DNA from: Anaeromyxobacter dehalogenans 2CP-1
Lineage (GTDB): Bacteria > Myxococcota > Myxococcia > Myxococcales > Anaeromyxobacteraceae
Direction of reading: 5' to 3'
NCBI RefSeq assembly: GCF_000022145.1
Contig: NC_011891.1
Location: 1-64,000 of the forward strand
DNA length: 64,000 nucleotides
Positions 1 through 64,000 of this stretch are shown here, in pieces (the first letter of the stretch is position 1; the number at the start of each line of letters is the position of its first letter). The notes under the pieces are model-generated. The model did not search any database. It was not told the origin of the DNA and saw only the letters and a list, made by a program, of their open reading frames with translations. Made by a program: the position numbers and the translations under genes.

Positions 1-241
1 CCGGCCACTTCGGGCCTTCGCGCGGTGACCGCGCAGGATCGCCTCCGCACCCGCGCCGGAAACCTGCGTGCTTTCGCCGACGATCAACTCGGCCTTGATC
101 CGCGCGGCGAACCTTCGCTAACTTCCGCGCCCGCACCACGAGCCCGCCCGACTCCTCGCAGACCGAGCGAAGAGTGGAGCCGCAGACTCCCAGGAGCCTG
201 CGGACGGGGGGCATTTTCGCGTTTTTTCGGTCCTGGGGGAC
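1..241. other. region upstream of dnaA
   Basis: No convincing gene was found here; the usual upstream neighbour rpmH is not recognisable on either strand. A short T-rich patch at about 212-228 lies just before dnaA and may be part of its promoter, but no clear -35/-10 pair or good DnaA box was seen. Confidence 0.4.
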
Positions 242-247
242 GTGGGG

Positions 248-1624
248 ATGGAAGCACCTGCGAGCGCACTCGTGGAAACGCCGCTCGACGATCTCTGGTC
301 CCGCATCGACGGGTTCCTCCGCGCCCGCTGCCGCGAGGACCTGTACGAGCGCTGGTTCGAGCCGCTCCGCCCCGTCTCGCTCGACGAGGGCCGGCTCCAG
401 ATCGGCGCGCCGGACAAGTTCCACCGCGACTTCGTCGAGGACAACTACCGCGGCTGGTTCGAGGAGTTCATCCCCGAGCTGACCGGCGAGCGCCTGCGGA
501 TCGCGTTCGCGGTGGACGATGCGCCGCGACCGATCGGCGCGGCAGCCGCCCCGGCGCCGGCCGCCGTCGCGGCGGCGCGCGCGCCCGAGCCGCACCTCGA
601 CCCCCGCGACTCCCGCCCGAACCCGCGCTACGCCTTCGACACGTTCGTGGTGGGCGCGTCCAACCACTTCGCGTTCGCCGCCGCCCAGGCCGTCGCCGCC
701 AACCCCGGCCGCACCTGGAACCCGCTCTTCCTGCACGGAGACTCCGGCCTCGGGAAGACCCACCTGCTGCACGCGGTGGCCCACGCGATCCTCGAGAAGA
801 GCGGCGGGCGCGTCGCGATCGTCTCCTCCGAGCGCTACACCAACGACTTCGTCGCCGCGCTCTCGAAGGGCACGATGGACGAGTTCCGCCGCAAGTACCG
901 CGAGTGCTCCGCGCTGCTGGTGGACGACGTCCAGTTCCTCGCCGGCAAGGACAAGACGGCGGAGGAGTTCTTCCACACGTTCAACGAGCTCCACGACCAC
1001 CACGTCCAGATCGTGCTCTCCAGCGATCGCTCGCCGAAGGAGCTGAAGGGCCTCGACGAGCGGCTCTGCTCCCGCTTCGAGTGGGGCATGCGGGTGCAGA
1101 TCGAGGTCCCGGAGTTCGAGACCCGCGCCGCCATCCTCCAGAAGAAGGCGGACGTGGAGAAGATCGATCTGCCCGACGACGTCACCCAGCTCCTCGCGCA
1201 GCACATCCGCTCGAACGTCCGCGAGCTGGAGGGCGCGCTCATGCGCCTCGCCGCGTTCGCCTCGCTGAAGAGCGAGCCGATCACGGTGCCGCTCGCGCGC
1301 GACGTCCTCGCCGACGTCATCCCGCCGCCCGGCTACCGCCCGCCCATCGAGAAGATCCAGGAGGCCGTGGCCGGCCACTACGGGCTCACCGTGGCGAAGC
1401 TCACCAGCGCCTCGCGCGAGCAGAAGATCGCGTTCCCGCGCCAGGTGGCGATGTACCTCTGCCGCGAGCTGGCGAAGGAGAAGTTCCAGTCCATCGCCGA
1501 GAAGTTCAACAAGAAGGACCACACCACCGTCATCGCCGCGGTGGACCGCGTGAAGGGGCTGCTCGAGTCGGACGACGCCGTCCGCACCGCCGTGGCCCAG
1601 CTCTCCGCCAAGCTCGCGCCGTGA
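248..1624 (+). CDS. dnaA: chromosomal replication initiator DnaA
   Basis: DnaA binds DnaA boxes at oriC and opens the duplex for DnaB loading. The 458-residue product has the family's layout: an N-terminal domain I, a short Ala/Pro-rich linker (about residues 95-120), and an AAA+ domain with Walker A GDSGLGKT (residues 164-171) and Walker B LLVDDVQFLAGK. The C-terminal helix-turn-helix domain carries the DnaA signature around DHTTVIAAVDRVK. ATG 248 is preferred; GTG 242 is in frame two codons earlier. dnaN, recF and gyrB follow in the classical origin order. Confidence 0.97.
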   Translation: MEAPASALVETPLDDLWSRIDGFLRARCREDLYERWFEPLRPVSLDEGRLQIGAPDKFHRDFVEDNYRGWFEEFIPELTGERLRIAFAVDDAPRPIGAAAAPAPAAVAAARAPEPHLDPRDSRPNPRYAFDTFVVGASNHFAFAAAQAVAANPGRTWNPLFLHGDSGLGKTHLLHAVAHAILEKSGGRVAIVSSERYTNDFVAALSKGTMDEFRRKYRECSALLVDDVQFLAGKDKTAEEFFHTFNELHDHHVQIVLSSDRSPKELKGLDERLCSRFEWGMRVQIEVPEFETRAAILQKKADVEKIDLPDDVTQLLAQHIRSNVRELEGALMRLAAFASLKSEPITVPLARDVLADVIPPPGYRPPIEKIQEAVAGHYGLTVAKLTSASREQKIAFPRQVAMYLCRELAKEKFQSIAEKFNKKDHTTVIAAVDRVKGLLESDDAVRTAVAQLSAKLAP

Positions 1625-2041
1625 TCCACCCGCGCCCTCGCGCCACGCCCCGCCGCCTCGCGGCCGGGGACGGCCGCGGTGCGCCCGCGCTCCCCTCCGC
1701 CAGCACCCGGCCCGCGCGGGCGACCTGCGCCCGCCGTCGCGTGCGCCGCGGGCCCTCGCTCACCCGGAGTCCCGCCCGCCGCAGCCGCCTCGCGGCGCGC
1801 GGGGCCCGGCGCACCCGGAACGGCCTGTGGGAAGTCCGTGGATCCTGCGTCGATCCGGCTGGGGATGGGCTGTGGGCGAGCGTTGACACCTTCTCGCGCG
1901 GCGCGCTACACAACCCACACCCAGCGGGATCCACGGGTTTTTCCGGGGAAGAAACTCGAGCAGGATCGGGGCGCTCGGTCGCTTTTCCACATCGATCCTC
2001 CCCCTGCTTCGACGACGGATCTCAAAGAAGAGGATCATCCC
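1625..2041. other. dnaA-dnaN intergenic region, possible oriC
   Basis: This 417-bp non-coding stretch separates dnaA from dnaN, a common site for bacterial oriC. The best DnaA-box match is TTTTCCACA at 1983-1991 (one mismatch to TTATCCACA); several CCCACA-type weaker matches lie at about 1828-1920. The second half is clearly less GC-rich than the first. The box cluster is thin, so the origin call is an inference from position. The dnaN promoter also lies here. Confidence 0.4.
1883..1912 (+). promoter_or_regulatory. probable sigma-70 promoter of dnaN
   Basis: A perfect -35 hexamer TTGACA (1883-1888) is followed by an 18-bp spacer and TACACA (1907-1912) as a -10 element. It lies about 130 bp before the dnaN start and points towards it. 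Confidence 0.55.
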
Positions 2042-3169
2042 ATGGAACTGAAGATCGGCGCCCAGGAGCTCGCGAAGGCGCTCGGCCGCTCGCAGGGCAT
2101 CGTCGAGAAGAAGAGCACGATGCCGATCCTCTCCCACGTCCTGCTCGAGGCGAAGAAGGGCGACCAGCTCGTCGTCTCCGCCACCGACCTCGACCTCGCC
2201 GTCTCCTCCGAGCACGCCTGCGAGGTGCTGAAGGAGGGCGCGGTGGCCGTCTCGGCCCGCCACCTCTACGAGATCGTCCGCGCCCTGCCCGAGCAGACCG
2301 TCACGCTCAAGAAGGCGCACAACAACTACCTCGAGGTGAAGAGCGGCCCGTCCGAGTTCCGGATCGTCGGCCTGCCCGCCGAGGACTTCCCGGCGCTGCC
2401 CCGCTTCGACAAGGTTCCGTTCGCCCCGGTGGACCCGGCGCTCCTGCTCGAGATGATCGAGCGGACCTTCTTCGCCGTCTCGAACGACGAGACCCGCTAC
2501 AACCTGAACGGCGTGTACTTCGAGCCCGCAGGCGACGCGCTCCGCCTGGTCGCGACCGACGGCCACCGGCTCTCGCTCTCCGAGCGCGCGGTGGGCGCCA
2601 CCTTCGGCCTGAAGCGCGGCGTGATCCTGCCGAAGAAGGGGCTCGCCGAGCTGAAGAAGCTGCTCGCCGAGGCGGCCGAGTCCGGCGAGGAGCAGCCGGA
2701 GGCGAAGCTCGGCTTCGTCGAGAACAGCGCCATCTTCCGCCGGCCGAACGTGGTGCTGGTGATGCGGCTCATCGAGGGGCTGTTCCCGGACTACAAGCAG
2801 GTCATCCCGAAGGCCGGCGAGAAGGTCTTCAAGGTGGGCCGCGGCCGCTTCCTCGAGACGCTGCGGCGCATCTCGCTCCTCTCCTCCGACAAGGCGCACG
2901 CGGTGAAGCTGGACCTCTCGAAGGACCTGCTCCGCGTCCTCTCGCAGAACCCGGACCTGGGCGAGGCGAAGGAGGAGGTGCCGGTGGAGTACGCGGGCGA
3001 GCCGCTCAAGATCGGCTTCAACGCGCGCTACATCATGGAGGTCCTCCAGGCGGTGAAGTCGAACGAGGTGGTGTTCGAGCTCGCCGACGACCTCTCCCCC
3101 GGCGTCCTGAAGGGCGGCGAGGAGGCGGACCAGGGCTTCACCGCGGTCGTGATGCCCATGCGCATCTGA
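2042..3169 (+). CDS. dnaN: DNA polymerase III sliding clamp subunit beta
   Basis: The beta clamp forms a dimeric ring that tethers DNA polymerase III to its template. The 375-residue product matches the family length and three-domain structure; it begins MELKIGAQELAKAL and ends with the typical V-MPMRI tail. Recognisable segments include ATDLDLAVSS, the NDETRYNLNGVYFE region, VATDGHRL and the third-domain FNARYIMEVL. ATG 2042 is chosen because the family starts here; the frame is open upstream but looks non-coding. It has its own promoter and precedes recF. Confidence 0.97.
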   Translation: MELKIGAQELAKALGRSQGIVEKKSTMPILSHVLLEAKKGDQLVVSATDLDLAVSSEHACEVLKEGAVAVSARHLYEIVRALPEQTVTLKKAHNNYLEVKSGPSEFRIVGLPAEDFPALPRFDKVPFAPVDPALLLEMIERTFFAVSNDETRYNLNGVYFEPAGDALRLVATDGHRLSLSERAVGATFGLKRGVILPKKGLAELKKLLAEAAESGEEQPEAKLGFVENSAIFRRPNVVLVMRLIEGLFPDYKQVIPKAGEKVFKVGRGRFLETLRRISLLSSDKAHAVKLDLSKDLLRVLSQNPDLGEAKEEVPVEYAGEPLKIGFNARYIMEVLQAVKSNEVVFELADDLSPGVLKGGEEADQGFTAVVMPMRI

Positions 3170-3352
3170 CGGTCCGTGTCCCGCCTGAGGGCACGTGAAC
3201 CGATCCCCTCCCGTCGCCGCGGCGGCCGATCCGCGTCGCATCGTGTCGTTGCTCCTCCCTCACATGCCTCGGGGCATGCTCGGTCGTCGCGCCTCGCGCT
3301 GCTCGCGTCTCGACCGCCTGGCTCGGTCCGGGGATGGATTCACGCGCCCTAA

Positions 3353-7046
<3,694 letters not shown>

Positions 7047-7059
7047 GGAGGAGCCGCCC

Positions 7060-8055
7060 ATGCCCCGCGCCGCCATCGTCGCCCTCGGCACGCACGTCCC
7101 CGACCGCGTGGTCACGAACGAAGAGCTCACGAAGCACATGGAGACCACCGACGCCTGGATCCAGGAGCGCACCGGGATCCAGGAGCGCCGCTGGGTGCGC
7201 GAGGGCACCGGCAACTCCGACCTCGCGCTCGAGGCGACGAAGAAGGCGCTCGACAAGGCCGGCTGGAAGCCCACCGACATCGAGGCGATCGTCTACGCCT
7301 CGCTCTCGCCCGATCACATGTTCCCGGGCGACGGCTGCTTCCTGAACGCGAAGCTCGGCATCCCCGGCGTGCCGGCCATCGACATCCGCAACCAGTGCAC
7401 CGGCTTCCTGTACGGCCTCTCGGTGGCGGACGCCTGGATCCGCACCGGGATGTACAAGCGCGTCCTGCTGGTCGGCTCGGAGGTCCACTCCACCGGCCTC
7501 GACGTCACCACCCGCGGCCGCGACGTGGCGGTCATCTTCGGCGACGGGGCCGGCGCGGCGCTGCTCGAGGCGACCGACGACCCGAACCGCGGCGTGCTCT
7601 CCTGCCACCTCCACGCGGACGGCCGCTTCGCGCGCGACCTGTTCACCGACGCGCCCGGGTCGATCTACCACCCGCGCGTGCAGCCGAGGATGCTCGACGA
7701 CGCCAGCATCTTCCCGCACATGGAGGGGCAGAAGGTGTTCAAGCATGCGGTCGTCCGCATGCCGGAGGTGCTGAAGGAGGCCTTCGACAAGAACGGCGTC
7801 GGGCCGCAGGACCTGAAGGTCCTCGTCCCGCACCAGGCGAACCTCCGCATCGCGCAGATGGTCCAGCGCTCGCTCGGGCTGCGCGACGACCAGGTGTTCA
7901 ACAACATCCAGCGCTACGGCAACACCACCGCGGCGTCGATCCCGCTCGCGCTCGCCGAGGCGGTCGAGGCGCGCGGCGTCGCGCGCGGTGACCTGGTGGG
8001 ACTGTGCGCGTTCGGGGCCGGCTTTACTTGGGCGAGCGCCCTGGTACGCTGGTGA
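7060..8055 (+). CDS. fabH: 3-oxoacyl-ACP synthase III family protein
   Basis: KAS III enzymes condense an acyl-CoA with malonyl-ACP to start fatty acid synthesis. The 331-residue product has the thiolase fold and the full catalytic triad: Cys113 in NQCTGFLYG, His258 in VPHQANLRI and Asn288 in YGNTTAAS. The FGDGAGAALLE segment is also typical. An AGGAGG-like site precedes ATG 7060. It follows gyrB closely and may be cotranscribed with it. The sequence does not separate the housekeeping FabH from related acyl-CoA condensing enzymes. Confidence 0.85.
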   Translation: MPRAAIVALGTHVPDRVVTNEELTKHMETTDAWIQERTGIQERRWVREGTGNSDLALEATKKALDKAGWKPTDIEAIVYASLSPDHMFPGDGCFLNAKLGIPGVPAIDIRNQCTGFLYGLSVADAWIRTGMYKRVLLVGSEVHSTGLDVTTRGRDVAVIFGDGAGAALLEATDDPNRGVLSCHLHADGRFARDLFTDAPGSIYHPRVQPRMLDDASIFPHMEGQKVFKHAVVRMPEVLKEAFDKNGVGPQDLKVLVPHQANLRIAQMVQRSLGLRDDQVFNNIQRYGNTTAASIPLALAEAVEARGVARGDLVGLCAFGAGFTWASALVRW

Positions 8056-8146
8056 CGGCTTGATCGCGGTCAGCGGGTGAGGGCCACTCAACAGCGCGTC
8101 GGGAGCGCAACGTCCGGAGCAGCGCGCGCGTGTCCGTGAAGCATCC

Positions 8147-8220
8147 TGAGGCGTCGTCTAATGGCAGGACCGCGGACTTTGGATCCGCTCATGAAGGTTC
8201 GAATCCTTCCGCCTCAGCCA
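8147..8220 (+). tRNA. tRNA-Gln (anticodon TTG)
   Basis: The 74-nt gene folds as a cloverleaf: acceptor arms TGAGGCG/CGCCTCA, anticodon stem GCGGA/TCCGC with loop CTTTGGA (anticodon TTG, reading CAA), a GGTTCGAATCC T-arm, and an encoded CCA end at 8218-8220. It lies between the KAS III gene and the archaemetzincin gene. Confidence 0.95.
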
Positions 8221-8264
8221 GCTCTCCCTCCCGGGCGGCGAACGCGCACGACGAGGTGAGGCCC

Positions 8265-8786
8265 GTGGCGGCACCTTCGCACGTCCTGTTGATCGGCCTC
8301 GGCAACGTGGGCCCGAAGACGCTCGCCGAGGCGGCGCAGGCGCTCCGCGACGTGTACGCGCTCGCCAGCAAGGCGGGCCCGTCGCTGGACCGGCCCCAGT
8401 ACGCGTTCAACAAGGACCGCGGCCAGTACCACGCGCCCGCCATCGTCCGCCGGCTGGCCGCGCTCCGCGCCGGCGCGGGCGGCGCCCCGGTGCTGGGCGT
8501 GGTGGACGTGGACCTGTTCCTCCCCGACGCGGCCTACGTGCTCGGCGACGCGGACCGCGACGCGGGCGCGGCGGTGTACTCGGTGTCGCGCCTCGGCGCG
8601 GCCGACCCCGCGCTGGCCCGGCGGCGGATCCAGGTGGAGGCGGTGCACGGCGTCGGGCACCTGCTCGGCCTCTCGCACTGCCTCGACTTCCGCTGCGCCA
8701 TGTTCCTCTCGCGCGACGCGGCCGACAGCGACCGCAAGGGGCCGGGCCTCTGCGCGAGCTGCCGCGCCTCGCTCGCCCGTCCGTGA
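8265..8786 (+). CDS. archaemetzincin-family protein lacking the catalytic Glu
   Basis: Archaemetzincins are small zinc metalloproteases with the motif HExxHxxGxxHC followed by a Cys-rich second metal site. This 173-residue protein has that architecture: H128-G-V-G-H132-LLGLSHC, then C-AMFLSRDAADSDRKGPGLCASC. The position normally held by the general-base Glu is Gly129, so the zinc ligands remain but classical hydrolysis should be impaired. GTG 8265 is chosen after a GAGGTGAGG ribosome-binding site; the open frame upstream overlaps tRNA-Gln and is not coding. It overlaps the next gene by four bases (GTGA). Confidence 0.8.
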   Translation: MAAPSHVLLIGLGNVGPKTLAEAAQALRDVYALASKAGPSLDRPQYAFNKDRGQYHAPAIVRRLAALRAGAGGAPVLGVVDVDLFLPDAAYVLGDADRDAGAAVYSVSRLGAADPALARRRIQVEAVHGVGHLLGLSHCLDFRCAMFLSRDAADSDRKGPGLCASCRASLARP

Positions 8787-9586
8787 AGAGCCTCTGCCAG
8801 CGCGATGGCATGAGCTGCGGCGCGTGCTGCGGCCTGTACAACGCCGAGGACCTGTCCCGCCCCGCGCTCCACGCCGAGCTCGGCCGGCGCACCCGCGCCC
8901 TGCGCGAGGTGGAGCGCACCCCGGCCGCGTTCCGCGCCGCGGCGGCCGCGCTCGCCGGCGGCGGGCCCTCCCCGATGTTCCCCTCGGTGCGCGTGTGCCC
9001 GCTGCTCGGCTTCCTCGACGAGGCCGAGACGCGCGTCGGGTGCCTGGCGCACCCGGCCGCGAACGGCGGCGTGGACCTGCGCGACTGCGGCGTCTACGAC
9101 GTCGCCACCTGCGACGCGTTCCTCTGCCCGAGCCACGCCTGGCTCTCGGAGGAGGAGGCGGCCATCGCCGCGGCGGCGTGCGACGACTACCACCTCTACG
9201 GCCTCGTCATCACCGACGTGGAGTTCGTCCGCGCGGCGCTCGCCGGCGTGGCGGTCCGCGCCGGCGCGCGGGTCGAGCGGCGCCACCTCGAGCACGGGCC
9301 GTTCCGCGCGGCGCTGCGCGAGCTGTTCGCGCTGAAGGAGGAGCTCGCGCCCGGCTCCGACGGCCTGTTCGGCGCGTTCCGGCCGGGCGCCGACGGCGAG
9401 CCGGTGGCGCGCCGCATCGACTACGAGGCGCTCGGCCGCGCGGGCGGATCGCCGTACGACCGGATCCTCACCTGCGTGGGCGCGGACCCGCGCTCGGGCA
9501 ACGACCTCGAGGCGCTCGAGGCCGAGGTGCGGCGGCGCCTCGATGCCTGCGCGGCGGTGTTCGGGGGGACACGTCCCGCCGGCTAG
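8783..9586 (+). CDS. Cys-rich protein, possible metal-chelating (YkgJ-like)
   Basis: The 267-residue protein is cytoplasmic by appearance (no signal peptide or membrane segment). It has an N-terminal CGACCGLY cluster and further Cys at CPLLGF, GCLAHP, DCGVYDVATCDAFLC. That pattern resembles the zinc- or iron-chelating YkgJ family (CxxCC...C...C), but the match is loose. GTG 8783 overlaps the archaemetzincin stop, so the two are likely translationally coupled. Its stop overlaps the convergent Fe-S oxidoreductase stop by four bases. Its function is not known. Confidence 0.6.
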   Translation: MKSLCQRDGMSCGACCGLYNAEDLSRPALHAELGRRTRALREVERTPAAFRAAAAALAGGGPSPMFPSVRVCPLLGFLDEAETRVGCLAHPAANGGVDLRDCGVYDVATCDAFLCPSHAWLSEEEAAIAAAACDDYHLYGLVITDVEFVRAALAGVAVRAGARVERRHLEHGPFRAALRELFALKEELAPGSDGLFGAFRPGADGEPVARRIDYEALGRAGGSPYDRILTCVGADPRSGNDLEALEAEVRRRLDACAAVFGGTRPAG

Positions 9587-11718
9587 GCCTCGCCCTGCGG
9601 CGCGGCCGGGGTGTGCTCGGGCGCCGCCGCGGGCGCGGACTCGGCGCGCTTCGGCAGCCCGAGCGCCACGATCTCGGCGACGTCCAGCACCCGCAGCGTC
9701 TCCTCGCGGCCGGTCTCGTTCACGCCGTCCTTCATCATGGTGAGGCAGAACGGGCAGCCGGTGGCGATGACGCCGCCCGCCTTGCCGAGCGTGGCGGCGG
9801 CCTCGTCCACCCGGTTCTGGTTCACCCGGGCGCCGAGCTTCTCCTCCAGCCAGAAGCGGCCGCCGCCGGCGCCGCAGCAGAAGCCCTGGCGGCGGTTCCG
9901 CGGCATCTCCGCCACCTGCACGCCGGCCGCGGCGAGCGCCTCGCGCGGCGCCTCGGTGACGCCGTTCCAGCGCGCCAGGTAGCAGGGGTCGTGGAACGTC
10001 ACCTGGCCGAGCCCCTCCGCCACACCGGGCGCGAGCCGCCCGTCCTTCACCAGCCGCGCGATGAGCTCGGCGTGGTGCACCACCTCGTAGCGGCCGCCGA
10101 ACTGCGGCAGCTCGTTCGCGATGGAGTTGAGGCAGTGCGGGCACTGCACCAGGATCTTCTTCACCCCATGGCCGTTCAGCGTCTCGGTGAGCGCGGTGGC
10201 CTGCATCTGGAACAGGTACTCGTTGCCGAGCCGCCGGGCGGCGTCGCCGGTGCAGGTCTCCTCCTCGCCGAGGATCGCGAACGACACCTTCGCCTCGCGC
10301 AGGATCCGCACGATGGCGCGCGAGACCTTCTTCTGCCGGTCGTCGAACGCGCCGGCGCAGCCCACGAAGAACAGCCACTCGTAGTCGCCGCCGTCGGCGG
10401 CGCGCGGCACCGCGAGGTCCTCGCACCACTCGGTGCGCTTGTTCGAGCCGATGCCCCACGGGTTGCCCTGCGTCTCGATCCCCTTGAACACGCGCTGCGC
10501 CTCGTCGGGGAAGACCGAGTCCACCTGCACCGCCTGCCGCCGCATGTCCACCAGGCGCGGCACGTTCTCGATGAGCACCGGGCAGGCGGTCTCGCACCAG
10601 CCGCAGGTGGTGCAGGCCCAGAACGTCTCCGGCGGGATCACCTCGGAGATGGGCGGGAGGGCGCCGGCCGCCGCCTCGCGGACGGCGGGGTCCTTCGCGC
10701 GCGCCAGCGCGGTGAGCGCCGGCGCCACCTCGGCGAGGTGGTGGCGGATGGAGCGGTTCACCTCCTTGTGGCTGAGCGGCTTGCCGGTGACGTAGGTCGG
10801 GCAGTGGGTCTGGCAGCGCCCGCACTCGGTGCAGCTGTAGACGTCCCACGCCTCCTTCCACGACAGGTCCTTCACCGTGGCGGCGCCGTAGCTCGCGTCC
10901 TCCGCCTCGAGGTCGAGCTTGCGGAGCGCGCCCGCCGGCGGGAGCCGCGCGAAGAACACGTTCGGCAGGCCGGTGATGATGTGGAAGTGCTTGCCGTAGG
11001 GGAGCACGTTGCCGAACACGAGGATGAGCGCGAGGTGGAGCCAGAACGACGCCTCGCCCACCGCGCTCACCGTCCCGGCCGACGCGCCGGACGCGTGGTA
11101 GAGCGCGGCGCCGAGCGAGCCGGCCGGCGCGAGCCAGTCGAAGCGCGGCGCGGGGAGCTCGAAGCCGGCGCCGGCGAGCAGGTCGCCGAGGCCGAGCGGG
11201 TCCTCGCGCAGCAGGTGCAGCGCGCCGTCGAACAGGACGTCGGTGATCATGAGGCCGGCGATGAAGAACAGGATCACCACGCCCTCGGTCGAGCGCGTGA
11301 CCCGGTCCGGCCGCGTGACGAGGCGCCGCCACAGGAAGCCCAGCACCGCGAACAGCGCGAGCAGCACCATCACGTCCTTCACCAGCCCGTAGGCGCGGCC
11401 CAGCCCGGAGTCCGGCGCGAGCAGCGGCAGGTGGAAGCCCGCCGAGAAGCCCATGCCGAACATCGTGACGGTGCGGATCGCGAGGACCAGGAACGCGGCG
11501 AAGATGACGACGTGGAGCAGGCCCGGGCGGCGCTCCTCCGGATCGACGAGGCGCCGCTGGCCGAGGCCGAAGCGGAGGAGCGCCCGGATGCGCTCCCCCG
11601 GGCGGTCGGTGCGCACGTCGCGCCGCAGCGCGAAGAGCGGCATGACGCGGCGGGTCATCGTGAAGGTGAAGACCGCGGCCGCGACGAGGAGCATCGCGCT
11701 GGTGAGGGCTGGATTCAT
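9583..11718 (-). CDS. membrane-bound Fe-S oxidoreductase, ETF:menaquinone oxidoreductase type
   Basis: This 711-residue protein combines an N-terminal membrane domain (several helices in residues 1-290), two 4Fe-4S motifs (CTECGRCQTHCP and CTTCGWCETACP) and two C-terminal heterodisulfide-reductase CCG segments (including GFCCGAGGGRFW). Such HdrD-like proteins are known to pass electrons from electron-transfer flavoprotein, reduced during acyl-CoA oxidation, to menaquinone at the membrane. No etfAB genes are adjacent, so the partner is inferred. It is preceded by a hairpin ending the upstream lipoprotein transcript. Confidence 0.8.
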   Translation of the reverse strand: MNPALTSAMLLVAAAVFTFTMTRRVMPLFALRRDVRTDRPGERIRALLRFGLGQRRLVDPEERRPGLLHVVIFAAFLVLAIRTVTMFGMGFSAGFHLPLLAPDSGLGRAYGLVKDVMVLLALFAVLGFLWRRLVTRPDRVTRSTEGVVILFFIAGLMITDVLFDGALHLLREDPLGLGDLLAGAGFELPAPRFDWLAPAGSLGAALYHASGASAGTVSAVGEASFWLHLALILVFGNVLPYGKHFHIITGLPNVFFARLPPAGALRKLDLEAEDASYGAATVKDLSWKEAWDVYSCTECGRCQTHCPTYVTGKPLSHKEVNRSIRHHLAEVAPALTALARAKDPAVREAAAGALPPISEVIPPETFWACTTCGWCETACPVLIENVPRLVDMRRQAVQVDSVFPDEAQRVFKGIETQGNPWGIGSNKRTEWCEDLAVPRAADGGDYEWLFFVGCAGAFDDRQKKVSRAIVRILREAKVSFAILGEEETCTGDAARRLGNEYLFQMQATALTETLNGHGVKKILVQCPHCLNSIANELPQFGGRYEVVHHAELIARLVKDGRLAPGVAEGLGQVTFHDPCYLARWNGVTEAPREALAAAGVQVAEMPRNRRQGFCCGAGGGRFWLEEKLGARVNQNRVDEAAATLGKAGGVIATGCPFCLTMMKDGVNETGREETLRVLDVAEIVALGLPKRAESAPAAAPEHTPAAPQGEA

Positions 11719-11784
11719 GACGCAGGACGCTATCCGCGTCCCGCGCGGGAGGGCAAGTTACCCGTCAGGTGCCACGAACGAAGA

Positions 11785-11809
11785 GGGCCGCCCGGCTGAA
11801 GGGCGGCCC
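11785..11809 (-). terminator. rho-independent terminator hairpin
   Basis: A perfect 9-bp stem (GGGCCGCCC 11785-11793 with GGGCGGCCC 11801-11809) has a 7-nt loop. On the minus strand it is followed by CTCTTCGTTC, moderately pyrimidine-rich. It lies just after the lipoprotein gene that ends at 11834. Confidence 0.7.
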
Positions 11810-11833
11810 TCCCGGAAGGCTCGCGAGCCGGGG

Positions 11834-12877
11834 CTAGAGGCGCTGGAAGCGGCGGTCCTTCAGGTCATCCTGCTGCCGCGCCTTCCGGTCGTCCTTCTTG
11901 CCGTTGTCGGCCTTGTCGTTCTTGTCGTCCCGGCGGCCCTGGCCGTTGCCGCCGCCGCGCGCGTCGTCGCGCGGCGCGGGGGCGGGAGCCGGCGCGGGCG
12001 CGGCGCGGCCGGGTGGGGTCCCGCCGTGGCCGGGAGGCTGGACGTTCCCGCGGTCGTTCCCGCGGCCGGGCGCGGGGTAGGCCGGGGCGCTCGGAGCCGC
12101 CTGGCCGGGCGGCGTGCCGCCGTGGCCCGGGGGCAGGTTGCCATGACCGGGGGCGTCGTCGCGGCGGCCGCGGTCGTCGGGCACGGGCGCGGGCGCCGGT
12201 GCGGGAACGGGACGTCCGGGATACGGCGCGGGCGCGGGGGCAGGCGCGGGGAGCGGTGCGGGTGCGGGCGCCGGGGGGGGGCGGCCGGGGTACGGGCGGT
12301 CCGGATACGGCGCAGGTGCCGGGGCCGGCGCGGGACGGCCCGGGTACGGCGCGGGCGCGGGGCGGCCGGGGTACGGCGCCGGTGCGGGCGCAGGCCGCGA
12401 CGGATACGGCGCCGGGCGCGAGGGCCAGTAGGCCGCCGGCGGCGGGCGCTCGGGGCGCCAGTGGCCGCGGTAGGCCCAGCCGTGGCCGCGCCGCCACTGC
12501 CAGTCGTTGCCGCGCGGCGGGTAGTAGTCGTGGCGGTGCGGCCCGCGGACGTAGCACCAGCCGCCGCCCGGCACCGGGTGGCCTTCCCAGTACGTGAAGA
12601 CGAGCGGGCCCCGGTAGAAGTAGTAGCCGCCGTCGAGCACGTAGGCCGAGGGCTGGTCCGGGTAGTAGTCGTGCCAGTGCGCGCCGGGCTCGTAGCACCA
12701 GCCGCCGCCGAAGGCGTCGGGCACGAAGTGCTCGCCGTAGTACCAGACCTGCAGCGGCGGCGCGGGGGCGGGCGCCGGCATGGCGACCGGCGGCGGCTCG
12801 GACGGCACCGGCGTCGCGACCACGCAGCCGGAGGCGGCGATCGCGAGCGGCGCGAGGATGGCGAGGGTGCGCTTCAT
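11834..12877 (-). CDS. Pro/Ala-rich repetitive lipoprotein
   Basis: The 347-residue product starts with a lipoprotein signal peptide (MKRTLAILAPLAIAASGC, lipobox ASGC). A Tyr/Trp/His-rich globular part follows (about residues 40-145, with two related blocks GGGWCYEPGAHWHDYYP and GGGWCYVRGPHRHDYYP). Next comes a low-complexity tail of PYPGRPAPAPA repeats and a charged Asp/Arg/Lys C-terminus. It is probably anchored in the outer membrane or periplasm. A GGAG site precedes ATG 12877. The function is not recognised; the tail could span the cell envelope. Confidence 0.75.
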   Translation of the reverse strand: MKRTLAILAPLAIAASGCVVATPVPSEPPPVAMPAPAPAPPLQVWYYGEHFVPDAFGGGWCYEPGAHWHDYYPDQPSAYVLDGGYYFYRGPLVFTYWEGHPVPGGGWCYVRGPHRHDYYPPRGNDWQWRRGHGWAYRGHWRPERPPPAAYWPSRPAPYPSRPAPAPAPYPGRPAPAPYPGRPAPAPAPAPYPDRPYPGRPPPAPAPAPLPAPAPAPAPYPGRPVPAPAPAPVPDDRGRRDDAPGHGNLPPGHGGTPPGQAAPSAPAYPAPGRGNDRGNVQPPGHGGTPPGRAAPAPAPAPAPRDDARGGGNGQGRRDDKNDKADNGKKDDRKARQQDDLKDRRFQRL

Positions 12878-13206
12878 GCTGGGCTCCTCGGAGCGGCGCG
12901 CTCCACGGGATCGACGGGGCGGTGCCGCGTCGAAATTCGAGCGAGAGCATAGCAGCGGCCATGCCACCGCCGAACTCCGCGGAACGACGTGCGTGGGCGC
13001 GGATGTGCGCGCGCGCCCGCGGCACGGCGTGAACCGGGCGCACGCTGCGACCTCCGCGGCGCGGCCCGTATCCAGCGCCGCGCAGCGGCGCCCGCGGGGA
13101 CCTTGCGCGAGCCCGCAGCAGCGGGCGCGCAAGGTCACGGGCTCCGCGAAGCAGGCGTGGGGCCCCGACGGCTCCGCCTGCGGGGCGAGGGCGCAGCCCT
13201 CGGCGA
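12878..13206. other. 329-bp intergenic region
   Basis: No gene is supported here. It should hold the lipoprotein promoter at its left end and the hairpin at 13101-13134 near its right end. Nothing else was recognised. Confidence 0.5.
13101..13134 (-). terminator. strong hairpin downstream of the DsbA-family gene
   Basis: An outer stem CCTTGCGC/GCGCAAGG and an inner stem GCCCGC/GCGGGC are separated by a 2-nt bulge and closed by a 4-nt loop. It lies about 70 bp after the stop at 13207. No U-tract follows, so a terminator role is only likely. Confidence 0.45.
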
Positions 13207-13875
13207 TCAATGCAGTGTCTTCAGCGGTGCGAGGCCGAGGCGGGCGGAGGCGTAGCGCTGGAGGACGGTGCGGTACTCGTCCACCGAGCGCGGGCCGGTC
13301 ACCAGCCACTCGTCGCCGATGACGAGCGCCGGCGCGCCGCGGATGCCCTTGTCGAACGCGCTCTCGTGCACCGCCCGCACGCGCCGCTCGGTGGCGGGCG
13401 CGGCGAGGGCGCCGGCGAAGCGGTGCAGGTCGAGGCCGGCCCGCTCGGCCAGCTCGAGCAGCACGTCGGTGCGCGCCACGTTGAGCCCGCGCACCAGCGA
13501 CGCCTCGCGGATGGCGTGGCGCAGCGCGGCCTCGCGGCTCGGGCCCTGCAGCCGGGCGGCGGCGAGCGCGGTGAGCGCGGGGATGGAGGTGAGCGGCGGA
13601 TCGGGCGAGAGCCAGAGGTCGTCGGTGATGGCGGCCGCCTCGGGCTCTCGCGCCGCCTTGCGCGCGGCGCGGGCCAGCGCGCGCCGCTCGGCCTTGGTCA
13701 TGGCGCGCGGCTCGAGCCGGGTGGGGAACGGCTCGAGCTGGAGCGCGCCGAAGGCGCCCTCCACGTCCTCGAGCGCGGTGAGGATGCGGCGCTCGGCCAC
13801 CAGGCACCAGGGCGAGAGCGGATCCTCGTACAGGACCAGCGTGACGGGCTGTGCGTGACGGAAGTTGGGAGACAC
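13207..13875 (-). CDS. DsbA-family thioredoxin-fold protein
   Basis: The 222-residue product begins with a beta strand and an active-site-like SPWC motif (YEDPLSPWC) in place of CxxC. It has a long helical insertion, and a cis-Pro loop near GIRGAPALVIGDEWLVTG. This is the layout of cytosolic DsbA/FrnE-like and 2-hydroxychromene-2-carboxylate isomerase proteins. There is no signal peptide, so it is probably cytoplasmic. A single Cys argues against classical dithiol exchange; a glutathione- or monothiol-type reaction is more likely. The substrate is unknown. Confidence 0.75.
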   Translation of the reverse strand: MSPNFRHAQPVTLVLYEDPLSPWCLVAERRILTALEDVEGAFGALQLEPFPTRLEPRAMTKAERRALARAARKAAREPEAAAITDDLWLSPDPPLTSIPALTALAAARLQGPSREAALRHAIREASLVRGLNVARTDVLLELAERAGLDLHRFAGALAAPATERRVRAVHESAFDKGIRGAPALVIGDEWLVTGPRSVDEYRTVLQRYASARLGLAPLKTLH

Positions 13876-13993
13876 GGCGGGCGCGGATTCTACTCGCGCC
13901 CGCGCGCCGCGCAGAAGCGACGGGCGGCTGCCTGCTCCCCCGTGTCACGCGACCCGGCGACGGGGTGCGACGCCCACACGACGCAGCGTGAGG

Positions 13994-14977
13994 TCAGGCG
14001 AGGTGCCCGCTCGCGTAGCCCGACTGCCGCGTGCTCGCGAAGTCCACCGCGTGCCGCACGTACAGGGCGGCGATGTCGAGGCCGGTGGCGGCCTCCAGCC
14101 CCTCGAAGCCCGGCGAGCTGTTGACCTCCATGATCTTCGGCCCGGTGCGGGCCTCCAGCATGTCCACGCCCGCCACCTCGAGCCCCATCACCCGGGCCGC
14201 CTTCACCGCCGTCTCGGCGTACTCGCGCCCGAGCTCGAGCGCCTCGGCCACGCCGCCGCGGTGGATGTTGGAGCGGAACTCGCCGGCGCGCGCCGTCCGC
14301 CGCATGGCCGCGACCACGCGGTCGCCGACCACCAGCGCGCGGACGTCCCGGCCCTTCGACTCGGCCACCAGCTCCTGCAGCAGGATCTCCTGGCCGAGCG
14401 TCCAGAGCGTGTCGAGCAGCCCGCGCACCTCCACCTCGGTGTTCGCGATCATCACGCCGACGCCCTGGCTGCCCTGGATGAGCTTGATGATGCAGGGGAG
14501 GCCCCCCACCATCTGCACCGCCTCCGGCACCTCCTCGCGGTAACGGCACATCACGGTGCGCGGGATGTCGATGCCGAAGCGCGAGAGGAGCTGCAGCGCG
14601 CGCAGCTTGTCGCGCGAGCGGCCGATGGGCGTGGCCGCGGCGAGGACGGGGACGCCCATCAGGTCGAACTGGTTCACCACCGCCACGCCGTAGCCGGTGA
14701 TGGAGGCGCCGATCCGGGGGATGACCACGTGGACGTCGCTCGCGACCACCTCCTCGCCCAGGTAGAAGATCCGCGGGCGGTCGCGCGCCAGCACCATGTT
14801 GCATCGCAGGGTGTCGAGCACGCGCGGGGCGTGGCCGAGGGCGGTCGCCGCCTCGACCAGGCGGCGGGTGGAGTAGAGCCTCGGGTTGCGCGACAGGATG
14901 GCGACGCCGAGCTCGCCGTCCGGACGCGGGCGGGCGGCGGCGCGCTTCGCGCGGGCGGTCTTCTTGCCTGGGGGCAT
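13994..14977 (-). CDS. RimK-family ATP-grasp ligase
   Basis: RimK-like enzymes use ATP to ligate amino acids, often glutamate, to proteins or small molecules. The 327-residue protein has the ATP-grasp features GGLPCIIKLIQGSQGVGV, LLQELV, RDVRALVVGDRVVAAMRR and the metal-binding GVDMLEARTGPKIMEVNSSPGFEGLE. ATG 14977 is chosen; 13 further codons are open upstream but lack a clear ribosome-binding site. A Lys/Arg-rich N-terminal extension precedes the core. It is divergent from ileS. The acceptor cannot be told from sequence. Confidence 0.85.
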   Translation of the reverse strand: MPPGKKTARAKRAAARPRPDGELGVAILSRNPRLYSTRRLVEAATALGHAPRVLDTLRCNMVLARDRPRIFYLGEEVVASDVHVVIPRIGASITGYGVAVVNQFDLMGVPVLAAATPIGRSRDKLRALQLLSRFGIDIPRTVMCRYREEVPEAVQMVGGLPCIIKLIQGSQGVGVMIANTEVEVRGLLDTLWTLGQEILLQELVAESKGRDVRALVVGDRVVAAMRRTARAGEFRSNIHRGGVAEALELGREYAETAVKAARVMGLEVAGVDMLEARTGPKIMEVNSSPGFEGLEAATGLDIAALYVRHAVDFASTRQSGYASGHLA

Positions 14978-15099
14978 GGGCGCGGGAAGGTTAGCGGCCT
15001 TCCCCCGCCCCCGCAACGCGGCGCGGCGCTCGGAAAACCGTTCGTTGATCCCGCCCCCCTCGGCTGCTAGAACCCTTGTCTTTCCGAGGCAAAAGAGCC

Positions 15100-17940
15100 G
15101 TGGACTCCAAATACAGCGTCAACCTCCCGAAGACCGACTTCCCGATGAAGGCGAACCTCCCGCAGCGGGAGCCCGAGATCCTGCGCCAGTGGGAGGAGCA
15201 GGCGATCTTCCAGCGCCTCGTCGCCCAGAACGCGGGGAGGCCCGGCGCGAAGCGGTTCGTCCTGCACGACGGCCCGCCGTACGCGAACGGCGACATCCAC
15301 ATCGGCCACGCCCTCAACAAGATCCTGAAGGACGTGGTGGTGAAGTACCGCAACCTGAACGGCGAGGTGGCGGACTACATCCCGGGCTGGGACTGCCACG
15401 GCCTGCCCATCGAGCTGAAGGTGGACAAGGAGCTCGGGCCGAAGAAGCGCGAGCTCGACCGCCCCGCCATCATCGAGGCCTGCCGCAAGTACGCGCAGAA
15501 GTGGATCGAGAAGCAGCGCGAGTCGTTCAAGCGGCTCGGCGTCTTCGGCCGCTGGGAGACGCCCTACGCGACCATGTCGCGCGGGTACGAGGCGGAGATC
15601 GTCCGCACGTTCGCCCGCGCCGCCGAGAAGGGCTTCCTCTACCGCGGCAAGAAGCCCGTCTACTGGTGCATCACCGACCGCACCGCGCTCGCCGAGGCGG
15701 AGGTCGAGTACGAGCAGCACCGCTCGCCCTCGATCTACGTCGCGTTCGACCTGGTCTCGGCGCTGCCCGACCCGAAGCTCGCCGGCCGCCCGGCGCGCCT
15801 CGTCATCTGGACCACCACGCCCTGGACGCTGCCCGCGAACCTGGCGGTCGCCGCGCACCCGGACTTCACCTACGTCGCCTACGACCTGAACGGCCAGGTG
15901 GTGGTGGTGGCGAAGGACCTGCTCGCCGCCTTCCTCGCCGACGTGGCGCCCGGAGAGCTGTCGGTGTCGGACGTGCCGGCGCCGCACTCGCCGCCGGCGC
16001 ACGAGGCCGCCACCGGCGGCGGCGGCACCGTGCTCGCGCCGCAGCTCGCCCACCCGGAGCGCGTGCTCGCGCACCTCGACGGCAGCGCGCTCGAGGGGCT
16101 GCGCTACCGCCACCCCTTCCTCGACCGCGAGTCGCAGGTGATCCTCGGCGACCACGTGACGCTCGAGGCCGGCACCGGCCTCGTGCACACCGCGCCCGGC
16201 CACGGCCAGGAGGACTACGTCGTCGGCCTGCGCTACGGGCTCGAGGTCCTGAACCCGGTGGACGGCGCCGGCCGCTTCACCGAGCGGGCGGGCAAGTACG
16301 CGGGCAAGAAGATCTTCGAGGCGAACCCGGAGATCGTCGCGGACCTGCACGCGTCCGGGCACCTGCTGTCCGACCCGAAGGCCAGCCTCGAGCACAGCTA
16401 CCCGCACTGCTGGCGCTGCCACAACCCGGTGGTCTTCCGCGCCACCGACCAGTGGTTCCTCTCGCTCGAGCACGCCGACCTGCGCAAGGCCACGCTCGCC
16501 GAGATCGACCGGGTGCGCTGGATCCCGCACTGGGGCCGCGAGCGCATCCACAACATGATCGAGAACCGGCCCGACTGGTGCGTCTCGCGCCAGCGGACCT
16601 GGGGCGTGCCGATCCCGGTCTTCTACTGCGAGGGCTGCAACGAGGCGCTGCTCTCGCCGCCGGTGATGGAGCGGGTCGCCGCGGCGTTCGAGGCCGAGGG
16701 CATGGAGGCGTGGTACCGCCACCCGCCCGCCGACTTCACCGCCGGCGCCGCCTGCCCGAAGTGCGGCAAGACCGAGTTCCGCCGCGAGCAGGACATCCTC
16801 GACGTGTGGTGGGACTCGGGCGTGTCCTGGGCGGCGGTGATCGAGCGGGAGGGGCTGGAGCTGCCGGTGGACCTCTACCTCGAGGGCTCCGACCAGCACC
16901 GCGGCTGGTTCCACTCGTCGCTGCTCACGTCGATGGCCCTGCGCGGCGCGGCGCCCTACCGCGCGGTGCTGACCCACGGCTTCATCCTCGACCAGCACGG
17001 CAAGGCGATGTCGAAGAGCGCCGGCAACGGGATCGAGCCGTCGGAGATCATCAAGAAGTACGGCGCGGACATCCTGCGGCTGTGGGTGAGCGCCTCGGAC
17101 TACCGCGACGACATCGGCCTCGGCGACCAGATCCTGGCCGGCCTGGCCGAGGGCTACCGCAAGATCCGCAACACCATCCGCTACGCGCTCGGCGCGCTGG
17201 ACGGGTTCGACCCGGCCCGCGACGCGGTGCCGGAGGCGGAGCTCGAGCCCATCGACCGCTGGGCGCTGGCGCGCCTCGCCGCCTGGGACGAGAAGGTCGC
17301 GAAGGCGTACGAGGACTACGAGTTCCACCTCGCCTACCACGCCACCATGCAGTTCTGCGCGGTGGAGCTGTCGGCGCTCTACTTCGACGTCATCAAGGAC
17401 CGCCTCTACACCTGGAAGGCCGACGGGCGGCAGCGCCGCTCGGCGCAGACGGCGCTCCACGCGATCGCGCAGGATCTCATCCGGCTGCTCGCGCCCATCC
17501 TGTCGTTCACGGCGAGCGAGGCCTGGACCTACCTGCCGGGCCGGCCCACCGAGAGCGTGTGGCTGGCGGGCCTGCCACGCCGCGCGCGGCCGGCCGACGC
17601 CGACGCGCTGGAGGCGCGCTACGGGAAGCTCTTCGAGGTGCGCGGGGTGGTGCAGTCCAAGCTGGAGGAGGCGCGCCGCGCCAAGCTCATCGGCTCGGGC
17701 CTGGAGGCGATGGTGACGGTCCGCGCCGAGGGCGAGCAGCGCCGGCTCCTCGAGGAGGCGCGCGCGGAGCTGCCCACCCTGTTCATCGTCTCGAAGGTGG
17801 TGCTCGCCGACGGCCCGCTGTCCGCCGAGGTGGCGCGTGCACCGGGCGTGAAGTGCGAGCGGTGCTGGATCTACGCCGAGGACGTGGGCCGGGACGCCGC
17901 CCACCCGACGCTGTGCGCGAAGTGCGTGGGCAACCTGTGA
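15100..17940 (+). CDS. ileS: isoleucyl-tRNA synthetase
   Basis: This class I synthetase charges tRNA-Ile. The 946-residue protein has the HIGH motif in GDIHIGHALNK, the editing domain, the WWDSGVSW and DLYLEGSDQHRGWFHSSLL segments, and the KMSKS equivalent AMSKSAGNG. The C-terminal zinc site is CERCWIYAEDVG...LCAKCVGNL. GTG 15100 is favoured over TTG 15076. The stop overlaps the lspA start (TGATG), giving the common ileS-lspA pairing. Confidence 0.96.
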   Translation: MDSKYSVNLPKTDFPMKANLPQREPEILRQWEEQAIFQRLVAQNAGRPGAKRFVLHDGPPYANGDIHIGHALNKILKDVVVKYRNLNGEVADYIPGWDCHGLPIELKVDKELGPKKRELDRPAIIEACRKYAQKWIEKQRESFKRLGVFGRWETPYATMSRGYEAEIVRTFARAAEKGFLYRGKKPVYWCITDRTALAEAEVEYEQHRSPSIYVAFDLVSALPDPKLAGRPARLVIWTTTPWTLPANLAVAAHPDFTYVAYDLNGQVVVVAKDLLAAFLADVAPGELSVSDVPAPHSPPAHEAATGGGGTVLAPQLAHPERVLAHLDGSALEGLRYRHPFLDRESQVILGDHVTLEAGTGLVHTAPGHGQEDYVVGLRYGLEVLNPVDGAGRFTERAGKYAGKKIFEANPEIVADLHASGHLLSDPKASLEHSYPHCWRCHNPVVFRATDQWFLSLEHADLRKATLAEIDRVRWIPHWGRERIHNMIENRPDWCVSRQRTWGVPIPVFYCEGCNEALLSPPVMERVAAAFEAEGMEAWYRHPPADFTAGAACPKCGKTEFRREQDILDVWWDSGVSWAAVIEREGLELPVDLYLEGSDQHRGWFHSSLLTSMALRGAAPYRAVLTHGFILDQHGKAMSKSAGNGIEPSEIIKKYGADILRLWVSASDYRDDIGLGDQILAGLAEGYRKIRNTIRYALGALDGFDPARDAVPEAELEPIDRWALARLAAWDEKVAKAYEDYEFHLAYHATMQFCAVELSALYFDVIKDRLYTWKADGRQRRSAQTALHAIAQDLIRLLAPILSFTASEAWTYLPGRPTESVWLAGLPRRARPADADALEARYGKLFEVRGVVQSKLEEARRAKLIGSGLEAMVTVRAEGEQRRLLEEARAELPTLFIVSKVVLADGPLSAEVARAPGVKCERCWIYAEDVGRDAAHPTLCAKCVGNL

Positions 17941-18560
17941 TGCGGCGACCGGTCTCGAAGTGGGCGCTCCTCGCCCTCCTGTTCGCGGCGCTCCTCGCCG
18001 CCGACCAGTGGACGAAGTACCTGGCGGTGGAGCGCCTCACCGTGGTGTTCGAGCGCGGCGGCGACGAGACGCTCGCGGAGCGGGTCCGCGGCTTCTACAC
18101 GTACCGTCACCTCGAGCCGCTCTCGACCGAGCCGTACTACGTGTGGCGGCCGGTGTGGCGGATGAACTACGTGGAGAACCCGGGCGCCGCCTGGGGCCTG
18201 TTCCGCGGCCACTCGCAGCTCTTCCGGAACGCGTTCTTCACGCTGGTTTCGCTCGCCGCGGTGGCGTTCATCCTCCACTACTACCGCAAGCTCCGGCAGG
18301 ATCAGCGCTACCTGCAGGTGGCGCTCGCGCTGGTGCTGGCGGGCGCGGTGGGCAACTTCGTGGACCGCCTGGCCCGCCGGTACGTCATCGACTTCGTCGA
18401 GTGGTACTGGTGGAACCGGCCCGACCTCCGCTGGCCCACCTTCAACGTGGCCGACTCGCTCATCGTGGTGGGCGTCGCGATGCTCGTCCTGCACCCCGGC
18501 TCGAAGCGCGAGGCGGCGCGCGCGCCGGAGCGGCGCGGCGCCGCGGCCGAGCGCGTGTAG
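17940..18560 (+). CDS. lspA: lipoprotein signal peptidase II
   Basis: LspA cleaves prolipoprotein signal peptides after lipidation by Lgt. The 206-residue protein has four membrane helices, DQWTKYLA near the N-terminus, NYVENPGAAWG, and the two catalytic Asp regions VGNFVDRL and FNVADSLIVVG. It carries a periplasmic loop of about 35 extra residues between helix 1 and NYVENPG, making it longer than the usual 160-170. It is coupled to ileS and followed 12 bp later by lgt, so the lipoprotein maturation steps sit together. Confidence 0.95.
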   Translation: MRRPVSKWALLALLFAALLAADQWTKYLAVERLTVVFERGGDETLAERVRGFYTYRHLEPLSTEPYYVWRPVWRMNYVENPGAAWGLFRGHSQLFRNAFFTLVSLAAVAFILHYYRKLRQDQRYLQVALALVLAGAVGNFVDRLARRYVIDFVEWYWWNRPDLRWPTFNVADSLIVVGVAMLVLHPGSKREAARAPERRGAAAERV

Positions 18561-18572
18561 GCCTCGCCCCGC

Positions 18573-19478
18573 ATGCTCCCCGTCCTCTTCCGGATCCCGC
18601 TGCCCGGCGGCGCCTCGCTGCCGCTCCACACCTACGGCCTGCTCATCGCGGTCGGCTTCATGGTGGGCATCTGGCTGGCGCAGCGCGAGGCGGCGCGGCG
18701 CGGCCAGGATCCGCGGCGGCTCGCCGACCTGGCCTTCTGGATCCTGGTCGCGGCGCTGGTGGGCAGCCGCGTCTACTACATGCTCGTGAACCCGGGCGAC
18801 TTCTTCTCGCCCGCGCGGTTCCTGGTCGCGACGCCGTTCGGCCGCATCCCGCGCGTGCTCGCCGTCTGGCAAGGCGGCCTGGTGTTCTACGGCGGGTTCA
18901 TCGGGGCGGCGCTCACCGCCGCCTGGTACCTGCGCCGGCACCGGATGGGCTTCCTCGAGCACGCCGACACGCTCATCCCCTCGGTGGCGCTCGGCCACTT
19001 CTTCGGGCGGCTCGGCTGCTTCGGCGCCGGCTGCTGCTGGGGCGACGTCGCCCACGGCCACCTGCCCTGGGCGGCGCGCTTCCCGCCCGAGTCGCTCGCG
19101 TTCCAGTCGTTCGCCGACCGGCCCGATCCCGGCCAGTACCTCGCGCCCGACCGGCTCTCCACCCTGCCCCTCCACCCCACCCAGCTCTACGAGGCGTTCG
19201 GCGAGCTCGGGCTGTTCCTCCTGCTCGTCATCGTGGTCCGCCCCCGGAAGCGGTTCCACGGCCAGGTGCTCTCCGCGTGGCTGATGCTGTACGCGGTGCT
19301 GCGCACCGGGGTGGAGGCGTTCCGCGGCGACGTGGAGCGCGGCGTCATCCTCGGCCTCGGCGTGGGCCAGTGGACCTCGCTCGTGATCTTCGCCGCAGGT
19401 GCGGCGGTGTGGGCGCGGGCGCGCCGTTCAGGGGCGGTCGGGGCCGGTGCGGCGGCGGCGCCCGCGGGCGGGCGTTGA
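18573..19478 (+). CDS. lgt: prolipoprotein diacylglyceryl transferase
   Basis: Lgt transfers diacylglycerol from phosphatidylglycerol to the lipobox Cys. The 301-residue inner-membrane protein has LHTYGLLIAVGF, the QGGLVFYGGFIGA helix, the Lgt signature HFFGRLGCFGAGCCWG, and HPTQLYEA. It lies directly after lspA. The C-terminal 25 residues are Ala/Gly-rich and probably not conserved. Confidence 0.95.
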   Translation: MLPVLFRIPLPGGASLPLHTYGLLIAVGFMVGIWLAQREAARRGQDPRRLADLAFWILVAALVGSRVYYMLVNPGDFFSPARFLVATPFGRIPRVLAVWQGGLVFYGGFIGAALTAAWYLRRHRMGFLEHADTLIPSVALGHFFGRLGCFGAGCCWGDVAHGHLPWAARFPPESLAFQSFADRPDPGQYLAPDRLSTLPLHPTQLYEAFGELGLFLLLVIVVRPRKRFHGQVLSAWLMLYAVLRTGVEAFRGDVERGVILGLGVGQWTSLVIFAAGAAVWARARRSGAVGAGAAAAPAGGR

Positions 19479-19511
19479 TGGGCGGGCGCGGGCGCCGATA
19501 GACTCCGGCGC

Positions 19512-20252
19512 GTGGCGCTCCCTCCGCAGAAGCCCGGACGTCCCGCCGGTCCCCCGCCGTCCGCGGAGGAGGCGGCGCGCGCCGCGCGCCACGCCACCGA
19601 CGAGCTCACCGACGAGACCGCCAAGCTGGAGGAGGAGCTCGAGGCGCTGAAGGCGAGGTACGAGCAGTACTTCCTCGGCACGGAGCGCCGCGAGCCGGCG
19701 CACTGGCGCGACGAGGTGCGCAAGAAGGTGCTCCGGCTGAAGGGCGCCTTCACCCGCAACACCGGGCTCCGCTTCCGGATCCAGTCGCTCCACGCGCGCT
19801 ACCTCTCCTACGAGCGGCTCTGGCAGCGGAGCGTGCGCGAGCGCGAGGAGGGCACCTACCGGCGCGACCTGCTGAAGGCGCGCCGGCACGCGCGCGAGGC
19901 GGAGGGGACCCCGGCGGCCGCCGCCGCGAGCGCCACGCCGGCGCCCGGGTCCGCGTCCGCATCACCCAGGGTGGAGTCGCCCGCGGCCGTCGCCAGGCCG
20001 TCCGCGACGCCGCCGCCCGCTCCGTCCGCCGCCGGCGGCGACGAGGCGCGGATGCGCGCGCTCTACGACGCGTACATCTCGGCGAAGAAGCAGTGCCACG
20101 AGGACGTCTCGCGGCTCAGCTACGACGTGGTCGCCCGCAGCGTGGCGAAGCAGGTCCCCGAGGTCATGGCCCGGTTCAAGGCCAAGTCGGTGGACTTCCG
20201 CGTCGAGGTGAAGGACGGCAAGGCGATCCTGAAGGCGATCCCGCGCGTCTGA
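19512..20252 (+). CDS. myxobacterial coiled-coil protein (MXAN_5187 C-terminal-like)
   Basis: The 246-residue protein has a charged helical N-terminal half predicted as coiled coil (about residues 20-75, DELTDETAKLEEELEALKARYEQYF), then an Ala/Pro-rich linker (135-170). A compact C-terminal domain, MRALYDAYISAKKQCHEDVSRLSYDVVARSVAKQVPEVM, ends it. That last block recalls the MXAN_5187 C-terminal family of myxobacteria; this is from memory and unchecked. No signal peptide. GTG 19512 is used. The function is unknown. Confidence 0.65.
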   Translation: MALPPQKPGRPAGPPPSAEEAARAARHATDELTDETAKLEEELEALKARYEQYFLGTERREPAHWRDEVRKKVLRLKGAFTRNTGLRFRIQSLHARYLSYERLWQRSVREREEGTYRRDLLKARRHAREAEGTPAAAAASATPAPGSASASPRVESPAAVARPSATPPPAPSAAGGDEARMRALYDAYISAKKQCHEDVSRLSYDVVARSVAKQVPEVMARFKAKSVDFRVEVKDGKAILKAIPRV

Positions 20253-20488
20253 CCCGCCTCGCTGCACCCGGACGCAACGTCGGCTGGCGCCCGTCGTGAA
20301 TCCCCACGACGTGGCGCGGGGCGCGCACGCCGCCCCGCCGGTGCGGCGCGAAGCACATTCTCCTGTGGTGAAGCGGATCTGCGCGGCGGCCACCGCGCGG
20401 GTGCCCTGTCACCACCGGGAGGTTCCCTCGCACATGGTAAGTGACCAACGTCCTCCCCGAGCGTCTGCTGGTGTGGGGGGAGGAAAGC

Positions 20489-20881
20489 TTGCGAGCGCTG
20501 CTGCCGTCGATCGCCGCCGTCCTGCTCTGCGCTGCGTGCGGCAGGTCCGACGCCGACGCGCGCCGGGCGCGGCTCGGGGCCGAGCGCCGCGCGCTCGAGG
20601 CGACGCTCGATCACCTCGAGGATCGCCTCATCGTGAACCAGGCGCGCGTGCGGTTCTGGAAGGAGATGCAGTCGCGGCACGAGAGCGTGACCGCCGTCGC
20701 CTGCACCTCGCAGGAGGAGCACGCCATCGAGATGGCGCGCCACGTCCTGCCCGGCGAGCCCGCCCGCCGCGCCGGCCGCCGCGCCTCCACCGAGCGCGCG
20801 TCCATCGACCGCGCCCGCGTGGCCGCCGCCCCGAACGCCCCGTCCCCGGCGCCCGCCCGCACCGCCGCCGCCGCGCCGTAG
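20489..20881 (+). CDS. small secreted or lipoprotein of unknown function
   Basis: TTG 20489 is chosen because a strong GGGGAGGAA ribosome-binding site lies just before it. The 130-residue product then starts with a signal peptide (MRALLPSIAAVLLCAACGR). The Cys after CAA may be lipidated, though the lipobox is atypical. A short helical segment (ALEATLDHLEDRLIVNQARVRFWKEMQSRH) and a low-complexity Ala/Arg/Pro tail follow. A terminator lies 57 bp downstream. No family was recognised. Confidence 0.55.
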   Translation: MRALLPSIAAVLLCAACGRSDADARRARLGAERRALEATLDHLEDRLIVNQARVRFWKEMQSRHESVTAVACTSQEEHAIEMARHVLPGEPARRAGRRASTERASIDRARVAAAPNAPSPAPARTAAAAP

Positions 20882-20937
20882 CCTCCCCGCGCCCGCCCTG
20901 CTCGCGTCCCCCCGCCGGCCCGCGCCTCCCTGGCCAG

Positions 20938-20960
20938 CGTCTACCGCTCGTAGACGTTTT
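20938..20960 (+). terminator. rho-independent terminator
   Basis: A 7-bp stem CGTCTAC/GTAGACG with loop CGCTC is followed by TTTT (20957-20960). It ends the transcript of the small secreted protein gene and separates it from tRNA-Phe. Confidence 0.8.
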
Positions 20961-21039
20961 CGGTTTGCGTCCGGCCCCGTTCGATCGTAAAAGGGCTGCC
21001 CGCGGCCGGCGCCTTGCCGGCCGCAAGCGCCGTGAAAAC

Positions 21040-21112
21040 GCCTGGGTAGCTCAGTCGGTAGAGCAGGGGACTGAAAATCCCCGTGTCGCTGGTTCGATTC
21101 CGGCCCCAGGCA
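21040..21112 (+). tRNA. tRNA-Phe (anticodon GAA), integration target
   Basis: The 73-nt cloverleaf has acceptor arms GCCTGGG/CCCAGGC, anticodon stem GGGGA/TCCCC with loop CTGAAAA (GAA), and a GGTTCGATTCC T-arm. CCA is not encoded. Its 3' part from 21071 is supplied by the integrated element and is repeated at 34476-34518, so the gene remains functional after integration. Confidence 0.95.
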
Positions 21113-22295
21113 CTCCTTCCGAGCTCGAACACCATCGTGGCCCGCCAGATCGCGAGATCTGGCGGGCCTTCTGATTTTCGTGTGGCAGGTTCTCCGCCAC
21201 AACGGGAGGCGCTCCGGTTCCCAGGAGTCCCTCCTCTCCCACGAGTCGACCCAGTGCTGCTTCCGATGTGCTTCCGACGCTGGGCACGGCGACGGACGGG
21301 AGCTTCGCGACCGCGCGGCGGAGGTTCTCGTCGTTCAAGCGGCCGTACACGAGGTCCACCATGCGCGTCGAGGCGTGGCCCAGGAGCTTCGCGACGACGG
21401 CCGAGTCCTCGCCCTGCTGCTTCATCCACGACGCGAAGGTCCGGCGCAGGTCGTTCGGGCTCACGCGGGCCACGCCCGCGTGCGCGCACGCGATCCGCAG
21501 GTCTCGGCCGACGTTCGCCCACGCCTCCACGACGAAGCCCTTCTTCGACGGGTCGCTTGCGAGTTCGTCGGCCAGCGGCTGCAGGATCGGAACCGAGCGC
21601 CGCGCCTTCGCGGTCTTCGTGCCCGGGAGCACGAGCCAGCCCGTCTCCAGGTTGACGTGCGTGTCCCACCGCAGCGCCTCGACCTCGGATCGGCGCGCCC
21701 CAGAGTAGACCGCCACCATGATCCAGCGCCGCCGCTTCGCGTCGAGCACGGCGAGGAGCTTCCCGAACTCCTCGACGGAGAGGTGCCGCTCGCGCGGCCG
21801 GTACGTCACGCGGAACGGTGGGAAGATCGAGCGCGGGTCGCCCACGTAGAGCTTGCGGGCCTTCGCCGTCTCCAGGGCGACGCGGAGGGTCGAGAGTTCC
21901 TTCCGCACCGTCTCTCGGGCCGCTCCCTCACCCAGCCGCTGGTTGATGTAGTCCTGCACCTTGTCGAGCGAGAGCGCGTGGACCTGCTGATCGCCGAAGA
22001 CGCGGACCAGATGGCCGCCCTTCTTCGCGTACATCTCCAGCGTCCCCTCGGCGCGGTCCGAGCAGCCAACCTCCACGATGAAGCGGACGGTGTCCTCTAC
22101 GGTGTGCGGGGCCGCGTTCGAGGCCGCACCACCCGAAGCATGGGCCTCCCGCTCGAACTGGCGGAGGCGGTCGCGGGCGATGCGGCGGTCGGCCGTCCGG
22201 AGGGAGCGAGTGACCCGCTTGCCGTCCGGGCCGTAGAACCAGCCGTAGTACCACCCGTTCTTCTGGCACGACTTCCGGAAGAGGTGCTCGCCCAC
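21051..22295 (-). CDS. int: tyrosine recombinase integrase
   Basis: The integrase catalyses site-specific recombination at the tRNA-Phe 3' end. The 414-residue protein has an N-terminal arm-binding region, a SAM-like core-binding domain (about 65-150) and the catalytic domain. Visible catalytic residues are Arg201 (SGARRSE), Lys227, Arg284 (NDLRRTF, with Asn at the usual first His), His307 (LLGHAS) and nucleophile Tyr317. GTG 22295 follows GGAGGA. About 40 C-terminal residues are encoded by the terminator and attL, and the stop at 21051 lies inside the tRNA gene, so integration supplies the final codons. Confidence 0.93.
   Translation of the reverse strand: MGEHLFRKSCQKNGWYYGWFYGPDGKRVTRSLRTADRRIARDRLRQFEREAHASGGAASNAAPHTVEDTVRFIVEVGCSDRAEGTLEMYAKKGGHLVRVFGDQQVHALSLDKVQDYINQRLGEGAARETVRKELSTLRVALETAKARKLYVGDPRSIFPPFRVTYRPRERHLSVEEFGKLLAVLDAKRRRWIMVAVYSGARRSEVEALRWDTHVNLETGWLVLPGTKTAKARRSVPILQPLADELASDPSKKGFVVEAWANVGRDLRIACAHAGVARVSPNDLRRTFASWMKQQGEDSAVVAKLLGHASTRMVDLVYGRLNDENLRRAVAKLPSVAVPSVGSTSEAALGRLVGEEGLLGTGAPPVVAENLPHENQKARQISRSGGPRWCSSSEGVPGAGIEPATRGFSVPCSTD
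21071..21113 (+). repeat. attL, 43-bp direct repeat
   Basis: This copy of the core runs from the tRNA-Phe anticodon loop to its 3' end and is identical to 34476-34518. Similarity, now imperfect, continues to about 21180, including a following terminator hairpin. Confidence 0.95.
21139..21168 (+). terminator. tRNA-Phe terminator carried by the element
   Basis: A 12-bp stem (GGCCCGCCAGAT/ATCTGGCGGGCC) with a 6-nt loop is followed by TTCTGATTTT. It resembles the hairpin at 34541-34570 that served the tRNA before integration. It also lies inside the 3' end of the integrase frame on the other strand. Confidence 0.75.
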
Positions 22296-22477
22296 GGGTC
22301 CTCCATGCTGCCGTCGATGAAGGCTTCGAGATCGCGTTCAGCCACGCGGACCGCGCGGACGCCAAGCCGTGCGCGACCGATCTGCTGCATGAGCCGGTAG
22401 GCGGTCGAGAGCGGGACGCAGAGCCGAGCGGCGATGGCTTCGGCGTTCAGAAGCTGGGTGGGCGTCCTCGCGGTCAC
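22097..22477 (-). CDS. excisionase-like DNA-binding protein overlapping int
   Basis: The first half reads TQLLNAEAIAARLCVPLSTAYRLMQQIGRARLGVRAVRVAERDLEAFI, a winged-helix/MerR-like excisionase pattern. GTG 22477 is chosen; GTG 22546 is also in frame and lies beside the operator palindrome. The frame overlaps the start of int by 199 bases, and its last 65 or so residues (Arg/Ser/Thr/Pro-rich) look like shadow coding. The functional part may therefore end near 22295, or expression may be coupled to int. Confidence 0.6.
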   Translation of the reverse strand: MTARTPTQLLNAEAIAARLCVPLSTAYRLMQQIGRARLGVRAVRVAERDLEAFIDGSMEDPWASTSSGSRARRTGGTTAGSTARTASGSLAPSGRPTAASPATASASSSGRPMLRVVRPRTRPRTP

Positions 22478-22551
22478 CGGGGACCTGCTGGCCGGCGCGG
22501 TGCGGTGGGCGGCAGGGCCGCCGGGGCGAGGGAACTCGGCGCTCACCCTCT

Positions 22552-22562
22552 ACTGTAACAGT
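22552..22562. promoter_or_regulatory. operator palindrome copy 1 (before the excisionase gene)
   Basis: The 11-bp site ACTGTTACAGT (minus-strand reading) lies 6 bp upstream of GTG 22546. It matches the site at 23864-23874. A TACAGT -10-like hexamer is embedded in it, so a bound regulator would block transcription of the excisionase-integrase unit. Confidence 0.5.
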
Positions 22563-22597
22563 GCGCTGGAGGGGTCCTGACCGGCGCGGCGTGAGGG

Positions 22598-23185
22598 TCA
22601 TGCCGCCACCTGGCGGGCGGCCCATGTCGAACACCCGAGCGCCTCCGCGACCTCACGCCACGAGTGGCCCTCCTCCCGGAGGCGCTGCACCTGCACGCGC
22701 TCGGGCCGGGCGACCTGGGGGCGGCCGATGCGCTTCCCGGCGGCCCGCGCCTTCTGGATGCCGAGCTTCGTGCGCTCGCGGATCAGGTCGCGCTCGAACT
22801 CGGCCACCGATGCCAGCACGCCCAGGATGAGGCGGCTCATGGCGTCGCCCCCGGGCCGGATGTCGATGCCCTGCGTGATCGCGATGAACCGGACGCCGGC
22901 AGCGTCGAGGTCGCGGATGTTCGCCAGCACGTCGAGGGCGGAGCGGCCGAAGCGGTCGAGCTTCCAGACCACCACCGCGTCGAGCTTCCCGCGCCGGGCC
23001 GCCTCCATGAGCCGCTGGAGACCAGGGCGGTCGTTGCGGGCGCCGGAGCCCGTCTCCTCCATGTCGAGGACGACCTCGCCGCCGAGGCGTGCAGCCGCGC
23101 CGCGAAGCTCCTCGCGGGCGAGGCTGGCGTTCTGGTCGAGGGTCGAGACGCGGTGGTAGGTGGCGATCCGCGCGGGGTTGTTCAT
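22598..23185 (-). CDS. serine recombinase (resolvase/invertase family)
   Basis: The 195-residue protein starts ARIATYHRVSTLDQN with the nucleophile Ser14, followed by DRPGLQRLMEAARRGKLDAVVVWKLDRFGRS and SVAEFERDLIRERTKLGI, all hallmarks of small serine recombinases. A C-terminal helix-turn-helix (SWREVAEALGCSTWAARQV) binds DNA. ATG 23185 is the natural start. It may resolve multimers of the circular element or invert DNA; no inverted-repeat target was identified. It is divergent from the HTH gene at 23340. Confidence 0.92.
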   Translation of the reverse strand: MNNPARIATYHRVSTLDQNASLAREELRGAAARLGGEVVLDMEETGSGARNDRPGLQRLMEAARRGKLDAVVVWKLDRFGRSALDVLANIRDLDAAGVRFIAITQGIDIRPGGDAMSRLILGVLASVAEFERDLIRERTKLGIQKARAAGKRIGRPQVARPERVQVQRLREEGHSWREVAEALGCSTWAARQVAA

Positions 23186-23303
23186 CGCGATGGTGTAGCA
23201 ATACGTCCAGTTCCCACCAGCCCGTGACCATGGGGCCAACCCCGCGATCTGCGGGGGCGTGAGGCGGCCGTTCCCAGGGTCCCCTTCCCGCAGGCCGTGC
23301 CCG

Positions 23304-23321
23304 GCGTGCCGGCCGGCACGC
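23304..23321. promoter_or_regulatory. perfect 18-bp palindrome, putative operator
   Basis: GCGTGCCGG is followed directly by its complement CCGGCACGC. The site lies 18 bp before GTG 23340 in the divergent space between the serine recombinase and the HTH gene, where an autoregulatory operator would be expected. Confidence 0.45.
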
Positions 23322-23339
23322 GACGGCAATCTAGGGTGA

Positions 23340-23780
23340 GTGAAGACCATCGACGCGAAAACTCGGGCCAAGATCGCCCGGGGATGGGCCGGCTCGTCCC
23401 TGACGCAGGACGAGTACGCGGCGAAGTACGGGATCAGCGCCCGGACGCTCCGCCTGTACCGCTCGCGGTATGCCAGCCGGCAACCTCCAGTGGACCAGGT
23501 ACGCGCGATCATCACCGGCGCGATGCAGGAGCTTCGAGACCTGCTCGACAGCCTGGATCGCGAGGAGCCCAAGGCGGCATGCCACTCGGTCACTTGCACT
23601 GACCAGAAGCTCGTCGAAGATGCGGGCGTCGTCGGTCTGAACGACGACGCGGTGAACGCGCTAGTCGCGTCCGTGCGTGCCGAGTTCGCCGCGCTTCCCG
23701 AGGCCGAGGAGGTTGGTTCGGCGCGCCCGAGGGCGCGGCCCGGCTCGTTCTTCGCGGACATGGACGCCCTCCCGAGGTAG
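23340..23780 (+). CDS. small HTH protein of unknown function
   Basis: The 146-residue protein has an N-terminal helix-turn-helix (SLTQDEYAAKYGISARTLRLYRSRY, residues 19-43). A helical middle part and an Arg/Pro-containing tail ending FFADMDALPR follow. AGGG lies just before GTG 23340. The HTH resembles those of transposase-associated or regulatory proteins. It is a candidate for the regulator that binds the element's palindromes, but this is only position-based. It lies directly upstream of the primase-helicase. Confidence 0.6.
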   Translation: MKTIDAKTRAKIARGWAGSSLTQDEYAAKYGISARTLRLYRSRYASRQPPVDQVRAIITGAMQELRDLLDSLDREEPKAACHSVTCTDQKLVEDAGVVGLNDDAVNALVASVRAEFAALPEAEEVGSARPRARPGSFFADMDALPR

Positions 23781-23863
23781 CCGGCGTTCGAATGCTGCGG
23801 TTGCGTCTCGCGGCGCCTCTTGGTCGAGCAGCGATCCTGCTGAACGGCGGAGCAGCGTTTCGT

Positions 23864-23874
23864 ACTGTTACAGT
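23864..23874. promoter_or_regulatory. operator palindrome copy 2 (before the primase-helicase)
   Basis: The perfect 11-bp site ACTGTTACAGT ends 2 bp before GTG 23877. TACTGT (23863-23868) could serve as a -10 element for a nearly leaderless transcript. Together with copy 1 it suggests co-regulation of excision and replication. Confidence 0.5.
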
Positions 23875-23876
23875 CG

Positions 23877-26224
23877 GTGGTGAGCCACTTCATCGCGAAC
23901 AACGAAGTCAGCCCGAGTCCCACCTCCACCCCCGACTCCACCTCGAACGACGCCGCTGCCCGTCCGAAGACGCTTTCCGAACGCCACTGCCAGCACCTGG
24001 TGGACAGCGGTCTCACCGCCGAGACCATCGCTCGTCGCGGCTTCTACTCCTGTTCCGACGCGGAGGGCCGCAAGATCTTGAACTGGTCCGAGCGCGTGCG
24101 CGGCAACGCCAGCGGCCTGGTGATCCCGTACCCCAACGTCCCTGGGTACGCGAAGATCCGCCCGGACAGTCCCCGGCTGCGGTCGGGTGAGTGGCCGGCG
24201 CCCGCGAACGAGCCTCACCACGACTACCGCGTCGGAGACGCGCGCTGGGAGCCCGAGCCGGAGGTCAGGAAGTACGAGGCGCCCATCGGCAGCATGCCGC
24301 ACGCCTACATCCCGGTCGACGCCTGTGCCTCGTTCTCGGACGCCGAGGTTCGGCTGTACGTCACCGAGGGTGAGAAGAAGACGGAGGTGCTGTGCCAGCA
24401 GGGCCAGCCCTGCATCAGCATTCCCGGCGTGTCGAACGCCCACGACGTCGACCACCGGCGCGAGGCCCAGGACTGGGGGGGGGCTCGGAGTGGAAGCTCT
24501 CGCCGGAACTCCGCAAGTACGTGCTTCCCGACCGCGAGGTCTGTCTCGTGTTCGACACGCCCGACATGGAGAAGAACGTGAACGCGATCCGCGCCTGCAT
24601 CCGGGCGGCGCGCATGATCAAGGAAGAGGGCGCGGTTCCGCTCGTCGGCTACGTCCCGCCGATCCCGAAGCTGGAGAAGACGGGGATCGATGACTACTTC
24701 GTCAACGCGCAGAAGCGGTCCGTCGCGTACCCGAAGTCGTACAACCCGCTGGAGGGCGACTTCGCAGACGCCAGGCCGGTCGGACCGAACGAGTTGATCG
24801 AGTGGCTGGTCGAGCAGAAGGACGAGGCCGGCTGGGAGCGCGACGACGTTCTCCCGGAGCTTCGGCGGGCGGCGATCTGGGCGCGCGTGTGGCACGAACG
24901 CGAGCGCCGCGCGTGGCACGCATGGACTCGGCGGGCGGCGAAGACCTTCTTCGTCGGCCAGGACGAGATCGAGCAGATGGTCGCACACCTCGGTCTTGCG
25001 CAGCGCGACGAGCCGAAGGCGTCGTCGTGGAACGACTTCGATGACGGGAAGATCCTGGAGCACTGCGTCCCGATCCTGAACCACGCCTTCCGGTTGCTGG
25101 TGGACCGGAACGGGACTGAGCGCATTTTCCAAGTGAACGACCGGAACGAGGCCACCCTCCAGCAGTCGAACGCCAACATCCACAAGGCGCTCCACGACGC
25201 ACTGAAGGCAGAGTTCGGGACGGTTCCGCCGGCCCGCCTGCTCGAAGCATCGAACGTCCTCTGGAAGAAGGAGACGGCCCGCCTCGCGGAGGAGCCCGAG
25301 CCGTTCTGCTTCGCTGGGGACGACCGGGTCTGCTTCAAGCGGTTCGACTGGAAGCCCGCCGAGGCACCGTTCCCCGCGTGGGAGGAGTTCCTGACCCGCC
25401 TTTCCGACCGCGAAGCGTTCATGGCCTTCGTCTGGTCGTGCTTCGAGAAGAAGAACCGCAGCCGCCAGTACCTTTGGCTCCGAGGCGAGGGTCAGGACGG
25501 CAAGTCCAAGGTCCTGGGCGTCCTGCTTGAAGTCTTCGGACCGGCGGGTGCCGCGATCAACAACTCCCACGTCGAGAAGGGGAACCAGTTCTTCTTTTCG
25601 GCGCTGTACGGGAAGCGGCTGGTCATCTACCCCGACTGCAAGAACGCGAAGTTCGGCATGAAGGAGATCGTCCGGAACTGCACGAGCGGCGATCCGGTGG
25701 CGGTCGAGTTCAAGGGCGAGACGCCGTTCACCACCGTGCTCCGGATCAGGTTGTTCGTCGCGAGCAACACGAAGCCCGAGTTCACGAGCCAGGCCGCCGA
25801 CCGCTCTCGGATCATCTACGTCGAGGTCGCGGAGTCCGCGAGCAAGGACGACCCGACCTGGGAGGAGCGGCTGAAGGCGCAGCTTCCTGGGTTCCTCTGG
25901 TCGTGCAAGGCCACCTACGAAAGGGTGTGCGCGCACCACGGCGACATCCCGGTCTCGGAGCAGACCAAGGCGATGCTCGACGAGGCGGCAGTGGCGTTCG
26001 AGGAGCAGTTCCACGACATCTTCGACGCTCACTTCAGTGAGGCACCGGGCGAGGCCGCACCCGCGAAGCCCGTCGCGACGATCCTGCGCGGCTACGGGAT
26101 GAACAACAACCAGATCAACGACTTCAAGGCGTGGATGGGACGGGTCCACCGCGTCGTGTATCGGCCGAGGAAGGACGGCCGTGTATACGAGGGACTCGCG
26201 TTCCTTCCGAGCAGCGTCCGGTGA
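23877..26224 (+). CDS. TOPRIM primase-D5-like helicase, frameshifted at a G9 run
   Basis: Two overlapping frames form one protein of about 780 residues. The first (from GTG 23877) holds a DUF3854-like TOPRIM domain with RLYVTEGEKKTEVL; after the shift the TOPRIM Asp motif CLVFDTPDMEKN follows. The second half is an SF3/D5-type helicase with Walker A LRGEGQDGKSK and LVIYPDC, continuing to the stop at 26222-26224. The shift lies in nine G at 24475-24483; ten (or seven) would restore the frame. It should initiate replication of the excised element. Its stop codon lies in the first iteron. Confidence 0.8.
24475..24483 (+). other. G9 homopolymer at the primase frameshift
   Basis: Nine consecutive G follow GACT. 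In the upstream frame the reading leaves the conserved sequence here; the downstream frame resumes as GGSEWKLSPELRKYV. The run could be a sequencing error, a true mutation, or a site of transcriptional slippage or phase variation. Confidence 0.7.
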
Positions 26225-26394
26225 CGAAGGTGACGGAGGATGACGGACCCGTCCGTCATCTTCCGTGCGCCGTCCTGGGCGCTCGCGCGTCGAGGTGACG
26301 GACGTGACGGACGAACTTCAAATCAGAGCAGAAGAGAGAAGCGACTTAGGCTCTACGAGAACGCCCGCCTCATCCGTCCGTCACCTTCCGTCAT
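26222..26394. repeat. iteron array, candidate replication origin of the element
   Basis: At least eight copies of [G/A]TGACGGA occur in 173 bp directly after the helicase gene: 26222 (variant), 26230-26237, 26240-26248, 26251-26259 (inverted), 26295-26303, 26304-26312, 26376-26384 (inverted) and 26386-26394 (inverted). 26239-26260 is a 10-bp-arm inverted repeat with a 2-bp spacer; 26295-26312 is a perfect tandem pair. An A-rich, low-GC patch (26313-26350) lies between the clusters, like an unwinding element. No gene occupies 26225-26454. Confidence 0.7.
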
Positions 26395-26420
26395 TCCGGA
26401 TCGCCACCGCCGTGCGCTCT

Positions 26421-26431
26421 ACGGTGACAGT
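26421..26431. promoter_or_regulatory. degenerate third copy of the operator palindrome
   Basis: ACGGTGACAGT matches ACTGTTACAGT at 9 of 11 positions, and flanking bases also resemble copy 1 (CTCTAC before, GC after). It lies between the iterons and a convergent gene, so it is not an obvious promoter operator; a role at the origin is possible. Confidence 0.3.
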
Positions 26432-26454
26432 GCCTCTGTGGCAGGTCATGGTGC

Positions 26455-27756
26455 TCAGCGAAAGGTTCGCCAGCAGTCGAACACAGCCTCAAGGAACGGG
26501 ATGAGCGCCTGCTCTTCCTCGGATACTCGCTCAAGAATGATGCCGGTAGGTTCGCGACGAAACAGAGTCGTCAGCGCGAACCGCACTCCGCTCTTGTCGG
26601 CAGCGACCGTGTGCACGGCTTCACGGCGATTCGGATCTTCGGCGGGACGAACCCCAGACTTGCCGGTCCCTAACCAGATTTCGTTACTCGAAATCAACGC
26701 ATCGGCTCGGGTACGTTCGACCTCGGGTCTGATCGCCTGCCACATCAGAACGTGAAGGTCGGTCTTCTCGTCCGGTCTCGGAACTCCGATGAAACGAACC
26801 AGCTTGCCATCGCGCAGGAGATGGAACGTATGAACCAGGTAACCGTCCGCCCGAAGAAGCTGAACCCCTACTTCGTGGAGGTGGCGTGCTTGGTCTCGGA
26901 GCGGAAGATCCTTTATTCGCTTCCAGTCAGGGGGCGCCGCCGACTTGCTCTCGTACTTGGCGCGTAGCCTCTCTAGGTCCTTCTTAGTTCCCTTCTTGAT
27001 GGTCCGTGTTCGGGGCACATAGAAGCGACCTCGCTTGAGGTCCACGACTGACGTGCGGGCCTCCTGCGAAGCGGACATGCACGCTGGCCGCCCCGCGAGA
27101 AACTCCTGAGCGTATCCAGCGGACTTGTCGCATTCGATCAGGCCGCACTCCGACCCGCCCGCTACAACGTGCGCGTCGCTTACCAACGCAGAGAGTAGTC
27201 CGTAGACAGAAGCAAGAGCCTCAAGGAGTTCTCTGCCCGGGAGGTCAGGCAGTTCCCAACGTCGTTCGACGACAAGGATCCCGTCCTCGCGGACCTCGTG
27301 AGGAGCCGTCGCAGCGATGGCGACAGCGATCTCTTTGCAGGAGGCAGTCGGAGGACCCTCGAACGGCACGAACTCGCCGGCTTCGACATACCCACGCAGA
27401 AGCCGAACGTGAACGAGACTCGCAGTGTCGAGGTCCCCTTCCTTCACGACCTTATTGCGAAGGTCGACTATCCACCGCGCAGCGTCGCTCTCGCCGAGCC
27501 GTTTTCTCCATGCGGCGTACCACTCATCGAATCCCGGCGCTGAAAAGCGCTCCTTCTGGAGAACGAACGTAACGTTGCGAAGCTCCTGGATCGCCGAGTT
27601 TAGAAACGTGCGGAACCCATCGGGATCCTCGTAGTTGTTGAGCGCCTCGTGCCATAGCCGGTGGGCCGATTCGAGCCGCCGGTGAGTGTTCCGGATCGGA
27701 CACGACTCGTGGACGACCGTGCGGAAGCTGGCCTTGCGCTTGCTGCGGCTCGCCAT
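26455..27756 (-). CDS. unknown 433-residue cargo protein
   Basis: No family was recognised. The protein is soluble. It has a helical N-terminal third (about residues 25-120) with FLNSAIQELRNVTFVLQKE, RWIVDLRNKVVKEGDLDTASLVHV. A central part contains GGSECGLIECDKSAGYAQEFLAGRPACM, then a basic segment (RTRTIKKGTKKDLERLRAKYESK) and a C-terminal domain with FIGVPRPDEKTDLHVLMWQAIRPEVERTRADALISSNEIW. The LRN-x-V-x-K-x-GD segment recalls HEPN-like proteins but lacks the RNase motif. It runs convergently to the primase-helicase and has lower GC than chromosomal genes. Confidence 0.65.
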   Translation of the reverse strand: MASRSKRKASFRTVVHESCPIRNTHRRLESAHRLWHEALNNYEDPDGFRTFLNSAIQELRNVTFVLQKERFSAPGFDEWYAAWRKRLGESDAARWIVDLRNKVVKEGDLDTASLVHVRLLRGYVEAGEFVPFEGPPTASCKEIAVAIAATAPHEVREDGILVVERRWELPDLPGRELLEALASVYGLLSALVSDAHVVAGGSECGLIECDKSAGYAQEFLAGRPACMSASQEARTSVVDLKRGRFYVPRTRTIKKGTKKDLERLRAKYESKSAAPPDWKRIKDLPLRDQARHLHEVGVQLLRADGYLVHTFHLLRDGKLVRFIGVPRPDEKTDLHVLMWQAIRPEVERTRADALISSNEIWLGTGKSGVRPAEDPNRREAVHTVAADKSGVRFALTTLFRREPTGIILERVSEEEQALIPFLEAVFDCWRTFR

Positions 27757-27966
27757 TCGCTATCCCCAAATCCAGTGTAGCAGGCGAGCGGCGGGCGATC
27801 GCTCATGGTTCCCAAGGTTGTTTCCGCGTGGCGAGGTCAGGCCACATGATTCGGGGGTTGTAGATGTCCACCGTCGTGCTATCCCGCCGACCGATGGTCT
27901 TCCGCCGCGCCAGACGGACGGGGCCCGGCCGCCGGTAGGCTGCGCGGCTCGGCCCCGTCCACGACG

Positions 27967-27982
27967 CCAGGGTTTACCCTGG
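27967..27982. promoter_or_regulatory. inverted repeat before the small-gene cluster
   Basis: CCAGGGT, 2-bp spacer, ACCCTGG. It overlaps the upstream edge of the GGGAGGAG ribosome-binding site of the gene at 27996, so it could be an operator or an RNA hairpin limiting translation. The rest of 27757-27995 holds nothing recognised. Confidence 0.4.
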
Positions 27983-27995
27983 GAGGAGCGCGAGC

Positions 27996-28208
27996 GTGGC
28001 GACGTGGACGATCCGGATCGACGCGGAGGAAGTCTCGGTTACCTACCGCGAGGGCGACAAGGTTCAGCACTGCGGTAACTCCGAGCGCGTGCTGGAAGCC
28101 GAAGTCGTGGGCTGGGTTCACAGCGAGGCGGACGCTTTCGATCGCTTGGTGACGCCCTCGGGCATCTTCGTTCGGCAGGTCGAGCCAGCCGGCGGGGCGC
28201 GCTCGTGA
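27996..28208 (+). CDS. small unknown protein (70 aa)
   Basis: GTG 27996 follows a strong GGGAGGAG. The product, MATWTIRIDAEEVSVTYREG..., is acidic, looks beta-rich and has no signal or membrane segment. It overlaps the next gene by four bases (GTGA), indicating a small operon in the element. No family was recognised. Confidence 0.55.
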   Translation: MATWTIRIDAEEVSVTYREGDKVQHCGNSERVLEAEVVGWVHSEADAFDRLVTPSGIFVRQVEPAGGARS

Positions 28209-28474
28209 GCGCGAAATTGAAGAGGGTGGGGCTCCGCCCTGGCACCCGCTACCAGACCCGGGACGCCTTCTTCACGCGGGCGAACGAGTTCTTCATCCTG
28301 GAGGACTTCGAGTGGGTGAAGCCGCTCCGACTCGACCTGGAGCCCGGCAGCATCGGGATCTTCGAGCGCGAGGACGGCCAGAAGATCGTTGTCCGCTACG
28401 AGGACGATCCCAGAGACGGCGACGAAGAGCAGGAGTCCGGTATCCGCCCGACGACGGGCGTCTTGCGACGGTAG
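28205..28474 (+). CDS. small unknown protein (89 aa)
   Basis: GTG 28205 overlaps the preceding stop. The protein is basic at its N-terminus (SAKLKRVGLRPGTRY), aromatic in the middle (FFTRANEFFILEDFEWVKPL) and acidic near the end (YEDDPRDGDEEQE). No family was recognised. It is probably coexpressed with the 70-residue protein. Confidence 0.55.
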   Translation: MSAKLKRVGLRPGTRYQTRDAFFTRANEFFILEDFEWVKPLRLDLEPGSIGIFEREDGQKIVVRYEDDPRDGDEEQESGIRPTTGVLRR

Positions 28475-28520
28475 ACTGCTGAACGCTGTATCCGCCGTAC
28501 GGTCACCGCGAGAGAACGGC

Positions 28521-28985
28521 ATGCCCCAGGTCGATTCGCTGCTCAGGTCGGACATCCTCGCTTCTGTTGGAGGGTTTCGAGCACCCGCATCGGAGCCGAT
28601 CTGGGCGGACAGTGGTGAGCCCACGACAGGAGGTGCTCAGCTTTTCTTCTACGTGACGCGAGCCAAGCACCACTTCGCCTCGCTGGGAGTCTTCTGGGTC
28701 CACGCGCTGTTCAACTTCCTTGAGGATCGGTTGGAAACCGAGGCCCTCGTCCAAGTGGCGACTCGCAGCTTATGTCACGAGGTGACGCCCGCCGAGGTTG
28801 TCGACGCGCTTCAAAGTCGGATGGGCCGTCCGCTGGAAAATACCGAACGCGCCACGATGCTCATGACGGGCGGAAGAGCTCTGCGCGTGTTTTCGATGCT
28901 CGTCTCCGAAGTGTGGTGGGCCGGCCTGGTCGAGGCCGAGGGTGCGTGCGTAGCCGTGTTCCTCGATTCGACGTCGAAGCAGTAG
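28521..28985 (+). CDS. unknown protein, 3' end possibly cut by IS66
   Basis: The 154-residue protein from ATG 28521 is mostly helical (LFFYVTRAKHHFASLGVFWVHALFNFLEDRLETEALVQVATRSLCHEVTPAEVVDALQSRMGR). Its TAG stop (28983-28985) lies within the first bases of the likely IS66 left end (GTAG at 28982), so the original gene may have been longer. Removing the IS would fuse it in frame to the segment at 31398. No family was recognised. Confidence 0.5.
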   Translation: MPQVDSLLRSDILASVGGFRAPASEPIWADSGEPTTGGAQLFFYVTRAKHHFASLGVFWVHALFNFLEDRLETEALVQVATRSLCHEVTPAEVVDALQSRMGRPLENTERATMLMTGGRALRVFSMLVSEVWWAGLVEAEGACVAVFLDSTSKQ

Positions 28986-29054
28986 CCGGCAACTCTGCGC
29001 GTCGCAGGCATCGCCGCCCTTCTCCCGCTGCGTTCGAGTTCGCCGCCGACCCGC

Positions 29055-30518
29055 TCAGGCCGACGGCTCGGGTCTGGGTGGCGTCCAGTTGTGCGGCAGG
29101 AGCTCGTCGATCCGCGACGCCGGATGCGTCTGCACGCGGAGGAGGACGTCGGCGAGGTAGTCGACCGGGTTGATGCCGTTCGCCTCGCACGTCGCGATGA
29201 GCGAGTACAGGCCGGCCAGGTTCTCGCCCGCCGCGTCCGTTCCAACAAACAGGAAGTTCTTCCGTCCGAGGGCGCAGACGCGCAGCGCGCCCTCGCTCGC
29301 GTTGTTGTCGATGGGTAGATGGGGATCGGTGAGGAAGAGCGTCAGCTCGTTCCACTGGCCAAGCGCGTAACCGATCGCGACGCCGATCGGCGAGCGTGGC
29401 GGATGCCGCCCCTGCACGGCATCGAGCCACGCCCTGATCTCGTCGATGACGACGCGGCTGCGCGTCTGCCGCATCGCGAGGTGCTCCGGAGTGCCGAGCA
29501 GATCCGCGTCGAGCGCAGCGCGCTCGATCTTGTACAGCTCGAGGATGAGCTCCATCGCGTGCTTGGCGGCCGCTGTCGCGGTCGACTGGGCGTCGAAGAA
29601 CTTCCTGCGAGCGTGGGCCCAGCAGCCGGCGCGTTCGCGTCCGCCCGGCAGCGTCACCTTGTTGTAGCCCTCGTACCCGTCGACGAGCAGCTTGCCGATC
29701 GTGCCTTCAAGCACGCGGACCGGAGTCTCGCCCGATCGGCTGCGGGAGAAGACGTACGCGATCAGCTCACGCTCCGCTTCGTCGCGCGCGATGAAGCTCC
29801 AGATCCAGGCGGTGCGCGTCTTCCCCTTCGCCTGCACGCGATGCGTCGTCTCGTCCGCGAGCACGATCTCCTTCTCGGCGACGAGATGCAGGAGCCGCTC
29901 GTAGAGGGGGTCCACCAGCTCCGCGGTTCGGTGGAAGAGATCGCCGAGGGTCGAGTCGTTCACCTCGACTCCGGTGCGCCGGTACGCCTTCGCCTGGCGG
30001 TAGAGCGGGAGTGAGTCGGCGCACTTCGAGACTGCCACCTGCGCCATGAACGTCGGGCCGAAGCGCGTCTTGTCGAACACCTTCGCCGGCCCGTCGGCGG
30101 TGATGATGGTCTCGCCGCACCGGCAGCGGACCTTCTTCTGCACGTGGAGCTGCCGCTCGATGCGCGCGGGGACGAGCTCGTACAACTCCGTCACCTTGCC
30201 TTCGCCGAGCGGCGTGAACTCGTGGCCTCCGCACTTCGGGCACGACTTCTGGTCTTCGCGGACCTCGTGAACGATCTTGCGAGCGACGAGCTGCCGCTTC
30301 TTCTCGGCGTTCTCACGCCGCTTCTGCTGGGCGGCGATCCGCTCGGCCTCGGCGTGCGCCGGATCGCGGATCGCCTCGGAGATCGGCGGCATCTTCTCGG
30401 AGCGCGCGCCGAACTGGTGGCGCTGCAGCTTCTCGAGCGTCGCTTCGACCTGCGCGAGCCGGGCCTCGAGCGCTTCGGCTCGCTCGCGCCACTCGCAACG
30501 ATGATCGTCGCCGCCCAT
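29055..30518 (-). CDS. IS66 transposase TnpC (DDE)
   Basis: The 487-residue transposase has an N-terminal leucine-zipper-like coiled coil, the zinc-finger pair CPKCGGHEF...CRCGE, and the DDE core (VLADETTHRVQ with the first Asp, LLVDGYEGYN with the second). The C-terminal segment is LPIDNNASEGALRVCALGRKNFLFVGTDAAGE, typical of IS66. The length is normal and the frame is intact, so it may be active. Confidence 0.95.
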   Translation of the reverse strand: MGGDDHRCEWRERAEALEARLAQVEATLEKLQRHQFGARSEKMPPISEAIRDPAHAEAERIAAQQKRRENAEKKRQLVARKIVHEVREDQKSCPKCGGHEFTPLGEGKVTELYELVPARIERQLHVQKKVRCRCGETIITADGPAKVFDKTRFGPTFMAQVAVSKCADSLPLYRQAKAYRRTGVEVNDSTLGDLFHRTAELVDPLYERLLHLVAEKEIVLADETTHRVQAKGKTRTAWIWSFIARDEAERELIAYVFSRSRSGETPVRVLEGTIGKLLVDGYEGYNKVTLPGGRERAGCWAHARRKFFDAQSTATAAAKHAMELILELYKIERAALDADLLGTPEHLAMRQTRSRVVIDEIRAWLDAVQGRHPPRSPIGVAIGYALGQWNELTLFLTDPHLPIDNNASEGALRVCALGRKNFLFVGTDAAGENLAGLYSLIATCEANGINPVDYLADVLLRVQTHPASRIDELLPHNWTPPRPEPSA

Positions 30519-30531
30519 CGGCGACTGTAGA

Positions 30532-30930
30532 TCACGCCGGAGCGGGCTTGTCCATGGGACGAGCGGCCTGAGGATCCGACTGGGACGGCTGCCAGTGCTC
30601 AGGCCGGCGGACGCGTCCGAAGTCGATGCCGTCGAGGAGCATCGCGAGCTGTGTCGCGTCGATCTCGACGGCCATCGTCGATGGATCCATGTGGGGCAGC
30701 TTGAACTGCCCGCGCTCGAGCCGCTTGTACACCAAGACGAACCCGCCCTTGTCCCACGTCAGGATCTTCACGCGGTCCCACCGCCGCGAGACGAAGACGA
30801 ACAGGTGGCCCGAGTACGCGTCCTTCGCGAGCTCGTTCTGCACGATCGCGTGAAGGCCATCGATCGACTTGCGCATGTCGATCGGCGTCGAGCCGATGTA
30901 GATGCGCACCGAGCGCGGGATGGTGATCAC
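30532..30930 (-). CDS. IS66 accessory protein TnpB
   Basis: The 132-residue protein matches the IS66 Orf2 family: IYIGSTPIDMRKSIDGLHAIV, GHLFVFVSRRWDRVKILTWDKGGFVLVYKRLERGQF. GTG 30930 overlaps the tnpA stop (GTGA). It is needed with TnpA and TnpC for IS66 transposition. Confidence 0.95.
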   Translation of the reverse strand: MITIPRSVRIYIGSTPIDMRKSIDGLHAIVQNELAKDAYSGHLFVFVSRRWDRVKILTWDKGGFVLVYKRLERGQFKLPHMDPSTMAVEIDATQLAMLLDGIDFGRVRRPEHWQPSQSDPQAARPMDKPAPA

Positions 30931-31319
30931 GACGCGAGCGCAGCGGCGAGGGCGCGGACGTACGCGAGGTCGGTGCCGGCGGTGAAGCGGAGGCGGGCAC
31001 CGGACGGGAAGAGCAGCTCCAGGGCGGCGTCCGCGGCGACCGCTGCGGCCGTGTCTTGCCGCGCCTTAGGCGCGGACGCTACCACGCGCACCGGCACGAG
31101 ACGCGAGCCCTCTGGAGCGGCGCGACGCTCAGGTACTTGATCTGAGCGCTCCGGCGCCTGCGAGACGAGCGGTCGCGACTCTTTGCGCAGGCGGTAGATC
31201 CAGTAACGCAAGTTGCTGAGCGGGATTCCTCGCTCCGTCGCGAACTCGCGCTGCGGGAGATCGCACGACTCGAAGTCGGCGACGAGCTTGGTCCAGCGGC
31301 TTCTGTCCTGGTCGGCCAT
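30927..31319 (-). CDS. IS66 accessory protein TnpA
   Basis: The 130-residue protein begins MADQDRSRWTKLVADFESCDLPQREFATERGIPLSNLRYWIYRLRKE, the usual IS66 TnpA helix-turn-helix. ATG 31319 follows GGAGGA at good spacing and is preferred over ATG 31361. It is the first gene of the coupled tnpABC set. Confidence 0.9.
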   Translation of the reverse strand: MADQDRSRWTKLVADFESCDLPQREFATERGIPLSNLRYWIYRLRKESRPLVSQAPERSDQVPERRAAPEGSRLVPVRVVASAPKARQDTAAAVAADAALELLFPSGARLRFTAGTDLAYVRALAAALAS

Positions 31320-31436
31320 GAGGTCCTCCGCGAGAGAAGCGCGGAGGATCTCGTCGCTCATGGGCGCGCGCTACACGTCCAGCGCCGGGCGGTTACGGAG
31401 TCCGAGCACCCGGCGGACGAGAAGCTCCCTGAGTTC

Positions 31437-31694
31437 GTGTCCACCGTGGTAACGCCGGTCGGCACCTTCAAGCGCGTGTCGAGCCAGGACCTGAAGTTCG
31501 CTGTCGTTTACGTCCCCGAGGACCGGCGCCGCGCGGGGCAGGACGGCTTTTGCCACGGTTGGGCGGTCGCCGTTGAGCGAGCGCAGGTTCTCGCGGACGA
31601 GGTGCGCGCGAAGTTCGAGGCCGAGCCACTCGTGGTGGCCGTGACGTGCCGGCGGCGCCGGACGGAGCGCGTACAGCGGACCGACGAGGAGTGA
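31437..31694 (+). CDS. small unknown protein, possibly 5'-truncated by IS66
   Basis: GTG 31437 gives an 85-residue product (STVVTPVGTFKRVSSQDLKFAVVYVPEDRR...). The frame is open back to the IS66 right end at 31397, so this may be the 3' part of a gene interrupted by the insertion. No family was recognised. Confidence 0.4.
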   Translation: MSTVVTPVGTFKRVSSQDLKFAVVYVPEDRRRAGQDGFCHGWAVAVERAQVLADEVRAKFEAEPLVVAVTCRRRRTERVQRTDEE

Positions 31695-31844
31695 CCTGAG
31701 CACGGCGTTCGGTCGACCCCGTGCCCGTTCCCCTGGCGGAAGAGCAGCCGGGCAACCGGATTCCCACTTACGCGCACCCGTTCAGGAGCGTCTCTGCAAG
31801 TCGCTGATTTCGATCCCGATTCCGCGCGAACTGGACGCCGCACC

Positions 31845-31861
31845 TTACACATGGCTTGTAA
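31845..31861. promoter_or_regulatory. inverted repeat and -10 element of the three-gene cassette
   Basis: TTACA-N7-TGTAA overlaps the -10-like TGTAAT (31857-31862), 57 bp before ATG 31919. A weak -35 (TGGACG at 31832-31837) lies 19 bp upstream. The HTH protein encoded in the same operon could bind it. Confidence 0.4.
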
Positions 31862-31918
31862 TCTGTCAAGTAGCGCGTAAAGTCAGTGCCGGAGAATCAA
31901 CCCCAAACAGGACGATGC

Positions 31919-32710
31919 ATGCCGCCCCTGCCGGAGTACCCGCGAGTTCTGTTCAAGAAGTCGCCGCTGAGGCTGGTCGTCGGCCAGATTCGGTTCCCGC
32001 TCCAACTTCGGCTCGCCGACACTGCCTTCACTGCTCCGTTTCAGGATGCGCTGGCGGACGACTATCCGGTCGCAGCCCGGGAGCAGCAGGTCGCCTTCCA
32101 AGTGACCCCCAAGGGTGGTCTTCAGGCTGCTCCCTCCGAAACACTCCTTCGCTTCGCTAGCCGAAACGGCGACTGGGCCGTCGTCCTCGGCGAGTCCGCG
32201 CTGACGCTGGAAGTGCGAGGCTACTCTGCCGTCGAGGAGTTTTCGTCGCGTTTCGAAAAGGTGCTCGGCGCGGCGAAGGAACGACTGAGGTTGCGCGAGA
32301 GGTCGAGGCTCGGGCTTCGATACATCAACGAGTTCAGACACGACGCGGGCCGGTCGCTAGCTGACTGGGCCAAGCTGATGAACCCAGAGCTTTTGGGATT
32401 CGCTGGGAACAACCTGCTCGGCGGAACCGTCGAGCACATGGCCCATGAAGTAAGGGTGCGCCGCGACGACGGCGTTCTCGCGATTCGGCATGGTCTGCTT
32501 GTGGGCGGCGTCGTTGAGCCGATCCCTACGGCACCAGTCGCGGAGGGGCGCTTTTACCTCCTCGACATGGACTACTACGACGAGCGCCCGAGTCCTCTCG
32601 ACATCGCCGCGACATCACGAGCACTGACCGCGTACAACGATGTGATGTACCGCTTCTTTAGATGGTCTCTCGGTGAATCGATGTACAAGCACCTGGAGCC
32701 CAACGAATGA
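31919..32710 (+). CDS. TIGR04255-like protein
   Basis: The 263-residue protein resembles the sporadically distributed TIGR04255 family: it begins PPLPEYPRVLFKKSPLRLVVGQIRFP and later has RSRLGLRYINEF. The family's activity is not known to me, and it often appears in mobile or variable regions. ATG 31919 follows AGGA at good spacing; GTG 31886 is an alternative. The TGA stop overlaps the next ATG (ATGA), so the first two genes of the cassette are coupled. Confidence 0.7.
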   Translation: MPPLPEYPRVLFKKSPLRLVVGQIRFPLQLRLADTAFTAPFQDALADDYPVAAREQQVAFQVTPKGGLQAAPSETLLRFASRNGDWAVVLGESALTLEVRGYSAVEEFSSRFEKVLGAAKERLRLRERSRLGLRYINEFRHDAGRSLADWAKLMNPELLGFAGNNLLGGTVEHMAHEVRVRRDDGVLAIRHGLLVGGVVEPIPTAPVAEGRFYLLDMDYYDERPSPLDIAATSRALTAYNDVMYRFFRWSLGESMYKHLEPNE

Positions 32711-33552
32711 GCGCTGCGCTGGCTACGCTTGCTACCGGGGCGGACACGGGCATGTACAGGCCCGCTCACCCCGAGAACGAGAACGTGATTCTGGCGGCTT
32801 CGCTGTGGGAGTCGCTGTACGGCTTCCTCGTCCGCGCGCCGGGGCCTCGCACGGGCCAGGACACGATGCCGGCTCCGAAGCACACAGCCGTCCGAAACTG
32901 GTTCGCGCTCGTGGACGTTCAGACGCAGCCGACCGGGTACGGATGGATATCCGCTCCGGTTCTCCGGGCGTATGTCGCCGAAGGTGACCCCCAGGACTTG
33001 GACGAGACCGATTCAGGAGAACAAGCGGTTTCGTTCGCCGCCGAAGCGAACGTTGGCGGTCCCCACGCACTGGACGAGAGAGCACGCCCGCTTTCGACTG
33101 TGGCCGTCGCACCCGAGGCGCAGGCGGTCACGCGCCTCGTCACGCTCACTGGTCTGGAGATGGAGAGGATCGCTTCCCTCCTCGGCGTGTCGAGAACCAC
33201 GCTCTACGCCTGGCGCGACGGATCGAAGCCACGGGGGAGCAAGCGTGATCACCTGCTTCAGGTCGTCGCCGTCATCGAAGAAGTTGCCCGCCGGTTCGGG
33301 GAGCCCAGAACCGTCGCTGCTTGGCTCCTAACGCCGTCGCCCGCAAGTAACCTCATGCCCTTCGATGTGATCAGGGAGCGCCGGTATGAACTGTGCCGGG
33401 GCATGCTGACGCGAAGGAGGACTGCTCGCCCGACGCTGCCGCAGCGGGCGCCCCGACGCCTCTCGGCAACGCAACTCCGGGAGGGACTCGACCGGATGTC
33501 GGCAAAGCCCTTCGCGGACGACTACGAGCCTGAGGAGGAGCAGGGCGACTGA
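32707..33552 (+). CDS. HTH protein with DUF2384 (MbcA/ParS)-like C-terminus
   Basis: The 281-residue protein has an unclassified N-terminal half, then a helix-turn-helix (MERIASLLGVSRTTLYAWRDGSKPRG). A segment like the antitoxin Xre/MbcA/ParS domain follows (EPRTVAAWLLTPSPASNLMPFDVIRERRYELCRGML). Such domains usually belong to antitoxins that also bind their own promoter. It is coupled to the TIGR04255-like gene and is 3 bp from the next gene. Antitoxin-like or regulatory function is inferred; no RES-type toxin is present. Confidence 0.6.
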   Translation: MSAALATLATGADTGMYRPAHPENENVILAASLWESLYGFLVRAPGPRTGQDTMPAPKHTAVRNWFALVDVQTQPTGYGWISAPVLRAYVAEGDPQDLDETDSGEQAVSFAAEANVGGPHALDERARPLSTVAVAPEAQAVTRLVTLTGLEMERIASLLGVSRTTLYAWRDGSKPRGSKRDHLLQVVAVIEEVARRFGEPRTVAAWLLTPSPASNLMPFDVIRERRYELCRGMLTRRRTARPTLPQRAPRRLSATQLREGLDRMSAKPFADDYEPEEEQGD

Positions 33553-33555
33553 CGT

Positions 33556-34392
33556 ATGGCGGGAGGAGGAGAGCACGCCGGACAACAACTGCTCGCCAGG
33601 GGCTGGCGACAGGGAGCCCTTCTTCCTGCGCGTGCGCCGGTGCGTTCGACGGAGTTCGCTCCGGGTGTCCCGCCGCAGCCGCGCGACAGGGTTCGCGATG
33701 CTGGCGACGGCGTCCTGGTCGTCGCGAGCCAAACGTGCGACCTGGCGCGAAACCCTGCCAGCGATCCGGAAGTCGAATGCCTCCGCGCGTTCTGGACCAG
33801 CAAGGAACGCATCATCCGTCCTGCTGCGAGCAACTCGGGCCGGCATTTCCTCCTTCGCGAGCGCGTGGACCCGGATGGCAAGAAGGAAGGTCTCATCGCG
33901 GACGCCACCGCCCGAGTGCTCGTCACCAAGGAGTCGCTTCTTCAGTTCGCCCCAGACCAAGGATGCGCGAACGCCCAGACGGAGCGCAGGTTCCGGGAGT
34001 GGCTGGGTCGCCGGTTCAGCCGAATCGCGATTCCCACGGCGCACGTTGAGGCGATTCAGAGGCCCATCGTTGAAGCGCTGAAGCTCGAAGACGGGGACGA
34101 GAGCATCCTTCCGCTACTGCGGGGCGTTAAGGAGGTGCTCTTCGCGGTGGGGAACGACGCAGTGCCGTTTCAGGTTCACCTGCTCTTCTTGGCGGAGGAG
34201 GGCCTCACGGACGACGAGGCGCTTTCAGCCGCCGATTCGGAGCGGTTGGGTGCCTGGTTCGGTGAAGCACTGGCTGCGGCAGGTGAGGCTGAACTTCACG
34301 ACTGGGAACTCGTTGATACAGGGAGCCTCAGCTTGCGCGACTACCTCGCGTTCACGCCCCTTCCCCTCGATGAGTACAGCCTGGAAGGCTGA
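33556..34392 (+). CDS. unknown protein with VVASQTCDLA motif
   Basis: The 278-residue soluble protein starts 3 bp after the HTH gene. A conserved-looking motif VLVVASQTCDLAR (about residues 53-65) lies near the N-terminus; the rest includes FREWLGRRFSRIAIP and a C-terminal LHDWELVDTGSLSLRDYLAFTPLPLDEYSLEG. No family was recognised. As the last gene of the cassette and the last gene before attR, it is in the position where satellites carry defence or toxin cargo. That role is an inference. Confidence 0.6.
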   Translation: MAGGGEHAGQQLLARGWRQGALLPARAPVRSTEFAPGVPPQPRDRVRDAGDGVLVVASQTCDLARNPASDPEVECLRAFWTSKERIIRPAASNSGRHFLLRERVDPDGKKEGLIADATARVLVTKESLLQFAPDQGCANAQTERRFREWLGRRFSRIAIPTAHVEAIQRPIVEALKLEDGDESILPLLRGVKEVLFAVGNDAVPFQVHLLFLAEEGLTDDEALSAADSERLGAWFGEALAAAGEAELHDWELVDTGSLSLRDYLAFTPLPLDEYSLEG

Positions 34393-34475
34393 ACTGCTTC
34401 CGATGTGCTACTCGCCCCGACGGCGCTTTGGAAATACCTTGTGAAGACGCGGTCGTCGCGGACGAGACGTAGGGC

Positions 34476-34518
34476 CTGAAAATCCCCGTGTCGCTGGTTC
34501 GATTCCGGCCCCAGGCAC
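34476..34518 (+). repeat. attR, 43-bp direct repeat (tRNA-Phe 3' remnant)
   Basis: Identical to 21071-21113. The sequence before 34476 has no tRNA character, so this is only the displaced 3' end of the original tRNA gene; excision between the repeats would restore the gene. Confidence 0.95.
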
Positions 34519-34540
34519 ACCAACTTCGCTCGAACATCTC

Positions 34541-34570
34541 GGCCCGCCAGATCGCAAGGTCTGGCGGGCC
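34541..34570 (+). terminator. original terminator of tRNA-Phe
   Basis: An 11-bp stem GGCCCGCCAGA/TCTGGCGGGCC with an 8-nt loop, 23 bp after attR. It resembles the element-borne hairpin at 21139-21168. Confidence 0.65.
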
Positions 34571-34601
34571 GTCTGGTCTTCGGCCACCGCGAGCCGCCGG
34601 A

Positions 34602-35099
34602 TCACGCGGCGGTGCTGAACGTGTCCAGCCCCTCCGTCTCGCGGAGCCGGCGCTGCGAACGCGGCGCTCGCGTGCCGGCGCCAGCGCCAGAGCGGCGTCG
34701 CCAGACCGCCGCGATCACCGCGTCGGCCACCGTCCCCGGTCCGAGCCGGGGGTCCACCACCTCGTCCACGCCGAGCGCGGCGAGCTCGTCGCGCAGGGAC
34801 GGGCTCGGGTCGCTCGCGAGGACCACGATGGCGAGCTCCTGCTCTCCTCCGGCCCGGCGGACGAGGTCGGCGAACGCGCGCGCGTCGCGGCCGGGCAGGT
34901 CGAGCTTCACGACCAGCGCGTCGAGCGCGAGGAGCTCCTCGAGCAGGAGCGCGAGGCCGCTCGCGCCGTCGGCCGCGGAGACGGACGCCATGTCCCGGGC
35001 GCCGAGCGCCCAGCCCAGCTCGGCGCGGATCGAGACGTCCGGGTGGAGGACGAGCGCGCTCGGGCGCCGCTCTGGCATCGCATCGAACCTCGGGTCCAT
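34602..35099 (-). CDS. degenerate response-regulator receiver protein
   Basis: The 165-residue protein follows the receiver fold (SALVLHPDVSIRAELGWAL, ALVVKLDLPGRDARAFADLV, LAIVVLAS, LAALGVDEVVDPRLG). The usual phospho-acceptor Asp, four residues before the PG, is Lys; the conserved late Lys-Pro is changed; and the first acidic pair is reduced. It therefore probably cannot be phosphorylated in the normal way. No output domain is attached. It is the first chromosomal gene after the element. Confidence 0.6.
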   Translation of the reverse strand: MDPRFDAMPERRPSALVLHPDVSIRAELGWALGARDMASVSAADGASGLALLLEELLALDALVVKLDLPGRDARAFADLVRRAGGEQELAIVVLASDPSPSLRDELAALGVDEVVDPRLGPGTVADAVIAAVWRRRSGAGAGTRAPRSQRRLRETEGLDTFSTAA

Positions 35100-35362
35100 C
35101 GCGAACCTCCTCGTGCCCCGCCCCGCGGGCACGGAACACCAGGATGCGAGCCGCGTACCAGGGTGGCGGGTCGCGAGATCCCGAGGGAAACGGCGAGCCG
35201 GGGCACGCGATCGTCGGGGAACCGCCACGCATCGTGACGCGCGCGCACGTCGCGGCACGGCCTCGTCGCGCGTGTAGGGCGCTGTGGCCTCCCGGTCGTC
35301 GCGCGGGATCCGGGCGAACCCAGGTGCCGGCGCGTCGCGGGCCGTCCGCGTTCCGCGCCTGG

Positions 35363-36169
35363 CTAGTGGTTGCAGTCCCCGGGGACGCGCGGGCTGTCGT
35401 TGTCCACCCAGTCCAGGCGCTTCCCGTCGTACGCATCCCCCTGCGCGCCGTCCCAGTGCGTCTCCCGCAGCACGACCACGAGGTTCTGGTTGTCGGTGCT
35501 GTACAGCGACACGACCAGCTCGTTCGCGGCGATGGTGGTGATGTTGCGCATCTCGTAGTCGTGCGGCGTCGTCCACACGCCGGAGCAGAACGTGCCGGGG
35601 GCGCACCAGGAGCCGGTGCGCGGCAGGAGCGTCGTCCAGGTGCCGTAGTGCGGGTACGCGAGGGCGCCGCCGTACACCTTCTGCCGCTTGAACTTCAGCT
35701 GGAACGTGGAGTCGCGCCAGGTGAAGTCGATCTTCCCGTCGTAGCAGTCGTTCGCCCACCCGCCCCTCCAGATGGCGCTGTCGTTCCGCTCCACCCGGAC
35801 CGTGAACGGCGCCGGGCGGAAGCCCTGGGTCACGTCCTGGCAGGTGTTCGGGTTCAGCTCGGTGTCGGAGCAGAGCTTGTAGAAGGGCGGATGGGCGCAC
35901 TCCCATCGCACCATGCCGGGCGGATAGGTGAGCGAGTACTTGGCCATGGTCGCGTTGATGTCGGCGGTGCCCTCGAGGGCCGCGTCGCTCAGGTTGATGA
36001 GCGTCAGCGAGAAGAGGTCGGAGTAGAGCCCCTGGGCGTCGAGCTTGGTGAAGATGCCGCCCGCGGGGACGTCGGAGGACGTGCACTGGCCGGCGGCCCG
36101 GCCCGGCGCGGCGAGGAGGAGCCCGAACGCGAGGCTGCAGGCCAGGGTCGCCACGGTCTTGGTGGACAT
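35363..36169 (-). CDS. unknown secreted protein
   Basis: The 268-residue product has a signal peptide (MSTKTVATLACSLAFGLLLAAPGRAAG) and eight or more Cys in the mature part (for example WECAHPPFYKLCSDTELNPNTC, WCAPGTFCSG), which suggests disulfides and an exported location. No family was recognised. It lies 14 bp after the other secreted-protein gene (36184-37569) and is probably cotranscribed with it. Confidence 0.65.
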   Translation of the reverse strand: MSTKTVATLACSLAFGLLLAAPGRAAGQCTSSDVPAGGIFTKLDAQGLYSDLFSLTLINLSDAALEGTADINATMAKYSLTYPPGMVRWECAHPPFYKLCSDTELNPNTCQDVTQGFRPAPFTVRVERNDSAIWRGGWANDCYDGKIDFTWRDSTFQLKFKRQKVYGGALAYPHYGTWTTLLPRTGSWCAPGTFCSGVWTTPHDYEMRNITTIAANELVVSLYSTDNQNLVVVLRETHWDGAQGDAYDGKRLDWVDNDSPRVPGDCNH

Positions 36170-36183
36170 GTCGCTCCCTCCCT

Positions 36184-37569
36184 TCACTCGTCGTCCGTCA
36201 GCCGGGCGCGCGCCGCGACGATCACCATGTGCAGCGCCTTGTGCGCGTCCTTGTCCAGCACGCCGTCCGACCGCACGGTCAGGACCGCCGCTCGGAGCTG
36301 CTCGCGCGCCTCGGGGTCGAGCGCCAGCACGACCTCGCGGATCGCGAGGAGGCCGGCGCGGTCGTACTTCTCGTAGAACTTCCGGTACTCCGCGACGAGC
36401 TTCGCCGCGCCCTGATCGCGCTGCGGGCGCGCCGCCAAGCTCGCGTGGGCGAGACCGGCCACGTTCGAGGCGGCGTACTGGTCCCGGGTCCAGATCGTCA
36501 CGTTGACGATCGGCACCGAGCCCCACTTTCCCGCGCACGCCGACCCGCCCTCGCTGTGGGGCAGGTACCTGCGCCCCCGCAGCACGTGGATGGTCGTGAT
36601 CAGCTCGGACGCGCCCGGCCCGGCCGCGTCGGCCCACTGCGCGTCGGTGCCGTCGTCGGCCGTGCCTGAGACGGTCTGAGGGGTGCAGATCCTCGGATCG
36701 GGCAGCGCGGGCGACGGCGCGGCCACCTCGTTCTCGACGAGGTTGTTGTTCGACAGGTAGCAGTCCTGGCTGGGATCGGACCGCGTGAACGGCGCGGGGA
36801 TGGGATAGGAGGCGACGTACATCTCGATGCCGTCGTCGGGCGCGACCTGCTCCTCCTCGAACCGCGCCGGATCCGCCATGTCGGCGACCGAGATGAAGAG
36901 GCCGTACCAGTTGAGGGGATTGAAGGGATCCGTGATCACGCCGGCGACGCTGACGGCCATGGTCAGCGTGCCGAGGAAGTCGGAGCCGAAGAACCCGGCG
37001 TACAGCGACTCCCCGGGGTCGTCGAGCGGCCGCGTCACCCAGAGGCCCAGGTGCACGTCGTCGTGCCGCGGGGTGCACTCGCCGCCGAGGGGCGGCGGCG
37101 GGCACACCCACGACTGCACCCCGCGCACCACCCAGCCGACCCGGCTCTGCTCGACGCGGCCGGCGCGCTCGTTCCACGAGAACACCATCTCGTACGGGCG
37201 CGTCACCGTATTGACGTAACCCTCGGTGTACGCCTCCGGCGGAACGCCCGGGATGACCGCCGGGACGCCCACCGGCGCGAAGAAGAACGCCTTCGCCGTG
37301 AGGCGATCCCGGTCCAGGACGTCCGCCAGCGTCGTGCCGACCTGGTACTGGTCGCCGTACGCGGTGGAGGTGGCCTCGGTGTGCTCGATGCGGTACGGCG
37401 TCAGGTTCAGGATCCGGACGACGACCGTCCGCGCGATCCCATCGTACGTGACGAGATCCGTCTGCATCTCCCCGGCGGTGCCGTAGGGGAAGTAGTTGGT
37501 CTGCGCGGTCGCTGCGAGCGGCAGCAGGATCGCCAGCGTCAGGACGTGCAGCCTCGAGGTGCGGCTCAC
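36184..37569 (-). CDS. unknown secreted protein (461 aa)
   Basis: The product has a signal peptide (MSRTSRLHVLTLAILLPLAATAQ) and a large beta-rich mature part with scattered Cys (SWVCPPPPLGGECTP, SQDCYLSNNN, RICTPQ) and many aromatic residues. The last 90 residues are helical and charged (KLVAEYRKFYEKYDRAGLLAIREVVLALDPEAREQL). GTG 37569 follows GGAGGAG. No family was recognised; the downstream secreted gene is probably its operon partner. Confidence 0.65.
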   Translation of the reverse strand: MSRTSRLHVLTLAILLPLAATAQTNYFPYGTAGEMQTDLVTYDGIARTVVVRILNLTPYRIEHTEATSTAYGDQYQVGTTLADVLDRDRLTAKAFFFAPVGVPAVIPGVPPEAYTEGYVNTVTRPYEMVFSWNERAGRVEQSRVGWVVRGVQSWVCPPPPLGGECTPRHDDVHLGLWVTRPLDDPGESLYAGFFGSDFLGTLTMAVSVAGVITDPFNPLNWYGLFISVADMADPARFEEEQVAPDDGIEMYVASYPIPAPFTRSDPSQDCYLSNNNLVENEVAAPSPALPDPRICTPQTVSGTADDGTDAQWADAAGPGASELITTIHVLRGRRYLPHSEGGSACAGKWGSVPIVNVTIWTRDQYAASNVAGLAHASLAARPQRDQGAAKLVAEYRKFYEKYDRAGLLAIREVVLALDPEAREQLRAAVLTVRSDGVLDKDAHKALHMVIVAARARLTDDE

Positions 37570-37973
37570 GGCTCCTCCCTTCTCGCGGTGCGCTGCGACG
37601 AGGCTCCGGGCGAGCGAGTGGCGCGCGGGGAGCGTCGCGCTGGCGGGCGAACGGCGACACCGTCACGGCGATGTTCCGCGCATTCACGTCGCGACGCCTG
37701 TGGTACGCGGTCTCGCGCGGGCGCATTACGTCCACCGGAGGTGCGCCGTCGGGACGTGGCACCGCGCCGGAGCGTGGAGCGAGCGGGCGGCCACCGAGCT
37801 GGCCGCGCGCGGGTCGCCTCGAACGGCCGCGGCCCCCATCCTGGCCGGGGAACGCCCCGGCGCGGCGAGCATATGCGCCGGACAGGCCCGCTCGCGCGAA
37901 TGCTGGCGTCGCCTCCGGCGTCCGGCCGGAGCGCACCAGCGACGGAGCTCGGACCTCGTCACGAGGCAGGGAC
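37570..37973. other. 404-bp divergent intergenic region
   Basis: No gene is supported. It lies between the divergent secreted-protein and histidine-kinase genes and should contain both promoters, but no clear promoter, operator or repeat was seen. Confidence 0.4.
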
Positions 37974-39617
37974 ATGGCGAGCCCGGGTCCAGACCGTCGG
38001 TCGAGGCGGTTCCTGTTCGGCGGTTACGTGGTCGTCGTGGCGAGCTTCATCGCCGCCTCGGTCTACACCGCGGAGCACATCCGGGAGATCGACGTCGCCT
38101 CCGACGAGATCGCCCGCGACGCCATGCCGACGATCCGGTGCCTGGCCGAGGCGCGCCACCTCCTCGGCCAGTTCGAGATCGAGTCCGCGGCGTTCGCCGC
38201 CGTGCCCGTCACGCCGGCCGCGCGCGCCGCCGCCGAGGCGCCGCTCCGCGCGCTCGCGGAGCAGGTGGGCGTCTACCTCGCGCTGCCGCTCTTCCCGGGC
38301 GAGCGGCCGTTCTGGGAGGACGTGCGGCGCGGGACCTCCCGGTTCGTGGGCGCGGCGAACCGCATGCTCGGGCAGGCGGACGCAGGCGACGCGCGGCTCG
38401 CGAGGGAAACGTTCCTCCGCGAGGTCCGGCCCGCGGCGGCACACCTGCACGAGCTCCTGTCCCGCGACCTCGACTTCAACGCCCGCAACGGCAGCCAGCT
38501 CGCCGAGCACATCAAGGCCGTGCGCGCGCGAGGGCTGTGGCTCAGCCTCTCGCTGGGCGTCCTCTGCGGCGGGATCGCGCTGCTGGCCGGGCGGGTCGTC
38601 GCCGGTCAGCTCCGCCGCCACGACGCGCTCGTGAGCGAGCACGAGCGCATGATGGAGGAGCGCGCCGGCGAGCTGGAGGCGTTCGCGGGACGGGTCGCGC
38701 ACGACATCATGAACCCGACCGCGAGCGCGCAGCTCGCGATCGACCTCGAGCTCCGGCGCCGGCAGGCGGCGGGCGAACCCGCGGGCGAGGGCCTCGAGCG
38801 CGCGCGGCGCAGCCTCCGGCGGATCCAGACCCTGGTCGCGGGGCTGCTCGGGTTCGCCCGGGCCGGGGCACGGCCGGAGCCGGGCGCTGCCGCGGACGTC
38901 GTCGAGGTCGTCCACGACGTCGTCTCGGGCGCGGAGGCACGGGCGACCGAGGCGGGCATGACGGTGGGCGCGGAGCTCGTGCCGGGCACCGTCGCCTGCG
39001 CGAAGGGCGTCCTGACCAGCCTGGTGGCGAACCTGGTGGACAACGCCATCAAGTACGCGCGGCGGGACGGGCGGGTCGTGATCCGCGCCGCCCCGGACGC
39101 CGCGGCGATCCGCGTCGAGGTCGAGGACGACGGGCCCGGCCTCCCGCCGGATCTGGGCGACCGGGTCTTCGAGCCGTACGTCCGCGGCGGCGCCGGGGAC
39201 GTGCCGGGGCTCGGCCTCGGGCTCGCCACGGTCAAGCGGCTCGCCGAGGCCCACGGCGGGCACGTCGGCGTCCGCTCCGAGCCAGGCCGGGGAACCACCT
39301 TCTGGTTCGAGCTCCCGCGCGCGGCGGCGGTGAGCGAGCTGCGTGGATCGCGCGCGGGTAGCCGGCCGGCACACCGGGCGCGGACGTGGCTCAGAGGTCC
39401 GCGTAGATCTCGAGGACGTTGCCGTCGGGATCGCGGAAGAACAAGGTGCGGTGGCCCCAGGGCTGATCCGTCGGCGGCGAGACGATGGGCACCTCCAGGC
39501 GGCGCAGCTCCTCGGCGCAGGCGTCCACCGCGGAGGGCGCCACGCGGAACGCGAGCTGGACCGACAGCGCGCCCTCGGGCGTGGGCGGGTCGTGGAACAG
39601 GCCGCCGCGCTGCGTGA
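37974..39617 (+). CDS. membrane sensor histidine kinase
   Basis: The core has a membrane helix (about residues 14-34), a periplasmic helical sensor region, a second helix (about 186-208), a dimerisation domain with phospho-acceptor His243 (RVAHDIMNPTASA), and an ATPase domain. The ATPase boxes are NLVDNAIKYAR (N), EDDGPGLPPDLG (G1) and GLGLGLATVKRLAEAHGGH (G2). The core ends near residue 450; the remaining 97 residues are Arg-rich, antisense to the VOC gene and perhaps not genuine. ATG 37974 is used. No cognate response regulator is adjacent. Confidence 0.8.
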   Translation: MASPGPDRRSRRFLFGGYVVVVASFIAASVYTAEHIREIDVASDEIARDAMPTIRCLAEARHLLGQFEIESAAFAAVPVTPAARAAAEAPLRALAEQVGVYLALPLFPGERPFWEDVRRGTSRFVGAANRMLGQADAGDARLARETFLREVRPAAAHLHELLSRDLDFNARNGSQLAEHIKAVRARGLWLSLSLGVLCGGIALLAGRVVAGQLRRHDALVSEHERMMEERAGELEAFAGRVAHDIMNPTASAQLAIDLELRRRQAAGEPAGEGLERARRSLRRIQTLVAGLLGFARAGARPEPGAAADVVEVVHDVVSGAEARATEAGMTVGAELVPGTVACAKGVLTSLVANLVDNAIKYARRDGRVVIRAAPDAAAIRVEVEDDGPGLPPDLGDRVFEPYVRGGAGDVPGLGLGLATVKRLAEAHGGHVGVRSEPGRGTTFWFELPRAAAVSELRGSRAGSRPAHRARTWLRGPRRSRGRCRRDRGRTRCGGPRADPSAARRWAPPGGAAPRRRRPPRRAPRGTRAGPTARPRAWAGRGTGRRAA

Positions 39618-39780
39618 GCACGAGCAGGTTGGAGCCGACGCGGAACTCGACCCAGCCGGGCCCGAGCTCGCGCGCGATGGGGAAACCCATCACCTCCGCA
39701 TAGAATCGGCGCATTCGCTCGGGGTCGCGCGCGAACAGGACGGTGTAGTCGAGCTGGCGGATGCTCTGGAGCGCGGTCAT
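39391..39780 (-). CDS. VOC (glyoxalase/bleomycin-resistance) family protein
   Basis: The 129-residue protein has the VOC beta-alpha-beta fold: LDYTVLFARDPERMRRFYAEVMGFP, WVEFRVGSNLLVL, LAFRV, TLFFRDPDGNVLEIYADL, with a terminal metal-ligand Glu. It could bind a small molecule or isomerise one; the substrate is unknown. It is divergent from the MmyB-like regulator with 34 bp between starts, so that regulator is likely to control it. Confidence 0.85.
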   Translation of the reverse strand: MTALQSIRQLDYTVLFARDPERMRRFYAEVMGFPIARELGPGWVEFRVGSNLLVLTQRGGLFHDPPTPEGALSVQLAFRVAPSAVDACAEELRRLEVPIVSPPTDQPWGHRTLFFRDPDGNVLEIYADL

Positions 39781-39814
39781 CGGTGCACCTCGGGGACGGC
39801 GTGGTGGAGGCGGG

Positions 39815-40717
39815 ATGGTGATGCCGGCGAGCGTCGCGAAGAAGGTGCCCGCGGATGCGGGTGGTGGCACCACCACCCTCGCGGCGAGGGCGCTCGGGGA
39901 CTTCCTGCGCCGGATGCGGTCGCGCCCGGCGCTGGCGGTCGCGGGCGGCGGGCGCCGGCGGGTGACCGGGCTCCGCCGCGAGGAGGTCGCGGTCGCCGCG
40001 AACATCAGCATCACCTGGTACACCTGGCTCGAGCAGGGACGTCCGGTGCGCACCTCGCGGCGCACGGTGCGCGCCCTCGCCCGCGCGCTGCGGCTCGGGG
40101 AGGCGGAGGCGGCGCACCTGGCGCGCCTCGCCGACGCGGTGGCGACCGCCGCGCCGCGCTGGCGGCGGACGGCGCAGGCCTCGCCGGCGCTGCGCGCGAT
40201 GGTGGACGGGTTCCGGGACGCGCCCGCGTACGTGGTGAACGGGCGCTGGGACGTGCTGCACGCCAACGCGGCCGCCGGGACCGTGCTCGGATCGTTCGAG
40301 GCGACCCCCGGCGTCACCGACAACGTGCTGGCGCGCCTCTTCCTCGATCCGGGCTGGCGCGAGCGCTTCCTGGACTGGGAGGCGGTGGCGTCCTCCGCGG
40401 TGGCGCAGTTCCGGGCGGCCGGTGGGCGCCTGGTGGCGCACCCGGACTGGAACGCGTTCGTGGCGGACCTCGCCGCGCGCAGCCCCGAGTTCGCGCGGGC
40501 GTGGGAGTCCCACGCCCTCGCCGACCCGCACCTCCGGCGCAAGCGGCTGGCCGGCCCGGGCGGCGAGCCGCTGGAGCTGCTCTACGCCTCCTTCGCGCCG
40601 GAGGGCGAGCCGGAGGACGTCCGGGTGGTGCTCTACGTGCCGGCGGACGACGCGGCGCGCGGGGTCCTGGCGCGGGCGCTGCGGCCGGCCGGCCCGCGCC
40701 GGCGCCCCGCACGGTGA
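39815..40717 (+). CDS. XRE/MmyB-like transcriptional regulator
   Basis: The 300-residue protein has an N-terminal helix-turn-helix of the actinobacterial MmyB type (LGDFLRRMRSR, RRVTGLRREEVAVAANISITWYTWLEQGR). A C-terminal ligand-binding domain follows (APAYVVNGRWDVLHANAAAGTVLG, FLDPGWRERFLDWE, LLYASFAPEGEPEDVRVVLYVP). ATG 39815 follows GGAGG. It is divergent from the VOC gene. Confidence 0.85.
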   Translation: MVMPASVAKKVPADAGGGTTTLAARALGDFLRRMRSRPALAVAGGGRRRVTGLRREEVAVAANISITWYTWLEQGRPVRTSRRTVRALARALRLGEAEAAHLARLADAVATAAPRWRRTAQASPALRAMVDGFRDAPAYVVNGRWDVLHANAAAGTVLGSFEATPGVTDNVLARLFLDPGWRERFLDWEAVASSAVAQFRAAGGRLVAHPDWNAFVADLAARSPEFARAWESHALADPHLRRKRLAGPGGEPLELLYASFAPEGEPEDVRVVLYVPADDAARGVLARALRPAGPRRRPAR

Positions 40718-40793
40718 GCGCCCCGGCGCGACGCCGGGCGGGCAGACGGCGCGCCTTGGCAGGGAACGCGGCGGTGCGCTAGATCCTCCCGCC

Positions 40794-42320
40794 ATGGCCA
40801 GCGCCGAGACCGCGATCCGCCCGACCCGGGCCGAGAACTTCTCCGAGTGGTACCTCGAGGTCATCAAGGCCGCCGATCTCGCCGAGAGCTCGACCGTCCG
40901 CGGCTGCATGGTGATCAAGCCGTGGGGCTATGCGCTCTGGGAGCACGTGCAGCGGGTGCTGGACGGCATGTTCAAGGCCACCGGCCACGTGAACGCCTAC
41001 TTCCCGCTGTTCATCCCGCTGTCGCTGCTCGAGAAGGAGGCCGCGCACGTCGAGGGGTTCGCGAAGGAGTGCGCGGTGGTCACCCACCACCGGCTCGAGG
41101 CCCGCGACGGGAAGCTGGTGCCGGTGGGCGAGCTCGAGGAGCCGCTCGTCGTGCGGCCGACCTCGGAGACCATCATCGGGGAGAGCTTCGCGCGCTGGGT
41201 GCAGAGCTACCGGGACCTGCCGCTGCTCATCAACCAGTGGGCGAACGTCGTCCGCTGGGAGATGCGGACCCGGATGTTCCTGCGCACGGCCGAGTTCCTG
41301 TGGCAGGAGGGCCACACGGCGCACGCCACCGAGCAGGAGGCGATCGACGAGACCATGCAGATGCTCGGGATCTACGCCCGCTTCGCCGAGGAGTGGATGG
41401 CGCTGCCGGTGGTCCAGGGCGAGAAGACCGCGAGCGAGCGGTTCCCGGGCGCGGTCCGCACCTACTGCATCGAGGCGATGATGCAGGACCGCAAGGCGCT
41501 GCAGGCCGGCACCTCGCACTTCCTCGGCCAGAACTTCGCGAGGGCCTCGGGGATCCAGTTCCAGGACGAGAAGGGCGCGCTCACGCACGCCTGGACCACG
41601 TCCTGGGGGCTCTCCACCCGGATGATCGGCGCGATGATCATGACCCACGGCGACGACGACGGCATGGTGTGCCCGCCGCGGCTCGCGCCGCAGCAGGTGG
41701 TGATCATCCCGGTCATCCAGAAGCCGGAGGTCCGCGAGCAGGTGCTGGCGTGGTGCGCCGAGCTGAAGCGGGAGCTCGAGGCCCAGAGCTACGCGGGCGC
41801 CCCGGTGCGCGTCCACCTCGACGCGCGCGACGTCCAGGGCGCGAAGAAGTCCTGGGAGTGGATCAAGAAGGGCGCGCCGATCCGGCTCGAGGTCGGCCCG
41901 AAGGACATCGAGAAGGGCGCGGTGTTCATGGGCCGCCGCGACCGGAAGCCGAGGGAGAAGCAGAGCGTGCCGCGGGGCGAGCTGGTCGCCGGGGTGGGCG
42001 CGCTGCTGCAGGAGATCCAGGACGCGCTGCTAAGGCGCGCGCGGGCGGTGCGCGCCGAGCACACGCGGCCCATCGACACGAAGGACGAGTTCTACGCGTA
42101 CTTCACGCCGCCCGCGACCGTGCGGCCCAACGATCCCACGCCCATCCACGGCGGGTTCGCGCTCGCGCACTTCAGCGGGGATCCGGCGGTCGAGGCCCGC
42201 ATCAAGGAGGACCTCGGCGTCACGGTGCGCTGCATCCCGCTCGAGCCGGGCGAGCCCGGCACCTGCCCGTTCACGGGGCAGCCGAGCCCGAAGCGCGTGG
42301 TCTGGGCGAAGTCGTACTGA
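40794..42320 (+). CDS. proS: prolyl-tRNA synthetase (eukaryote/archaeal-type)
   Basis: The 508-residue class II synthetase charges tRNA-Pro. Its motifs are RPTSETIIGESFARW, LLINQWANVVRWEMRTRMFLRTAEFLWQEGHTAH (motif 2), and HGDDDGMVCPPRLAPQQVVIIP (motif 3), followed by an anticodon-binding domain and a C-terminal extension ending in Tyr (VVWAKSY). There is no inserted editing domain, which marks the short, eukaryote-like ProRS type rather than the long bacterial one. Confidence 0.95.
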   Translation: MASAETAIRPTRAENFSEWYLEVIKAADLAESSTVRGCMVIKPWGYALWEHVQRVLDGMFKATGHVNAYFPLFIPLSLLEKEAAHVEGFAKECAVVTHHRLEARDGKLVPVGELEEPLVVRPTSETIIGESFARWVQSYRDLPLLINQWANVVRWEMRTRMFLRTAEFLWQEGHTAHATEQEAIDETMQMLGIYARFAEEWMALPVVQGEKTASERFPGAVRTYCIEAMMQDRKALQAGTSHFLGQNFARASGIQFQDEKGALTHAWTTSWGLSTRMIGAMIMTHGDDDGMVCPPRLAPQQVVIIPVIQKPEVREQVLAWCAELKRELEAQSYAGAPVRVHLDARDVQGAKKSWEWIKKGAPIRLEVGPKDIEKGAVFMGRRDRKPREKQSVPRGELVAGVGALLQEIQDALLRRARAVRAEHTRPIDTKDEFYAYFTPPATVRPNDPTPIHGGFALAHFSGDPAVEARIKEDLGVTVRCIPLEPGEPGTCPFTGQPSPKRVVWAKSY

Positions 42321-42353
42321 TGGGGCGAGCGGTCCGGGCGGCGTGACCCGAGG

Positions 42354-42875
42354 TCACGGCCGCGCCGGCGCCGTGGGCGCGACCCCCTCCACCCGCGTCT
42401 TGCCGTCCGGGTCCACCTCGAGGCGGACGCGCGGCTCCCCCTGCGCATCGCGCAGCACGATGCTCGCCACGCCCTTCTCGACGCCGAGCGTGATCCGCTC
42501 CTTCCAGTCGTGCCGGAACGTGATGCTGGGCTCGCCCTTCACCAGGCCCACGCACATCGCCTCGTACGCGTCCTTGATGTCGAAGCAGAGGCCGCGGATG
42601 TCCACCGGCTCGAGCATGCCGAGGCCCGCCACCTCGTAGCCGTCCTGGTCCATGAACTGGATCCCGAACGCGTCCACCGCGCGGCGCTCGGCGCCCTTGG
42701 GCGGCGGCAGCGGCGCCCCGATGCGCAGGCGCGGCTGGCCGCGGGCGTCCACCACGGTCAGCTCGCGGACGGTGAGCGACTGCGGCGGATCGCGACCCGC
42801 CTCGCGCGCGCCGGCGCAGGCGGTGACGAGGGAGACGGCGAGGACGACGGGTGCGGCTCGGGATGCCAGGTGCAA
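42354..42875 (-). CDS. small lipoprotein of unknown function
   Basis: The 173-residue product has a lipoprotein signal (LAVSLVTACAG). TTG 42875 is chosen after an AGGAG site. The mature part has repeated short beta segments of the form [LI]xVxDxxGxPRxRI (VVDARGQPRLRIG, VLRDAQGEPRVRLEV). Similar repeats are common in predicted cell-envelope proteins of this group. It runs convergently to proS. Its role is unknown. Confidence 0.65.
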   Translation of the reverse strand: MHLASRAAPVVLAVSLVTACAGAREAGRDPPQSLTVRELTVVDARGQPRLRIGAPLPPPKGAERRAVDAFGIQFMDQDGYEVAGLGMLEPVDIRGLCFDIKDAYEAMCVGLVKGEPSITFRHDWKERITLGVEKGVASIVLRDAQGEPRVRLEVDPDGKTRVEGVAPTAPARP

Positions 42876-42963
42876 GGGCGGCTCCTCGGAGGCCAGGGGT
42901 GGGCCGCCGCATCATTCCGCGGACCTCACGCGGAGTCACGGTGCCGCTCGGGGCCGGCGGAGG

Positions 42964-43577
42964 TCAGCGCTCCCGCGGGAACGCGTCCGCGACGAGCGCC
43001 TCGGCCTCCGCGAGCCAGGCGGCGCGCTCGGCGTCGGTGCTGGTCACGACCACGGAGAACGTCCGGCGCCGGACGTCCTTCACGCCGCACAGGTCGAGCA
43101 CGCACCGGCGCCAGATCGCGTCGAGCGGGTCGCCGAAGGCCTCCCGCTCGCGCGCGAGCGGCGTGTTGGAGGTGTTGAGGATGACGGCGGTCCTGGCGCG
43201 CAGGAGCCCCACCGGCACGCCCTCGCCCGAGTCGCCCTCCCGGAACGCGTACGCGACGCCGGGCCGGACCACGCGATCGATCCAGCCGGTGAGGATCGCG
43301 GGCGGCTGACCCCACCAGTTCGGGTGGACGACCACGATTGGACGACCACGATCCCGCCCGCCGAGGCGAGCGCGTCGCAGTGGTCGCGGAGCCAGCCCGG
43401 GAGCGGCGCGTCCCTCGGGATCTCGGGCCCGGGCAGGACCGGGTCGAAGCCCTCCGCGTAGAGATCGCGCAGGGTGACCTCGTGCCCGGCGCGCCGCGCC
43501 GCCCGGCACGCGGCGTCGGCGAGCGCATGGTTGAGGCTGGCGCGGTCGGGGTGGGCGAGGAGGACGAGGAGGTTCAT
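42964..43577 (-). pseudogene. flavodoxin-type NAD(P)H quinone oxidoreductase, frameshifted
   Basis: The N-terminal frame reads MNLLVLLAHPDRASLNHALADAACRAARRAGHEVTLRDLYAEGFDPV (Flavodoxin_2 family). The second frame resumes with HPNWWGQPPAILTGWIDRVVRPGVAYAF, which belongs to the same family. They are joined at a tandem duplication (43326-43353) that adds 14 bases. Removing one unit gives a continuous 199-residue protein. The enzyme would have reduced quinones with NAD(P)H via FMN; as read here it is truncated. Confidence 0.85.
43326..43353. repeat. 14-bp tandem duplication causing the frameshift
   Basis: GGACGACCACGATT (43326-43339) is followed directly by GGACGACCACGATC (43340-43353), identical at 13 of 14 positions. 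The insertion falls in the conserved strand-loop GIVVVHPNWWG. Confidence 0.9.
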
Positions 43578-43668
43578 CGCGGAGGCTCCGAGGCGGCGCG
43601 GCGTCGGCCAGGGCGCGCACGCTACCATCGGCGCGGGAGCCGCGGGGACGCATCGTCGTCGGGCGCGA

Positions 43669-44658
43669 TCACGCCGCGTCGCGCCGTCCCGCGGGGGCCT
43701 CGGCGCCCAGGATGGCTCGCGCGGTCGCGGCCACCGCCTCGGCGGCGGGGGTGGGCTCGACGGAGAACGCGGCGCGGAAGCGCCGGTCGTCGGGGACGTA
43801 CGGCACCTTCCACTGGTAGGTCATCTCCACCGCGGCGCCGAGCGTCGGGTCGAGGAGGCCGCCCACCCGCAGCAGCCAGTCGGGGACGATGCGGAGCCGG
43901 GCGGGCCGGCCGAGCGCGGCGCCGACCGCCTCCACCAGGCCGCGGGTGCTGCCGGTCCAGGAGACGGGCAGGTGCCACGCCCTCCCGAGCGCGGCCTCGT
44001 GCGTGCCGAGCACCGCGAGGCCGCGCGCGACGTCGGCGACGTAGGAGTACGCGTGCGGCAGGTCGGGGTCGCCGAACGCCTCGAACGGCTTCCCGGCGCG
44101 GAGCCGCGCCGCGAGCCGGTCGCCGAGCAGCGCGGCCGCGCCGGCGCCGGGGCCGAAGAAGTCGGAGGCCCGGCCGGTGGTCGCGCGCAGGTCGCCGCGG
44201 GCGTGGGCCTCGAGCAGCTCGCGCGCCAGGAGCGCGCGCAGCTCGCCCTTGTGGCTGCAGGGCGCGAGCGGCGCGTCCTCGTCGAACGGCGAGGCGGCCG
44301 GCCGCCCGTACATGTACAGGCAGTCGAGCGCGACGAGGCGCGCGCCGGCGCGAGCGGCGGCGTCGCGGATCCCTCGCCGGAGCGGGACGAGCAGCTCGTC
44401 CCAGCGGTGGTAGTCGGGCGGGTTGGTGCAGTCGTAGACCACGTCGGCGCCGCGGCACGCCTCGCCCGCGAACAGCGGGTCGGCGGCGTCGCCGCTCAGC
44501 CACCGCAGGCCGGGGAGCTCCGGTCCGGGCGGGCCGCGCCGGATCAGGCGGACCCGGTGGCCGAGGGCGAGCAGCTCGCGCGCGAGGCGCCGGCCGACCT
44601 GGCCGGCGCCGAACACGACGTGCAGCTCGGGGGGGACGAACGGATCGGGGCGGGGCAT
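43669..44658 (-). CDS. NAD(P)-dependent epimerase/dehydratase family protein
   Basis: The 329-residue extended short-chain dehydrogenase has an N-terminal Rossmann motif (VVFGAGQVGRRLARELLALGH), a DVVYDCTNPPDYHRWDELL segment and LYMYGRP in place of the usual YxxxK. Substrate-domain segments such as YSYVADVARGLAVLG follow. The altered active site suggests an atypical member. It is divergent from a LysR regulator (79 bp between starts), which probably controls it. Confidence 0.8.
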   Translation of the reverse strand: MPRPDPFVPPELHVVFGAGQVGRRLARELLALGHRVRLIRRGPPGPELPGLRWLSGDAADPLFAGEACRGADVVYDCTNPPDYHRWDELLVPLRRGIRDAAARAGARLVALDCLYMYGRPAASPFDEDAPLAPCSHKGELRALLARELLEAHARGDLRATTGRASDFFGPGAGAAALLGDRLAARLRAGKPFEAFGDPDLPHAYSYVADVARGLAVLGTHEAALGRAWHLPVSWTGSTRGLVEAVGAALGRPARLRIVPDWLLRVGGLLDPTLGAAVEMTYQWKVPYVPDDRRFRAAFSVEPTPAAEAVAATARAILGAEAPAGRRDAA

Positions 44659-44737
44659 GCGGGCTCCTCTCGAGCGGAAGCCTACGGCCCGCGAAAACGC
44701 GGTGCACGCGGCGAATTCGCCGGGTAGCCTTGCGGAC

Positions 44738-45676
44738 ATGCAAAGGCCTCCGCCCGCCCCGCCCGCCGCCGCGCTCGACTGGGACCACGCGCGCGTGCTC
44801 CGGGCGCTCCTCGAGGCGCGCTCGCTGTCCGGCGCGGGGGCGCGCCTGGGCGTGAACGCCTCCACCATCTCCCGGCGGCTCACCGCCCTCGAGGCGGCAC
44901 TCGGCGCGCGCCTGTTCGACCGGACCCCGGACGGCGTGCTCCCCACCGCGCTCGCCGAGTCGCTCGGGCCGCACGCCGAGGCGATGGAGCGCGCCGCGAA
45001 CGCGCTCGCCCTGGCGGCGCAGGGGCGCGAGCTGGCGGCCGAGGGCGAGGTGCGGCTCACCGCGGCGCCGGGCGTCGCCGAGTACCTGCTCGCCCCGGCC
45101 CTGCCGCGCCTGCTCGCGGCGCACCCGGGACTGCGCCTGGCGCTCGACGCCACCATCGGCTACGCCGACCTCACCCGGCGCGAGGCGGACCTGGCCATCC
45201 GCGGCGTGCTGCCCGCGTCCGGCGACCTCCTGGCGCGGAAGCTCGGCACGGCCACCGGCGGCGTGTTCGGCGCGCCGCGCCAGGCCCGCGCGCTCGGCAC
45301 GCTGCGCAGCCTCGACGCGGCGCGCTGGATCACCTGGGGCGAGGACCTCGCGCACCTCGAGCTCACCCGCGCCGTCCTGGATCACGTGCCGCCCGAGCGG
45401 ATCGCGCTCCGCACCAGCCACATGGGCACGCAGATGGCGGCGGCGCGCGCCGGGGTGGGGCTGGTGCTCGCCGACCGCAACATGGCGCTGGCCTGCGGCC
45501 TCGCCGAGGTCCGCCTCGCGCCGGCGGCCCGCCGCCAGCTGCCCTCCGCGCGCGCGGGCGACCTGTGGCTGGTGGTCCACCGGGCGCTCCGCGAGGTGCC
45601 GCGGGTGGCGGCGGTGTGGGACTTCGTGCTCGAGGAGGCCCGGCGGCTGGGGTTGAGCCCCGGCCACGGCACGTGA
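44738..45676 (+). CDS. LysR-family transcriptional regulator
   Basis: The 312-residue protein has the N-terminal winged helix (LDWDHARVLRALLEARSLSGAGARLGVNASTISRRLTALEAALGARLFDRTPDG) and a substrate-binding domain (EVRLTAAPGVAEYLLAPALPRLLAAHPGLRLAL, READLAIRG, GVGLVLADRNMA). It is divergent from the epimerase gene, the classic LysR arrangement. The inducer is unknown. Confidence 0.9.
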   Translation: MQRPPPAPPAAALDWDHARVLRALLEARSLSGAGARLGVNASTISRRLTALEAALGARLFDRTPDGVLPTALAESLGPHAEAMERAANALALAAQGRELAAEGEVRLTAAPGVAEYLLAPALPRLLAAHPGLRLALDATIGYADLTRREADLAIRGVLPASGDLLARKLGTATGGVFGAPRQARALGTLRSLDAARWITWGEDLAHLELTRAVLDHVPPERIALRTSHMGTQMAAARAGVGLVLADRNMALACGLAEVRLAPAARRQLPSARAGDLWLVVHRALREVPRVAAVWDFVLEEARRLGLSPGHGT

Positions 45677-45794
45677 TCCGGGCCGCGGCCGCGACCCCTG
45701 GTCGCAGGCGCCGAGGACGATCCCGGGACTCGGAGGTGGTGCGGCAAACGAGCGCATGTCCGTCCGCTCGCTGGTCTTCTAGCGTGGGTGAACG

Positions 45795-45825
45795 CAGCCG
45801 CGGGGTTGGGGGAAACCCCCGGCTG
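45795..45825 (+). promoter_or_regulatory. stable leader hairpin before the cytochrome gene
   Basis: An outer stem CAGCC/GGCTG encloses a perfect inner stem GGGGG-AAA-CCCCC. It ends 9 bp before the AGGGGGA ribosome-binding site of the cytochrome gene, so it may stabilise the mRNA or control translation. Confidence 0.4.
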
Positions 45826-45846
45826 ACCTACCCAGGGGGAATACCC

Positions 45847-48078
45847 ATGCGCCAGCCGGTGCACCGCTCCTCGCGCGGCGGCCTCCTAACGCCTCGCGCC
45901 CGCGGCTCGTCTCGCCTCGCTCCGACCACCGCCGTGGTCTTCGCGCTCTCCGCCGTCCTCGTCTCCGGCTGCGGGCCGGACGAGGCGCCGACGGCTGCGT
46001 CCGCCCTGGCCGGCGACCCGATGCCGGGCAAGATCGTCGAGCCCGCGCCGGCACCGCTGCCGCCGCGGTTCACCACGCAGGCGCTGCCGGTGGCAGGCGA
46101 GGTGTGCGTCGGCTCCGCCGCGCACGACAAGCACGCGGCGTCCGGGATCGGCTGCACCGCTTGCCACCCGTGCGGCGGCGCGCTCGGGTTCGCGAACCCG
46201 GTCACGTTCCCGGGCGGCACGTCCAGCGCGAACGGGAGCGTCGTGAGCGACGCCTCCGGGACCACCTGCTCGGTCGGCTGCCACGCGCCGCTCGGCGCCG
46301 AGCCGCACGGGGTCAGCTGGACCGCCGGGCCGCTGCAGTGCGTGACCTGCCACACCGACGTGGGCGCCATCGATCCCGCCACCGCGCTGTCGGCGCACCC
46401 GCTGCCGGACGGCAGCTCGGGGACGAGCTGCCAGTCCTGCCACGACACCTCCCAGCACCTGAGCGGCGAGGTCCGCATGGTGGACGGCGGCGGCGGCAGC
46501 GCGGCCGTCACCTGCGCCGGCTGCCACGCGGGCCAGGGCCAGACGCTCTCCGGCGAGACGCCGCCGCTGCTCGTCGGGTGGGACGACATGGCCTCCGGCG
46601 ACTTCCACGGCGACCGGCCCGGCACCTGCCGGTTCGACGCGCTCGACGCCGCCGGCCAGCGCTCCATCGGCCGCGGCGCCTATCCGTGTCCGCCGAACCA
46701 GCCGGACCAGCCCGGCGCGATGCGCATCACGCCGCGGTGGTGGTACGCGAACGGCACCTCGGGCGCGTGGGCCTGGACCTGCGTGCTGCAGCCGGTGGAC
46801 CCGGCCGGGAACCCGGTCGGCGCGGCGCGCACCGGCCAGCCGTGTCCCGAGGGCACGATCCAGAACTCGTCGTGCACGAGCAACCTCTCGTCGCCGAGCT
46901 GCTACCCGACCACGCTCGTCACGCGCGGCTTCGGCGGCACGCTGCTCGCGCCGTACGCGCGCGGCCAGGGCGCGATCGCCTGCGCGCGCTGCCACGACTT
47001 CCACGCGAGCAACAACGCGTTCCTGCTCGCCGCCCACGTGAACGGCGTGGCCATCCCGCCGGGCAGCATCGATCGCGCCGGCGTGGGCGCGCAGGTGCTG
47101 TGCACCGCGTGTCACCAGGGCGACCGCCACGAGGTGTGCAAGGCCTGCCACCGCGAGCGGTGGGTCACCGACGGCTCGTACTCGTGGTTCGAGGGGGCCC
47201 CGGCGGATCCGGCCCCGGACGGCGCCGCGTGCTTCTTCTGCCACGGGCACGAGGGCATCCAGCAGATGGAGGTCACCTCGCCCGTCTATCCCCCGAACCA
47301 TCCCTACTCGACCGGCCTGCCGCAGAGCGCCTGCACGCACTGCCACGACGGCTGGGCGCCGCCGCCCACCGAGTACGTGGCGCCGCGCTTCCAGGCCGGG
47401 CCGGCCCTGTCCGCAGTGACCGCCACGTCCGCGACGATCGCCTGGACCAGCAGCGAGAAGGCCACCTCCTACGTGGAGTACGGCGTGGGCACCGCCGGGC
47501 ACGTGGCGGGCAACGACGCGTTCGTCGTCCAGCACTCCGTCCAGCTCACCGGGCTCACGCCGGGGACCACCTACGTCTGGCGCGTGCGCACGAGCGACGT
47601 GTTCCGGAACGTGACGCACACGGCGCTCCAGTCCTTCACCACGCCGGCCGAGGGCGCCCTGTCGAGCCCTGACCTGGCGCCGGTGAGCGCCAGCTTCGAG
47701 GTGGGCACGTACGACGCCACCGTGCCGCTCGTCTGGTTCCCGGTGACGGCGGCCGCGGGGGTGGTGCTCCAGTACGAGGTCCAGCTCGCCTCCGACGCCG
47801 CCTTCACCTACCTGCAGAACGGCTCGCTCACCGGCCCTGGGGTGCCGGGGAGCACGGTGGGCAGCACCGGCTGGGTGAGCGGGACGCCGACCACCTCGGG
47901 CGGCCGCCCCGCGCTCCAGGTGCCGGCGCGGATCCTCGACATCCCGCAGGACTGGTGCGGGCCCTACGCGCCGCGGCTGTACTACTGGCGTGTGCGCGTC
48001 CGCGACCAGCAGGGGCACGAGTCGGGCTGGTCCACGCCGGGCAACTTCGGCGCGTTCGCCTGGGACCCGTGGTGCTGA
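45847..48078 (+). CDS. multihaem cytochrome c lipoprotein with Fn3-like domain
   Basis: The 743-residue product has a lipoprotein signal (VFALSAVLVSGCGP) and nine CxxCH haem-binding motifs: CTACH, CVTCH, CQSCH, CAGCH, CARCH, CTACH, CKACH, CFFCH and CTHCH. It also has one CSVGCH with an extra residue. After the haem region come a fibronectin III/phosphatase-N-terminal-like domain (about 515-600, SATIAWTSSEKATSYVEYG...GLTPGTTYVWRVRTSD) and a further beta domain. It is probably a cell-surface electron carrier for extracellular or metal respiration. No porin-cytochrome partner is adjacent. Confidence 0.88.
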   Translation: MRQPVHRSSRGGLLTPRARGSSRLAPTTAVVFALSAVLVSGCGPDEAPTAASALAGDPMPGKIVEPAPAPLPPRFTTQALPVAGEVCVGSAAHDKHAASGIGCTACHPCGGALGFANPVTFPGGTSSANGSVVSDASGTTCSVGCHAPLGAEPHGVSWTAGPLQCVTCHTDVGAIDPATALSAHPLPDGSSGTSCQSCHDTSQHLSGEVRMVDGGGGSAAVTCAGCHAGQGQTLSGETPPLLVGWDDMASGDFHGDRPGTCRFDALDAAGQRSIGRGAYPCPPNQPDQPGAMRITPRWWYANGTSGAWAWTCVLQPVDPAGNPVGAARTGQPCPEGTIQNSSCTSNLSSPSCYPTTLVTRGFGGTLLAPYARGQGAIACARCHDFHASNNAFLLAAHVNGVAIPPGSIDRAGVGAQVLCTACHQGDRHEVCKACHRERWVTDGSYSWFEGAPADPAPDGAACFFCHGHEGIQQMEVTSPVYPPNHPYSTGLPQSACTHCHDGWAPPPTEYVAPRFQAGPALSAVTATSATIAWTSSEKATSYVEYGVGTAGHVAGNDAFVVQHSVQLTGLTPGTTYVWRVRTSDVFRNVTHTALQSFTTPAEGALSSPDLAPVSASFEVGTYDATVPLVWFPVTAAAGVVLQYEVQLASDAAFTYLQNGSLTGPGVPGSTVGSTGWVSGTPTTSGGRPALQVPARILDIPQDWCGPYAPRLYYWRVRVRDQQGHESGWSTPGNFGAFAWDPWC

Positions 48079-48089
48079 TCGCCGCTTCG

Positions 48090-48116
48090 CCCCGGGGCGC
48101 GTCGTGCGCCCCGGGG
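48090..48116. terminator. bidirectional terminator hairpin
   Basis: A perfect 11-bp stem CCCCGGGGCGC/GCGCCCCGGGG with loop GTCGT, 11 bp after the cytochrome stop and between convergent genes. No T-run. Confidence 0.6.
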
Positions 48117-48201
48117 CCGTCGCGTTGATCCTCGATCCGGCCGCGGACCGGCCGCGGAGGGCCGCGCCGATCGCGTCGCGCGGTCGGACGCCCGAGGGCG
48201 C

Positions 48202-50157
48202 TCAGGCGGCCCGGCCGGGCGAGACGGCGGGGAGCGCCGGCGCACGCGTCGCCGGGGCCGTGTCGTGCTCGGGCTCGCCGGTGCGGAACCACGCGGCCGA
48301 GCGGCGCAGCGCCTCGGCCTCCTCGGCGAGCCGGGCGGCGGTGGAGGCGAGCTCCTCGGAGGACGACGCGCTCGCCTGGATGGCGGCGTCGAGCTGGCCG
48401 ATGGCGCCGGTCACCTCGTGCGCGCCGGCGGAGATCTCCTCGGTGGCGACGGCCATGCCGCGCACCAGCTCCGAGGTGCGCCCGATGTCCGGGACCACGG
48501 CGTCGAGCGCCTCGCCGGCCAGGCGCGCCGCCTGCACGGTGGAGGTGCCGAGCGCGCCGATCTCGGCGGCGGCGGCCCGGCTCCGCTCGGCCAGGCGCCG
48601 GATCTCGGTCGCGACCACGGCGAAGCCGCGCCCGTGCACGCCGCTGCGCGCCGCCTCGATGGCGGCGTTCAGGGCGAGCAGGTTGGTCTGGTGGGCGATC
48701 TCCTCGATGACGGCGGTCCGCCCGGCGATCTCCTGCACCGCCGCGACGGCGCGGCGCACCGCCTCGCCGCCGGACCGGGCCGACGCCGCCGAGCGGGCCG
48801 CCAGCGCCTCGGTCTCCGCGGCCCCGCCGGCCACGTCGCGCACCCGCGCCGCGAGCTCGGTGGTGGCGCCGCTCGCGGTCTCGGCCCCGGCCGCCTGCTC
48901 CGAGGCGCCCTCGGCGATCTGCGCGGTGGAGGCGGACAGCGCCTGGCACGCCTCGGCCACCGCGTCGGAGGCGGAGCGGAGCGTACCGACCACGGCGCGG
49001 AGCGCCCGCACCATCTCGTTGAGCGCCTCGCCCAGGGCGCCGACCTCGTCCCCGGCGCGGATCTCGAGCTCGCTCGCGAGGTCGCCGGCGGCCACCCGCT
49101 CGGCGAAGCGCGCGGTCCGCGCCAGCGGCTCGAGCACCATGCGCCGCACCAGCCAGAGCGCGAGCCCGGCCAGCACGATCACCAGCGCGGCGCCGCCCGT
49201 GGACAGGAGGAGCCCCAGGCGCCGCCCGTCGTGCGTCAGCTCCTCCTCCGGCACCGCGCCGCAGACCAGCCACTGCCACGGCTCGAACGCCTGGCAGGTC
49301 GCGATCTCCGGGCGCGCCGCGCCCTTCGCGTCGGCGCCCGCGATGCGCAGCCCCTCGGCGCCGCCGCTCCCGGTGGCGAGCGCGGGCCCGAGCCCGTCCG
49401 GCGCGGCCTCGCCGGCGCGGGTGGGGTGGACGATCAGCCGGTTGCGCCCGGCGCCCGCCGAGGCGTCCACCACGAAGAAGTAGCCCTGGTCGCCCGCGCG
49501 CACGCCGCGGATGCGCTCGCGCAGCGCGGCGAGCCCGTCGGTGAAGTCCACGCCCACGAACAGCGCGCCGATGACCTTCCCGTCCTGGACGATGGGCTCG
49601 TAGCGCGTGAAGAAGTCGCGGCCGAACAGCACGGCCTTGCCGGTGTAGGGCTCGCCCTCGAGCAGGCGCCGGTGCGCGGGATGGTCGGCGCCGAGGAACG
49701 TGCCCACCGCCCGCCGGCCGGCGTCCGTCTGCACCGAGGTGGTGATGCGCACGAAGTCGCCGCCGGCGCGGGCGAAGACGGTCGCGACCGCGCCGCTCGT
49801 CGCGGTGAAGCGATCGACGGTGGGGTAGTCGAGGTCCACCATCCGGTCGCCGGCGGCGAGGCCGGGGAGCGCCACGCCCTCCACGTAGGCGGCGCGCGAC
49901 GGGTCCGCTCGGATGCCCTCGGGGTAGGAGGCGCGGAACACGTGGAGCAGGTCGGCGGTCGCCCTCGCCAGGCTGGCGTCGTAGACCCCGACCATGTCCC
50001 GGACCAGCGCCACCCGGCCGCGCAGCGCGTCGGCGGTCTGCTGCTCGACGGTTCGAACGGTGAACGCCGCCGACGCGGCGGTGAAGCCGCCCAGGACCAC
50101 CGCGAAGGCGAGGCCGAGGGCGAGGACGAGCTTGGTGGCGAGGGAGGCGGAGCGCAT
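48202..50157 (-). CDS. methyl-accepting chemotaxis protein with Cache sensor
   Basis: The 651-residue chemoreceptor has an N-terminal membrane helix (about 8-32), a periplasmic Cache domain ([61 protein letters not shown]), a second helix (about 308-332), a HAMP domain, and the cytoplasmic signalling hairpin [42 protein letters not shown]. It should transmit ligand binding to CheA. No che genes are adjacent. The Cache domain may sense small organic acids, which is a family-level guess. Confidence 0.93.
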
Positions 50158-50425
50158 GCAGGGTGGACCTCGCCGGGCGATCGCTGGCCCGGTCCCAGGC
50201 GGGTGAAACCTCAGGTGCGGCGGCCACCCGGGGTCCGTCGTGCCCCGGGCGGCCAACCCGCCGCCCGGCAGGATCCCGAGGCGTGCAGGCCGGCGGGGTC
50301 CGGGGCCGCGGCCCCGCAGTGAAAGCTGCCGGACCCGGCTGCAAGCGACGGACCCCGGCGCCGAGCGCCCGGCCGCGCGGCGCGGCGCAGGGGGCGTGTG
50401 CAACGTTCGGCGGGAGGTACGCCCG

Positions 50426-51448
50426 ATGCGTCGTTCGACCGCGCTGTCGCTGACCGCCGCGCTCGCCGCCGGCGCCTGGCTCGCCGCGCGCCGGTTGCGC
50501 CGCCGCAGGCCGCTCGCCGGCGGGGTGGCGCTCGTCACCGGCGGCTCGCGCGGCCTGGGCCTGGTCCTCGCCCGCGAGCTGGGTCGCCGCGGCATGCGCA
50601 TCGTCCTCTGCGCGCGCGACGAGGAGGAGCTGGAGCGGGCGCGGTCCGGCCTCGCGCAGGACGGGATCGACGCGACCGGCCTGCCCGGCGACGTGACCGA
50701 CGAGGACGGCACGCGCACGCTGGTCGCCGACGTGGAGGAGAACCTCGGCCCGGTGGAGCTGCTCGTGAACAGCGCCGGGATCATCCAGGTCGGCCCGGCC
50801 GAGGCCATGAGCGTCGAGGACTACCGGCACGCCATGGACGTGCTGTTCTACGGCGCGCTGCACGCGGCCGAGGCGGTGCTGCCGGGCATGCGGGCGCGCC
50901 GCCGCGGGACGATCGTGAACGTCACCTCGATCGGCGCCGCGGTGGGCATCCCGCACCTCGCGCCCTACGACGCGGCCAAGTTCGCCGCGCGCGGGTGGTC
51001 GGAGGCGCTCGGCGCCGAGACCGCCAAGTACGGCGTCGACGTCATCACGGTGGTGCCGGGGCTGATGCGCACCGGATCCTTCGGGCGCGCGCTGGTGAAG
51101 GGGCGCCGCTACGCGGAGGCGAGCCTGTTCTCGCTGCTCGCATCCCTCCCGCTCGTGACGGTCTCCGCGGAGCGGGCGGCGCGGCGCATCGTGCGCGCGA
51201 TCGAGCACCGCGAGCGCTTCGTGATCATCGGGCTGCCGGCGCGGGTGCTGCGCCTCGCCCACTCCCTCATGCCCGGGGCGATCGTGGCGACGCTGGGGTT
51301 CGTGAACCGGTTCCTGCCCACCGCCGCCCCCGGGGAGCGCCACGGCATCGCGCTCCCGGCCGAGCTGTTCCGGCGCGGCCTGGCGCGCTCCATCCTGACC
51401 GCGCTCGGCGAGCGCGCCGCCCGCCGCTACAACGAGGAGCCGGCCTGA
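50426..51448 (+). CDS. short-chain dehydrogenase/reductase
   Basis: The 340-residue protein has an N-terminal hydrophobic, then Arg-rich segment (residues 1-30), the cofactor motif [12 protein letters not shown], the NSAGI strand and the catalytic Ser/Tyr/Lys set ([23 protein letters not shown]). A long C-terminal extension with hydrophobic stretches suggests membrane association. GGAGG precedes ATG 50426. The substrate is unknown; a lipid or fatty alcohol/aldehyde fits the anchored form. Confidence 0.85.
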
Positions 51449-51485
51449 GGCCCGCGGCCCCGGTCGCGCCGGAGACCTGACGCGA

Positions 51486-51519
51486 GAAGGCCCCCCCGCC
51501 GCGAGGCGAGGGGGCCTTC
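51486..51519. terminator. bidirectional terminator between SDR and fadL genes
   Basis: GAAGGCCCC (51486-51494) pairs with GGGGCCTTC (51511-51519), with further GCC/GGC pairing inside. It lies between the convergent SDR and fadL-like genes. Confidence 0.65.
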
Positions 51520-51539
51520 GAGTCCGCGGGCCGCCGGGC

Positions 51540-52763
51540 CTACCGGTTGCCGAGGTCGGTGCGCCAGGTGAAGCCGAGCGCCACGATCCACACGTCGGTC
51601 TTGTAGCTGCCCGGGAACGCGGCGGTCCCGGTCGAGGTCTGCTTGTCGCGGTCGCCGTAGAACACCGCGGCGTTCAGGCCGAAGTCGGCGCCCGCGTCCC
51701 AGCCCGCGCCGAGCGAGTAGCCGGTGGTGTTCGAGTCCGGCAGCGTCGGCGAGAGCGTGCTCGTGCGCAGGCCCGACCAGTCGCGCATCATGCCGGCGCG
51801 GAGCCGCAGGGTGGGCAGGGCGGTCCACTCGACGCCGCCGCGGATGACGTTGCCGTTGCGGTAGTCGCGCGGCACCGTGATGGCGGTCGTCTCGCCCTCG
51901 AACAGGTCCTGGTTGTAGACCACGAAGCGCGACCAGGAGTACTGCAGCGTCACCAGCACCGGCTTCGCCACCCGCCAGGCCAGGCCCGTGTCGATGCGGT
52001 TCGGGAACGTGAGGTCCTGCTTCACGTCCTGGTCCTGCGTGGTCGGGCCCACCAGCGAGGGCGGCACCTGGAAGTGCGCGTCGCCCTTCATGTGCATGGT
52101 GCCCTTGTGCTTGTAGTCGAAGCCGAGCGTGAGGTTCTCGAGCGGCTTCACCTCGGCGGAGAGCTGGTACGCGAAGCCGCCGCCCTTGGTGTCGAGCTCG
52201 GCGTAGGCGTCCGGGAACGGCTGGATCCCCTGCTTCAGGTACTGGATGCCCTCGTAGTAGATGGCGCCGCCGCCGACGCGCAGCCACGGCGCGATCTCGT
52301 AGCCGCCGTTCAGGTAGAAGCCGAGCATGCGGCGCTCGACGGTGATGATGCGGCCGCGCCCCTCCCACTGGTCGTCCCACTTCATCTGGCCGCCGCCCGG
52401 CGTGCCCACGCCGAGGCCGAAGCCGAGGCCGCGCCCGGCGAGCTTCGTGCCGTAGGCGACGTACATCGCCACCGGCGGCGTGGGCGCGAACTTGGTGGTC
52501 TCCTTGCCCGGGTAGGCGGCGGTGCCGGTCCACTTCGTGCGCAGGCTCAGCATCGAGCCGGCGAGCGAGAGGTTCAGCCCGGAGAGCTTGGAGAGCGCGG
52601 CGGGGTTCTGGAACGTGGCCGCCGCGTCCTCCTGCGCGGCCACGCCCGAGGACGAGAGCGCGAGGTCGCGCGGGTTGACGTTGATGACCTCGAACCCGCT
52701 GGCCAGCGCGACGGCCGGGGCGGCGAGGACGGCGAGGAAGGCGATCCGGAAGGTCTTCCGCAT
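51540..52763 (-). CDS. fadL: FadL/OmpP1-family outer-membrane fatty acid transporter
   Basis: The 407-residue protein has a signal peptide (MRKTFRIAFLAVLAAPAVALAS) and the FadL N-terminus GFEVINVNPRDLALSSSGVAAQEDAAATFQNPAALSKLSG. The rest is a 14-strand-type beta barrel with many aromatic-ending strands and C-terminal GFTWRTDL. FadL proteins import long-chain fatty acids. ATG 52763 with GAGG nine bases upstream is used. It lies 13 bp after the surface lipase gene, with which it forms an operon. Confidence 0.88.
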   Translation of the reverse strand: MRKTFRIAFLAVLAAPAVALASGFEVINVNPRDLALSSSGVAAQEDAAATFQNPAALSKLSGLNLSLAGSMLSLRTKWTGTAAYPGKETTKFAPTPPVAMYVAYGTKLAGRGLGFGLGVGTPGGGQMKWDDQWEGRGRIITVERRMLGFYLNGGYEIAPWLRVGGGAIYYEGIQYLKQGIQPFPDAYAELDTKGGGFAYQLSAEVKPLENLTLGFDYKHKGTMHMKGDAHFQVPPSLVGPTTQDQDVKQDLTFPNRIDTGLAWRVAKPVLVTLQYSWSRFVVYNQDLFEGETTAITVPRDYRNGNVIRGGVEWTALPTLRLRAGMMRDWSGLRTSTLSPTLPDSNTTGYSLGAGWDAGADFGLNAAVFYGDRDKQTSTGTAAFPGSYKTDVWIVALGFTWRTDLGNR

Positions 52764-52776
52764 GGTCGTCACCTCG

Positions 52777-55725
52777 TTACGGCAGGGTCGCCGGCGAGGC
52801 CGGCACGGTCAGGTCGAGGAGGAACTGCGCGGCGTCGTCGCGAACCTGGCCGCCGATGGGGGTCGGGAGCAGCGTGTCGTTCAGCACGCCGTGCGGGACG
52901 CAGTTGTTCGCGGCGGAGGCCGAGACGTACAGCGTGCTCGGTGCGCCGGCGAGCGCCAGCAGCTCGTCGCCGTAGGGCAGCGGGATGCCCCCCACCACCG
53001 TGGTGGCGTTCGGGACCACCGCGTCGCACTTCGCGAGCTGGCCGAGGACGTCGGTGGCCGCGTGGACGAGGCCGGTGCCGCCCATCCCCGCGGGCGGGGC
53101 GGCGAGCAGCGGGCTCGCGAGCTTGGTGCGGACGTGCGCGGCGTAGTTGAGCGGCTCCGCCGGATCCAGGATCCACTTCGCCAGGATGAGCGTCTGCAGG
53201 TAGCGCGACGCGACCGCCGGGTTGGTGGGGATCTGCGACCGGTCGATGCCGAGCGAGAGGAACAGCTCGTTCACCGAGGTCGCGAACGCGGGCGCGTTCG
53301 TGAACACGTCCACCAGCGTCCCGCCCGGAACGTTCAGCACGCCGCGCGCGAAGCGCGGGTTGGTGGCGAGCAGCTCGGTCCCGATGATGCCGCCGAGGGA
53401 GATGCCCTCGTAGTGGACCGCCGTCGGGTTCACCACGAACCCGCGCTGGAAGAGCGCCGCCGCCAGCGGATCCTGCGCCGGCTGCGGGAACGGGGCGGGC
53501 GGGCGCGCCACCGCCAGCACCAGCGCGGCCTGGTCGATGTGGTCCTGGCGGATGGCGTCGCGGATGCGGAAGAAGTTGCCCGAGATGAAGTAGTTCCCGG
53601 ACGCCACGGTGGAGAGGTTCGTGCCGCGCAGGTGGCCGGTGGTGCAGGTGCCCGGCGGGATGGCGTCGCCCTGGCCGGCCTTGGCCTGGTCCGGCGTGCA
53701 CACGCCGTCGGCGGTGCCGTCGGTGGTGCACTCCGAGTTCTCCATGCAGAACGCGCGGTCGCCGTGGTACGGCGCGTCGATCGCGGCGACCACGAAGCCC
53801 TTCGCCGCGAGCGAGTTCGCGACGGTGAGCATCTGGAGCCGGCCGCCGGACAGGCCGTGGTGGAAGACCACCAGCGGGCGCGCGCACGGGGTGGCGGTGG
53901 TGCAGGCGGCGTCGGCCGGGTAGGCCACCACCGCCGGGATCGGCTTCGGCGCCCACTGGGTGGTGTCGGGGTTGAGCGCGCCGTTGGCCGGGTTGATGGC
54001 GTCGACGGTCGGCACCATGGCGGTGAGGAAGCCGCCGACGTTCGGGAACAGCGCCGCCTGCGCGGCCGCGTCGAAGCCGAGCGCGGCGAGGTCGAGCGGG
54101 GCGACGCCCTGGCCCACGAACGCGGTCGGGGTCTGGTACGGCAGCGCCGAGAGGCCCACCGAGACGTCGGTCACGGTCTGCGTCTGGACCGTGTACGCCA
54201 TCACCACGTTGTCCCGGGTGACCGCGCCGCCGGTGAGCGCGCCCAGGTTGGCGAGGAGCGGCTCGAGCCCGGCCCGCAGGGTGGCGAGCGCGGTCGCGTC
54301 GGCGTTGGACACGCCGGCGAGCTGCGAGACGCCGTCCACCGCCGGCGGGTTCGTGAAGGTGAACAGGATGTTGCCGAGCGTGGAGCGCTTCAGCGGGTTG
54401 CCGGCGAGGTCCTTCACGCCGTCGGTGATGACCACCGCGTAGTTGCGCTTCTCCTTGAGCGGCGGCGTCGGCACGATCCCGACGCCCGGCACCGGCACGG
54501 CCACGCCGGGCTGCAGCCCGATGGCCGTGGTCACGGCCACGTCGGCGCCGCCCACCTGCACGGTGCGGTTCAGCGCCGGCGGCTGGGTGAGGTACTCGGC
54601 GGTGGCGGGCTGGCCGGCGCCGAGCGCGGCGGCGACGTCGCGCATGCGGCGCGGGGCGCCGGCACCTTCCGGGAGCTCGAACAGGAGCACCGTCTGCGCG
54701 TTCACGGTGGAGGCGGCGACCGGCGCGCTGAGCGGCGCGAGCATCATGCCGGTGGTGGAGAAGCCGTCCAGCGTGGCGAGGCCGGCGGCGGCCGGGCCGA
54801 ACGCGGGGACGTTGCGGACGTAGAAGCGGGTGGGCGGGTCGTTGGCCGGCCGGGTGCCGTCGAGCAGGAACGTCGAGGGCAGCGGGATCTGGCCGGAGCC
54901 GGAGTCGGTCAGCGGCTGGGCCGCGGCCGGCGCGATGCCGAAGGTGGCGATGGCCGCGACCTCGGCGGGCGCGAACGTCGGCGCCACCGCCGCGAAGGCC
55001 GGGGCGACGTTCGTGTCCACGGAGGCGGTCCAGCGACCGCCGACGTCGGTCCAGGTGAGCGGGCTCCACAGCGCCTTGCGCACCGCCTCGAGCTGGGCCA
55101 CCAGCGCCGGGGTCAGCCCGGGCGGCTGGTTCTCGTGGACGGTGAGGTCCTTGTTCTGCGCCGCGATCGCGATCGCCTGGTCGGGGTTCACCGGCATCGC
55201 GCCCTGGGCGGCGGTGGTCTTCACGCCGGAGGCGCCGCCGCGCACCGCGACGACGTAGCGCCCGGGCGCGAAGCGGCGGCTGCCGCTCGCGTCCGCCTTC
55301 TTCCGGAGCACGAGGCGACCCGCGGTGGCGCTGCCCACCTCGAACTCGACCGCCTGCGGGGCGCCGTCCACCTTGAGCAGCGCCACCGTGGACGTCGTCA
55401 CCGTGGCGGGATCGAGGTCCGGCGGCGTCGTCTCGACATAGGCGCTGCCGTTCCAGCTGACCGCCCGGAACGGGATGGTGATGGCGACCTCCTGATCGCT
55501 CGGGAACCCGCCCGCGTCGATGAAGGACTGGAGCAGCTCCTTCTGCGCGCTGTCGGGGAGCGTCGGGACGGCCTGCAGGACCAGGTCGTTGGGCGTCGGG
55601 ATGTTCGGCGACGCGAAGGTGGCGATCACGAGCTGCGGGGCGGGCTTCTCCTGCTTCACGTCGGTGCAGGCGAGCAGCGACGCGAAGGCGAGGGCCAGCG
55701 GGGGACCGTAGCGGCGAAGCGACAT
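52777..55725 (-). CDS. VolA-like surface lipoprotein lipase/lysophospholipase
   Basis: The 982-residue product has a lipoprotein signal (LALAFASLLACTD), a long N-terminal region like the bacterial virulence-factor lipase family (PNDLVLQ, DGVKDLAGNPL, repeated Ig-like beta segments), and a C-terminal alpha/beta-hydrolase. The hydrolase has PLVVFHHGLSGGR for the oxyanion region and the nucleophile in G774-I-Ser776-L-G. In Vibrio, VolA is a surface lysophospholipase encoded with FadL that frees fatty acids for uptake; the same pairing here supports that role. Confidence 0.8.
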   Translation of the reverse strand: MSLRRYGPPLALAFASLLACTDVKQEKPAPQLVIATFASPNIPTPNDLVLQAVPTLPDSAQKELLQSFIDAGGFPSDQEVAITIPFRAVSWNGSAYVETTPPDLDPATVTTSTVALLKVDGAPQAVEFEVGSATAGRLVLRKKADASGSRRFAPGRYVVAVRGGASGVKTTAAQGAMPVNPDQAIAIAAQNKDLTVHENQPPGLTPALVAQLEAVRKALWSPLTWTDVGGRWTASVDTNVAPAFAAVAPTFAPAEVAAIATFGIAPAAAQPLTDSGSGQIPLPSTFLLDGTRPANDPPTRFYVRNVPAFGPAAAGLATLDGFSTTGMMLAPLSAPVAASTVNAQTVLLFELPEGAGAPRRMRDVAAALGAGQPATAEYLTQPPALNRTVQVGGADVAVTTAIGLQPGVAVPVPGVGIVPTPPLKEKRNYAVVITDGVKDLAGNPLKRSTLGNILFTFTNPPAVDGVSQLAGVSNADATALATLRAGLEPLLANLGALTGGAVTRDNVVMAYTVQTQTVTDVSVGLSALPYQTPTAFVGQGVAPLDLAALGFDAAAQAALFPNVGGFLTAMVPTVDAINPANGALNPDTTQWAPKPIPAVVAYPADAACTTATPCARPLVVFHHGLSGGRLQMLTVANSLAAKGFVVAAIDAPYHGDRAFCMENSECTTDGTADGVCTPDQAKAGQGDAIPPGTCTTGHLRGTNLSTVASGNYFISGNFFRIRDAIRQDHIDQAALVLAVARPPAPFPQPAQDPLAAALFQRGFVVNPTAVHYEGISLGGIIGTELLATNPRFARGVLNVPGGTLVDVFTNAPAFATSVNELFLSLGIDRSQIPTNPAVASRYLQTLILAKWILDPAEPLNYAAHVRTKLASPLLAAPPAGMGGTGLVHAATDVLGQLAKCDAVVPNATTVVGGIPLPYGDELLALAGAPSTLYVSASAANNCVPHGVLNDTLLPTPIGGQVRDDAAQFLLDLTVPASPATLP

Positions 55726-55816
55726 CTGCGGCCTCCTCGGGTGCGCGAGGAACAGGGTTTCGGTGCAAAAAGGGGAACCAATCCTGTTTCCCCTCCGCTG
55801 ACTGAGAAGTCAAGAA

Positions 55817-55870
55817 TTGCCGGGTCACGTCCAATCCGTGACGCAATCCGGCAAATACGCATGACGCAAT
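55817..55870. promoter_or_regulatory. nested inverted and direct repeats in the divergent region
   Basis: TTGCCGG (55817-55823) pairs with CCGGCAA (55848-55854) around an inner pair GTCACG/CGTGAC (55824-55829, 55837-55842). TGACGCAAT occurs twice (55839-55847 and 55862-55870). This lies between the lipase-fadL operon and the symporter operon, where a regulator could control both. Confidence 0.45.
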
Positions 55871-56003
55871 GCGTCCGTTCCACGCGTCCCTGCTGGTGCA
55901 GCGCGCCCCCCTTTGGAAGGCGTTTGGAGTCCCGCGTGGGGCCAGCTACCATGGCGGGCTCGGTCGCCCTGCACCCGCCGCACCTGACCAGAGGGGGTCA
56001 CGC

Positions 56004-57635
56004 GTGAACCTGGAGCTGCTCACGCTCGCCGTCGGCGCGTACGCCGCCGTGCTCGCCTTCCTGGGCTGGCTCGGGTACCGCCGCACGCGCAGCGCCGCCG
56101 ACTACCTGGTGGGCGGTCGCGAGATCCACCCGGTGCTGATGGCGCTCGCCTACGGCTCCACGTTCATCTCCACCTCCGCCATCGTGGGCTTCGCGGGCGT
56201 CGCCGCGCTCATGGGCATGGGCCTGCTCTGGCTCACCATGCTCAACATCCTGCTGGGCGTGTTCGTCGCGTTCGTGGTGTTCGGCCGCCCCACCCGGCGG
56301 CTCGGCGCCGCGCTCGACGCGCACACCTTCCCGGAGCTGCTCGGGCGCCGGTACCGGTCCCGCTTCATCCAGGGCTTCGCCGGCGGGACCATCGCGCTGC
56401 TCATGCCGCTCTACGCCGCCGCGGTGCTCATCGGCGGGGCGCGCTTCCTCGAGGTGCAGCTCCACCTCGACTACCAGGTGGCGCTGTTCGTGTTCGCGGC
56501 CATCACCGTCGGCTACGTGCTGTTCGGCGGGCTGAAGGGCGTCGTCTACACCGACGCGTTCCAGGCGGTGCTGATGGTGTGCGGCATGCTGGTGCTGCTC
56601 GTCGCCACCTACGCGCAGGTGGGCGGGCTCTCGGCGCACCAGGCGCTCACCGATCTCGCCGACCAGGTCCCGCCGGCGCTCCGCGCGCAGGGCCACCGCG
56701 GCTGGACCGCCATGCCCGCGGCCGGCTCGCCGCTCTGGTGGCAGATGGTGTCCACCATCGTCCTCGGCGTCGGCATCGGCGTCCTCGCCCAGCCGCAGCT
56801 CACCGTCCGGTTCATGACCGTGAAGAGCGGGCGCGAGCTGCACCGCGCGCTCGTGCCGGGCGGCCTCTTCCTGCTGCTCATGGCCGGCGTCGCCTACGTG
56901 GTCGGCTCGCTCACCAACCTCTGGTACTTCCAGCGCACCGGCAAGATCGCGCTCGCGATCATGACCGACCCGGCCACCGGCAAGCCCAACGTGGACCGGC
57001 TCATGCCGCTCTACACGCAGGCGGCCATGCCGGAGTGGTTCGCGTACCTGTTCATGCTGGCGCTGCTCGCCGCGGCGATGTCCACGCTCTCGGCGCAGTT
57101 CCACGCCATCGGCACCGCCATCGGGCGCGACCTCTACGAGCAGGCGTTCCGGCTGGGCGGCGGGGCCGAGCGCACCGTGCTGCTGGCGCGCGGCGGGATC
57201 CTGGCGGGCTTCGCCGGCACGGTGCTCCTCGCCTGGAACCTCGGCCCCGGCGTCATCGCCATCGCCACCGCGCTCTTCTTCGGCATGTGCGCGGCGACGT
57301 TCCTGCCGGCGTTCGTCTCGGCGCTGTTCTGGGCCCGCTCCACCCGCGCCGGCGTGATCGCCGGGATGCTGGCCGGCTTCGCCGCCTGGGCGCTGTGGGT
57401 GCTGTTCGTGCACGAGCGCGAGTCGGCGGCGCTGGGCGTGGTGAAGGCGCTGACCGGCCGGACCAGCCTCGGCGCCGGCACCACCTGGGCGCTCGTCGAT
57501 CCGATCGTGGTGGCGCTGCCGATCGCGGCGCTGGTGACGGTGGTGGGCTCGCTGCTCGGCCGCGCGGCGCCCGCCGCGGACGCGGCCGGGCCGGCCCGGA
57601 CCGAAGAAGGGGGGCTCGATGCTGGGCTTCGGTGA
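56004..57635 (+). CDS. sodium:solute symporter family protein
   Basis: The 543-residue inner-membrane protein has about 13 helices and SSS features: TRSAADYLVGGREIHPVLMALAYGSTFISTSAIVGFAG at the N-terminus, a GGLKGVVYTDAFQAVLM loop, and AMSTLSAQFHAIGTAIGRDLYEQ. Such proteins import monocarboxylates, amino acids or similar solutes with Na+. GTG 56004 follows AGAGGGGG. It overlaps a small membrane protein gene and precedes a porin, forming a likely uptake operon. The substrate is not determined. Confidence 0.9.
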   Translation: MNLELLTLAVGAYAAVLAFLGWLGYRRTRSAADYLVGGREIHPVLMALAYGSTFISTSAIVGFAGVAALMGMGLLWLTMLNILLGVFVAFVVFGRPTRRLGAALDAHTFPELLGRRYRSRFIQGFAGGTIALLMPLYAAAVLIGGARFLEVQLHLDYQVALFVFAAITVGYVLFGGLKGVVYTDAFQAVLMVCGMLVLLVATYAQVGGLSAHQALTDLADQVPPALRAQGHRGWTAMPAAGSPLWWQMVSTIVLGVGIGVLAQPQLTVRFMTVKSGRELHRALVPGGLFLLLMAGVAYVVGSLTNLWYFQRTGKIALAIMTDPATGKPNVDRLMPLYTQAAMPEWFAYLFMLALLAAAMSTLSAQFHAIGTAIGRDLYEQAFRLGGGAERTVLLARGGILAGFAGTVLLAWNLGPGVIAIATALFFGMCAATFLPAFVSALFWARSTRAGVIAGMLAGFAAWALWVLFVHERESAALGVVKALTGRTSLGAGTTWALVDPIVVALPIAALVTVVGSLLGRAAPAADAAGPARTEEGGLDAGLR

Positions 57636-57780
57636 CCTCGGCGTAACGGCGGCGTTCGTGCTCACGCTCGCGAGCGCGGCGCTGTGCGTGGTGTACGGGC
57701 TCCTCCACTGGAACGACGACGACGCCCCCCTGCCCCCGCCCGTCCACCCGCCCGGCGAGGCCGAGCTCGACGACCTCTGA
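57619..57780 (+). CDS. symporter small accessory protein (53 aa)
   Basis: ATG 57619 overlaps the end of the symporter gene by 17 bases and follows GAAGGGGGG. The 53-residue product (MLGFGDLGVTAAFVLTLASAALCVVYGLLHWNDDDAPLPPP...) has one membrane helix and a short acidic, Pro-rich cytoplasmic tail. This is the pattern of small accessory subunits encoded with SSS transporters. Confidence 0.8.
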   Translation: MLGFGDLGVTAAFVLTLASAALCVVYGLLHWNDDDAPLPPPVHPPGEAELDDL

Positions 57781-57829
57781 TCCGCCCCGGTCCGCCCGCA
57801 CCGCCCGACCCCGTCCCACGGAGCCCTCG

Positions 57830-59101
57830 ATGCGCCGCATCCGCCTCGCCCTCGCCGTGCTCGCGGCCCTGGCCGCGCTGCCGCCCGCCGCCCTCGCCCA
57901 GACCCCGCCCGCCCCGCCGGCCGCGCCGCGGGCTTCGGCCCCTGCGCCGGCCCCGGCCGCGAAGCCGCCCGGCGTCACGGTGGACCTCTCCGGCTGGCTC
58001 ATCGCGAACGCCTACTGGAGCGACGGCGGCCTGAACGCGAGCGACCTGCCGCAGTGGGCGACCCCCGCGCACTCCACCGCGGGCATGACGGTGCGCCAGA
58101 GCCGGGTGCGCGCCGCGGCCGGGCTGCCGGTCGACGGGCTGCTCGGGGGCGCGGTGCTGAAGGGGCTCGTCGAGGCCGACTTCATGGGCACCTACGTCAA
58201 CTCCGACGCGTCGATGCCGCAGGTGCGGCTGCGCCACGCGTACCTGACCGCCGCCTGCGCGAAGGGGAACCTGACGCTGCTCGTCGGGCAGACCTGGTCG
58301 CTCTTCGGCGGCCCGTGGTTCGCGGCCAGCCTCGGCCACGTGGCGCTGCCCCGCTTCGCCGGGGCGGGGTACCTGTACCGGCGCGCGCCGCAGGTGCGGC
58401 TCACCGCCGAGGCGGGCCGCGGCGCCGATCTCGGCGTGACGGTCGCGGTCGCCGCGCTCGCCTCGAGCGGCGACAAGGCGACGTCACAGAACCAGCTCGT
58501 GGGCGAGCGCGCCGGCGTGCCGGACGCGGAGGGGCGCATGGCGCTCGTGCTCCGCCGCGGCGGGAAGGCGTGGCTGGAGGTCGGCGCCTCGGGCCGCTTC
58601 GGGCAGCAGCTCTGGAAGCTGGACGGGCTCTCGACGCCGCGCGAGGAGCGGCTCACCGGCTGGGGCGCCGCGGCCGACGGACGCCTGGAGGTGCCGCACC
58701 TCGTGGTGCAGGGCGGCACGTTCATGGGCGAGGTGCTGGGCGGCTACGGCTCGGTGGCGCCGGTGGTGCGTCAGACGAAGAACGCCACCGATCCGGCCAG
58801 GCTCGACGCCATCTCGCCGGTGCGGACCGGCGGCTTCTGGGCGCAGGCGGTGGTGACCCCGGTCCCGGTGCTGCAGCTCCTCGGCGGCTACGGCATCGAG
58901 GAGCCGCGCACCTCCGACCTGCCCGCCGGCAGCGAGGCCACCACCATCGAGCGCAACCAGCAGGTCTCGGGCGGCGCCATCCTGGCGCTCACCTCCCGCT
59001 GGAAGGTCTCGCTCGAGGGCACGCTCTACACCACCGAGACGCTCGACGGCGCGCGCCGCGAGAGCACGCAGGTGGAGGTGGGCTCGCTGTACGCGTTCTG
59101 A
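57830..59101 (+). CDS. outer-membrane porin-like beta barrel
   Basis: The 423-residue product has a signal peptide (MRRIRLALAVLAALAALPPAALAQ), an Ala/Pro-rich linker and a beta barrel beginning VTVDLSGWLIANAYWSDGG and ending VEVGSLYAF with a terminal Phe, the usual outer-membrane insertion signal. Repeated strands such as VRLRHAYLTAAC and LTLLVGQTWSLFGG resemble carbohydrate- or phosphate-selective porin-like proteins. It probably admits the substrate of the upstream symporter. Confidence 0.75.
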   Translation: MRRIRLALAVLAALAALPPAALAQTPPAPPAAPRASAPAPAPAAKPPGVTVDLSGWLIANAYWSDGGLNASDLPQWATPAHSTAGMTVRQSRVRAAAGLPVDGLLGGAVLKGLVEADFMGTYVNSDASMPQVRLRHAYLTAACAKGNLTLLVGQTWSLFGGPWFAASLGHVALPRFAGAGYLYRRAPQVRLTAEAGRGADLGVTVAVAALASSGDKATSQNQLVGERAGVPDAEGRMALVLRRGGKAWLEVGASGRFGQQLWKLDGLSTPREERLTGWGAAADGRLEVPHLVVQGGTFMGEVLGGYGSVAPVVRQTKNATDPARLDAISPVRTGGFWAQAVVTPVPVLQLLGGYGIEEPRTSDLPAGSEATTIERNQQVSGGAILALTSRWKVSLEGTLYTTETLDGARRESTQVEVGSLYAF

Positions 59102-59117
59102 GCGGTATACCGCGCCA

Positions 59118-59148
59118 CGCTCGCCCTTCGACAGGCTCAGGGCGAGCG
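59118..59148 (+). terminator. hairpin ending the porin transcript (dispersed-repeat type)
   Basis: A 10-bp stem CGCTCGCCCT/AGGGCGAGCG surrounds TCGACAGGCTC. Its loop sequence is the common TTCGACAGGCTCAG dispersed repeat found in many proteobacteria; a related unit, CACCCTGAGCG, lies on the other side at 59230-59240. Confidence 0.6.
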
Positions 59149-59242
59149 GACGAACCGAAGCCTCCGCTCCCTCGACTCCGCGCGGCCCGGCTGGCCGCGC
59201 TACGCTCGGGATGAGCGGCCTCGATCGCTCACCCTGAGCGTA

Positions 59243-59261
59243 GGCGGGCCAAGGGCCCGCC
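59243..59261 (-). terminator. hairpin downstream of paaK
   Basis: An 8-bp stem GGCGGGCC/GGCCCGCC with loop AAG, about 40 bp past the stop of the minus-strand operon. Flanking GAGTCGAAGGG belongs to the same dispersed repeat family. Confidence 0.5.
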
Positions 59262-59299
59262 GGAGTCGAAGGGTCGGGACGAGCGCCGGAGCCGAAGGG

Positions 59300-60625
59300 C
59301 TACGCCGGCCCGGCCTTCCGGTGATCGAGCACCCGCCGCGCCTTGCCGGCGGAGCGCTCCAGCGTGTTCGGCGCCACCAGCTCCACGATCATCCGGATCC
59401 CGGTCACCGCGTGGATCTCGCGATCGATGCGGTCGCGCAGGCCCACCATCTCGCGCATCTCGTCGCGGAAGTCCTCGGGCCGGACCTCCACCTTCACCAC
59501 CGCCTCGTCGAGCGCGCCGGGGCGCGAGACCTCGATGAGGTAGTGCGGGGCGGTGCCCTCGACGCGGAGCAGCGCCTCCTCCACCTGCGACGGGAACACG
59601 TTCACGCCGCGGATGATGAGCATGTCGTCGGAGCGGCCGCGCACCCGGCTCATGCGCACGCCGGTGCGGCCGCAGGGGCAGGGGGAGCGGTCGAGCGCGG
59701 CGAGGTCGCGGGTGCGGTAGCGCAGCACCGGCATCGCCTCCTTCGTGAGCGAGGTGAAGACGAGCTCGCCCACCTCGCCGTCCGGCACCGGCTCGAGCGT
59801 GACCGGGTCGAGGCACTCGACGATGAAGTGGTCCTCCTGCACGTGCATGCCATCGCGCGCCGGGCACTCGCCGGCCACGCCCGGCCCGATCACCTCGGAG
59901 AGCCCGTAGTTGTTGAAGGCGAGGATCCCGAGCGACCGCTCGATCTCCCCGCGCATCTCCTCGGTCCAGGGCTCGCCGCCGAAGTGGCCGTACCGGAGCG
60001 GCAGGTCGCCGGGCTTCAGCCCCTCGGCGCGCGCCACCTCGCCCACGTGCAGCGCGTAGGACGGCGTGCTGATGAGCACGTCGGCGGAGAGATCGCAGAT
60101 GAGCCGCACCTGCCGCGGCGTGTTCCCGCCGCCGGACGGGACCACCGCGGCGCCCACCCGCTCGATGCCGTAGTGCAGCCCGAAGCCGCCGGTGAACAGG
60201 CCGTAGCCGAAGGCGACGTGGACGGTGTGCTCGGGGCGGAGCCCGCCGGCCACCAGGAAGCGGGCCACCAGGCCGGTCCAGGTGTCGAGGTCGCGGCGGG
60301 TGTACGCGACGAAGGTGGGGCGGCCGGTGGTGCCGGAGGAGCCGTGGATGCGCACCACCTGCTCGCGCGGCACCGCCAGCAGGCCGAGCGGGTAGCTCTG
60401 CCGGAGGTCGTCCTTCACCGTGAACGGCAGGCGCCGCACGTCGGCCGGGCCGCGCAGGTCCTCGTCGCGGACGCCGGCCCGCTCCAGCGCCTTGCGGTGG
60501 TGCGGCACCGCGCGGGCGCGGCGGACGGTCTCGGCGAGGCGGCGGCCCTGGAGCGCGGCGAGCGCGTCACGGTCGAGCGTCTCCTCCGGATCGAGGATCC
60601 GGTTCTCGAGCGCGAAGCGGGCCAT
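59300..60625 (-). CDS. paaK: phenylacetate-CoA ligase family protein (first copy)
   Basis: The 441-residue adenylate-forming ligase has the PaaK motifs HGSSGTTGRPTFVAYTRRDLDTW (ATP binding), GYGLFTGGFGLHYG, NNYGLSEVIGPG, RYRTRDL, and RGRSDDMLIIRGVNVFPSQVE. It converts phenylacetate or another arylacetate to its CoA thioester. It is the last gene of the iorAB operon and is clearly diverged from the second copy at 61092, suggesting different substrates. Confidence 0.88.
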   Translation of the reverse strand: MARFALENRILDPEETLDRDALAALQGRRLAETVRRARAVPHHRKALERAGVRDEDLRGPADVRRLPFTVKDDLRQSYPLGLLAVPREQVVRIHGSSGTTGRPTFVAYTRRDLDTWTGLVARFLVAGGLRPEHTVHVAFGYGLFTGGFGLHYGIERVGAAVVPSGGGNTPRQVRLICDLSADVLISTPSYALHVGEVARAEGLKPGDLPLRYGHFGGEPWTEEMRGEIERSLGILAFNNYGLSEVIGPGVAGECPARDGMHVQEDHFIVECLDPVTLEPVPDGEVGELVFTSLTKEAMPVLRYRTRDLAALDRSPCPCGRTGVRMSRVRGRSDDMLIIRGVNVFPSQVEEALLRVEGTAPHYLIEVSRPGALDEAVVKVEVRPEDFRDEMREMVGLRDRIDREIHAVTGIRMIVELVAPNTLERSAGKARRVLDHRKAGPA

Positions 60626-60628
60626 CGG

Positions 60629-61072
60629 CTAGGCCCCCGCGCGCGCGAACAGCTCGGCCGCGCCCACCAGGCGGACGCCGCGCGCCTGCAGCAGCGCGGC
60701 GGCACGGTCCGGATCCGAGAGCCGGAACACGAGCGTGGCGTGCTCGCCGCGGCTCCGCACCGAGTACGCGTACATGTACTCGATGCCGAGGCCGCAGGCC
60801 TCGAACCCCTCGAGCACCTCGGCGAGGCCGCCCGGCCGGTCGGGCACGTCCACCGCCAGCACGTCGGTGACGTTCACGACGACGCCCGCCTTCTCGAGGA
60901 CCTGCTTCGCGCGCTCGGGGTCCTTCACGATGAGGCGCAGGATGCCGAACTGCTGCGTGTCGGCGAGCGAGAGCGTGAGGATGTCGATGCCCGCGTCGCC
61001 CAGCACCTGGCACGGGACCCGGAGCTGCCCGGGGCGGTTCTCGAGGAACAGCGAGAGCTGACGGATCTTCAT
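60629..61072 (-). CDS. tandem ACT-domain protein
   Basis: The 147-residue protein has two ACT repeats (KIRQLSLFLENRPGQLRVPCQVLGDAGIDILTLSLADT and VLAVDVPDRPGGLAEVLEGFEACGLGIEYMYAYS). ACT domains bind amino acids. Stand-alone tandem ACT proteins are often encoded with iorAB-paaK, so this one may sense an aromatic amino acid or modulate a ligase. It lies between the two paaK copies with 3-bp and 19-bp gaps. Confidence 0.88.
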   Translation of the reverse strand: MKIRQLSLFLENRPGQLRVPCQVLGDAGIDILTLSLADTQQFGILRLIVKDPERAKQVLEKAGVVVNVTDVLAVDVPDRPGGLAEVLEGFEACGLGIEYMYAYSVRSRGEHATLVFRLSDPDRAAALLQARGVRLVGAAELFARAGA

Positions 61073-61091
61073 GCCGGCCTCCGGTGCGTTC

Positions 61092-62417
61092 TCAGATGTT
61101 GCGACGGTCGATGACGCGCTTCGCCTTGCCCTCGCTGCGCTGCAGGGTGCGCGGGGCCACCAGCGTCACCTGCGCGCGGAGGCCGAGCACCTGCTCGAGC
61201 GCCGCGCCGAGGTGCTCCTGCAGCCGCTGCAGGCCGCGGATCTCGTCGGAGAACACCTCCGGCGTGACCTCGATCTGCACCTCCATCTCGTCGAGCCCCT
61301 TCGCGCGGGTGAGGACGATCTGGTAGTGCGGCAGCGTCCCCTCGACCTGCAGGAGCGCGGTCTCCACCTGCGACGGGAACACGTTCACGCCGCGGATGAT
61401 GAACATGTCGTCGGAGCGTCGGCCGATGCGGCGGATGCGCCGGAGCGTGCGGCCGCACGCGCAGGGCGTGGGGTCGATGGCGGTGATGTCCCGGGTCCGG
61501 TAGCGGATCATGGGCATCGCCTGCTTGGAGAGCGTGGTGAGCACGAGCTCGCCCTCCGCGCCGTCCGGCAGCACCGCGCCGGTCTCCGGGTCCACGATCT
61601 CCGGGTAGAAGTGGTCCTCGAACAGGTGGAGCCCGTCGCGGTGGACGCACTCGATGCCCACGCCCGGGCCGATGATCTCCGAGAGCCCGTAGATGTCGTG
61701 GGCCCGGATGCCGGCCTCGCGCTCGATGTGCGCGCGCATCGACTCGGACCAGGGCTCGGCCCCGAACACGCCCACCTTCAGCCGGCCGAAGCCGATCTTC
61801 GCGTCGCGGGCGCGCTCGATGAGGTGGACCATGTACGAGGGGGTGCAGCAGATGGCGGTGACGCCGAAGTCCTGCAGCACCATGAGCTGGCGCTCGGTGT
61901 TGCCGCCGGAGATGGGGATCACCGTCGCGCCGAGCGCCTCGCCGCCGTAGTGCGCGCCGAGGCCCCCGGTGAACAGGCCGTAGCCGTAGGCGTTCTGGAT
62001 GAGGTCGCCCTGGTGCAGCCCGCAGGCGGCGAACGCGCGCACCATCACGCTCGTCCACACCTCCAGGTCCGCCGCGGTGTAGGCCACCACGATGGGCTTG
62101 CCGGTGGTGCCGGAGGACGCGTGCAGCCGGACGATCTCCTCCACCGGCGAGGCGAACAGGCCGAACGGGTAGGTGTCGCGCAGGTCGGCCTTCACCGTGA
62201 ACGGCAGGCGCGCGAGATCCTCGAGCGCGTGGATGGCGTCGGGGAAGACGCCGCGGGCCTCCATGCGCTGGCGGAGGAGCGGGACCTTCTCGTAGGCGCG
62301 CGCCACCACGGCGCGGAGCCGGGCGAGCTGCAGCTTCTCGAGCTCGCGGCGGGGGAGGAAGTCGGGGGCGCTGGCCGGGTGGAAGGCGCTGCCGGCGTCG
62401 TTCCAGGAGGTGGTCAC
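61092..62417 (-). CDS. paaK: phenylacetate-CoA ligase family protein (second copy)
   Basis: The 441-residue protein has HASSGTTGKPIVVAYTAADLEVW, GYGLFTGGLGAHYGGEALGATVIPISGGNTERQ, YGLSEIIGPGVGIECVHRDGLHLFEDHFYPEI, RYRTRDI and RRSDDMFIIRGVNVFPSQVE, a standard PaaK profile. It lies 13 bp after iorB and fits activation of the arylacetate produced from arylpyruvate. It is closer to canonical PaaK than the other copy. Confidence 0.9.
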   Translation of the reverse strand: MTTSWNDAGSAFHPASAPDFLPRRELEKLQLARLRAVVARAYEKVPLLRQRMEARGVFPDAIHALEDLARLPFTVKADLRDTYPFGLFASPVEEIVRLHASSGTTGKPIVVAYTAADLEVWTSVMVRAFAACGLHQGDLIQNAYGYGLFTGGLGAHYGGEALGATVIPISGGNTERQLMVLQDFGVTAICCTPSYMVHLIERARDAKIGFGRLKVGVFGAEPWSESMRAHIEREAGIRAHDIYGLSEIIGPGVGIECVHRDGLHLFEDHFYPEIVDPETGAVLPDGAEGELVLTTLSKQAMPMIRYRTRDITAIDPTPCACGRTLRRIRRIGRRSDDMFIIRGVNVFPSQVETALLQVEGTLPHYQIVLTRAKGLDEMEVQIEVTPEVFSDEIRGLQRLQEHLGAALEQVLGLRAQVTLVAPRTLQRSEGKAKRVIDRRNI

Positions 62418-62430
62418 GGGGCCTCCCGGG

Positions 62431-62919
62431 TCAGCGCGCGGCGGCGGCGGTCTCCCGGCCGAGCCGGAAGGCCGCGTCGTTCACGGCGTGGAGCCGCTCG
62501 GGGAGCGCGGCGTGGATGGCGGCGAGCCAGTGGGCCTCGTCGAGCTCGAGGTGGTGCGAGAGCAGGCCGAGCAGCGCCACGTTCAGGCTGCGGCGGTTCG
62601 GGAGCCTCGCCTCGTCCACCGCGTCCGGCGGGATGAGGAGGCCGCCGGGCCGGAGCAGCGGGCGGGTCACCTCCAGCTCGGAGGGCGCCAGCACCAGCAG
62701 GAAGTCGGCCTCGCCGGCCGGGACCATGGGCGAGAGCACCTCGGCGCCGAAGCGGACGTCGGTGGTGACCGAGCCGCCGCGCTGGCTCATGCCGTGGACC
62801 TCGGCCTTCTTCACGTCCAGGCCGGCGCGGAAGGCGGTGTCGGCCAGGATCTCGGAGGCCTTGATGACGCCCTGGCCGCCCAGGCCGGCGACGACCACGT
62901 TCACGGTCCGGCTAGGCAT
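62431..62919 (-). CDS. iorB: indolepyruvate:ferredoxin oxidoreductase beta subunit
   Basis: The 162-residue subunit has the POR-gamma-type fold: VNVVVAGLGGQGVIKASEILADTAFRAGLDVKKAEVHGMSQRGGSVTTDVRFG. With IorA it oxidatively decarboxylates indolepyruvate and related arylpyruvates to aryl-acetyl-CoA, reducing ferredoxin. It overlaps the iorA stop by eight bases. Confidence 0.93.
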   Translation of the reverse strand: MPSRTVNVVVAGLGGQGVIKASEILADTAFRAGLDVKKAEVHGMSQRGGSVTTDVRFGAEVLSPMVPAGEADFLLVLAPSELEVTRPLLRPGGLLIPPDAVDEARLPNRRSLNVALLGLLSHHLELDEAHWLAAIHAALPERLHAVNDAAFRLGRETAAAAR

Positions 62920-64000
62920 CGGACACCTCCCCGGCGCCGGCGCAGCCCGCGCAGGCGAGCGCGGCGCGCTTCTCGTCGGCCGCCTTCTCGTACCGGCGGA
63001 TGTCGGCGGCGGCGAGGATGCAGGGCCGCCGCGCGATGATGACGGACAGCCTCGGCTCGGCGAGGCGCTGCTTCAGCAGCTTCTCCCAGCCGGCCGGATC
63101 GGCCACCGGGTCGACGACGTCCACGTTCGCGACGCCCAGCGCCCGGGCCAGCCCCTCGATCGACACCTTGCCGGTGGGCTCGTGGTCGAGCGTGCGGCCG
63201 GTGCCGGGGTGCTCCTGCTGGCCGGTCATGGCGGTGGTGCCGTTGTCGAGCACCACCAGCACGTGGCCGGTGGGCGGCGGGTTGTAGACCATCTCGACGA
63301 GGCCGTTCAGGCCGGTGTGGACGAACGTCGAGTCGCCGATGATCGAGACCACCCGCCGCGCGTCGGCCTCCGGCAGCACGTGCCGCAGCCCGAGGCCCAC
63401 GCCGAGCGAGGCGCCCATGGCCACGCAGGTGTCGATGCCCTGGTACGGCGGGAGGACGCCGAGCGTGTAGCAGCCGATGTCGCCCGCCACGATGCAGTCG
63501 AGCTTGCGCAGCGTGGCGTAGACCGGGTGGTACGGGCAGGCCTCGCAGAGCGCCGGCGGCCGGCCCTTCGGCAGCTCCGGCTCGGGCGAGGTGTCACGCG
63601 CCAGGATCCGGCGCACGCGCTGCACGTCGAGCTCGCCGAAGCGGTACGGCGCCTCCTTCGCCTCGACCGCGATGCCGGCGGCGCGGATGGCGTCGGCGAA
63701 GATGGGGTCGCCCTCCTCCACCACGATGCAGCGATCGACGCTGGCGGCGAAGGCCCGGATCTTCTCGATGGGGAGCGGGTAGACCGTCTTCAGCTCGAGC
63801 CGGCTCGCCGAGGGCGCGGCCTCGGCCACGTGGCGCGCGGTCACGCCGGAGGTGATGACGCCGAGCGCGCGGTCGCCCTTCACCCAGACGTTGAGCGGGG
63901 TCTCCTCGGCGAACGCCTGGAGCGCCTCCAGCTTCTTGCGGAGCCGGCGGTGCGCGGGGCGGGCGTAGGCCGGGATCATCACGCGGCCGGGGATGTCGCG
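62912..64000 (-). CDS. iorA: indolepyruvate:ferredoxin oxidoreductase alpha subunit (5' end outside window)
   Basis: The visible 362 or so C-terminal residues include the TPP-binding domain (CEACPYHPVYATLRKL, GDIGCYTLGVLPPYQGIDTCVAMGASLGVGLG, IIGDSTFVHTGLNGLVEMVYN, VLDNGTTAMTGQQEHPGTG). The N-terminal part lies beyond 64000. The C-terminus is short: after RRPCILAAADIRRYEK only one CxxC (CAGC) remains, without the two ferredoxin-like cluster motifs most IorA proteins carry. Electrons may therefore leave by another route. Confidence 0.92.
   Translation of the reverse strand, partial: RDIPGRVMIPAYARPAHRRLRKKLEALQAFAEETPLNVWVKGDRALGVITSGVTARHVAEAAPSASRLELKTVYPLPIEKIRAFAASVDRCIVVEEGDPIFADAIRAAGIAVEAKEAPYRFGELDVQRVRRILARDTSPEPELPKGRPPALCEACPYHPVYATLRKLDCIVAGDIGCYTLGVLPPYQGIDTCVAMGASLGVGLGLRHVLPEADARRVVSIIGDSTFVHTGLNGLVEMVYNPPPTGHVLVVLDNGTTAMTGQQEHPGTGRTLDHEPTGKVSIEGLARALGVANVDVVDPVADPAGWEKLLKQRLAEPRLSVIIARRPCILAAADIRRYEKAADEKRAALACAGCAGAGEVSDA

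Follow-up and report, generated by a model that had tools for sequence, protein, structure and literature searches.

A tRNA-Phe-targeted integrative element of Anaeromyxobacter dehalogenans encodes different integrase C-termini in its integrated and predicted circular states

The element and its tRNA-Phe target site

The window, the whole stretch of DNA that was analysed, consists of the first 64,000 nucleotides of contig NC_011891.1 from Anaeromyxobacter dehalogenans 2CP-1 and contains an integrative element at positions 21071 to 34518, both core repeats included (~13.4 kb; circle, 13,405 bp). The ends of the element are marked by an exact 43-bp core (attL, 21071-21113; attR, 34476-34518; plus strand), which is the longest stretch common to both ends and is found twice, against zero matches expected from shuffles of the window. 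The attL core constitutes the last 43 bp of a tRNA-Phe(gaa) gene (21040-21113, plus strand; ARAGORN) that is rebuilt by the left end of the element, and its minus strand codes for ...EPATRGFS. A genome of the same genus (G002) carries the tRNA-Phe site without the element, and the joined flanks align to it (~91%) without a break at the junction, indicating that the insertion is real. The locus is a tRNA-targeted integrative element, as each of its ends carries a core equal to the tRNA 3' end and a relative has the unoccupied site. A different element of ~6.1 kb occupies the same tRNA-Phe gene in another member of the genus (L144; G001:C338:54000-62500), where the related integrase is a broken remnant.

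The genes between the repeats encode a tyrosine integrase, an excisionase-like HTH protein, a serine recombinase, a TIGR04255 protein and a P4-type primase-helicase (TIGR01613 profile), along with unknown genes. IS66-family transposase genes also lie inside the element on the minus strand at 29055-30930 (TnpC, PF03050, E=2e-88; TnpB, PF05717, E=4e-37), with a possible tnpA of the same insertion at 30927-31361 (minus strand). Because it harbors this insertion sequence, the element may be an impaired copy that is perhaps immobile now. The product of 32707-33552 (plus strand), which adjoins the TIGR04255 gene, resembles the Xre/ParS antitoxin of RES-Xre systems, and no evident RES toxin was seen beside it.

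The similarity between the two ends continues imperfectly past the core (21114-21172 and 34519-34572), where the left end of the element copies the terminator region of the host tRNA-Phe gene. The element-borne intrinsic terminator forms a hairpin at 21139-21168 (plus strand), and its host counterpart is located at 34541-34570. The rebuilt tRNA gene therefore still has a terminator, and the minus strand of the hairpin codes for the integrase. Stretches similar to this terminator region are present in the linkers of the integrases from G017, G018 and G021 in the same family.

The integrase gene in two states

In the integrated state, int occupies 21051-22295 on the minus strand and encodes a tyrosine integrase of 414 residues (PF00589, E=5e-15; PHROG 1 integrase, E=1e-53). 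The frame runs antisense through the tRNA terminator hairpin and then through the core, which begins at 21071, and terminates in the D-arm of the tRNA with a stop codon that ends at 21051. The protein ends in ...GAGIEPATRGFSVPCSTD, its C-terminus being FSVPCSTD. The path of the frame through the terminator and attL core, the length and this terminus, all described in the initial annotation, were reproduced on recomputation.

How does the gene end when the element is a circle? The predicted circle junction joins one core to position 34475 and below, so that GGCCCTACGTCTCGTCC comes after the core when read in the direction of int. The frame then yields 430 residues, ends in GPTSRPRRPRLHKVFPKRRRGE and stops at 34408. 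The circle-only 3' end of int, comprising the tail GPTSRPRRPRLHKVFPKRRRGE and the stop codon, spans 34408-34475 on the minus strand, and the first base of its first codon resides within the core. Recombination thus exchanges the last six residues of the integrated form for 22 residues in the circle form, as the initial annotation had correctly calculated. The crossover position within the core has no effect on the int product.

The catalytic residues R285, H307, R311 and Y317 of a tyrosine recombinase are invariant in the family alignment, and the codon of the catalytic Tyr317 lies at 21345-21347 (minus strand). Residues 319-414 are predicted to be disordered (AlphaFold pLDDT <50, about 30). 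Since Tyr317 is catalytic and everything beyond residue 318 is predicted to be disordered, the catalytic domain should be complete in both forms of the integrase. The attP core is therefore located within the int frame behind the catalytic domain and is read in frame in both states, which is the arrangement of the Mx8 integrase. At its other end, int is overlapped by the excisionase-like HTH ORF (22097-22546, minus strand; weak matches to PHROG 66 excisionase, E=1e-3, and HTH_17, E=0.008). This overlap of ~200 bp is in a different frame and recalls that of uoi over int in Mx8.

The int coding sequence also contains repeats that are shared with the right end of the element. A 16-nt direct repeat, CTGCTTCCGATGTGCT, lies within the linker coding sequence at 21257-21272, where a second TGCTTCCGA follows at 21269-21277, and the matching copy at 34394-34409 overlaps the TAG stop codon of the circle tail. 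Such a 16-nt repeat between the element ends was matched in 0 of 100 shuffles. In the circle, the two copies would be positioned at -159 and +66 relative to the core. Relatives carry other repeats at similar places, most of them about +50 to +82 nt to the right of the core, and some of these are no longer than chance. In the majority of elements, the distance from the core is +60 to +74 nt. Judging from their positions, the repeats look like arm-type integrase sites. With an arm repeat at a set distance from the core and the stop codon situated there, the attP layout would set the length of the tail.

Reading frame and circle-only tail among relatives

To survey relatives, genome contigs were scanned with the integrase alignment, and further searches of the phylum and of viral contigs were added. 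Distinct integrases with a tRNA-Phe-type core no more than 900 nt from the catalytic domain were counted, giving 84; some of these are related by descent, a distant subfamily of Burkholderia type is among them, and a few have cores of the similar tRNA-Asn type. The core is read through by 59 of the 84 integrases, and 55 of these 59 share one phase across 28 different linker lengths (binomial, 3e-10 by distinct linker length). The remaining 25 stop before the core and are distributed evenly over the three phases (7/9/9). This absence of phase preference without read-through makes the short-stopping group an internal control. The initial annotation had asked whether the frame is kept in related elements, and the shared phase answers in the affirmative. 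It had also held that relatives whose integrases stop ahead of the core would speak against a switch; such relatives do exist but form a minority. Because ~30% of the core-bearing relatives (25/84) stop short, the overlap is not obligatory and the tail is dispensable in principle.

One of the four off-phase integrases (L064) has a linker that differs by one base from that of its close relative L056, and it looks as if a frameshift had occurred recently or the sequence contained an error. Two related integrases, L240 and L314, use the two remaining frames to read through the tRNA-Phe core, giving NQRHEDFQ and RTADTGIF, and an intact tRNA lies beside the core of L240. No plasmid-borne relatives were found at E 1e-20.

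The circle reading is also represented by natural sequences. In 14 IMG/VR viral contigs, the int ORF spans a lone core that has no adjoining tRNA. An attP form is likewise found on a bacterial contig of 32.8 kb that lacks a tRNA (L143, G165:C336) and whose genome has its intact tRNA-Phe elsewhere, and on a further contig (L033) with no tRNA beside the core. These attP forms indicate that the read-through exists in relatives as contiguous DNA and is more than a construct on paper. The L143 contig has no terminal overlap, so it is recorded as an attP form on a contig and its circularity is unproven. In two viral contigs (L312 and L177), the frame extends ~160 and ~74 residues past the core, and the tails of these two may form a larger domain.

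Across 31 elements, the tail measures 2-160 residues (median 22) and varies in sequence as well. Basic tails prevail (24 of 31, with five neutral and two acidic; net charge +8 to -2). The mean net charge of +3.0 modestly exceeds the +1.8 of shuffled DNA (z=3.3), and the other two frames give 1.4 and 1.9. The tail in the window is among the most basic of the family. A conserved basic motif common to the whole family was rejected, given the spread in net charge. The initial annotation was thus right that circle and integrated states encode different C-termini, but its suggestion of a basic tail that acts in DNA binding is not supported by the family, whose tails differ in sequence, length and charge. 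The basic character agrees with DNA contact as a candidate role of the tail, and contact with a neighboring integrase protomer or with excisionase and service as a stability tag are other possibilities suggested by sequence.

Is the circle-only tail maintained as protein? A tree of the 31 elements was constructed from the integrase domain and the linker upstream of the core, with the tail left out, and 12 pairs sharing no branch were drawn from it; as the control, the tail DNA was also read in its two remaining frames. Synonymous codon differences in the tail number 35 in the int frame versus 12 and 9 in the two control frames, a value reached by 1 of 5000 permutations (per codon, random pairings), and the int frame is best in 10 of the 12 pairs. 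The proportion of synonymous to non-synonymous differences separates the int frame from the controls in Fisher's test over all pairs (p=3e-6) and over the six closest (p=3e-5). Three pairs in which both members are integrated elements give 16 versus 6 and 1 (p=1e-4), and the frame effect holds where the tail was sampled 8-11 kb away from int. Related tails are exemplified by KKSRHSKWLERLE/KKSRYSKWLERLE (L056/L064), AFRRVKPLGIEVRK/AFLWPKPLKIKARK (L036/L037), PEPRGALSGNPARSVKR/PEPRGASQGNSARTAKR (L062/L031) and RAPKRANPLRKLRAV/RAPKPSPRKRLLRAV (L033/L231). The tails of certain other close pairs (L367/L371; L054 versus L033) are unrelated. These codon patterns place the circle-only tail, read in the frame of int, under protein-level constraint across the family.

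When differences in the tail are simply tallied by codon position, the three counts are almost even (120/120/128), with little third-position excess. Such tallies are uninformative at these distances, so the tail signal rests on synonymous codons together with residue similarity. The idea that the int frame stays open longer at the tail than the other frames was rejected, as frame +2 is often longer. The best match of the tail in the window is the tail of L026 (GRAPKVPRPRLRVIFPRPDGTK), a weak similarity (p=0.0035 before correction for 27 comparisons). Because its nearest tailed relatives match it weakly, the constraint is established at the level of the family and not for this particular copy.

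A probable two-state integrase and its relation to known systems

We propose a probable two-state model in which the integrase exchanges its C-terminus upon integration and the circle tail, selected in the family, tunes the circle form. The catalytic domain is followed by a linker predicted to be disordered, whose coding sequence holds one set of putative arm repeats and the tRNA terminator, and then by the tRNA-Phe core. In the circle reading only, ~22 further codons lead up to the second arm-type repeat, the site of the stop codon. Recombination would remove this last exon and put six codons of the tRNA gene in its place, so that the circle would produce the 430-residue integrase and the integrated element the 414-residue one. 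The tail would tune the circle form, most likely by favoring integration through contacts with DNA, a neighboring integrase or host proteins. Its loss would leave the integrated form less active or with a different specificity, as reported for Mx8.

Could the swap instead be a by-product of compactness, the attachment site having been packed into the end of the int gene, with a disordered C-terminus that tolerates anything and two forms that act alike? The predicted disorder beyond residue 318, the variability of the tails, the relatives that stop before the core and the tendency of GC-rich DNA to leave every antisense frame across the core open would all fit such an origin. The single phase of nearly all read-through integrases, set against the uniform phases of the short-stopping ones, and the excess of synonymous change that the circle-only tail shows in the int frame argue against it and make it unlikely. 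A second alternative regards the circle tail as a stability tag that causes the free form to be degraded and leaves the integrated form stable. It has a direct precedent in the repressor of mycobacteriophage BPs (PMC4557955), and some tails have small or hydrophobic ends (LRAV, LRVV, TGAV and ARSL). However, the tail in the window ends in RRGE, many others have basic ends and no terminal motif is common to the family, and this role is considered improbable. Constraint on DNA alone, through integrase or host-factor binding sites beyond the core with the likeness of the translated tails as a side effect, would accommodate the arm-type repeats at a fixed distance from the core and the short DNA patterns common to several ends, but it is very improbable because a DNA constraint has no reading frame and the int frame contains three to four times as many synonymous differences as either of the others.

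The proposed two-state integrase bears on a central question in mobile DNA, namely what prevents renewed excision once an element has integrated. If a DNA rearrangement rewrites the enzyme that carries it out, it would be a switch without a regulator. The comparison suggests that the tail swap is conserved and selected across a broad group of integrases, and it supplies many natural pairs for tests of the tail. It also implies that the C-terminus of annotated integrase genes in prophages and islands is often wrong for the free form. We consider it an even call whether the tRNA-Phe integrase lineage of Myxococcota and phages as a whole has a selected C-terminal exon that is joined only in the circle, with the integration state written into the enzyme, one attP arm being coding and the other lying at the end of the exon.

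The closest known counterpart is the integrase of Mx8 (Int/IntP; Tojo 1996; Magrini 1999), which, as published, shares a tyrosine integrase, an attP inside int behind the catalytic domain, a tRNA target and a new 3' end. The published accounts of Mx8 describe a recombinant int with a new 3' end and a changed activity or specificity upon integration (PMC6070905) and a replacement of 112 residues by 13 that makes the product less active (PMC4701971). Besides the region of its catalytic Tyr, the Mx8 protein (NC_003085, 533 residues) has a linker, the stretch STGLEPVLLGS, which resembles tRNA sequence read in antisense, and a long tail. The present element differs in exchanging 22 residues for six and in using another tRNA. 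Membership of the Mx8 integrase subfamily by descent was rejected (26% over 215 residues; no match to the family HMM).

Other systems share parts of this anatomy. The Burkholderia phage phiX216/phi52237, as reported, carries attP within the integrase gene, at the 3' end, and has its attB in tRNA-Phe (PMC3548686); it is a P2-like phage, unlike the present element, and is likened to it here by its published description. Burkholderia-type prophage integrases in our sample (L182, L196, L225 and L405) are members of a distant subfamily and share the frame through the core. Streptococcal ICEs in rumA are described as swapping the integrase 3' end upon integration, such that the C-termini of the free and integrated forms differ (PMC4701971), but they use a serine integrase, a protein-coding target and a frame change. 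According to the account of mycobacteriophage BPs, the repressor gene contains attP, and its viral form bears an ssrA-like tag that is lost upon integration; the BPs integrase has a C-terminal proteolysis signal as well (PMC4557955). As described, BPs resembles the present element in placing attP within a coding sequence and in altering the C-terminus of a regulatory protein, and it differs in that the altered protein is the repressor rather than the integrase and the effect is the loss of a degradation tag. Integration-dependent immunity of the BPs type was rejected for this element, in which the core lies within int and not within a repressor gene. By its anatomy, then, the element appears to follow a principle that is already established by Mx8, by phiX216 at tRNA-Phe and by a few others. 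What seems to be new here, from comparative sequence analysis, is the breadth of frame conservation, the codon-level constraint acting on an exon present only in the circle, and the way the arm-type repeats are placed, with one attP arm embedded in the coding sequence.

Follow-up and report, generated by a model that had tools for sequence, protein, structure and literature searches.

A TGACGGA repeat array at the stop codon of an SF3 primase-helicase gene is a probable replication origin of a myxobacterial integrative element

Phage P4 has a replication origin with its own repeat sequence and a second cis region, crr. Its alpha protein is both primase and helicase according to the available part of PMC8628076, and in this it resembles the protein described here, in which a primase is fused to an SF3 helicase. 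In PICIs, the origin lies directly 3′ of rep and has an AT-rich region with a set of iterons on either side; a plasmid is maintained when it carries a cloned PICI pri-ori (accessible sections of PMC6092414). The accessible text of PMC7581432 describes SaPI Rep and SCCmec Cch2 as reading an origin just downstream of their own gene, through a C-terminal domain. Further parallels are offered by the cyanobacterial plasmid Rep CyRepA, a DUF3854 protein that has been shown to sustain plasmid replication, and by the crenarchaeal plasmid pRN1, whose origin is 3′ of its primase-helicase gene. However, the helicase part of CyRepA is described as DEXDc and the word 'iteron' is absent from the text of PMC10079941, while the pRN1 origin is a 100-nt stem-loop without iterons in the available part of PMC4234260.

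The locus that we describe lies in a window of 64,000 nucleotides, the whole stretch of Anaeromyxobacter dehalogenans 2CP-1 DNA that was analysed. As in the pri-rep-ori arrangement of PICIs and SaPIs, so far as the excerpts of their description go, iteron sets flanking an A+T-richer spacer are found directly 3′ of the primase-helicase gene (site order >><>><<; 49% versus 37% A+T). The SaPI5 primase-helicase (PDB: 7OLA) shares a related SF3 fold and detectable sequence similarity with the window protein, and both kinds of element carry an integrase and attachment repeats. The window differs from PICIs and SaPIs in its TGACGG/GTGAC word and in having an extra module A, and the myxobacterial arrays add a purine tract. 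SCCmec Cch2, a helicase of mobile elements, binds to repeats just 3′ of its own gene, as we propose for the window protein, but its iteron is AAGTG in three direct copies, its primase-polymerase is separate and its setting is staphylococcal cassettes (PMC7581432, in part). Because position and anatomy match those of PICI origins (PMC6092414) and the precedents in PMC7581432, within what the consulted sections of both report, we consider it very likely that the array acts in cis as the replication origin of the surrounding 13.4-kb integrative element. The array would then work like a PICI origin, an analogy drawn for an element known here from its sequence.

This element is inserted at tRNA-Phe (Table 1). 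In a sister genome of the same genus (G031) the site is empty, and the flank matches 19962-20750 and 20704-21542 overlap by the 47-bp core; integrase, attachment repeats and this empty site together provide the integrase and specific attachment site that are typical of PICIs. A candidate for the AlpA/Xis-type regulator of PICIs is ORF 22097-22546, which weakly matches phrog_66, 'excisionase and transcriptional regulator' (E=0.001), with HTH_17 below the cut-off. Adjoining the tyrosine integrase is an ORF for a serine resolvase-type recombinase (22598-23231; PF00239, E=4e-38). An IS66-type transposase with accessory ORFs is also found within the element (29055-31361; NF033517 for 29055-30518), the two ORFs upstream of the transposase being presumably its accessory genes by their position. 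The genes at 31886-33552 may be cargo: the first encodes a TIGR04255 protein (E=6e-51), and the ORF after it has weak similarity to Xre-type antitoxins. A different element probably occupies this tRNA-Phe site in another genome of the genus, where about 6 kb separate the two flanks and the core is present twice (G036:C338:54821-60946).

Table 1. Positions of the element, its replication gene and the repeat modules in the window
Feature	Position	Strand	Remarks
tRNA-Phe	21040..21113	+	3′ part 21067-21113 is the left attachment core
Right attachment core	34472..34518	+	46 of 47 positions identical to left core
Tyrosine integrase ORF	21051..22295	-	Pfam Phage_integrase E=5e-15; phrog_1 E=1e-53; at the tRNA end
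Primase-helicase gene (DUF3854 + SF3/DUF5906)	23877..26224	+	Two frames, 23877-24581 and 24392-26224; Pfam, PHROGs, NCBIfam and structure matches
Run of nine G	24475..24483	+	Point where the two primase-helicase frames part
Helicase C-terminal part	25958..26221	+	Winged-helix-like in the model; putative repeat-binding domain
Module A	26221..26266	no strand	Three direct copies (the first over the rep stop codon, one mismatch), then one inverted
Module B	26295..26394	no strand	Direct pair (copies 9 bp apart), then spacer, then inverted pair (10 bp apart)
Module B spacer with purine tract	26313..26374	+	Proposed strand-opening site

The array comprises seven exact copies of [G/A]TGACGGA, at 26230, 26240, 26295 and 26304 on the plus strand and at 26252, 26377 and 26387 on the minus strand, and one near-copy with a single mismatch, GTGACGAA, at 26221, giving a span of 26221-26394. 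The TGA of the near-copy is the stop codon (26222-26224) of ORF 24392-26224. The array therefore starts in the stop codon of the primase-helicase and holds copies in direct and inverted orientation, as a preliminary description of this DNA had noted; the 'eight or more' copies in 173 bp that it counted read as seven exact sites plus the near-copy. It had also reported a perfect tandem pair, which is the 9-bp GTGACGGAC repeated at 26295-26312, and an inverted repeat with 10-bp arms, which is real and has arms of 16 nt, 94% complementary and 2 nt apart (26233-26248 and 26251-26266). The 'A-rich patch' exists as a base-skewed stretch, better named a purine tract (20 purines in 24 positions, in a spacer of 49% A+T).

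Counting TGACGGA across the window had been proposed as a check, and this check is weak because the clustering is enriched and the total is not. The 64 kb contain 13 copies, seven of them in the array, against a shuffle mean of 9.1, and 16 of 100 shuffles reach 13. The clustering is exceptional: the most [G/A]TGACGGA copies found per 173 bp in 60 shuffles of the window was three, compared with seven in the real sequence, and no other 7-mer of the real 64-kb window has seven copies per 173 bp. Across the whole 5,029,329-bp genome, TGACGG-N1-6-TGACGG occurs at 12 places, three of which are within the array; with so few close pairs in 5 Mb, a dispersed genomic repeat was ruled out.

Inverted repeats right at a stop codon would also fit a transcription terminator or an RNA structure that ends the rep gene, and a single strand of the array folds better than its shuffles (z −4.5, computed as DNA), a result for which the inverted copies alone would suffice. 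We regard this explanation as extremely improbable. The array has direct copies besides the inverted ones, and in a second group of loci, described below, it is located upstream of the helicase gene. A terminator and a known RNA family were each rejected, as there is no terminator-like site in or near the array and no Rfam family at it.

Read instead as an origin, the array divides into two modules. The place and order of module A are the same in loci L012-L014 and L026. Module B generally has an inverted pair spaced by 9-10 bp and a spacer that is A- or GA-rich. In the window, the A+T fraction of the spacer is 0.49 compared with 0.37 around it, and its purine tract (20 of 24) has p=0.012. Such a just moderately A+T-rich spacer weighs against the origin reading. 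All 14 myxobacterial arrays tested have a spacer with a 24-nt tract of 20 or more purines, always on one and the same strand with respect to module A and each at p≤0.012; the set consisted of five window-type arrays and nine of the 16 loci of the second group. The tract is not general, since none of 106 viral modules reaches 21 purines in 24 and none was found among four alphaproteobacterial spacers tested.

The gene in front of the array encodes an SF3 helicase with a Walker A motif: PF19263 (SF3/DUF5906) matches over the cut-off (E=3e-10), and GEGQDGKS is kept in all relatives aligned. The match to TIGR01613, 'phage/plasmid primase, P4 family', is sub-cut-off at 72.8 versus 108.7 bits. A Foldseek search with a model of the second frame (mean pLDDT 69) returned the SaPI5 primase-helicase, NrS-1, and ASFV and poxvirus helicases, and SaPI5 7OLA was the sole match of a sequence-profile search of the PDB (E=0.0014). 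The array-adjacent gene matches no Pfam family of Rep_3/RepA type, the initiator class of iteron plasmids, up to E=1. DUF3854, which would contribute the priming activity, is split over two frames in the window and intact in the relative L003. In this single-contig genome, the rep gene is thus broken, slipping or mis-assembled at the nine-G run, and the window copy of the element may be inactive because its helicase gene is frameshifted. The helices and strands of model residues 492-579 follow a winged-helix order, as assigned by eye, with block pLDDT values of about 74-89.

Searching viral and genome contigs with the single window protein found no related loci. Three relatives with about 49% protein identity, from Corallococcus llansteffanensis, Myxococcus sp. 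RHSTA-1-4 and C. interemptor, have an array over the same stop codon. The site order is >><>><< in the window and in all three, at similar spacings, and their repeat is GTGACnnCC-like versus GTGACGGAC in the window. A constant layout with a drifting word is what would be expected of an array read by a protein. In L026, a Myxococcales MAG with 55% helicase identity, the order is >>><>><<<< and the primase domain is a different one, RepB_primase; the primase type is exchangeable (DUF3854 or RepB_primase), with helicase and origin remaining paired. The arrays of the three closest relatives are degenerate and escape a ranking by exact words (ranks 15, 10 and 15); alignment and site order do detect them. 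In all three close relatives (L023, L024 and L025), a tRNA-SeC gene about 3-6 kb downstream of the primase-helicase is possibly the integration site.

We searched IMG/VR with the DNA pattern of module B (four TGACGG sites), a choice of loci that ignores their proteins. With the last pair set at three different spacings, 55, 105 and 19 stretches matched. The backwards control pattern, at the spacing that gave 105, matched four, and one of these four control loci has a helicase. An ORF matched by the profile of alignment A5, a related SF3 helicase, is present in 118 of 143 module loci versus 3 of 120 random loci, which were drawn by means of an unrelated 15-mer (Fisher p=5e-45); the A5 profile detected no helicase in the other 25 module loci. 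In 106 of the 118, the distance from the helicase stop codon to the start of the module is between −22 and +189 bp (median 26), and random placement would put 6% within −60 to +400 of that codon. Elsewhere relative to the helicase are the modules of the remaining 12, four of them inside a long open frame. The 106 loci form 45, 33 and 18 groups at 90, 70 and 50% identity, with largest groups of 29, 59 and 70 members; the GC content of their representatives ranges from 35 to 72%, and the spacer is richer in A+T than its own locus in 105 of the 106. Many viral module B spacers (L214, L245, L257 and others) contain alternating GCGCGC runs within an otherwise A+T-richer stretch. Five named phage or plasmid relatives were inspected by eye. 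In TG1, phiSHEF2 and MWH-Nonnen-W8red 1, no such array lies 3′ of the primase. The other two, L412 (Pseudomonas phage MR14) and L414 (Lacticaseibacillus plasmid pCF11), have GTGAC repeats in either orientation behind a P4-family primase gene.

The viral loci bear on two other readings of the array. Partition centromeres, recombination sites and packaging sites are often clustered repeats too, and the array could be such a DNA-protein site. We judge this very improbable: in 106 of 118 viral loci the module keeps its position by the helicase stop codon, the attachment sites of the element are elsewhere (21067 and 34472), and an A+T-richer spacer between convergent pairs is an origin feature. Operators commonly hold inverted and direct repeats as well, and the array could control transcription as an operator bound by the helicase or by a small helix-turn-helix protein such as that encoded at 23340-23780, with no role as an origin. 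HTH-type ORFs, weakly similar to each other, are found near the arrays in the window and in L026, and a winged-helix-like ORF adjoins the array in L087. This reading is nonetheless very unlikely. ORFs 24392-26224 (+) and 26455-27756 (−) converge on the array, and a promoter would not be expected between their 3′ ends; a crude scan of 23200-27900 found no sigma-70-like promoter. None of the 106 viral module loci encodes a relative of the HTH proteins, whereas the helicase does track the module.

The rep-proximal origin proposed in the preliminary description is thus supported by the position and order of sites kept in relatives, by the blind module found beside SF3 helicases, and by a mobile element with integrase and empty site. 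Weighing against it are the frameshifted rep gene, the C-terminal profile result given below, the upstream arrays of the second myxobacterial group, the viral module loci in which the helicase is elsewhere or was not detected, and the three named relatives that have no array. We hypothesized that the integrase first excises the element and that the SF3 primase-helicase itself would bind the repeats via its C-terminal domain, assembling on module B, whose two site pairs converge. Between these pairs, the A/GA-rich spacer would then be opened, the helicase loaded, primers made by the primase part and extended by the host polymerase. Module A could be an accessory site, for extra loading, copy control or feedback on rep. 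The order of these steps and the continued function of the frameshifted window copy are assumptions of this scheme.

The candidate DNA-binding domain does not recur with the hexamer. A C-terminal profile built from 28 viral representatives misses the window group (3.3-5.3 bits, versus 46-54 for the helicase core). It also fails to separate TGACGG-type loci among 77 proteins and thus does not predict the repeat type, and a shared DNA-binding domain as the cause of the shared repeat was rejected on this test. Since the C-terminal domain does not track repeat type, the common word may reflect deep homology, convergence or another reader. The question raised is why one hexamer recurs and this domain does not. 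We tentatively suggest, as a rather doubtful generalization, a single origin type common to mobile replicons of 35%-72% GC: convergent pairs of TGACGG (core GTGAC) that enclose an A+T-richer spacer of 50-75 bp and follow directly on an SF3 helicase gene. The word would have been kept despite C-terminal domains diverged beyond detection, and its reader may therefore be something else. Candidates are a host factor, the primase, for which the word would be the start site, and the conserved core of the helicase. If this is true, DNA sequence would suffice to locate the origins of such replicons.

Outside well-studied hosts, few integrative elements and satellites have, to our knowledge, a defined replication origin. 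The module stands beside the same helicase class in 33 viral-contig helicase groups (at 70% identity) and in myxobacteria, which offers a testable pattern rule for origins. The kind of origin is already known; the recurring TGACGG word and the two-module layout look new, and a literature search on the repeat with 'iteron', and on origins downstream of primases, returned no match.

Across Myxococcota, DUF5906 was found at 48 places in 40 of 195 genomes. When 350-bp segments were ranked by exact repeats in 51 loci, the segment at the rep stop codon came first in 10 (1.3 expected); these 51 take in the window itself and six loci from other searches. A looser three-site pattern gave 51 rows at 47 distinct places in the 195 genomes, 12 of them beside a DUF5906 gene, and its backwards control gave three, so a three-site pattern lacks specificity in GC-rich DNA. 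It also misses the window because the window spacer is two bases too long. In the family of Novosphingobium sp. ST904, 25 of 298 genomes have a relative of its helicase, at 30 places. Two places were excluded for internal stops, and in 23 of the remaining 28 sphingomonad loci the 3′ segment ranks first (1.5 expected); L105, L106 and L122 carry GACGGA- or GTGACGGA-like words.

Some 3′ arrays use other words, for example GGTCCGGGT in L063. Nine copies of GGTCCGG are present 3′ of the DUF5906 ORF in each of L063 and L070, one of which is in the same genus. At about +1437 from the rep stop codon, L064 has 11 copies of CTTACC, and at about −4389 L066 has six copies of CCGTAACA. In the second myxobacterial type (16 loci), TGACGGA arrays are located about 0.5-1.3 kb upstream of the DUF5906 open frame. 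Read base by base and by eye, the reverse complement of L087 shows module A followed by module B. Genome G131 holds three copies of a DUF5906 element (L087, L088 and L089), with a TGACGGA array upstream of the replication genes.
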